Shown here piece by piece: positions 1-32,443 of a stretch of DNA of 32,443 bases; position 1 is the first letter of the stretch, and every line of letters begins with the position of its first letter. The DNA comes from Bacillota bacterium (GTDB lineage Bacteria > Bacillota > Sulfobacillia > Sulfobacillales > JAIMBI01): the NCBI GenBank assembly GCA_021797815.1, contig JAJZYZ010000027.1, forward strand, positions 1-32,443, read 5' to 3'. The position numbers and the translations under genes are program-made. The notes beneath the pieces are model-generated. The model saw only the letters and a list, made by a program, of their open reading frames with translations, did no database searches and was not told where the DNA came from.

Positions 1-98
1 CCGTATTCCCAGACCCGTGATGAAAGTGGGGAATTCCTCATGCTGAAAGTGGGGAATTCCCGATGATGAATCTGGGTATTTTAAGGCTACGTTTTACA
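1..98. mobile_element. End of an IS21-family-like insertion sequence (partial)
   Basis: The 17-nt motif TGAAAGTGGGGAATTCC occurs twice in direct orientation (21-37 and 44-60), and a degenerate third copy follows at about 67-82. Multiple short end repeats of this GTGGGGAATT type are typical of IS21-family termini, where they are transposase-binding sites. The segment stops at 97-98 with CA, the usual terminal dinucleotide of IS21 elements, and the next base begins the 3' part of a CRISPR repeat. The body of the element lies off the left edge, so the family assignment rests on the end repeats and on the istA/istB relics at 475-850. Confidence 0.5.
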
Positions 99-474
99 GG
101 ATCGACCGATGGGTGTCGCAGGCAAGTTGGTGTCGGCGCTGGCTCCCCCGCGTGAGCGGGGATCGACCCGGCCGCAAGCGTCTCTTCTAGCCGCGCGATC
201 GGGCTCCCCCGCGTGAGCGGGGATCGACCCAGCGCGTATTACCCCGGCAGTGTGGCCTTCGAGGCTCCCCCGCGTGAGCGGGGATCGACCCTCTACTAAA
301 GGAGGGGCATTGACGTGGTAGATGGCTCCCCCGCGTGAGCGGGGATCGACCCGTCCACGTCATGCGTTGCGCGAGCCACCGGGTGGCTCCCCCAGGTGAG
401 CCGGGATCGACCGAGCCTCGGTGCCTGGGATCCTGATATGGTCGGGGCTCCCCCGCGTGAGCGGGGATCGACAC
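99..474 (+). CRISPR. Type I-E CRISPR array, 6 repeats plus one truncated repeat
   Basis: Repeats of 29 nt begin GGCTCCCCCGCG and end GGGGATCGACCC, with the CCCCGCG/CGGGG hairpin typical of type I-E. Copies are at 141-169, 202-230, 263-291, 324-352, 385-413 and 446-474. A seventh, truncated copy is at 99-108: only the 3' part GGATCGACC is left. All six spacers (109-140, 170-201, 231-262, 292-323, 353-384, 414-445) are exactly 32 nt. The repeat at 385 carries four substitutions, including the loop-side bases, and the last one ends CAC instead of CCC. This decay marks the right side as the leader-distal end, so the leader and newest spacers would be to the left, where the IS end now lies. No cas genes are present in the window. 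Transcription from the original leader is probably lost. Confidence 0.95.
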
Positions 475-690
475 GGCGATACCGTGGCCGTCGTGCGGGG
501 CGGCGTCCATCCGTTCACCGCCTGGAGCGGCCAATCCGCGACGGTGCTGTTCGACAGCCGGAACGCGTTGGCCCTGGCCCGTGCCACACCAGACGACATC
601 CCCGGAAACCCCCGGTTCCTCGACTTCGCCCGGTTCCACGGGTTTGACCTGCATGACGCAGAAGTGCACCGGGCGCAGACGACAGCGTGA
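475..690 (+). pseudogene. istA (IS21 transposase) internal fragment
   Basis: An open frame with strong G/C third-position bias runs from the end of the last CRISPR repeat to a TGA at 688-690. The translation contains ATVLFDSRNALALAR followed by NPRFLDFARFHGF and HRAQT. This resembles the IstA integrase-core stretch in which a 'LYDN.K..VL' strand is followed by 'NP.F.DFA..YGF' and 'YRAQTKGK'. Both ends are missing: there is no N-terminal HTH, and the frame is broken just where KGKVE would be expected. It has no start codon of its own and no RBS. The assignment is from remembered family motifs, so an unrelated gene fragment is possible. Confidence 0.5.
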
Positions 691-724
691 GCGCGGTACT
701 ACTCCTCTTTCGTCATCTTCATGT

Positions 725-850
725 CTGCAGATGGCGACCGCAATGATCGACCGCCTCGCCCATCACGGGCATCTCCGCCTCTTCGACGGCGATAGCTACC
801 GCATGACTCACGCGCTCATGAAAGAATCGAGGACGTCCAACCGCCCGGCG
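725..850 (+). pseudogene. istB (IS21 helper ATPase) C-terminal fragment
   Basis: In the frame starting at 731 the translation reads MATAMIDRLAHHGHL followed by FDGDSYRMTHALMK. This is the characteristic C-terminus of IstB/IS21 helper ATPases (A.A..DRL.HH......G.SYR). The P-loop and DnaA-like core are absent, so only a tail of about 35-40 residues survives. It follows the istA fragment in the expected istA-istB order and orientation, which indicates one IS21-family element with a large internal deletion. The frame stays open well past the usual end of IstB, so I cannot place the original stop. Confidence 0.65.
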
Positions 851-935
851 AGTCTAGCGGAACGGGGGTTAATCGCTGGCCTCGTCACTTCCTCGTTACG
901 GCCGGAAACCGGGTCCAGGAGGTGTCAGGGAGCGT

Positions 936-970
936 CGGAAGTCATGGGGGAATTTTTCTGCGGCACGTGG
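936..970. repeat. IS21-like end repeat of the decayed element
   Basis: The stretch ATGGGGGAATTTTTCTG at 944-960 resembles the GTGGGGAATT end repeats seen at 21-60 and the GGGGAATTTTT repeats found downstream of istB in many IS21 elements. It lies in the expected position after the istB tail. The outer boundary of the relic, somewhere between here and about 1030, cannot be defined from sequence alone. Confidence 0.35.
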
Positions 971-1035
971 CCGGTTCTGGGGTTCTCGGAGGGCATAACG
1001 GAGGCTCACAACCATTGCTGCACTTCATATTTTTA

Positions 1036-1111
1036 TGGAGCTGGCGAAGGGACTTGAACCCCCAACCGCCTGATTACAAATCAGGTGCTCTACCAATTGA
1101 GCTACGCCAGC
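1036..1111 (-). tRNA. tRNA-Thr (anticodon TGT)
   Basis: On the minus strand the gene runs from GCTGGCG at 1111-1105 to an encoded CCA at 1038-1036. The acceptor stem GCTGGCG/CGCCAGC is perfect. The D-arm carries the invariant AGCTCAATTGGTAGAGC. The anticodon stem CCTGA/TCAGG holds the loop TTTGTAA with anticodon TGT (codon ACA, Thr). The T-arm contains GGTTCAAGTCC. A likely extended -10 promoter (TGCTAAAAT, core complementary to 1127-1132) lies just upstream. Confidence 0.95.
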
Positions 1112-1126
1112 TTGAAGTGAAAATTT

Positions 1127-1135
1127 ATTTTAGCA
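1127..1135 (-). promoter_or_regulatory. Extended -10 promoter for tRNA-Thr
   Basis: Read on the minus strand this is TGCTAAAAT, an extended -10 box (TG-N-TAAAAT) about 16 nt before the tRNA 5' end, inside an unusually AT-rich patch. No clear -35 box is seen, which is acceptable for an extended -10 promoter. Confidence 0.4.
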
Positions 1136-1258
1136 CAGCTGAGCGCGTATTCTCGGCGCCGTCGGCGGGCGCAAACTTTTCCTTGAAATGTGCGACAGGA
1201 TCTTGTCAGGCTGTTAACGAAACCTTAGGAATCGCTGTGCCGTTTTCAAGGAGTGAAT

Positions 1259-2236
1259 ATGAGCACAAAACTGACGGTGGACGAACTAGACCCGGGGCAT
1301 CCTTTGGTCCTTCGGGTCCTTAACAACATTGATCAGGTCATCGTCGGCAAGCGCTCTGTCGCCGAGCGGCTTCTGTGTGCCGTCATCGCTGGCGGACACG
1401 TGTTGCTGGAAGACGTTCCCGGCGTCGGTAAGACGATGCTCGCGAAGACGTTGGCCGCCAGTCTCCATCTCCATTTCTCCCGCGTGCAGTTCACACCGGA
1501 CCTCCTGCCCTCCGACGTGCTGGGCGTGAGCATCTACGATCCGGGCGAGCGTGAGTTCCGTTTCCGTCCCGGCCCGGTGTTTTCGAACCTCATCCTGGCC
1601 GATGAAGTGAACCGCACCTCGCCCCGCACGCAGTCCGCGCTCCTGGAGGTCATGGAAGAGAAGCAGGTCACGATCGACGGCAAGACCTACCCGATGGAAG
1701 AGCCGTTCTGCGTGGTTGCCACGGAAAACCCCATTGAGTACGAGGGGACGTTTCCCTTGCCGGAGGCCCAATTGGACCGTTTTCTCTTCCGCCTGCGCAT
1801 GGGATATCCCGATGCGGAACAGGAGTTCGAGCTCCTGAAATCGCAAAGCCACAATGACCCGTTCTCACAGGTCAATCCGGTCGTGGACCGCGAGCAGATC
1901 CTTCAGCTCCGGCGTGAGTCGCGGGAGGTGGAGGTTCAGGACAACGTGCTCCGCTATCTCGGACACATCGTGGAGCGGACACGCGATCACCAGCGGATAT
2001 ATCTCGGAGCGAGTCCCCGTGCCTCGCTGGCCCTCCTGCACGCGGCTCAGGCCTGGGCGCTCATGCGCGGCCGCCACTACGTGGTGCCGGACGACGTTCG
2101 CCAGCTCGCGCCTGATGTCTTCGCGCATCGGTTGATTCCTCGCGGCGGCAGCCGTCGCGATAGTTTTCAGGTGGTGCAGGACGTGGTGGCCGACATTCTC
2201 CAGAAAGCACCTCCGCCGACCGGCGACGTCCGCTGA
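1259..2236 (+). CDS. MoxR-family AAA+ ATPase
   Basis: A 325-residue AAA+ chaperone-like ATPase. The Walker A motif VPGVGKT is at about residues 53-59. The Walker B stretch LILADEVNR is near 112-119, with catalytic DE at 115-116, and the sensor-1 segment ATENP is at 154-158. The C-terminal lid has the R.G.SPRAS-like element (GASPRASLALL). I chose the ATG at 1259 because AAGGAG sits 5 nt before it; the in-frame GTG at 1253 overlaps that RBS. It is followed two bases after its stop by a DUF58 gene and then a transglutaminase, the classic MoxR/DUF58/TgpA cluster. MoxR proteins of this kind are thought to help mature or assemble cell-envelope or secreted complexes with their VWA/DUF58 partners. 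The exact substrate is unknown. Confidence 0.9.
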   Translation: MSTKLTVDELDPGHPLVLRVLNNIDQVIVGKRSVAERLLCAVIAGGHVLLEDVPGVGKTMLAKTLAASLHLHFSRVQFTPDLLPSDVLGVSIYDPGEREFRFRPGPVFSNLILADEVNRTSPRTQSALLEVMEEKQVTIDGKTYPMEEPFCVVATENPIEYEGTFPLPEAQLDRFLFRLRMGYPDAEQEFELLKSQSHNDPFSQVNPVVDREQILQLRRESREVEVQDNVLRYLGHIVERTRDHQRIYLGASPRASLALLHAAQAWALMRGRHYVVPDDVRQLAPDVFAHRLIPRGGSRRDSFQVVQDVVADILQKAPPPTGDVR

Positions 2237-2238
2237 CC

Positions 2239-3384
2239 ATGGAGGGAGGCGGGCAGGCCCACGGCCAGAGCTGGTGGAGACCCCTCGGGCGGGGGTTCCC
2301 CGTCTACGCCGCCGCCGGGTCGTTTCTGTACGCCTGGGTACAGGGAGGCACGCTGGCGTATCACGTCTTTGGATTTACGCTGGCGCTACTGGTACTGGCC
2401 CTTCTGACCGGCCTCGCGCCGCTCTCGGCCGTCCAGTTGACGCGTCACCTTCCGGGACACCCCGTCGATCACGGCGACACGGTATCTGTCCGACTCGAGG
2501 TCAAACTTCCCCGCTGGTGGCCCTGGGTATATCTGACGGTGTTCGACCAGGTCCCGGAGGGACTCCCCGGCGCGCCCAATGCCGAATTCCTGGTGTTTCC
2601 CTGGTTCCAGCGCCGTCTTGAACTGGAGTACGCCTTACCGGCCGTGAGCCGCGGCGTGTACCGGTTCACTGCTCTTACTCTGGGCACGGGGGATCTTTTC
2701 GGCTTTTTCCGGCGCACGCGTGTCATCGAAACACGGGAAGACCTTGAAGTCTGGCCCCGCCGCATCAGCCTTCATGTGGTCCACGCGCTCCCTCGCGAGT
2801 GGCAGGGGGACCTCAGGCTCGCCATTCTGCAAACCAATGAGTCCAATGAATTACGCTCTATCCGCAACTACGTGCTGGGTGACCGTCTGAACCGCATCCA
2901 CTGGCAGACCACGGCCAAGACCGGGTCCTTCATGGTTAAGCAGTTTGAGCCCCTCACCATCCCCGCACTGTCGGTGGTGGTCGACCAGCCGGGCTCGTTT
3001 ACGGCCCATCAATTCGAGGTGGGCCTGGAAGTGGCCGCCTCCTTTATCGAGTATGGGCTCGACCGGGGGCAGGATGTAGGGCTTGTGATGCTGGGACGCG
3101 ACATGGTGGTGCCGCCCGACAGCGGTCCTGTCCAGCGTTCCCGAATCATGCACGAGCTGGCGTCCGTCCGTTGGCGGTCCGATGCGGTTGAACCGGTGCT
3201 GCGTTTTGCCGGGCCCCAGATTTCGGCCGCCACCGTGCTGGTCACGGGACGCGCGGCGAACGCTGTCCGTGTACGCCAGGCGCACGTGGCTCTCGTTATC
3301 CATGTGGGCCCCCAGGAATCCGTTCCGTCGGTCGAGACCCTGCAGGATCTCCCGCGGGTGCTGAGCTATGGAGGACGCCTGTGA
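2239..3384 (+). CDS. DUF58 domain protein, membrane-anchored
   Basis: A 381-residue protein with two N-terminal hydrophobic segments (about residues 20-35 and 40-62). A beta-rich middle region follows, and then the conserved DUF58 motif SIRNYVLGDRLNRIHW at about 207-222 and KTGSFMVKQFE at about 227-237. DUF58 proteins have a von Willebrand factor A-like fold and are the usual partners of MoxR ATPases. The start ATG at 2239 is 2 nt after the moxR stop, and its 3' end overlaps the next start by 4 nt (GTGA), so the three genes are one translationally coupled operon. It probably works with MoxR at the inner face of the membrane; the function is inferred from context. Confidence 0.88.
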   Translation: MEGGGQAHGQSWWRPLGRGFPVYAAAGSFLYAWVQGGTLAYHVFGFTLALLVLALLTGLAPLSAVQLTRHLPGHPVDHGDTVSVRLEVKLPRWWPWVYLTVFDQVPEGLPGAPNAEFLVFPWFQRRLELEYALPAVSRGVYRFTALTLGTGDLFGFFRRTRVIETREDLEVWPRRISLHVVHALPREWQGDLRLAILQTNESNELRSIRNYVLGDRLNRIHWQTTAKTGSFMVKQFEPLTIPALSVVVDQPGSFTAHQFEVGLEVAASFIEYGLDRGQDVGLVMLGRDMVVPPDSGPVQRSRIMHELASVRWRSDAVEPVLRFAGPQISAATVLVTGRAANAVRVRQAHVALVIHVGPQESVPSVETLQDLPRVLSYGGRL

Positions 3385-5456
3385 GACGGCTTGACTGGGA
3401 GCGGATGGAGCGTCTCGTGCTGGGCGCCTGGCTCACGGCTCTCATCTGGCCCTACACCCATTCGGGAGGCTTCCCGGCTCCGTTCCTGTTGAGCGTGCTG
3501 CCCATCGCGTTCGCGCTGGCCGAGTGGATCCCGGCCGGCTACCTCGTGTTCTTGGTCGATGCAGCCGCCGTGGTGCTGGAGCTCATCATCGAGCGTCCGG
3601 CCGGGCTCACCTCTCTTGCGGCGCTCCACCATCTTCTTTTGGTGCTGGCGGCCGAAAGCCCGGCCGCCTGGGTCAACATGCCAGCTGTAGCCGGACTCCT
3701 TCTTATCCTCATGGCCACGACTCTTGGCTGGCTCGTCTTCCGGCAGGCGGTCACGCGGGCGCGCGTGCTGCTGCTCTTCGTGCTTGGGATCCTCATCCTG
3801 GCCGTCAACCATGTGTACTGGAACCTCTCCGTGGAAGCGCCGCTGGCGGCCTTCCTCCTATTCGGCCTGTGGCTTCTGGCCGAAACCCATCTGGCGGAGG
3901 TGGCCAACCGCAACCCTGAGACGCCCCGGCGGAGCTGGTATCTGTTTGCGGCGGCGCTGGTCGCAGCACCTTTCTGGATAGGGTGGAACGTGCCGGTCGG
4001 TCCGAGCCATGTGCTTCATCCCACCGCCCGTCAGCCGGGCGGGCCGGGCCCGGGATCCGGACCTGGCGGCCAGGGACACCATCCGTCCGTCAATCTGGTG
4101 ACAACCGGCATCGGCATCGGCGACACCAACATCAATCATCCGGTGCAGCCGTCAAACCAGCCGGTCATGGCCGTAACCGGCGCGCCGGAGGCCTCGTACT
4201 GGCAGGTGGCTGTCTATAACCATTTCAACGGCACCAACTGGTCCGCACCGGCAGGCGCCTCCTACCCTTACACGCCGGGCGAATTCAGCCACCAGTTTTT
4301 CCCCGCCGCCATCACCGGTTTTCCGGTGTCTACCTGGGATGTGAGCTTCGCCTTTTTGCTGGGCAGCCAGACCGTGAGCACAGTGGCGTACGCGGGCACG
4401 CCCCTGAAGGTGCTGAACGCGTCTTCCACTGCCCCCGGCACCGTGTACCAGGGACGGGATCAGGTGACGAGCCCCGGATACACCTACTATCAGATGGCCA
4501 TGCTGGTGCCCTCCATCAACTACACCGCCGTCGCCGCCGTGCCGCTCTCCCCGGCACCCGCGAGTCTGGCGACGGATCTTGAGGTGCCATCCAATCTGGC
4601 TCCGGAGGTGAGCGCCCTCGCCCACCAGGTGACTGCCCATGCGTCGGGACCCTGGCAGGCGGCGCAAGAAGTGGCTCAGTACCTCGACACGCACGAGCAT
4701 TACTCATTTCACTTCAAGCCCGGTGGCCCAAACGCCGTGAACCAATTCCTGCTGGTTACGCATCAGGGGTATTGCGATCAGTTCTCAAGCTCGTTTGTCA
4801 TGATGATGAGGACACTGGGCATTCCGGCGCGCTGGGTGGTGGGCTACGCTCCCGGTGCTTTCCAGCCTCATCACCACGATTACGTGATCACGTCGCTTGA
4901 CGCCCACTCGTGGGCCGAAGTTTATGTAAAGCCCTACGGCTGGATCCCCATCGATCCCACCCCCGGTTTTACGTTCGCGGGTGACGGCAGCCAGCCCTCA
5001 ACCTCTCCCGGCCAGTCGCACAGCACGTCGCCTTCGCGGCCGCCCATCGTGCCACCCCTGCACCATCACGGACAGACCCCCAAGAAGACTCCGCTGGTCC
5101 CGGCCATCTGGCCCCTGGTGCTTCTGGCACTCCTGGCGGGAGCGGCGTATCTGCTCACCCGCCGCATCAGGACGGCGCGCTGGTCTATCTTGCGGGAGCG
5201 CGCTCTCTGGCGAATGCTGGTCCAACTGGCGTGGCTGTCCGGTCACCGCCAACCAGAAGGCCGCACGCTGCGCGACGTGTTCCAGGGCCTGCCAGAAGCG
5301 CTCCGGCCGCTGACCCTGCCTTCCGTGCGCATCCTGGAACGGGCCTGGTACGCCGGCGAGAGGGCAGGCGAAGATGAGGTGGAGCGTGCGTTCCAGGACC
5401 TCGCCCGGGCACGCCGAATAGCCGTAGAGACATGGATCCGCCGGCGGGCCAGCTGA
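3381..5456 (+). CDS. TgpA-like membrane transglutaminase
   Basis: A 691-residue protein built as in the TgpA/YebA family. An N-terminal block of roughly six membrane segments (residues 15-215) is followed by a Gly/Pro-rich linker and an extracytoplasmic domain. A transglutaminase core has Cys465 (GYCDQ), His509 (DAHSW) and Asp525 (PIDPTPG). After a Ser/Pro-rich linker comes a final membrane helix (about 572-592) and a cytoplasmic DUF4129-like tail (about 600-685). The catalytic triad is intact, so an active peptidase or transglutaminase outside the membrane is expected. The start is GTG at 3381, overlapping the DUF58 stop. The natural substrate of this family in Bacillota is not established. 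Confidence 0.9.
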   Translation: MRRLDWERMERLVLGAWLTALIWPYTHSGGFPAPFLLSVLPIAFALAEWIPAGYLVFLVDAAAVVLELIIERPAGLTSLAALHHLLLVLAAESPAAWVNMPAVAGLLLILMATTLGWLVFRQAVTRARVLLLFVLGILILAVNHVYWNLSVEAPLAAFLLFGLWLLAETHLAEVANRNPETPRRSWYLFAAALVAAPFWIGWNVPVGPSHVLHPTARQPGGPGPGSGPGGQGHHPSVNLVTTGIGIGDTNINHPVQPSNQPVMAVTGAPEASYWQVAVYNHFNGTNWSAPAGASYPYTPGEFSHQFFPAAITGFPVSTWDVSFAFLLGSQTVSTVAYAGTPLKVLNASSTAPGTVYQGRDQVTSPGYTYYQMAMLVPSINYTAVAAVPLSPAPASLATDLEVPSNLAPEVSALAHQVTAHASGPWQAAQEVAQYLDTHEHYSFHFKPGGPNAVNQFLLVTHQGYCDQFSSSFVMMMRTLGIPARWVVGYAPGAFQPHHHDYVITSLDAHSWAEVYVKPYGWIPIDPTPGFTFAGDGSQPSTSPGQSHSTSPSRPPIVPPLHHHGQTPKKTPLVPAIWPLVLLALLAGAAYLLTRRIRTARWSILRERALWRMLVQLAWLSGHRQPEGRTLRDVFQGLPEALRPLTLPSVRILERAWYAGERAGEDEVERAFQDLARARRIAVETWIRRRAS

Positions 5457-5472
5457 TCCGTTTTCCGCATAG

Positions 5473-5499
5473 GCCGGAGCCGCGTTCCGGGTGTCCGGC
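5473..5499. terminator. Possible bidirectional terminator hairpin
   Basis: In the 44-bp convergent gap between the transglutaminase and sigH, GCCGGA (5473-5478) can pair with TCCGGC (5494-5499). The stem is only 6 bp with a 15-nt loop and no T-run, so this is a weak candidate. Confidence 0.25.
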
Positions 5500-5500
5500 T

Positions 5501-6157
5501 TCAGGAATCCTGGGGGATGCGGTGCCCGCGGGATTCGAGATAGCGTTCAAGCTTCCGCTTGACCCGTTGCAGCGCGTTGTCGATAGACTTCACGTGGCGA
5601 TTTAGGTCGCCCGCAATCTCCTGGTAGCTCCGACCGTCCAGGTAGGACATGAGCACTTTCCACTCCAGGTCGGAAAGAATCTCGCCCATCTTTTCCTCAA
5701 TATCGCCGAACTCTTCGCGATCGATAATGAGGTCTTCCGGATCGGTCACCTTGATGCCCGACAGCACGTCCATCAGGGTGCGGTCGGAGTCCTCTTCGTA
5801 AATCGGCTTGTTGAGAGATACGTATGAGTTCAGGGGAATGTGCTTCTGGCGCGTGGCGGTCTTGATGGCCGTGATGATCTGGCGGGTCACGCATAGTTCC
5901 GCAAACGCGCGGAACGACGCCAGCTTGTCACTGCGAAAGTCCCGAACCGCTTTGTAAAGGCCGATCATGCCTTCTTGGATGATGTCTTCGCGGTCGGCCC
6001 CAATGAGAAAATAGGAACGGGCCTTGGCGCGCACAAAGTTCCGATACTTGTTGATGAGATATTCGAGCGCCTCGGTGCTGCCTTCACGTGCTACCAGAAC
6101 GATATCCTCATCCAGCATCTCGTCGTAGTCCTGAAACCTCCGGGGACTGATGCTCAC
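5501..6157 (-). CDS. sigH: RNA polymerase sigma-H factor (Spo0H)
   Basis: A sigma-70 family factor of 218 residues, closely resembling Bacillus SigH. Region 2 reads NKYRNFVRAKARSYFLIGAD then REDIIQEGMIGLYKAVRDF. It continues with the nearly invariant CVTRQIITAIKTATRQKHIP and the region 4 helix DGRSYQEIAGDLNRHVKSID. SigH directs early stationary-phase and sporulation genes. I place the start at the GTG at 6157-6155: AAGGGGG lies 7 nt upstream, whereas a TTG two codons earlier (6163) touches that RBS. The gene is separated from rlmB by about 110 bp containing its own promoter. Downstream it converges on the moxR operon rather than leading into rpmG-secE-nusG as in Bacillus. Confidence 0.95.
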   Translation of the reverse strand: MSISPRRFQDYDEMLDEDIVLVAREGSTEALEYLINKYRNFVRAKARSYFLIGADREDIIQEGMIGLYKAVRDFRSDKLASFRAFAELCVTRQIITAIKTATRQKHIPLNSYVSLNKPIYEEDSDRTLMDVLSGIKVTDPEDLIIDREEFGDIEEKMGEILSDLEWKVLMSYLDGRSYQEIAGDLNRHVKSIDNALQRVKRKLERYLESRGHRIPQDS

Positions 6158-6223
6158 CGCCAATCCCCCTTCACTTCCGGCTTAACCCACGCTGAGAGAC
6201 TTCCGACCGACGCATTGAATCAT

Positions 6224-6253
6224 ATTATGTGGCCCACCACTTTCACGTGGCAA
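6224..6253 (-). promoter_or_regulatory. Sigma-A promoter for sigH
   Basis: On the minus strand a -35 box TTGCCA (6253-6248) and a -10 box CATAAT (6229-6224) are 18 bp apart. They lie about 67 nt upstream of the sigH start, in the gap after rlmB. This would let sigH be expressed separately from cysS-rlmB. Confidence 0.55.
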
Positions 6254-6268
6254 GTCCCAGTTTGCGCC

Positions 6269-7018
6269 TCAGGGCCGCGCCTGGCGTAGAATTTCAAATA
6301 ACAGAACCGCAGCCGCGGTCCCGACATTGAGAGATTGAATACGGCCTTGCATGGGAAGCCGCACGGTTTCGTCGGCGTGGCGCAACACGAGCGGGCGGAT
6401 CCCGCGGCCCTCGCCACCCAGCACCAGCGCCACCGCTCCCGCCCATCGTACCTCATCGTATAGGAGGTGCCCGTCCGGAACGGCCGCCCAGACAAAGAAT
6501 CCCAGCGTCTTCAGATGCTCAAGGGTACGGGACAGATTCGTAACCTGCACGACCGGCCGCCACGCCAGTGCGCCGGCCGAGGCTTTCATCGCTGCCGGGG
6601 AGAGGGGGGCGCTCTGATGGCGGGGCACGATGACCGCCGAGGCGCCCGCCGCATCAGCCACGCGCACGATGGCGCCGAGATTATGGGGATCCTGCACCCC
6701 ATCCAGCACGATGACCCGTGGATTTTCGACCCCGGCCAGCAGTTCATCAAGCTCGTCCTCGCCGCGGGCCGCCACCGCGGCGACCAGCGCCATCAGACCC
6801 TGGTGGGTCGCGCCGGGCGCCCACTCGTCAAGCCGCCGCCGCGGCACTTCCGAAATCGGAACCCCCGCCTGTCGCGCGCGCCCCAGGAGGGGACGGAGGG
6901 ATGGCGCGCCGGCCACCGTATCCTGCACGTAAAGGCGCGAGAGCGGCAGGCCGGCTCTCAGCGCCTCCAAGACCGGCCGCCGCCCGTAAATGCGCTCCGG
7001 CGCCTCCTCGTCAGCCAC
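6269..7018 (-). CDS. rlmB: 23S rRNA (guanosine-2'-O-)methyltransferase RlmB (TrmH family)
   Basis: A SpoU/TrmH-type 2'-O-ribose methyltransferase of about 249 residues. The N-terminal substrate-binding domain begins IYGRRPVLEALRAG. The knotted SPOUT domain carries all three family motifs: NLGAIVRVADAAGA, LVLGGEGRGI and LPMQGRIQSLNVGTAAAV. The family methylates a guanosine (G2251 in E. coli) in the peptidyl-transferase region of 23S rRNA. Two starts are possible: GTG at 7018, with GGTGA a few bases upstream and an 8-nt overlap with the cysS stop, or GTG at 7027. I prefer 7018 because the second has no RBS. The cysS-rlmB pairing is the standard Firmicutes arrangement. Confidence 0.92.
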   Translation of the reverse strand: MADEEAPERIYGRRPVLEALRAGLPLSRLYVQDTVAGAPSLRPLLGRARQAGVPISEVPRRRLDEWAPGATHQGLMALVAAVAARGEDELDELLAGVENPRVIVLDGVQDPHNLGAIVRVADAAGASAVIVPRHQSAPLSPAAMKASAGALAWRPVVQVTNLSRTLEHLKTLGFFVWAAVPDGHLLYDEVRWAGAVALVLGGEGRGIRPLVLRHADETVRLPMQGRIQSLNVGTAAAVLLFEILRQARP

Positions 7019-8483
7019 GCGGGTCACCGAGAGGACGGGCTGTCGAACCGTCGGGTGTGTCTTCCACCTGATAACCGAGCGCGGCTATCTGGTCGCGAAT
7101 CCGGTCCGCCTCGGTGAAGTCGCGCCGACTCCTTGCGAGTCGGCGCGCCTCCAAGAGTCCCTCCACCTCGTCCGGCACCGGGTTCTGCTCCTCGGTTTGG
7201 GTCCGCGCAAACAGCCCGAGGGCGGCATCTGCCATCGCCAGGTTCCGCCGTGCGAATCCCCGCGCGTTCTCCCGGTCTCGATCGGTAACCGGACCACCAG
7301 AGGAGGACAGCCCGGAAATCAGGGCGTTGGCGGCCCGCACCATCTCGAAAAGCTCCGCAAAGGCACGGGCCGTGTTGAAGTCGCGGTCAAGCGCACGTAA
7401 GAGCCGGACAGGAAAGTTCATAACCCGCTCGCCTTCCTCGGCGGGAAGATCCCGGGCAGGGGGCGCGGCGTTTATGGTCGCCAGATGCAGGCGTTTTATG
7501 CGCTCGTAGGCGCGGGCGAAGTCTGAAAGCGCCTCCATCGAGAATTCAAGCGGCGAGCGATAGTGGGCCGACAGGAGAAATCCGCGCACCACCGGCCCGC
7601 CAAAGCGGTCGACCAGTGAAGCCAGATCCGCCCCGTTCTCGAGCGACTTCGACATTTTGGTGCCGTCGGTGGTCACAAGCCCGTTGTGCACCCAGAAGCG
7701 GACATGCGGCCGCACACCATAACCCGCTTCCGACTGCACGCGCTCATTCTCGTGATGGGGAAAGACGAGATCGACTCCCCCGCCATGCAGGTCGATTTCG
7801 GTGCCCAGGTAGCGGTGGGCCATGGCCGAGCACTCCACGTGCCAGCCAGGGCGGCCGCCGCCAAACGGAGACCGCCAGGACGGCTCCCCCGGGATCTGAC
7901 GCTTCCACAGGGCAAAATCTCTCGGATCCCGCTTGGCGGGATTCGGATCGAGGCGGGCGCCAGCCTTCATAGCCTCGGCGTCCCTCCGAGGCAGCAATCC
8001 GTAGTCTGGTGCCGAGGCAACTTGGAAGTAGACGTCCCCCTGGCTCGTATAGGCGTTTTCTCCCTCGAGAAGACGGCCCACGAGATCTATGATGTCGGCC
8101 ACGTGTTCGGTGGCGCGTGGCATAATGTCGGGCGGCCGCACAAGGAGTCGCTCCATGAGATGGAGGTACTGCCCCGAATGGCGGGCCGCAAGATCCTCGA
8201 CGGCAACCCCGTCCCGGCTCGCGCGCTCGATGAGCTTGTCGTCCACATCGGTAAAATTCTGGACCAGCGTGACCAGGTAGCCGCGACGCTCGAGATGGGT
8301 GCGGATGACGTCCCAGATGACAAGAGGGCGCGCGTGTCCGACATGGGGCGGCGCGTACGGCGTCACCCCGCAGACATAGATGCCGACCTGGCCCGGATGC
8401 GCCGGCGTAAACGGACGTTCGGTCCCGCTCCGCGTGTCGTAAATGCTGATGGCAGATGCTTCGGCCTCATCGGGCAGCGGCAC
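7011..8483 (-). CDS. cysS: Cysteinyl-tRNA synthetase
   Basis: A class I aminoacyl-tRNA synthetase of 490 residues that charges tRNA-Cys. The HIGH-type signature is HVGH at 47-50 and the KMSKS loop is at 276-280. The zinc ligands expected for CysRS are present: Cys38, Cys218, His243 and Glu247. The C-terminal half has the DALR-like anticodon-binding region. The start is GTG at 8483 with GGAGG 7 nt upstream. A promoter lies at 8551-8580, leaving a leader of only about 60 nt, too short for a T-box. Downstream it overlaps rlmB. In Bacillus the upstream neighbours would be gltX and cysE; here they are absent. Confidence 0.96.
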   Translation of the reverse strand: MPLPDEAEASAISIYDTRSGTERPFTPAHPGQVGIYVCGVTPYAPPHVGHARPLVIWDVIRTHLERRGYLVTLVQNFTDVDDKLIERASRDGVAVEDLAARHSGQYLHLMERLLVRPPDIMPRATEHVADIIDLVGRLLEGENAYTSQGDVYFQVASAPDYGLLPRRDAEAMKAGARLDPNPAKRDPRDFALWKRQIPGEPSWRSPFGGGRPGWHVECSAMAHRYLGTEIDLHGGGVDLVFPHHENERVQSEAGYGVRPHVRFWVHNGLVTTDGTKMSKSLENGADLASLVDRFGGPVVRGFLLSAHYRSPLEFSMEALSDFARAYERIKRLHLATINAAPPARDLPAEEGERVMNFPVRLLRALDRDFNTARAFAELFEMVRAANALISGLSSSGGPVTDRDRENARGFARRNLAMADAALGLFARTQTEEQNPVPDEVEGLLEARRLARSRRDFTEADRIRDQIAALGYQVEDTPDGSTARPLGDPRG

Positions 8484-8550
8484 GGTCTCGCCTCCTGCGG
8501 CGGCCGCCGGCAGCGCCGCGGCCGAACCAGAGTTTCCCCCGGGTGCCTAG

Positions 8551-8580
8551 AGTCTATCGGCAGGTCCCCAGGGCCGTCAA
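8551..8580 (-). promoter_or_regulatory. Sigma-A promoter for cysS-rlmB
   Basis: On the minus strand -35 TTGACG (8580-8575) and -10 TAGACT (8556-8551) are separated by 18 bp and sit about 68 nt before the cysS start. Confidence 0.55.
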
Positions 8581-8583
8581 CGG

Positions 8584-8989
8584 CGCGGCCCGTGGGGTGG
8601 CGAGCCGGGATCGCGTGCCTTCGGATCCAATACCATAGGTGCGCCATGGCTCTCCACCGAACATAAAGGCGACACTCCGCCCTGGCGGCGGCCTGGATGC
8701 GCGCTCCGCCGGAAAGCACGGTGTCGGGGCCGATGCGGCGTGCGACCACTGCCTTCTGGCGGTGGTTCCCGCGTACGATTGTGGCCCGTGCATCGGGTGG
8801 GAGCGTGAATGCGGTCAGCCTGCTCTCCTTTGGATGGTGGGCCGCGACACTCCCATGCGTCCCACCCATGCCCATGGCCGGATCCGTCGCGGTGGTCCGC
8901 CTCCGTTCGGCCCTTCACCGCTATTGGCCCTGGCCGGACGATCTGCCAAGCCCATGCCGCCGACATCGGATCCGTGGAGCCGGTTTGCC
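8584..8989. other. Intergenic stretch, no convincing gene
   Basis: About 400 bp between the divergent cysS and methyltransferase promoters. Frames on both strands stay open because of the high GC content, but none has an RBS, a family motif or clean codon bias. The plus-strand frame that runs into the methyltransferase from 8639 is best read as non-coding upstream of the ATG at 9047. Confidence 0.5.
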
Positions 8990-8995
8990 TATAAT
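8990..8995 (+). promoter_or_regulatory. -10 box (TATAAT) for the methyltransferase gene
   Basis: A consensus TATAAT is placed about 50 nt before the ATG at 9047. No good -35 hexamer is seen 16-18 bp upstream, so promoter strength or activator dependence is unknown. Confidence 0.45.
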
Positions 8996-9046
8996 GCTGG
9001 GGGGGAGAGCCCAGGATTTGCCGGGAAACCCTACAGGAGGCACAAC

Positions 9047-9799
9047 ATGTCAGACGCTTCGAACGACGCCCGGGAGAATTTTTTTGGCCAGCGTGCGCAC
9101 AGCTATCGTCTAAGCGCACGGCACGCGCGGGGTCAGGACCTCGATCGACTGCTGGCTCACCTCGATCCTCCGGAGGGTGGCCAGGCCCTCGATCTGGCGA
9201 CTGGCGCCGGCCATGTAGCCGTGCGCCTGGCCGGAGCCGGTCTGCGGGTCACTGCGCTCGACCCCACGGCAGCCATGCTGGACGAGGCACGCGAACTGGC
9301 CCGGGAACGAGGCGCCGAAGTGGCGTTCGTCCAAACGGTCGCGGAGCACCTGCCCTTTGCGGACGACACGTTTGACGTCGCTGTCTGCCGGCGGGCGGCC
9401 CACCACTTCTCTGATCTCGCCCAGGCCCTCTCGGAGGCGGCGCGGGTGCTGAAACCAGGAGGCGTCCTCGGCATTTCCGACATGACGGCACCGCGCGAAG
9501 CCATGCCGGATCTGAACCGTATCGAGCAAATCCGGGATCCGTCCCACGTGCAGGCGCGGACACCTGACGAGTGGGTGGGGCTTCTTCTGGGAGCGGGGCT
9601 TCGTCTGCAGGTGCTGGAAGTACTTGTAGAGCCGATGACGCCTGAAGAGTGGCTGTCTCCGGTAACGCCCGAGGAGCCCGAGGGCGCTCAGGCGCTGCTT
9701 CAGATCCACGAGTTTGAAGAACCTACCCGCAGCATGCTCACGCCAGAGGGTACGTTTGTGAAATATCGGCTCCTGGCCGTAGCCCACAAGCCCGCCTGA
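9047..9799 (+). CDS. Class I SAM-dependent methyltransferase
   Basis: A 250-residue methyltransferase of the UbiE/YcgJ type. SAM-binding motif I ALDLATGAGHVAVRLA is at about residues 47-62, the acidic strand-2 end is VTALDP, the motif II region is PFADDTFDVAVCRRAAHHF, and the post-motif reads EAARVLKPGGVL. The ATG at 9047 was chosen because AGGAGG lies 6 nt upstream and a TATAAT box is just before it; longer in-frame extensions to 8639 lack an RBS. The substrate cannot be told from sequence. The next gene, a secreted protein, starts 40 nt downstream on the same strand and may be cotranscribed. Confidence 0.9.
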   Translation: MSDASNDARENFFGQRAHSYRLSARHARGQDLDRLLAHLDPPEGGQALDLATGAGHVAVRLAGAGLRVTALDPTAAMLDEARELARERGAEVAFVQTVAEHLPFADDTFDVAVCRRAAHHFSDLAQALSEAARVLKPGGVLGISDMTAPREAMPDLNRIEQIRDPSHVQARTPDEWVGLLLGAGLRLQVLEVLVEPMTPEEWLSPVTPEEPEGAQALLQIHEFEEPTRSMLTPEGTFVKYRLLAVAHKPA

Positions 9800-9839
9800 G
9801 CGTGAAACCAGAGCTGAGTAGCCGGCGTTCTAGCGTGCA

Positions 9840-11012
9840 ATGAGACAGATCGCCGTGGCTCCCCCAAGTTCCGACCGACGAGGCTGGCCCGCCTGGGTGC
9901 GCGCCGGTATCATGGGCATTGCCCTGGGGGCCACGGGCGTTTCCCTCTTCGCGCCGGCTCCGGCGCCGGTTCTCGCTCGACCGGTCTCCCCCATCGTGAT
10001 CCCTCCCCTGGTGTCGGGGTGGGCAGGGGGCGGGGTCGCGAGTCCCTCGCTCCTGTGTCCTCCCGGAGGGCAACCGGGCCAGTGTCTCGCGACACCCTAC
10101 GGGACCGTATTTACGCGGACACCCGCCCAGGCAGCGCCTCAGCACAACAGCGCATCGCTGTGGCTCCGGCCGTTGAGGGCGGGCCAGTGGCACTCCACGG
10201 CGGTCCCTCTGCGGCTCGCCCGTCTGGGAACCCCCGGCAGCGCCTCGCCCCACATTTCCCTCGTCGGGGCCAGCGGCCCCTGGGTGGTGGCCAATGCGGT
10301 CGGACCGGGCGGCACGGTGTCGGTGGATGCGGTCAACATGAGTGGCGGCCGCGTCATCCCGCTGACCACCGTGCCCGCTTCGGTGCTCGGACCGGAAACC
10401 GTGGGAAGCGGCATGGTGCTCGTGGACAACGGGTCCTATGTTGAGGTCTTCACCCTCCCCGCCGGCCAGGATCCGTCGCCTACGGTCCGAACATTCCCGG
10501 AAGAAGATCGGACGAATCTCATGCAGAGTCTGGTTCAGGGCTTCCTCGCACCTGAAGTGTCCCTGCCCGGCCTCCCGGCGGCCCCCGGAGCCCGGGACGC
10601 CCGGCTGGTGCCTTATGAAGTGGGAACCTGGACGCTTCCCTTTCGCGCTCCGCGGGGATGGGTGGTGGTGCCTCCCCACGACTCCGGCACCGTCACCAGT
10701 GTCGCGCTGGTAAATCCCCGCCATCCGGGTGAATGGGTCGCGATTCGCACCGACGTGAACCTGACCCTGACGGGCTCGTTGGAAGGGGCCGGGCGGGCGG
10801 CCGGCATGGGGCTTCCGACCGGCCGCGGCGCGCATATTGCGTGGCTGTCAGACCGTACCATCGCCTTTTCCACTCCCTCCGGCCCGAACGTCGTCAATGG
10901 CGTTATCTACCCGAGCGCGCTGGGAGGAGTCACGGAACTTGAAGTGTCCCTCCCGGCCAACGAAAAAGCCCTCGCGACCGCTATTCTGGACAGCCCCGGG
11001 CTTCCCTACTGA
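9840..11012 (+). CDS. Secreted protein of unknown function
   Basis: A 390-residue protein with a signal peptide: a basic N-terminus containing DRR and VR is followed by a hydrophobic core GIMGIALGATGVSLFA (about residues 23-38), with a probable cleavage site after the Ala of VLA near 46. The mature part is rich in Pro, Gly, Val and Thr and looks beta-rich. I see no enzymatic motif and no membrane helix. The start ATG at 9840 has no clear RBS; a GTG about 20 codons in would give a shorter signal peptide. No family recognised. It may share a transcript with the methyltransferase. Confidence 0.75.
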   Translation: MRQIAVAPPSSDRRGWPAWVRAGIMGIALGATGVSLFAPAPAPVLARPVSPIVIPPLVSGWAGGGVASPSLLCPPGGQPGQCLATPYGTVFTRTPAQAAPQHNSASLWLRPLRAGQWHSTAVPLRLARLGTPGSASPHISLVGASGPWVVANAVGPGGTVSVDAVNMSGGRVIPLTTVPASVLGPETVGSGMVLVDNGSYVEVFTLPAGQDPSPTVRTFPEEDRTNLMQSLVQGFLAPEVSLPGLPAAPGARDARLVPYEVGTWTLPFRAPRGWVVVPPHDSGTVTSVALVNPRHPGEWVAIRTDVNLTLTGSLEGAGRAAGMGLPTGRGAHIAWLSDRTIAFSTPSGPNVVNGVIYPSALGGVTELEVSLPANEKALATAILDSPGLPY

Positions 11013-11735
11013 ACTGAGCCCCACGAGGCAGGCACGACCGATGATCAAATGGGCCGGTCGCCATCGTCTAGCTGAAGGATCGGGGGTTGGCCCGCGATCA
11101 CGTGCGCCCGGACGCGGTAGCATACCCGCCAGCGCTTCGAACCGCCAACTTCGGAAGTGTGGTGGGCAGCGATCGGCAGGACGGAGCGTTGCCCCGCCCT
11201 CGGCGGTCGACTACACCCGCATCGACGCGACCGCCTTCGCTCTTGTGAAACTGGGCCCTTCCTCGGGACGCTGGCTCTGCCGGTAGTCGGCCGGGCTTGC
11301 ACCTCTCTTCAGTGCCGGCAGCACGAGGACGGCACGTTTGATGAGGATGCCGGCGAACTCGGGGCCACCCCTTTTCCGGGTCCGGCCCGGAGACGCGGCG
11401 GGGCGCCGCTGCCTCGCCGCCAGCGCGGGACGCCGGCTGGCCCCCACAGGGCCGACAAACGGGCGCGCTCGGCCGCTCAAGTCGTCCTCGACAGGCCGGG
11501 AAGACGGGGGCGACAGCATCGCCGGTGGCCGGGTAGCTGCCGGCCGCCTGATGCCTTGGGAGCGCCCGTGATGCCGGTCTCGTCCGGGCGCGCCCGTCGC
11601 GGCGCGCGCATGGGATCTGGTGTCACTGGCGCCGCTCGACGATGGGAGAGTCGCCGATGCCGACCGGAGCATGCCTTCGCTGGACGGTGCCCGGCAGGTG
11701 CCGCGCACCGTCCAATACCGATCACGGGCGCGTTC
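11013..11735. other. Long convergent intergenic region, no convincing gene
   Basis: About 720 bp between the convergent secreted-protein and acyl-CoA dehydrogenase genes. Long open frames exist on both strands, but their translations are Arg/Pro/Ala-rich, without RBS or motifs, as expected for out-of-frame GC-rich DNA. It may be the remains of a lost gene. No terminator with a T-run is visible. Confidence 0.5.
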
Positions 11736-12899
11736 CTAGAAGGCGTTCTGTCCCGTAATTTCACGGCCTACGATAAGGGTATGCACCTCATAGGTGCCCT
11801 CGTAGGTGTCGACCGTTTCCAGGTTGGCCGCGTGCCGCATCGGGCTGTAGTCGGTCGTGATGCCGTTCCCGCCCAGAAGCTCCCGGGCCATCCGGGCCAC
11901 GGTCAGCGCACCACGGGCATTGTCGCGCTTGGCCAGAGAGACCTGCTGATGGCGGAGGTCCCCCGACTGATACAGCTGGCCCAGCCGAAAAGCGGCCAGC
12001 TGCATGCGCGCCACTTCGCTCGTCATGTCAACCAGGCGTTCCTGCACCATCTGGGTAGCCGCGATGGGGCGGCCGAACGCCACCCGGGAGCCGGTGTAGG
12101 CGATGGCCTCCTCGAGGCACGCCATCGCCGCCCCGACCGTCCCCCAAGCGATGCCGTAGCGCGCCTGTGTCAGACAGGACAGGGGCCCTGAGAGACCGCG
12201 CGCCTCCGGCAGAAGCTCCGACGCGCTCACTTCAACCCCGTCCAGAAAAAGCTCCGACGTCACCGACATGCGCATGGACGCCTTGGTCTTGATATCGCGC
12301 GCAAGAAATCCGGGACGGTCCGTGGGGACGATGAAGCCGCGAATCACGTCCTCCTCGTCTTTGGCCCAGACGACGGCGAGCTGGGCCAGGGAACCGTTCG
12401 TGATCCAGCGCTTGGCCCCTGACAAGACGTAGCCGTCCCCGCGCCGCCGCGCCCGCGTCTGCATGGATGCAGGGTCGGATCCCGCGTCCGGCTCGGTAAG
12501 TCCGAAGCAGCCGATGACATCCCCCGCCGCCATTTTCGGCAGGTACTGAAGCCGCTGTTCTTCGGATCCCCACCGGTAGATGGCGTACATGGCAAGACCA
12601 CTCTGGACCGAAGCGAAGGATCGCAGGCCGGAATCACCGTATTCGAGCTCCCGCATCATAAGACCGTAGGCGGTGCCGGAAAGTCCGGCCCCCCCGTACT
12701 GCTCGGGCAGCGACGGGCCATACAGCCCGAGCTCCGCCATCTCCCCTATGACCTCACGGGGAAACTCGCCCGCCTGCCACAAGGCGCCGGCACGCGGCAG
12801 GATGCGATCGCGGACAAAACGTCGCACCACGTCGCGCACCTGCTGTTCGTCAGAAGTCAGGGTCGCGTCCAATCCGTAAAAATCCGAGGCCTCGCTCAT
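11736..12899 (-). CDS. Glutaryl-CoA dehydrogenase-like acyl-CoA dehydrogenase
   Basis: A 387-residue FAD-dependent acyl-CoA dehydrogenase. Features that point to glutaryl-CoA dehydrogenase are the segment around Arg93 (GLRSFASVQSGLAM, matching human Arg94 that binds the glutaryl carboxylate), CFGLTEPDAGSDP at 131-143, WITNG at 165-169 and the catalytic base Glu367 in TYEGTYEVHTLIVGR. The enzyme oxidises and decarboxylates glutaryl-CoA to crotonyl-CoA in lysine and tryptophan breakdown. The start ATG at 12899 has GAGGAG 8 nt upstream; the frame extends further upstream but overlaps the CoA-transferase gene. It lies 22 nt after the CaiB-type CoA-transferase gene, which could supply glutaryl-CoA. 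Confidence 0.88.
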   Translation of the reverse strand: MSEASDFYGLDATLTSDEQQVRDVVRRFVRDRILPRAGALWQAGEFPREVIGEMAELGLYGPSLPEQYGGAGLSGTAYGLMMRELEYGDSGLRSFASVQSGLAMYAIYRWGSEEQRLQYLPKMAAGDVIGCFGLTEPDAGSDPASMQTRARRRGDGYVLSGAKRWITNGSLAQLAVVWAKDEEDVIRGFIVPTDRPGFLARDIKTKASMRMSVTSELFLDGVEVSASELLPEARGLSGPLSCLTQARYGIAWGTVGAAMACLEEAIAYTGSRVAFGRPIAATQMVQERLVDMTSEVARMQLAAFRLGQLYQSGDLRHQQVSLAKRDNARGALTVARMARELLGGNGITTDYSPMRHAANLETVDTYEGTYEVHTLIVGREITGQNAF

Positions 12900-12921
12900 C
12901 TCTACCGCTCCTCTTTCGCCT

Positions 12922-14115
12922 TCAGCCCACGGCGCCGGCCGCGCGCAGTGCCGTAATATCGGCCTTTGTGCGGCCGAGCTCCGCCAGCACCTCGTCTGTA
13001 TGCTCACCCAAGAGCGGCGGGGCGCTGTTCGACCCGAGTCGCCGATCGCCATCGTACAATGGCGGCGCCAGCATCAAAAGCGGCCCGGCCGTGGGGTGCT
13101 GCACGGTAAGCAACCCGCCGCTCTCGGCACTCTTTGCGATAGCCTCCGGTACCGTGCCGATAGCGGAGGCGGGAACGCCGGCGGCGTTAAGGGCCGCTAG
13201 CCATTGTGCGCGCGGCCCCTTTCGAAACGCGACGTCCAGTAAACTGTGAAGCTCCGCCCGGTGCGCCACCCGACCGCGATTGTCGGCAAAACGCGGGTCA
13301 GCGGCCGTCTCCGGGATTCCGAGCACCGTCACCAGCGCCCGAAACTGGCGGGTGTTGCCCACCCCCACCGCCAGCGGCCCATCTTCGGCCGAGAAGGTTT
13401 CGTAGGGAGAAAGCTGGGCATGGGCGTTGCCGTAACGCCCGGGAGGAACCCCCGTCAGCAGATGGCTTTGTGCCACGTTGATGAGGGCCGCCATCTGCGT
13501 GTCCCATAGGGAGACGGTGACAAGCGCCCCCGGTCCCCCCGCCTGCCGCTCATGGAGCGCCGCCTGCAGGCCATTGGCGAGAAAGAGACCGGTCATGACG
13601 TCACAGAGCGCCACGCCCACCTTGTAAGGCTCACCGTCGACCGGACCGGTGAGCGACATGAGCCCCGAGGCTGCCTGAATGAGAAAGTCGTATCCCGGAC
13701 GGTCGTCGCCCGGTGGGTACCCGCGGATCCGTCCCCAGATCAGGGCCGGCTTCTCCGACCGGAGGGCTTCGGGGTCAAGCCCGTAACGCTCGAGGGCTCC
13801 CGGTCGGGCATTGTCCACCACGATATCAGCCCACTCCAGGATAAGGTCACGGACGATCCGGAGTCCCTCGGGATGCTGCCAGTTGACCGCGATGCCGCGC
13901 TTACCCCGATTGATGGACAGGTAGTAAGCCGACTCGCCTCCGGCAAAGGGGGGACCCCAGGCTCGGGTGTCGTCACCATCCCCGGGCCGCTCGACCTTTA
14001 TGACATCGGCACCCAGATCCGCCAGCAGCATCGTGCAAAGAGGGCCGGCCAGCACCCGGGACAGATCCAGTACCCGGATGCCCGCCAACCACCCTCTTTC
14101 GTGTGCCGTACTCAC
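12922..14115 (-). CDS. CaiB/BaiF family CoA-transferase (possibly succinyl-CoA:glutarate)
   Basis: A 397-residue class III CoA-transferase. The N-terminus VLDLSRVLAGPLCTMLLADL and VIKVERPGDGDDTR are family signatures, and the catalytic aspartate is Asp143 in GYDFLIQAASG. Family members form interlocked dimers and pass CoA between acids through an aspartyl-CoA thioester. The glutaryl-CoA dehydrogenase directly downstream suggests a glutarate-activating role like that of SUGCT; this is inference. The start is GTG at 14115, overlapping the aminopeptidase stop by 4 nt (GTGA), so the genes are translationally coupled. Confidence 0.88.
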   Translation of the reverse strand: MSTAHERGWLAGIRVLDLSRVLAGPLCTMLLADLGADVIKVERPGDGDDTRAWGPPFAGGESAYYLSINRGKRGIAVNWQHPEGLRIVRDLILEWADIVVDNARPGALERYGLDPEALRSEKPALIWGRIRGYPPGDDRPGYDFLIQAASGLMSLTGPVDGEPYKVGVALCDVMTGLFLANGLQAALHERQAGGPGALVTVSLWDTQMAALINVAQSHLLTGVPPGRYGNAHAQLSPYETFSAEDGPLAVGVGNTRQFRALVTVLGIPETAADPRFADNRGRVAHRAELHSLLDVAFRKGPRAQWLAALNAAGVPASAIGTVPEAIAKSAESGGLLTVQHPTAGPLLMLAPPLYDGDRRLGSNSAPPLLGEHTDEVLAELGRTKADITALRAAGAVG

Positions 14116-15521
14116 GCCTGCCCGAAGTACTCCACGGCCATGCCGGCTAGAAGCGCGCAGCCGAACGCCGTGGCTCCCTGTACGCGCCCTTCGCCCGCCT
14201 CCCGCTGATAGGCCATGCCGGCGATGTCAACGTGAGCCCAGGGCGTGTCCCCGGCAAAGGCGCCGATGAAAAGACCGCCGACCTGCATCCCGCCGCCACG
14301 CCCGCCCACGTTTTTGATGTCGGCGATGGGACTCTTGATCATGTTGCGGTACTGGTCGTCAACCGGGAACTGCCAGACGGGCTCGGCGCTTTTCATGGCC
14401 GCAACCTGCAGGCACCGCTTGAGTTCCTCCTGCTCGGTGAGAAATCCAGCGTACGCTCCTCCGAGCGCCGCCGCGTTGGCGCCGGTGAGGGTGGCAATAT
14501 CGACGATGGCGTCGACCTTGCGCTCATGAGCCAGCGCCACCCCGTCCGCCAGCACCAGGCGCCCTTCGGCGTCGGTGTTGAGGACCTCGATGTGCGTACC
14601 GTTGAGGCTCTTGATGACGTCGCCGGGGCGCTGGGCATGGCCGCCCGGCATGTTTTCCGCGATACAGGCGATGCCCATGACGTTGACCGGCACCCGGGAC
14701 CGCGAGAGGGCGCGCACCGCGCCCATGACGGCCGCGGCACCGGCCATGTCCGTCTTCATCGTCATCATGCCCTCGCCGCCCTTCAGCGAGAGCCCGCCGC
14801 TGTCAAACGTGATGCCCTTGCCCACGAGGGCCAGCATGCGCGCGTCGCCGGGAGCACCCCGGTAGGTCGCAATCAGGATGGCGGGCGGCGATTCACTTCC
14901 CTGACCCACCGCCAGGATGGCACCGGCGCCCATCTCCTTCAGCCGGTCGTGCCGCAAGAGCTCAATTTCGACACCGGTGTCGGCAAGCGCTTCGGTCATA
15001 TAGCCGGCCAGACGCTCGGGCGGCTTGTCGTTCGATCCCAGATTGACCCAGTTGCGGACCAACTCCGCCGACTGCACCAGTTCCAGGGCCAGCGGTTCCG
15101 AACTTCCCATCACGACGGTGACGGCCGGCGAAGCCTCCCGTTCCGGATCCTTGTGGTAGCTGAAATGATACAGGCCGTCGCCAACCCCCTGCACGATGGC
15201 GGTGCGCCAGCCGGCCTCGTCCGGCATCTCCACCGCCACGGAGGAAATCCCCCTGGCCGCGGCGCGCCGAACCCCTACGGCGGTCGCCCGACGCGCCGCG
15301 CGGCTGTCGGCCCGCGCACGGGCACCCAAACCCGTCACCACAACCCGTTTGGGCTCTTCCCCATACAGGACAAGCGCCTCGCCCATCCGGCCGCGATATC
15401 CCTGCGCCAAAGCGTGGACAAAGCCCGGAAACTCCCCGGCTGCAAGCTCTTCGCCTTCATAGACCCCGACGACCAGGGCATCCGTTTTTGGACGGCTCCC
15501 GGATACGGACACACTCACCAT
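14112..15521 (-). CDS. pepA: Leucyl aminopeptidase, M17 family (cytosol aminopeptidase)
   Basis: A 469-residue dizinc aminopeptidase. The C-terminal catalytic domain has Lys235 and Asp240 in GKGITFDSGG, Asp258 in KTDMAGAAA, and the family signature NTDAEGRL with Asp317, Glu319 and Arg321. The N-terminal domain is the variable macro-like domain of M17 enzymes. It releases N-terminal residues from peptides in the cytoplasm. The start ATG at 15521 has GGAGG about 10 nt upstream. It is the first gene of a coupled set with the CoA-transferase and dehydrogenase, perhaps linking peptide use to amino-acid degradation. Confidence 0.93.
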   Translation of the reverse strand: MVSVSVSGSRPKTDALVVGVYEGEELAAGEFPGFVHALAQGYRGRMGEALVLYGEEPKRVVVTGLGARARADSRAARRATAVGVRRAAARGISSVAVEMPDEAGWRTAIVQGVGDGLYHFSYHKDPEREASPAVTVVMGSSEPLALELVQSAELVRNWVNLGSNDKPPERLAGYMTEALADTGVEIELLRHDRLKEMGAGAILAVGQGSESPPAILIATYRGAPGDARMLALVGKGITFDSGGLSLKGGEGMMTMKTDMAGAAAVMGAVRALSRSRVPVNVMGIACIAENMPGGHAQRPGDVIKSLNGTHIEVLNTDAEGRLVLADGVALAHERKVDAIVDIATLTGANAAALGGAYAGFLTEQEELKRCLQVAAMKSAEPVWQFPVDDQYRNMIKSPIADIKNVGGRGGGMQVGGLFIGAFAGDTPWAHVDIAGMAYQREAGEGRVQGATAFGCALLAGMAVEYFGQA

Positions 15522-15654
15522 GTGCTTGCTGCCTCCCCTAGCGTGCTTCTACCGTCAGCACCCGCGTCTGACCTCACCCAGAAACACCGTCTCCAGGTGA
15601 CTTCGCATGCCGTCTCGAAGAACCCTCTCGACGCTGCCGACGGATGCCGCGCAG

Positions 15655-15981
15655 TCAGGAAAATTCCAGCCGGAGACGATAGTGCGCTTCACCGAAACGC
15701 ACCTCATACTCACCCGGCAGATCCCCGGCCTCGTTCAGGTGAGACTCCCTGCCGGCGAGAAACCGGTATGCCTCTTCATCCAGGAGGGTCAGGTTCATCA
15801 TCACGCCCTCGTAGATGTCATGCTTCACCGTTACCGTGAGACTCCGGCGCTCCCCAACATCGAAAATCTTCTCGTAAAACACGTCCGCCTCCCGACTCGA
15901 CGGATCGCGGATGAAACGCTCGAGTCCGCTCGACAACCCTTCCGGAAGGCGAAGCGTCTCTTCCCACATCGGACCGCCCAT
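15655..15981 (-). CDS. Hypothetical protein, 108 aa
   Basis: A 108-residue soluble protein beginning MGGPMWEETLRLPEG. The start ATG at 15981 is supported by GGGAGG 6 nt upstream, and longer frame extensions lack an RBS. The sequence is acidic, alternating strands and charged turns (SLTVTVKHDIYEGVMMNLTLL, then GEYEVRFGEAHYRLRLEF at the end), suggesting a small beta-rich fold. No signal peptide, Cys pair or known motif is visible. It is transcribed toward pepA, with a 133-bp gap. Confidence 0.65.
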   Translation of the reverse strand: MGGPMWEETLRLPEGLSSGLERFIRDPSSREADVFYEKIFDVGERRSLTVTVKHDIYEGVMMNLTLLDEEAYRFLAGRESHLNEAGDLPGEYEVRFGEAHYRLRLEFS

Positions 15982-16393
15982 ATTCTTCCTCCCCTCAAGA
16001 AGCTTACCGTCCCAGGGTGCCATATGTCGGACGCTCGCGGCACCGGAACAGTTCGCGACCATCGTGCCTGGTGATAGGGGCCACGTGACCGTTCTGACGG
16101 TCGACATGAGCACGGCGCATCCCGGTGACCGCCTCCACTGTTCTCGGGCTCCGTTGTTCCAAAGAAGCCATCGGACCGAAAAGCGCACGCCCATGCTCTC
16201 CTGCGACCGTCTCGTCGGCGATCGGCCGTACGCCAAGCGTGGGCCCGCTCGAGGCGGCGTGAGAGGCGGCGTGAATTGAAGCTTGCGGAGGGGCTGTCTC
16301 GCGACCAGGCATGGAGCACGCGGTCCAGGGGCGTTTTCGACGCCGGGTCTCGGCCGGACCCGTCATATAATTGGCTGGAGAGGGGGTGGCGGC
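15982..16393. other. Divergent intergenic region
   Basis: About 410 bp between two divergent small genes. It contains a TATAAT box at 16366-16371 for the rightward gene and a 12-bp tandem duplication (GAGGCGGCGTGA) near 16252-16275. No gene with an RBS was found. Confidence 0.45.
16366..16371 (+). promoter_or_regulatory. -10 box (TATAAT)
   Basis: A consensus TATAAT lies 22 nt before the GTG at 16394. There is no recognisable -35 box. Confidence 0.4.
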
Positions 16394-16684
16394 GTGGACG
16401 ACGACCTGGCTGAAAGTCTTCTGGAGCGTTATTACGAGGAGGCGGCGATTGAAGGGCCGGTGGTGGTGGAGTTTGTCGAGCGTGCCCTGGAGGGCCGCTA
16501 CGGGCCCTTGGAACCACCTGTCATCGTGACCTTTCTGGACCGCCTGGAAGTTATCCTGGCCGGCAATATCGAAATTCGCCTGGAGGAGGCACCGGGTCAA
16601 GAGCACGCCGCCGATGAAGCGTTGGAAGAGGTACGGGAGGAACTTGGCCGCGCCCGTCAAATGGTGGCGGAGGCGGATGTGTGA
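16394..16684 (+). CDS. Hypothetical acidic helical protein, 96 aa
   Basis: A 96-residue protein beginning MDDDLAESLLERYYEE, very rich in Glu, Asp, Leu and Ala. It appears almost entirely helical and ends in an amphipathic stretch ALEEVREELGRARQMVAEADV with coiled-coil character. The start is GTG at 16394 with a G-rich RBS (AGGGGGTGG) just upstream and a TATAAT box before it. No family recognised; it is probably a small cytoplasmic adaptor or regulator, but that is only an impression from composition. Confidence 0.6.
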   Translation: MDDDLAESLLERYYEEAAIEGPVVVEFVERALEGRYGPLEPPVIVTFLDRLEVILAGNIEIRLEEAPGQEHAADEALEEVREELGRARQMVAEADV

Positions 16685-17115
16685 CACCCCGAAAGCTCTA
16701 GATGGGCCCGAAAACGGGCTGACGCCGGATCGCTGGCCATCGGTTACGGAGGATGACCCGCCGTCGGGAGGGGCTCTCCCGGCCACGTTGAACCGGTGAC
16801 ACTCAAGCGGTCGGGGACATTCTCGGCCCCGCCGGTGACAGACTCGGAGTCTCGGCCCGGCCGCATGGCACGTAAGCCATTTCGGTCTCGGATCGCCCGA
16901 ACCTTGACCGGCGCCCTCCCACTGAGCGCACACCCATGCCGATCCGTCGGCCACGGTGGCCCCCGCGGCCAGGCACATCCGCGCCGCTCGCACCCGGCGA
17001 CTGTGATGGCAGGCCGTGCGCCGGGTGCTCCGCTCAGACTCGGTTTTTTGAATACGCCCGGCTCTCGCAACCGCCGGGGCGAGCCGGCCTCTCCGCTATC
17101 TGGGGCCGTCCCCGG
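16685..17115. other. Intergenic region, nothing recognised
   Basis: About 430 bp between the end of the 96-aa gene and the end of ispF (convergent). No RNA gene, RBS-supported frame or strong terminator is visible. Confidence 0.45.
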
Positions 17116-17586
17116 TCAGCCGAGCGGCCCCTCCAGCAGCACCACGGCCACAGACGCCACGCCCTCCCGGCGCCCGACGACGCCGAGGCCGTCTCCCGTC
17201 TTGAACTTGACGGAGACGGCCTCGCACGCGATGAGGGTAGAGATGCGTTCCACCATCGCCTCGCGATAAGGGGAGAGGCGCGGTGCCTCGGCCATTATGG
17301 TCAGGTCCGCGTTGACCACACGGAAACCTCGGGCGGTGACAAGCGCCATCACCTCGGCCAGAAGCTTCACACTGGAGACTCCCGGAGCCACCCGATCGCG
17401 CGGAAACCAGCTTCCCAGATCGCCTGCTCCCACGGCGCCGAGAAGGGCATCCATCAAGGCGTGGAGCGCTACATCGGCGTCGGAGTCTCCGTACAGGCCG
17501 AGCTCGTGAGGAATCGCTATGCCGGCCAGGAACAGTTCGCGCCCGGCACAGAGGGGATGCACGTCGTACCCCTGTCCCACCCTCAT
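17116..17586 (-). CDS. ispF: 2-C-methyl-D-erythritol 2,4-cyclodiphosphate synthase
   Basis: A 156-residue enzyme of the MEP isoprenoid pathway that cyclises CDP-ME 2-phosphate with release of CMP. The zinc ligands Asp8 and His10 (GYDVHPL) and His42 (DADVALHALMDALLGA) are present, as is the C-terminal FKTGDGLGVVGRREGV. Length matches the family (about 157). The start ATG at 17586 has GGGAGG 7 nt upstream and overlaps the ispD stop by one base (TGATG). Confidence 0.95.
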   Translation of the reverse strand: MRVGQGYDVHPLCAGRELFLAGIAIPHELGLYGDSDADVALHALMDALLGAVGAGDLGSWFPRDRVAPGVSSVKLLAEVMALVTARGFRVVNADLTIMAEAPRLSPYREAMVERISTLIACEAVSVKFKTGDGLGVVGRREGVASVAVVLLEGPLG

Positions 17587-18248
17587 CAGGGCGCCTCCCT
17601 AAAGTGGTCCCGCAGCCACTGCCAGTCCTCCAGCGTGGTGATCTTGCGATTGTCGCGTTCCCCCTCGACCACGGCCACCGGGTGTCCGGCCCGTTCAAGC
17701 CAGCTCACGTCGTCGGTGACAGGCCCAGACGAAGCCGCCATGGCTTCCAGCACCCAATCGGTCCGGAAGATCTGGGGCGTCTGCGCCAGCACCACCGACG
17801 TGCGGGGGAGGGTTTCTAGGACGAAGCCCTCTCTCACCCGCTTGACGGTGTCAGCGGCCGGGAGCCCGGGGACGGCCGCCCCCGTAAGGAGGGCCGCCCG
17901 CAAGACGCGGTCGATGAGCTCTCGGGACACGAGTGGTCTTGCCGCGTCATGCACCGCCGCATATGGGCTACGCACGTGCCGGAGTCCTATGGCCGACGAT
18001 TCCGAGCGTTCTTCGCCACCCTGCAGCACAGAGGTTGGAAAGGGCAGGGAGGATGCCTCCGCCTCCGCATCCCCGACGCGGTCCCGTTCCACCACCACCA
18101 CTGCCGCCTCAACTCGACCAGCAAAGCGAGACGCGGCCCACCACCATACGGGGCGCCCCTGAACCGTCCGCCACACCTTGTTCTCCCCGCCCAGGCGGGT
18201 GCCCCGGCCCGCCGCCACCAATACTACCGTGAGCGCTGTTTCCACCAC
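17586..18248 (-). CDS. ispD: 2-C-methyl-D-erythritol 4-phosphate cytidylyltransferase
   Basis: A 220-residue MEP-pathway enzyme forming CDP-methylerythritol from MEP and CTP. The nucleotide loop VLVAAGRGTRLGGENK carries the conserved Gly, Arg and Lys residues, though the usual PKQ after the loop is NKV. VHDAARPLV, LAQTPQIF, VTDDVSWLERAGH and NRKITTLEDW are all family motifs. Two adjacent GTG codons (18248 and 18245) can start the protein; the GGAGGAGG about 13 nt upstream is rather far away. It is coupled to ispF. Confidence 0.93.
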   Translation of the reverse strand: MVETALTVVLVAAGRGTRLGGENKVWRTVQGRPVWWWAASRFAGRVEAAVVVVERDRVGDAEAEASSLPFPTSVLQGGEERSESSAIGLRHVRSPYAAVHDAARPLVSRELIDRVLRAALLTGAAVPGLPAADTVKRVREGFVLETLPRTSVVLAQTPQIFRTDWVLEAMAASSGPVTDDVSWLERAGHPVAVVEGERDNRKITTLEDWQWLRDHFREAP

Positions 18249-18640
18249 CCGCAGAACGCCGCCTCCTCCGTTGGCCGTGAATGAGATTTATTGGTCCTAA
18301 CCCTACGGCTTGCGGACGCCGGGAGCAACGATCGACCCGGAGGCGGCAGGGGGCGGGGTAGAAGGGGCCGCGCCGAGCTCGGCGGCCATCCGCCACGTTC
18401 AATCCGAAGGGGGCAGCACCCGTACGGCTCACGACCGACATGCCCTGATGAGAGCACCGGACTTCGCCGGAAATCACGCCCGGCGTCCTCGAGGACCGAT
18501 AGCAGCGTGCTTCCGCCTGACCGACGGCCAGGCCGGGACGGCCGGCGGGGGCTCCTTTCCGCGATCGCGCGGCCATGGCACACGACGAAGACGAGCCCGT
18601 GCCGGCACGGACTCGTCTCTGGCCAGCGACAGCAGTCTTG
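18249..18640. other. Intergenic region between yacL and ispD
   Basis: About 390 bp with no supported gene. It contains a strong hairpin just after yacL (18590-18617) and otherwise only GC-rich sequence. In many Firmicutes the yacL-ispD gap is short, so the length is unusual. Confidence 0.45.
18590..18617 (-). terminator. Hairpin after yacL (terminator-like)
   Basis: GACGAG-C-CCGTGC pairs with GCACGG-A-CTCGTC around a CG centre, giving a 12-bp stem with one internal mismatch. It lies 23 nt beyond the yacL stop. There is no T-run, so termination may be inefficient or factor-assisted. Confidence 0.45.
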
Positions 18641-19744
18641 TTACTGCGCGTCGCTCGCGGCCGGCGACAGCACGGGCTTCAACTTGGCGAAGATCATGCG
18701 GCCGGCCGCCGTCTGCAACACCGAGGTGACCAGCACACTTACGGTCTGGCCGACGTGTTTCCGGCCGCCATCCACCACAATCATCGTGCCGTCGTCCAGG
18801 TAGCCGACGCCCTGGCCCATCTCCTTGCCGTCCTTGACCACGAGGACCAGCATCTCTTCCCCCGGCAGCACCACCGGCTTTACCGCATTGGCCAACTCAT
18901 TGATGTTGAGAACCGGCACACCCTGGAGGTCGGCCACCTTGTTCAGGTTGAAGTCATTGGTGATGACCTTGCCGTCCATCATCTTGGCGAGCTTCAGGAG
19001 CTTGATGTCCACCTCTGATGCCGAGTCCACATCCTTCTCGTAAATCTGGACGGGCATCTTGAGCTCTTTTTGTATCCGGTTCAGGACGTCGAGGCCCCGG
19101 CGCCCGCGATTACGCTTTAAGACGTCTGCCGAATCGGCGATGTGCCGCAGCTCCTCCAGCACGAAGCCGGGAATGACCAGTGGCCCCTCCAGGAAGCCAC
19201 TCGCGCAGATGTCTGCAATCCGTCCGTCGATGATGACCGACGTGTCGAGAATCTTGGGCTTCGGTCCGTCGCCCCGACCTCGCGCGTTAGACAGCTTGGG
19301 AAGCCAGGCGCTCGGGCGAAGCAGGTCCTCCTTCTTTCGCGACGCCACACGCAGTCCCACGTAGCCGCATCCCACGTCAATCGCAAGACGGACGATGAGT
19401 CCCGGCGTGCCGAACGCCGCGAAGGGAGACCCGACCAGAAACGCCACCAGCAGGCCGACGATAAGTCCAATCGCTCCGGACATCAGGTCGGCCGAGGGCG
19501 TCCGCCACAGGCGCTGTTCTACCCACGACACGATATGGGTGGCCTGCCGAATGACCCAGTTCGCCGCAAAGAATCCCACCAGTGCGCCCGCCACCGCTCC
19601 CGCCACGGCATAAGCCCCTATGCGCGTGTAGCCGAGGCCGGCCAAAAAGGGCCAGGCATGCCACAACCCCCGGTTATCCAGGACCAGGCCCACCCCGAAA
19701 AGGGCGCCGATGACCGTAATAATCTGCCGCCATGTCCTGTGCAA
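18641..19744 (-). CDS. PIN/TRAM domain membrane protein (YacL family)
   Basis: A 367-residue protein with about four N-terminal membrane helices (roughly residues 9-23, 43-62, 88-106 and 112-130). A PIN nuclease domain begins KILDTSVIIDGRIAD (Asp167, Asp173), continues with ELRHIADS, and ends with VITNDFNLNKVA. A C-terminal TRAM RNA-binding domain covers about 295-355. YacL proteins are conserved beside disA and radA in Firmicutes and are proposed membrane-bound ribonucleases. The start is TTG at 19744, which has an excellent AGGAGGTGA 6 nt upstream. Confidence 0.9.
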   Translation of the reverse strand: MHRTWRQIITVIGALFGVGLVLDNRGLWHAWPFLAGLGYTRIGAYAVAGAVAGALVGFFAANWVIRQATHIVSWVEQRLWRTPSADLMSGAIGLIVGLLVAFLVGSPFAAFGTPGLIVRLAIDVGCGYVGLRVASRKKEDLLRPSAWLPKLSNARGRGDGPKPKILDTSVIIDGRIADICASGFLEGPLVIPGFVLEELRHIADSADVLKRNRGRRGLDVLNRIQKELKMPVQIYEKDVDSASEVDIKLLKLAKMMDGKVITNDFNLNKVADLQGVPVLNINELANAVKPVVLPGEEMLVLVVKDGKEMGQGVGYLDDGTMIVVDGGRKHVGQTVSVLVTSVLQTAAGRMIFAKLKPVLSPAASDAQ

Positions 19745-19947
19745 CGCGGGTCACCTCCTCATGCACTGCGTTTCCCCTCAGGCGGCGGAAAAATAAGCAC
19801 AATTTACGATTGCCGCCACTAACTCCGCCTGGGATCAGGCCCATCATCTCAGCTTTTGGCCGGAGCTTCCAGCCCTCCTGATGTCGATCGACCGTTTTCC
19901 CGGGCCATACTTACTGGAAGCTCCCAAAATGGCTCTACAATGCCAAA

Positions 19948-19976
19948 TTGACAGGCGAAAAGTCGATTCCTATAAT
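19948..19976 (+). promoter_or_regulatory. Perfect consensus sigma-A promoter
   Basis: TTGACA (19948-19953), a 17-bp spacer and TATAAT (19971-19976): both hexamers and the spacing match consensus exactly. It lies 30 nt before the ATG at 20007, so the leader is very short. It is the best promoter in the window. Confidence 0.85.
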
Positions 19977-20006
19977 GAGTGCACTTCGGGAAAGAGGGGG
20001 CGCCCC

Positions 20007-20417
20007 ATGGACACTCCGATGGAACCGGCGCGACTGTTGCAGGCCTATCAGGACACCGTTGACGGCGCGCTCATCCGCCACCGCAGCATCCTGGACACGC
20101 TTTCCAAATCCCAGGAGGTCCATGCCCGTCTTTCCCGCGTCATTGCCACGGCCGTCACGGTGTGTGGCTGCATCTCCGTCGAGGCGGAACGTCAGCGCAT
20201 TCCCATGGACGCCGACCTGAACCACCTCCACCAGTATGTCCGCTCCCACATCGAGGGTACGTTGTGCGCGCGCTGCCGCGAGGAAGTGGAGGTAGAGCTC
20301 GGTCAGATGCTGTTTTACGAGACCGCACTGGCCTCGCTCTTCGGTCTCTCTCTGGACGCGGTGCTGAAGAGCGATCTTGCCCGGCTACGGACTCTCGGGG
20401 TGTTCAACCTCAGCTGA
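20007..20417 (+). CDS. Conserved small protein with CGC and CxxC motifs
   Basis: A 136-residue helical protein. After ALIRHRSILDTLSKSQEVHARLSRVIATAV comes a CGC pair, then IPMDADLNHLHQYVRSHIEG, a CARC pair, and a helix ELGQMLFYETALASLFGLSLDAVL, ending LGVFNLS. The four cysteines could bind a metal. I recall proteins of this layout near disA in clostridial genomes, and the LFY.A.L...L.L...L helix recalls MazG-like proteins, but I cannot name a function. The ATG at 20007 has GAGGGGG 6 nt upstream and a perfect promoter. Its last 33 bp overlap the end of disA tail to tail. Confidence 0.8.
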   Translation: MDTPMEPARLLQAYQDTVDGALIRHRSILDTLSKSQEVHARLSRVIATAVTVCGCISVEAERQRIPMDADLNHLHQYVRSHIEGTLCARCREEVEVELGQMLFYETALASLFGLSLDAVLKSDLARLRTLGVFNLS

Positions 20418-21491
20418 ACGACTTCGGGCCCGCGCCTCCATGATCCGCCGCGCGGCGACGATGCGTGCCTCCTCGAAGCGGCTCAGGCCGGACGGCTGAG
20501 ACAGCTCGGACACGTCGGCCCGACATACGGCCCTGAATCCTCCCGAGACTACCCGCAACGCGTGATCGGCGCGGTTTGGGCTGAGGCCGGCGAGCCTGGT
20601 CAGGAACCTGAAGCCTCGGGGCTCCACGACATGGTCCGGGTCCCAGGGCGCAATTCCGATGCGTTCTCCCCAGATGGCGAGACTCTTGGTCACCTGATCG
20701 TCCGGCAAGGGTGTCCCCGGCGGGCAGTAGTCCCGCCACACGGCCGCCACCTCCCCCAGTTCATCCTGTACGTCCGCCATCTGCCATTCCACCATCCGTC
20801 CTTCGCGGCCCATCTCTGCCACCATCACGGCGAGATCGTCCTGCATCCGCGCGAGGACGCTCGCACGCCGCAGGATGTGGGCCACGAGGCCCGCACGCGC
20901 CTGACCCTGCCATTCCTGCAGGGCCAGAGCCGACAGCTCGGAAGCCAGCAAATTGTCGTACTGCATCAGGGAACTCACAGCCTGGGTGGCCTTCACGAGC
21001 AGGTAGCCGAGGTCGTGCAAGACATAGCGCAGAGGTCCGCGGTACACGGTGACAACGTTCCGGCGCTCGGAGACGGCAATCACGAGAGCGCCGGTCTGGC
21101 GAGCAACGCGCTCGGCGGTCCGATGGCGGATGCCAGTCTCGGCGGATTGAAAGACCATGGTCGGCACCAGCTGGACGTTAGCCGCGAGAATGTGCTCGAC
21201 CGCTTCATCAATCACGATGGCGCCGTCCATCTTGGACAACTCGTACAGGGCCGAGGGGTGGAAAGGGGCGTCAAGTCGAAAGCCTCCTTCCATCAGCCTC
21301 TCATTGAGCCCCCCCGTCGAAATGCCTGACTCCTTGGTCGAGTCGCCTGCGATGGCGTCAGCGTCGCCTGGATCGCTGACCACCACCAGGGCTCCCTTGC
21401 GCGCCCGTACGATACTGTCAAGGCCCTCCCTGAGGGCGGTCCCGGGCGCTACCTGCCGCAGGGTGTCCACCAGCATGTCATGACGTGTCAT
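20385..21491 (-). CDS. disA: Diadenylate cyclase DisA (DNA integrity scanning protein)
   Basis: A 368-residue c-di-AMP synthase. The DAC domain motifs are intact: DGA at 89-91 (MDGAIVIDEAVEHILAANVQ) and RHR at 122-124 (ETGIRHRTAERVARQTGALVIAVSERRNVV). A helical spine and a C-terminal helix-hairpin-helix region follow (RGFRFLTRLAGL ... AARRIMEAR). DisA scans DNA, stops at branched structures and lowers c-di-AMP output. Between VVV (36-38) and GGF (69-71) there are about 19 more residues than in Bacillus DisA. The start ATG at 21491 has GGAGGAG 10 nt upstream and overlaps the radA stop by 14 nt, so radA and disA are coupled, as in other Firmicutes. Confidence 0.94.
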   Translation of the reverse strand: MTRHDMLVDTLRQVAPGTALREGLDSIVRARKGALVVVSDPGDADAIAGDSTKESGISTGGLNERLMEGGFRLDAPFHPSALYELSKMDGAIVIDEAVEHILAANVQLVPTMVFQSAETGIRHRTAERVARQTGALVIAVSERRNVVTVYRGPLRYVLHDLGYLLVKATQAVSSLMQYDNLLASELSALALQEWQGQARAGLVAHILRRASVLARMQDDLAVMVAEMGREGRMVEWQMADVQDELGEVAAVWRDYCPPGTPLPDDQVTKSLAIWGERIGIAPWDPDHVVEPRGFRFLTRLAGLSPNRADHALRVVSGGFRAVCRADVSELSQPSGLSRFEEARIVAARRIMEARARSRSAEVEHPESP

Positions 21492-22857
21492 CGTCTGCGG
21501 GCTCCTCCATTCCTTTTGAGCCTCCAGGTCCCAGTGCCCGGATAGCGTCTCCGATGCGCCATACCGGCAGCACCGCCAGCGGCGCTTTGCCGGAAAACGG
21601 CACCAGCGCCCGGCCGGCGCCCAGCTGTGCCGCCTCCCGCAGCCGCTCGGCCATTCGCGGCGCGCGGCGCACCTCGCCGGTGAGGCCAAGCTCCCCGGCC
21701 AGCACCCAGTCATCGGGAATGGGAACGCCGGTTCGGCTGGAAACGACCGCCAGGGCGCACGCGAGGTCGACGGCTGGGTCCTCGACCTCGACACCGCCGG
21801 TTACCTTGATATATACGTCTTTGTCGTGAAGTCTCTGCCCACCATGGCGTTCCAGCACGGCCAGCACCAGGGCCGCCTGCGCCGAATCAATGCCGGTCAC
21901 CACGCGGCGGGGTATTCCCGACGCCCTGGACACAAGCGCCTGGACCTCCACCAGCATGGGTCGGCTTCCCTCCAGGACCGCCGCCACGGCCGAGCCTGGG
22001 GCGCCGCGGGGTCGTTCGGCGAGAAGGGCGCGGCTCGGGTCTTCCACGGCTACCAGGCCTTCGTGAGCCATATGAAACAGGCCCAGTTCATTCGTGGGGC
22101 CGAAGCGATTCTTGACGCCGCGCAGCATGCGGAAGAGGTGCTGACGGTCTCCCTCGAACATGAGCACGACATCAACCAGATGCTCGACCACCCGGGGTCC
22201 GGCAATCGAGCCCTCCTTATTGACATGGCCAATCAAAAAAATCGGGATGCTGGCGGACTTGGCTACTCGCATGAGGCGGGCGGCCACCTCGCGGACCTGG
22301 CTCACACTGCCGGGGGCGGACTCCAGATCCGGATCGGACACCGTCTGCAGAGAGTCCACCACCACCGCGCGCCACGGACGCGAGGCCAGCGCCTCTTCGT
22401 AGGCAGTCAGGTCGGTCCCATCGAGCAGATAAAGGTCATGGGTGTTCCCTCCCAGGCGCTCCGCGCGGAGCCGCGTCTGCAGGGCCGATTCCTCGGCGGT
22501 GGCGTACAGCACCGGGCCATCGCGGCTCATGAGCGTCGCGACCTGCAGCATCAGCGTAGATTTGCCGATGCCGGGATCTCCACCGAGGAGGATGAGGGCG
22601 CCCGGAACCAGGCCCCCGCCAAGGACCCGATCCACCTCTATGATGCCGGTCGACACACGCTCCAACGCCGCATCTCGCTGAACGCTCTCGAGCCGCACCG
22701 GCCCCGTAGAGCCAGAAGCGGATGCTGCACGGGGGCGCTCGGCTGCGATTGTCTCCTCGATCATGGTGTTAAAACTGTCGCAGCCGGGACAGCGGCCCAT
22801 CCAGCGCGGACTGGAGGAACCGCAGGCCTGGCACACGTAACGGACACGCTCTTTCAG
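21478..22857 (-). CDS. radA: DNA repair protein RadA, apparent CTG start
   Basis: A RecA-like branch-migration helicase. The N-terminal zinc finger is CQACG followed by CPGC. Walker A is GGDPGIGKST, Walker B AVVVDSLQTV, the RadA-specific KNRFG motif is present, and a Lon-like C-terminal domain ends near GKAPLAVLPVWRIGDA. The first conventional start is GTG at 22836, but that would begin directly at the first zinc Cys and has no RBS. A CTG at 22857-22855 gives the usual 7-8 residues before the finger. It has GGGGGTGAT centred at the right distance and overlaps the stop of a short leader ORF (CTGA). I therefore prefer CTG. The gene is followed by the coupled disA. Confidence 0.9.
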   Translation of the reverse strand: MKERVRYVCQACGSSSPRWMGRCPGCDSFNTMIEETIAAERPRAASASGSTGPVRLESVQRDAALERVSTGIIEVDRVLGGGLVPGALILLGGDPGIGKSTLMLQVATLMSRDGPVLYATAEESALQTRLRAERLGGNTHDLYLLDGTDLTAYEEALASRPWRAVVVDSLQTVSDPDLESAPGSVSQVREVAARLMRVAKSASIPIFLIGHVNKEGSIAGPRVVEHLVDVVLMFEGDRQHLFRMLRGVKNRFGPTNELGLFHMAHEGLVAVEDPSRALLAERPRGAPGSAVAAVLEGSRPMLVEVQALVSRASGIPRRVVTGIDSAQAALVLAVLERHGGQRLHDKDVYIKVTGGVEVEDPAVDLACALAVVSSRTGVPIPDDWVLAGELGLTGEVRRAPRMAERLREAAQLGAGRALVPFSGKAPLAVLPVWRIGDAIRALGPGGSKGMEEPADDDTS

Positions 22858-22919
22858 CCCATCACCCCCCGAGCCTCTTTCGCCGGGTAGACCGCGAGTC
22901 CTCTACCAAGAACGCGCAT
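22854..22919 (-). CDS. Putative leader ORF coupled to radA, 21 aa
   Basis: On the minus strand an ATG at 22919-22917, with GGAGG 8 nt upstream, opens a 21-codon frame beginning MRVLGRGLAVYP. Its TGA (22856-22854) overlaps the proposed CTG start of radA as CTGA. The peptide is basic and resembles no known protein. Its RBS and the stop/start overlap suggest a translational-coupling device rather than a protein with its own role. An alternative ATG 5 nt upstream opens a 20-codon frame ending inside the radA RBS. Confidence 0.35.
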   Translation of the reverse strand: MRVLGRGLAVYPAKEARGVMG

Positions 22920-23062
22920 GCCATGGTCCTCCTGCGCCGGAGTCCGAACCGCCCATCTCCCACCCGGCCGCCGCCACTCCCGACCGCCTTTTTCGCTCCG
23001 CCATAGCCGTGCCATCCACTCGACTCGTGGTGCGTCCGAGTGTGTCCGCCGCCGCAAAGCCA

Positions 23063-23099
23063 GACGACGGGGCGGACCTCTATGGTCTACCCCGTCGTC
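23063..23099 (-). terminator. Hairpin after clpC
   Basis: GACGACGGGG (23063-23072) pairs perfectly with CCCCGTCGTC (23090-23099), and an inner GACC/GGTC pair extends the stem. It begins 9 nt after the clpC stop. No T-run follows on either strand, so it may be an intrinsic terminator of low efficiency or an mRNA-stabilising 3' hairpin separating the ctsR operon from radA-disA. Confidence 0.5.
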
Positions 23100-23107
23100 C
23101 TCTCGCG

Positions 23108-25558
<2,451 letters not shown>

Positions 25559-25587
25559 GTTTTCGTCCCCCTCCTAGCACTCCTGGT

Positions 25588-26631
25588 CTAAGTTCGCGTC
25601 AAATGTCTCTGAATAACCTCGGCTCGCAGCATGTCCCTCTGTGCGGCATCGAGGTCCTGCCCTGCCATTTGCTGCAGGATGCCCGGTCGCGTCATCGATA
25701 CCATCTCGCTGAAGGTGGCCGACGAGAATGGCGGCAGATAGGTCAGGTCCTGCCCGAGTTTCACATCCGACAGAAGCCGGATGGCCTCTTCCGAGGTGAG
25801 GATGCGGGCATAGGCCAGGATGCCGAACGCACGGCCCACCCGATCCCGGATGGCGCTCTCCGAGTTCCGGCCGAGAAGCTCGCGAGCCTGCCGCTCGCGG
25901 CCGGCCACCTGCTGCGCCACCATGGACAACCCGTGCACCAGCTCTTCCTCACTGCGTCCGAGCGACACCTGATTCGATATCTGAAAGATATGCCCCTCAC
26001 CCTCGCTGCCCTCGCCGTAGAGGCCCCGCACCACGACGCCCATCTGGGCAAGCGCCCCGAATACCGGGCCCGCCTGCCTCGTGAGCACCAGTGCCGGCAG
26101 ATGCATCATTACCGAGGCCCGCATGGCCGTTCCGAGATTGGTGGGATAGGTGGTGAGATAGCCGAGCTTCTTGTCAAACGCCCAGGTGAGGCGGTTCTCG
26201 AGACTGTCGTCAAGCCGGTTCACCACGCCCCAGGCCTCATCAAGCTGCAGGCCCGGCAGCAGTACCTGCATCCGCAGGTGGTCTTCTTCCAGCACCATGA
26301 TGCTGATGCTCTCCCGGTCATCGGTAACGACTCCCTCGAACCGGATCGGGTCCGCGACCAGGAGCGGGCTTGCCAGGTGCTTCTCGACCAGAACCTGCCG
26401 GTCCAGTGCGGAGACGTCTGTCAGCCGCGAAAGAGACAGATTCCATGACGGCTCAATGTGCCCGATGGCGTCCTCCACAGCCGCGGTCAGCTTCTCGCCC
26501 TGTTCGGCCGGCAGGCTGTTGGGAAAAGAGTAACCCTGGATGTTGCGGGCGAGACGCACCCGGCTTGCCAGCACCACGTCCTGGTCGGGACCGGTTCCCG
26601 TCATCCACAACGACAGGCCGCTGTCACTCAT
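25588..26631 (-). CDS. mcsB: Protein-arginine kinase McsB (active-site Cys replaced by Tyr)
   Basis: A 347-residue guanidino-kinase homologue that phosphorylates arginines and marks proteins for ClpC-ClpP. ATP-site residues are present in LASRVRLARN (21-30), as are LEEDHLRMQ (114-122), GEGSEGEGHIFQISNQ (from 206) and the C-terminal RD of AAQRDMLRAEV that binds phosphoarginine. In the TNLGT loop, however, Bacillus McsB has SCPTN with Cys167, while this protein reads TYPTN with Tyr162. Cys167 is the residue whose Ser mutant is used as an impaired kinase. The start ATG at 26631 overlaps the mcsA stop by 8 nt. Confidence 0.94.
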   Translation of the reverse strand: MSDSGLSLWMTGTGPDQDVVLASRVRLARNIQGYSFPNSLPAEQGEKLTAAVEDAIGHIEPSWNLSLSRLTDVSALDRQVLVEKHLASPLLVADPIRFEGVVTDDRESISIMVLEEDHLRMQVLLPGLQLDEAWGVVNRLDDSLENRLTWAFDKKLGYLTTYPTNLGTAMRASVMMHLPALVLTRQAGPVFGALAQMGVVVRGLYGEGSEGEGHIFQISNQVSLGRSEEELVHGLSMVAQQVAGRERQARELLGRNSESAIRDRVGRAFGILAYARILTSEEAIRLLSDVKLGQDLTYLPPFSSATFSEMVSMTRPGILQQMAGQDLDAAQRDMLRAEVIQRHLTRT

Positions 26632-27163
26632 GTGCGTCCGCCCCCTCACCCATCGATGCGTGCTCCAGGACGCGAATCTTGTCCCGGATCTCCGCGGCCC
26701 GTTCAAACTCTTCTTGCTGGATGGCCTCCCTGAGATCCGCGCGGAGCTGCAGCAGCTGTCGCTCGGCGCGCAGGACGCCGCCTACGCGATGCGGGATCTT
26801 GCCCCCGTGCTCGACCGCCCCATGAATCCGGCGGAGCGTGGGCTCGAGCAGCGGCCCGAACGTCTCGTAGCAGGCGTCGCAACCCAGCTGGCCGGTCTGC
26901 TGGAGGTGGGCCGTGGTCCAACCGCACCGCGCGCACTGCATCTGCACGAGATTGGTCTCGGTCTTGCTGGCCTGCCCGGGCACCATCCCGCCGAATAACT
27001 GTCCGAGCTGCAGCGGCCAGTTGACGGCGACCCCCGGCCAGGCCCCTTCCGCTTTCGCGCAAGCCTCGCACAGACGACGTTCGGTCTTCTGACCGTTCAC
27101 GACGTGCGCCACGTAGACCACCGCCGGCTCCACGCCGCAGCGCTCACAGGTTCCACCGTTCAT
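26624..27163 (-). CDS. mcsA: McsA, activator of McsB
   Basis: A 179-residue zinc protein. Four CxxC pairs are visible: Cys6/9, Cys32/35, Cys77/80 and Cys95/98. A C-terminal UVR motif follows (LREAIQQEEFERAAEIRDKI). McsA binds and activates the McsB kinase and acts as a redox or heavy-metal-sensitive modulator of CtsR. The start ATG at 27163 overlaps the ctsR stop by 4 nt (ATGA). Confidence 0.95.
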   Translation of the reverse strand: MNGGTCERCGVEPAVVYVAHVVNGQKTERRLCEACAKAEGAWPGVAVNWPLQLGQLFGGMVPGQASKTETNLVQMQCARCGWTTAHLQQTGQLGCDACYETFGPLLEPTLRRIHGAVEHGGKIPHRVGGVLRAERQLLQLRADLREAIQQEEFERAAEIRDKIRVLEHASMGEGADAHE

Positions 27164-27621
27164 GACCTCGCCTCCGGTGCCAGAACGCTTGCCAGCATGG
27201 CCCGCATCAGGCGGGCACGCAGGCGGTCGCGTTCCGGAAGATCCAGGTTGAGCACGGTCCGATCGACCGCGCGCACCATCATGACAGCCTCCCGGGAGGA
27301 GACGATGCCGGCCCGCAGGAAGCGCTCGATGAGATTCTGCGCCCGTGCCTGGTCGATGGCTAACAAGTCACCGAGAAGCGCCAGCAAATCTTCCACGCCT
27401 GACCGCAGACGCAGGATGCGAATGCCGCCTCCACCGCCCCGGCGCGCCTCCACCAGGTATCCCCGCTCGGGCGTAAACCGGGTCATCAGCACGTAGGTGA
27501 CCTGGGACGGCACACAGCCAAATCGCTCGGCCACCACCGCGCGCTGTACGTCCAGCACGCCGTCTCCGGCGTCGATCCGGTCCAGAAGATACGCTTCGAT
27601 GGCGTCGCTGAGAGTGGCCAT
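27160..27621 (-). CDS. ctsR: Transcriptional repressor CtsR
   Basis: A 153-residue repressor of class III heat-shock genes. It has an N-terminal winged HTH (LSDAIEAYLLDRI ... ERFGCVPSQVTYVLMTRFTPERGYLVE) and the glycine-rich wing thought to be the heat sensor. Here the wing reads RRGGGGGIRI with five glycines, while Bacillus has RGGGGYIRI. The C-terminal dimerisation and McsB-recognition domain is present. The ATG at 27621 matches the family N-terminus; GGGGAGG lies only 3 nt upstream. A CtsR operator directly upstream indicates autoregulation of the four-gene operon. Confidence 0.96.
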   Translation of the reverse strand: MATLSDAIEAYLLDRIDAGDGVLDVQRAVVAERFGCVPSQVTYVLMTRFTPERGYLVEARRGGGGGIRILRLRSGVEDLLALLGDLLAIDQARAQNLIERFLRAGIVSSREAVMMVRAVDRTVLNLDLPERDRLRARLMRAMLASVLAPEARS

Positions 27622-27635
27622 GATCCTCCCCTGAC

Positions 27636-27652
27636 TTTGACTGTCTTTGACC
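27636..27652 (-). promoter_or_regulatory. CtsR operator
   Basis: On the minus strand the site reads GGTCAAAGACAGTCAAA, which fits the CtsR consensus (A/G)GTCAAA-NAN-(A/G)GTCAAA at every position. It lies just after the -10 box and 14 nt before the ctsR start, so bound CtsR would block initiation of its own operon. Confidence 0.92.
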
Positions 27653-27654
27653 TT

Positions 27655-27683
27655 AATATCAAACACGACCCCCATGGTGTCAA
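27655..27683 (-). promoter_or_regulatory. Sigma-A promoter of the ctsR operon
   Basis: On the minus strand -35 TTGACA (27683-27678) is a perfect match. A 17-bp spacer is followed by -10 GATATT (27660-27655). The CtsR operator begins 2 bp downstream. Confidence 0.75.
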
Positions 27684-27990
27684 GGGGATCAAGGCCTGAA
27701 ATCGTAGAGGTGCGGGTCTAGCGTTTTCGCGACCACGACATTAGGGGCGAGTACGCGCGACGCTCGCACTCGGGCCCGGGCTCCCCGCACAAACTCGATT
27801 GCACTCGATTGCATTGGAAGGCATTGAAACAGACAAAGCCGCGCCTGGCGTGGACGAAACGCCGCCCAAGTTCAATCGCGGATGATGGGACCCGTGTGGT
27901 CGGCGGAGCCCGAGCCGACGGCGCTGGACGTCCACGCATCAATTAGTTTAGGATTGACTCGATTGTCAGCCGTAAACGGAGGTTTCACCG
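27684..27990. other. Divergent region between ctsR and the tetR-type gene
   Basis: About 310 bp without a gene. It holds three direct copies of ACTCGATTG (27793-27801, 27803-27811, 27957-27965), the last only 25 nt before the regulator's ATG. A possible promoter for the regulator is TGGACG, 18 bp, TAGGAT near 27926-27955. Confidence 0.4.
27793..27811. repeat. Tandem ACTCGATTG repeat
   Basis: Two copies of ACTCGATTG are spaced 10 bp apart (one helical turn). A third copy is at 27957-27965, next to the start of the TetR-family gene. The one-turn spacing is compatible with a protein-binding site. Confidence 0.5.
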
Positions 27991-28581
27991 ATGCCCCGTA
28001 CTCCGGAAGCCAACCAACAGTTGCGGGACCAACGCCAAACCCAGATCCGGGCCACCGCGGCGGCGGTATTTGCCCAAAACGGCTACGTGGGAACGCGAGT
28101 TGATGACATTGCGGCTGCCAGCGGCATTTCCAAGGGCCTCATTTATCACTACTTCGGGGGCAAGGCCGCCCTCTTTGTCATCCTCGTGAGGCGGGCGGCC
28201 GAAGGGAGCATTCGGCTGTACCAGGCTGCCGAGCAGCTCCCAGATAACGCGACGACGCGGCTTTCGTGGTTAGTTGACCAGGCCATGGTGGGAATTCGGG
28301 AGCAGTCAAACCTCTTTATGGTGATTATGCAGGCGCTGGTCAGCGATGCCGTGCCCTCGGAAGCTCGGGCGGAAGCAAACCGTCTGGCCGTGGAAACACA
28401 CCGGATAATGACCAATCTCATTCGTGACGGTCAACGCGAGGGCACCCTCATCTCGGGTGACCCGGAGCAATTATCCTTGCTGTTTAGTGCGTGCATAGAG
28501 GGTCTTGCCGTGTCCCATGCGATGACAGGGACCACCCCGGCGGTCCGCAACACCCTGTTGAGTTTGTTTACGGCTGGCTGA
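27991..28581 (+). CDS. TetR-family transcriptional regulator
   Basis: A 196-residue regulator with the N-terminal TetR HTH: IRATAAAVFAQNGYVGTRVDDIAAASGISKGLIYHYFGGKAALF (about residues 18-62, given here in overlapping motifs) includes the standard DIA..AGIS.G..Y.YF.sK signature. The remaining helical ligand-binding domain is variable. The start ATG at 27991 has GGAGG 8 nt upstream. It precedes an efflux transporter by 65 bp on the same strand, so it most likely represses that transporter in response to a drug or metabolite. Confidence 0.9.
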   Translation: MPRTPEANQQLRDQRQTQIRATAAAVFAQNGYVGTRVDDIAAASGISKGLIYHYFGGKAALFVILVRRAAEGSIRLYQAAEQLPDNATTRLSWLVDQAMVGIREQSNLFMVIMQALVSDAVPSEARAEANRLAVETHRIMTNLIRDGQREGTLISGDPEQLSLLFSACIEGLAVSHAMTGTTPAVRNTLLSLFTAG

Positions 28582-28603
28582 CAGCTATTTTTTGAATCTC
28601 GTA

Positions 28604-28623
28604 TTGACCGGTAAGTCAGTCAA
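28604..28623 (+). promoter_or_regulatory. Putative TetR-family operator
   Basis: TTGAC and GTCAA form the outer arms of a 20-bp palindrome, and nested TGAC/GTCA repeats lie inside (TTGACCGGTAAGTCAGTCAA). The sequence resembles operators of TetR-family efflux regulators. It lies between the regulator and the transporter gene, 24 nt before the transporter start. Confidence 0.55.
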
Positions 28624-28646
28624 CATTACGTACGAGGTGCGTCCCG

Positions 28647-30143
28647 ATGCAAAACCCCCATCGCTCACTCGGGTTTTGGGTCCAGACCGGACTCTTAGCC
28701 GGGCCGTTCATGTCCATGATTGACAGCAGTGTCGTCAATGTCGCCCTGCCGGCGATGACCATAAGCCTGCACACCACCTTCACCGCTGTCCAATGGGTAG
28801 CGAGCGCCTATCTCCTGGCGCTCGGCCTCGGGACTACGGCCACGGCCTATATCGCCAGGCGGTGGGGCACACAACGCGCCTACGGCATTAGTCTCGCCGG
28901 CTTTACGATCTCCTCCGGGTTGTGTGCGGTGTCGCCCACCTTGCCGGTATTAGTCAGCTTGCGGGTGGTGCAGGGGCTCTTTGGCGCCATCTTGGTCCCC
29001 CTGGCCATGAACGTGCTGTTGGGCAGCACCAAAGCACGCGCACAGATGTCAGCGGCGGCGGGCATGGCGCTGTTTCTGGCTCCGGCCATCGGACCGGCGG
29101 TTGGGGGTCTCCTCATCAGATGGTCCGGATGGCCCTCGGTGTTTCTGATGAACGTGCCGGTCGGCCTGGTCGCGTTTTACGGGGCTCGCCGGATCCCGTC
29201 CTCCTTGGTTCCCCCGGCGACGGGGAGCGTGCGCTTCGACGTCGTGGGATTCGGGCTCCTGGCCGCCGGCATGGTCGGAATCAGCTACGGTGGGGCCAAG
29301 GCTCCGGCCATGGGCTGGCTGGCGTCCAGCGTGTGGCCGTACTGGAGTGCAGGGGTGGCATCGGTGGTCGGCTACGGACTGTGGGCCCCCCGCGTCCGAC
29401 AACCCATTGTAGATTTAGTGCTCTTCCGCCGCCGTCCAGCCGTGATCAGTTTCCTCATCATGGCGCTCGTATCCATCGTCACGTTTGCCATGGTGTTCTT
29501 GACCCCCGCCTTTATGCAAGAGGTCCAGGGCCGCACGGCGGTCACCGCCGGATTAACCCTTCTGCCTCAGGGACTCCTAACGGGTTTCGGAACCTGGATA
29601 GGGATGCTGCTGCCGAGGCGCTGGGGGCTCCGTCGGACGGCAGCCGTCGGCATGGCACTTTTGACGGCCGGGACGGTGGGGCTGCTCTTGATAACGGCGA
29701 CATCCTCGCCGTTCCTCATCGCGGCGATCCTCTGCGGCCGAGGTTTTGCCATAGGGTTAGTGGTCCAACCACTGTTGACCGGTCTCATCACCGGCTTGCC
29801 GTCTGCCCAGGTGGCCGACGCCAATACGCTGTTCAACGTGGGTGAACGCATCAGCGGCACCTTGGGCATTGCACTGATTGTCACCTTGTTTCAAGAGCGC
29901 GAGCACACACGCATTCGAGCCGCACTCACACGGGCGGGCATCAGGCCGCCGACTCTGGCCGGCCAGGCCGCACGCGTCGCAAGAGTGCTGCCTCCGACCG
30001 TGCGCCATCAGGTAGCGGCGGCGGCCACACAGGGATTCCATGATGTCGTCTGGTGGGTTGTCGGCCTAAGCGCGCTGGGGTTGCTCCTGACAGGCGGCGT
30101 CGCACACGACCCGGCCACCGACGGAGTAGACACGGGACCCTAA
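28647..30143 (+). CDS. MFS drug-efflux transporter (EmrB/QacA, DHA2 family)
   Basis: A 498-residue membrane protein with about 14 predicted helices. The DHA2 signature FMSMIDSSVVNVALPAM, with Asp26 in helix 1, is present, as are QWVASAYLLALG, the motif A-like RRWGTQRAY and the antiporter motif C (LAPAIGPAVGGLL). Family members export drugs or toxic organics in exchange for protons. The start ATG at 28647 has GAGGTG 7 nt upstream. It is preceded by a TetR-family gene and a palindromic operator. Confidence 0.92.
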   Translation: MQNPHRSLGFWVQTGLLAGPFMSMIDSSVVNVALPAMTISLHTTFTAVQWVASAYLLALGLGTTATAYIARRWGTQRAYGISLAGFTISSGLCAVSPTLPVLVSLRVVQGLFGAILVPLAMNVLLGSTKARAQMSAAAGMALFLAPAIGPAVGGLLIRWSGWPSVFLMNVPVGLVAFYGARRIPSSLVPPATGSVRFDVVGFGLLAAGMVGISYGGAKAPAMGWLASSVWPYWSAGVASVVGYGLWAPRVRQPIVDLVLFRRRPAVISFLIMALVSIVTFAMVFLTPAFMQEVQGRTAVTAGLTLLPQGLLTGFGTWIGMLLPRRWGLRRTAAVGMALLTAGTVGLLLITATSSPFLIAAILCGRGFAIGLVVQPLLTGLITGLPSAQVADANTLFNVGERISGTLGIALIVTLFQEREHTRIRAALTRAGIRPPTLAGQAARVARVLPPTVRHQVAAAATQGFHDVVWWVVGLSALGLLLTGGVAHDPATDGVDTGP

Positions 30144-30362
30144 CGGAACCGGAAATGTAGGATTCAGATCGCGGCGCCGGGCTTAGGCGCGTCGCAACTC
30201 GCGCGGAAAGCCTGTCACTGAAGCCGTCGCGTGACGTTCGTCATCGGGGAGCCCGGTCATGGCGACCCTTGCCAGCGCTGCGGCGGCGGGCCACACTTTC
30301 CCTGTATAGGGACTGGACGCGTACGGTTTCTCGGGTGCCACGCTCACCGAGGTGGGACGCGC

Positions 30363-30956
30363 GTGAAGAAGAACAGCTGGTGGGGTCTTGCTATCGGGCT
30401 CGCCATGGTGCTGGCGCTAATTGTCGGTATCGGCCGGCTTCTTTCCGGTCCGACGGCCGCCACCGCGGAAGCAGTCCCGTCCCGCATCCTGATAAGCGGG
30501 GGGCGTTGTCCGTCGCACCTAACGTGGCCGCGGTGGATCTCTGCGCCTTCCGTCGTGAGGGTGCAAGACTTCAATGACCTCACGGGCCTGTCGTGGCCGG
30601 AATATGTCAAGTCCCCCACAGTGACGGCTCAGATTTGGTCACAGGACGGTTGGACATTCGGCGTGGTTGGGGAGCCCATCGGGTCGCATGGGGCACTCCT
30701 GGCTCAGGATGCCTTCTATCACCATGGCCCTCTGGGCGGGAATGGCACCGTGGTCTGGAGCAAGACTCCGTCCACCCCCTGGATCGTGGAGGCGGCCTGG
30801 TCCGACCGGAGCCCGTGCCGATCGCTCCACCTGCGGCTCGCCCCCAACCAGGCACCGGTGCTGAGGGCCGTGATTCAGGCCTGGGCCCGCACCGGTGCCA
30901 CCGTCTTCACCTGTCGCGGGCAGCAGGCCGGTGTCGTGTGCGTTCCGGCTTCGTGA
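30363..30956 (+). CDS. Membrane-anchored hypothetical protein
   Basis: A 197-residue protein with a short basic N-terminus (MKKNSWW) and one membrane helix or uncleaved signal (GLAIGLAMVLALIVGIG, about residues 8-24). An extracytoplasmic domain follows, with conserved-looking Trp and Cys residues (GGRCPSHLTWPRW, SPCRSLHLRL, VFTCRGQQAGVVC) that could form disulfides. The GTG at 30363 is preceded by GAGGTG 8 nt upstream. The frame extends upstream to a GTG at 30231, but that part lacks an RBS and would bury the signal segment. No family recognised. Confidence 0.65.
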   Translation: MKKNSWWGLAIGLAMVLALIVGIGRLLSGPTAATAEAVPSRILISGGRCPSHLTWPRWISAPSVVRVQDFNDLTGLSWPEYVKSPTVTAQIWSQDGWTFGVVGEPIGSHGALLAQDAFYHHGPLGGNGTVVWSKTPSTPWIVEAAWSDRSPCRSLHLRLAPNQAPVLRAVIQAWARTGATVFTCRGQQAGVVCVPAS

Positions 30957-30992
30957 CGCACGGCGCGTCGGCTGCCGTGAGGCTGAAGGTAA

Positions 30993-31643
30993 ATGCGCCG
31001 GTGTTCCGGAGAGGTCCAGATAACAGTCCCGATCCTCCCGGAGAACGCTCGTAAACGAGAGCTTTCTGGGAGGACGGAAGGAGCCATCAACCTGGGCGAT
31101 CTGCGACTTTTCTACGCCTGCCCGCTTCCTCCACCAGCTTTGGATGCGCTCCAGCACATTCAGGACACGGCTCGGCGGGCGGGATGGCGTGGTCGATTCA
31201 CTGACCGGTCCGGCTGGCACATCACGCTCGTCTTTCTTGGAACCACAGCCCCCGAGCGTCTGCCCGGGCTGGAGCGGGCCGGGGCCGCCGCCGTCCGCGA
31301 GGCCGGGCCGCTTTCCTTGCGCCTGAAAGGCCTCGCCGCGCTCCCGTCCAGCCATAAAGTGCCGCCGCGGGTGCTCGTGGTCGAGCTCGACGACCCGCTG
31401 CACCGACTCGAGCGGCTGCGGCAAGGACTTCTGGAGGCTCTTTCGTTGAAAGACACGCGTCCCTACCGCCCTCATGTCACGATCGTCCGTCTCGCCCAGG
31501 AGGCGACGCAGCCCGCTCTGCCACACATTGCCCCCTCGGCACTTCGCGTCGTCAAACTCGACCAGCTGGTCCTGTATGAAAGTCATCTGCTGCCGGACGC
31601 TGCCCGCTACCAGATCCGTGGCGCGTGGACCTTCAGCGCATAG
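30993..31643 (+). CDS. thpR: RNA 2',3'-cyclic phosphodiesterase / 2'-5' RNA ligase family (ThpR-like)
   Basis: A 2H phosphoesterase with both catalytic HxT motifs: WHITLVFLG and, about 95 residues later, YRPHVTIVRL. The conserved N-terminal strand LRLFYACPLP begins near 31101. The only in-frame ATG is 30993, which would add a non-conserved 33-residue extension that encodes a hairpin. A CTG at 31092 with AAGGAG 8 nt upstream would give the usual family N-terminus. I list the ATG start, but the true start is uncertain. Family members hydrolyse 2',3'-cyclic phosphate RNA ends; the physiological role is unclear. Confidence 0.82.
   Translation: MRRCSGEVQITVPILPENARKRELSGRTEGAINLGDLRLFYACPLPPPALDALQHIQDTARRAGWRGRFTDRSGWHITLVFLGTTAPERLPGLERAGAAAVREAGPLSLRLKGLAALPSSHKVPPRVLVVELDDPLHRLERLRQGLLEALSLKDTRPYRPHVTIVRLAQEATQPALPHIAPSALRVVKLDQLVLYESHLLPDAARYQIRGAWTFSA
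31034..31073 (+). promoter_or_regulatory. Hairpin upstream of the thpR core coding region
   Basis: CCTCCC (31034-31039) pairs with GGGAGG (31068-31073). CTCG/CGAG pair around a TAAA loop, and a partly paired middle section joins them. The 3' arm contains a GGGAGG that could be an RBS, and AAGGAG follows 5 nt later. No T-run follows, so a translation-control element is more likely than a terminator. Confidence 0.35.
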
Positions 31644-31742
31644 CGAATCGAGCCAAAGGCGGGCTGGCGAAGTGAGTGACGGGTCCGGATGAGCGGCCGG
31701 GTTAACGCTCGGAGAAAGAAGCCTCGACCTCCACAAACAAAA

Positions 31743-31766
31743 GAAGCCCATAGGGGCGGGCTTCTG
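31743..31766 (-). terminator. Rho-independent terminator for the 42-aa gene
   Basis: On the minus strand AGAAGCCC and GGGCTTCT form an 8-bp stem with an 8-nt loop, directly followed by TTTGTTTG. It lies about 100 nt after the stop of the minus-strand small membrane-protein gene. Confidence 0.75.
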
Positions 31767-31865
31767 AACTCAAGGCCCTCGAGCGGACGCGTAAAGCCGC
31801 CTCATCCGACAAGATCAAGATCGCCCACGGATGCAAGCGGGCAGCGGTGCCGCGTCACCCGTCGT

Positions 31866-31994
31866 CTAGGTCCGGGCCCCCGGGCTTATGACGACAGCGA
31901 GGATGAGGCCGCCAACCGCAATGATGGCCATGAATACGAGGGACCAGACGTAGGTTTTGGTAAAGACGCCGCTCAGATCGAGGTCGCGAAACAC
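31866..31994 (-). CDS. Small single-span membrane protein, 42 aa
   Basis: A 42-codon frame on the minus strand, from GTG at 31994-31992 to TAG at 31868-31866. The peptide begins MFRDLDLSGVFTKTY. It continues with a hydrophobic helix LVFMAIIAVGGLILAVVI and ends SPGART. A perfect GGGGAGGTGA is centred 8 nt before the GTG; an in-frame GTG inside that RBS is less likely. An extended -10 box is upstream and an intrinsic terminator downstream, so it is a complete, independently transcribed small gene. Function unknown. Confidence 0.7.
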   Translation of the reverse strand: MFRDLDLSGVFTKTYVWSLVFMAIIAVGGLILAVVISPGART

Positions 31995-32023
31995 GCGCCC
32001 GCTCACCTCCCCGCAGTGCCCCT

Positions 32024-32032
32024 ACTATACCA
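32024..32032 (-). promoter_or_regulatory. Extended -10 promoter of the 42-aa gene
   Basis: On the minus strand the sequence is TGGTATAGT, a TG-N-TATAGT extended -10 box about 30 nt before the GTG start. No clear -35 is seen. The rRNA terminator lies just upstream. Confidence 0.5.
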
Positions 32033-32062
32033 CCGATGCCGTCAGCGTTTCCGGCTCACAAA

Positions 32063-32092
32063 GAGAAGGAGCCCCGCTCGGGGCTCCTTCTC
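32063..32092 (-). terminator. rRNA operon terminator
   Basis: GAGAAGGAGCCCC (32063-32075) and GGGGCTCCTTCTC (32080-32092) form a perfect 13-bp stem with a 4-nt loop. On the minus strand it is followed by TTTGTG. It begins 6 nt after the 3' end of 5S rRNA. Confidence 0.85.
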
Positions 32093-32098
32093 GAATGA

Positions 32099-32219
32099 TT
32101 GAGCGGCAACGACCGTCTTTCACAAGGGCGTTGGCCCTCACTATCCCCGGCGCTGACGAGGGGGACTGCCGTGCTCGAAGGGGAACGGGTCGAACCTCGT
32201 CGCTATGATCACCGCTCAA
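32099..32219 (-). rRNA. rrf: 5S ribosomal RNA
   Basis: The minus strand has a perfect 8-bp terminal helix, TTGAGCGG (5' end at 32219) with CCGCTCAA (3' end at 32099), enclosing 121 nt. Internal 5S hallmarks are present: GGTGATCATAGCGACG near the 5' end, CCCGTTCCCCTTCGAGCACGG (loop C/helix III region, shown without its full extent) and GCGCCGGGGATAGT of helices IV-V. It lies 112 nt downstream of the 23S 3' end, in the normal order. Confidence 0.92.
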
Positions 32220-32331
32220 ACTTGGTCCGCGACGCCTTGCGGCTCGCTGGCGACTTACCCAGGATATCAAGGGCACCTGGCCTGGTCAAGGACGAATCCT
32301 TGCCAGTGCCGGCGATCCCTCACAACTGCAC

Positions 32332-32443
32332 AGGAGGAAGATCTCGACCGATTAGTACGGCCTCGCTGCAACGGTTACCCGCTGTCCACGGACCGCCTAT
32401 CTACCCGGTGGTCTACCGGGGGTCTCTCAGTCCTCGCGGGACT
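32332..32443 (-). rRNA. rrl: 23S ribosomal RNA, 3' end (partial)
   Basis: On the minus strand the sequence ends with GTACTAATCGGTCGAG followed by ATCTTCCTCC, the standard 3' terminus of bacterial 23S rRNA. Upstream of it are the conserved domain VI pieces CTGAGAGACCCCC and GGTAGACCACCGGG. The rest of the gene lies beyond the right edge. The exact 3' end (about 32332) is estimated. Confidence 0.93.

Follow-up and report, generated by a model that had tools for sequence, protein, structure and literature searches.

How does an array of CRISPR repeats come to begin in the middle of a repeat, directly beside what resembles the terminus of a mobile element? This question is raised by the left end of the window, the whole 32,443-nt stretch of DNA analysed here, whose base 1 is the edge of contig C23 in a bin of 142 contigs. 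Our answer, which we hold with considerable confidence, is that an IS21-family element inserted into one type I-E repeat near the leader-distal end of the array. The features concerned are these:

1 to 98, minus strand: IS21-family element truncated at the contig edge, istA-proximal end (assigned from end repeats, the TACA terminus and IstA in kin copies)
99 to 107, plus strand: interrupted CRISPR repeat, of which the last 9 nt (positions 20–28) are present (61-nt register and suffix test)
108 to 140, plus strand: 33-nt spacer that has no counterpart on contig C131 of the same bin (array comparison)
141 to 473, plus strand: six type I-E repeats of 28 nt and five 33-nt spacers (repeat spacing and comparison with C131)
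264, plus strand: the sole mismatch between window and C131 across 202–384 (183 nt), G in the window and A in C131

The six 28-nt repeats start at 141, 202, 263, 324, 385 and 446, a spacing of 61 nt. The IS end directly abuts GGATCGACC, which equals the last 9 nt of this repeat and lies in exact register, one 61-nt unit before the first intact copy. When 80–107 is compared with the repeat, the match is limited to these 9 nt and scattered bases, and the break point falls between repeat positions 19 and 20. Within the window, GGATCGACC is confined to the six repeats and position 99, and a repeat suffix longer than 8 nt was found at none of the approximately 31,900 other start positions outside the array on one strand. 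Register and suffix test together bear out the original prediction of a truncated repeat one unit before the repeat at 141, with the repeat and spacer lengths then given as 29 and 32 nt corrected to 28 and 33 nt (spacer 108–140). Repeats of 28–29 nt in units of about 61 nt, together with I-E cas genes and a leader beside the same repeat on C131, identify the system as type I-E. The copy at 385 is degenerate; since degenerate repeats are usual at the leader-distal end of an array, it also marks that end here. Among 150 relatives, one-mismatch versions of the window repeat were found at class level only.

The IS21 family is a common type of bacterial jumping gene, whose members encode IstA and IstB and have two ends with a target duplication of 4–8 bp. 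We recognized IS21 ends by a conserved terminal CA (TGT...ACA) and several internal repeats of about 20 nt. Both are present in 1–98. Three end repeats of about 20 nt occupy 18–37, 41–60 and approximately 64–83, the third being diverged, and alignment with kin elements places the IS terminus at the TACA of 95–98. The sequence GTGGGGAATTCC has two copies in the window, at 26 and 49, where 0.28 would be expected, in agreement with the pair of end repeats and the CA terminus previously described beside the repeat remnant.

A DNA search of 150 relatives also recovered this IS end, both from the sister species and from further members of the family and order. The three-repeat layout and the TACA terminus are common to all aligned kin copies, and the flanks beyond diverge. 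IstA (NF033546) begins just inside the matching end in four of the kin and scores above the curated cut-off in two of them, Sulfobacillus acidophilus and G011 (E was 1.8e-6 in G004 and 3e-26 in G003). A complete 3,324-bp element in G011, an order-level relative, encodes IstA and IstB and is bordered by a 6-bp target duplication, CCGATT (G011:C46:90691-94014; L104:192-3515). This element shares the end layout and TACA terminus of the window, although the two ends are only about 84% identical across 57 nt and the element sits in non-CRISPR DNA. Because kin with the identical layout start IstA just inside the end, and because the G011 element is complete, we conclude that 1–98 is the istA-proximal end of an IS21-family element, the family assignment resting on the kin copies; istA would be oriented leftwards, away from the array.

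A search of the bin contigs revealed no second IS end, transposase body or target duplication, and no other copy of the IS end was found there. IstB matches were inspected on five contigs of the bin (C94, C136, C115, C44 and C134), with a similar end motif on C134 only. That copy is partial and decayed. Comparison of the IS end, the CRISPR repeat and spacer 108–140 with viral contigs gave no match. When the genomes of 84,980 species were scanned for the exact terminus pattern, four copies were obtained, all in two MAGs of relatives. Three of the four are no more than about 150 nt from a contig end, as is typical of a multicopy IS.

We therefore ask what single event would leave an element end flush against nine nucleotides of a repeat. 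In the proposed scenario, the population would be a mixture of strains of a Bacillota species that shares its order with Sulfobacillus acidophilus, and in one of these strains an IS21-family element would have transposed between repeat positions 19 and 20. By analogy with the kin element, the insertion would have duplicated about 6 bp, and the GGATCG at 99–104 is the predicted duplication. If the duplication is indeed 6 bp, the unseen other junction would read GGCTCCCCCGCGTGAGCGGGGATCG and then TGT.... The element is also presumably multicopy, which would explain why the contig breaks within it.

The junction at 98/99 is known from one assembled contig. Searching the bin with the first 19 nt of the repeat (at most one mismatch) and with its core (at most three mismatches) returned array units on C23 and C131 only, so the second junction is not assembled in the bin. 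With the left repeat half thus nowhere in the bin, an IS-mediated deletion or recombination might have removed everything to the left, such that the other flank of the IS is not the 5′ part of the repeat, and IS-associated loss of array blocks is documented in Mycobacterium tuberculosis (PMC7708916). However, a missing half is equally expected when a contig terminates within the IS, no deletion is directly evident, and we regard this alternative as improbable. The other end of the contig (32101–32443) is made up of the 3′ end of a 23S rRNA gene, which is also present on C132 and C90, and of a 5S rRNA gene. Because this 23S part recurs, both contig ends are best read as assembly breaks caused by repeats.

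An assembly chimera, in which IS and array pieces were wrongly joined, might be suspected, since the assembly is fragmented (142 contigs) and contains more than one version of the array, and the array of a class-level relative has an odd 2.6-kb stretch between repeats that is possibly such a join. Nevertheless, the join coincides exactly with the IS terminus and lies within an in-register repeat, and IS and repeat have no long overlap that could cause a false join, which makes this explanation very unlikely.

The proposed insertion of the element into the repeat raises the further question of whether the array was cut from its leader, and here contig C131 is informative. It carries cas3-cse1-cse2-cas7-cas5-cas6e-cas1-cas2 (cas1e and cas2e), the leader-side flank and 46 uninterrupted repeats, and its last three spacers are those found in the window at 230–262, 291–323 and 352–384, after repeats 2, 3 and 4. 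Because C131 joins cas genes, leader side, 46 repeats and these shared distal spacers, an uninterrupted allele exists in the bin. The contigs diverge upstream of the shared stretch: a different spacer stands there on C131, whereas in the window two more spacers lead up to the IS. C131 stops 120 nt past the single mismatch at 264, as is expected where two alleles merge in k-mer assembly. The two contigs thus look like alternative alleles in a mixed-strain assembly and not like two loci, although there may instead be two separate arrays with a common tail. A direct join of C131 to C23 in one genome was ruled out, as the shared spacers on C131 already follow a different upstream spacer.

In the IS-bearing allele, the interruption lies close to the old, leader-distal end, and what appears on the far side of the IS is only the old leader-distal tail. 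Hence, the earlier claim of an IS21-type insertion between repeat positions 19 and 20 is supported, the end matching that of kin that bear IS21 transposases, but the accompanying claim that the array had been separated from its leader is true at most for one allele, given the uninterrupted version with cas genes and leader side on C131. In the interrupted allele, leader-driven pre-crRNA transcription would run into the IS, and the handful of oldest spacers behind it may be lost, or may depend for their expression on IS or internal promoters alone, while adaptation at the leader should stay untouched. The C131 array (L025) also contains two pairs of duplicated spacers (26/33 and 4/43), one pair identical and the other with a single difference, which suggests past recombination between repeats. 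Comparison of this array with phage records gave no match.

Interruption of a CRISPR array by an IS is ordinary, and cases are on record from other bacteria. Four strains of Xanthomonas citri pv. citri have an IS21-family (ISRso19-like) element within a CRISPR repeat, and one strain has another within a spacer; these insertions were noticed through contigs that end in the IS within the array (PMC6889575). As here, an IS21-family element lies inside a repeat, draft contigs were broken at the IS end within the array, and leader and terminator parts were on separate contigs (PMC6889575). In that study, both junctions were sequenced by PCR in several isolates, whereas our case comprises one junction in an assembled bin; unlike in X. 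citri, the bin also contains the array in uninterrupted form. IS6110 likewise splits repeats of the direct-repeat (CRISPR) locus of M. tuberculosis, where alleles with and without the IS coexist in the species (PMC7708916), although this system differs in IS family, in its 3-bp duplication, in recurrent insertions into one locus and in CRISPR type. IS insertions in cas genes are also widespread (PMC10359306). The locus described here is a further instance of such interruption and leaves the understanding of IS21 elements and CRISPR arrays unchanged. It also calls for caution, since a leaderless array at a contig edge in a metagenome bin may have an intact allelic counterpart on another contig.

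The original prediction had raised, as an open matter, that the element might target CRISPR repeats, and had proposed a genome search for the IS end beside them. A preference for the hairpin or the sequence of the repeat would accord with one insertion within a palindromic repeat and with the published IS21-family case in another genus, but it is most improbable: the nine kin copies have non-CRISPR flanks (CRISPR-like periodicity in the outer 600 nt of none of the nine, by a test that detects the window array), all four exact-terminus copies sit at non-CRISPR sites, and the second X. citri insertion lay in a spacer (PMC6889575). If true, such targeting would give mobile elements a repeated route to split off old immune memory.

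Some neighbouring features deserve mention. In the class-level relative, about 2.6 kb of non-repeat DNA lie between two repeats of a related array (L091:1382–3954; G144:C36), with open frames that match no known Pfam family and no IS21 signature; this gap may reflect either a genuine insertion or a join made in assembly through a spacer and the source of that spacer. In the window, a decayed IS21 remnant follows directly after the last CRISPR repeat (475–811, plus strand). Its first part (475–687) weakly resembles the later part of the IstA catalytic domain (E 0.014), and approximately 728–811 corresponds to the IstB C-terminus (E 1.2e-5). That 1–98 and 475–811 are two ends of one element is ruled out by their opposite orientation. 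Shortly beyond the remnant lies a tRNA-Thr (TGT) gene, at 1036–1111 on the minus strand.
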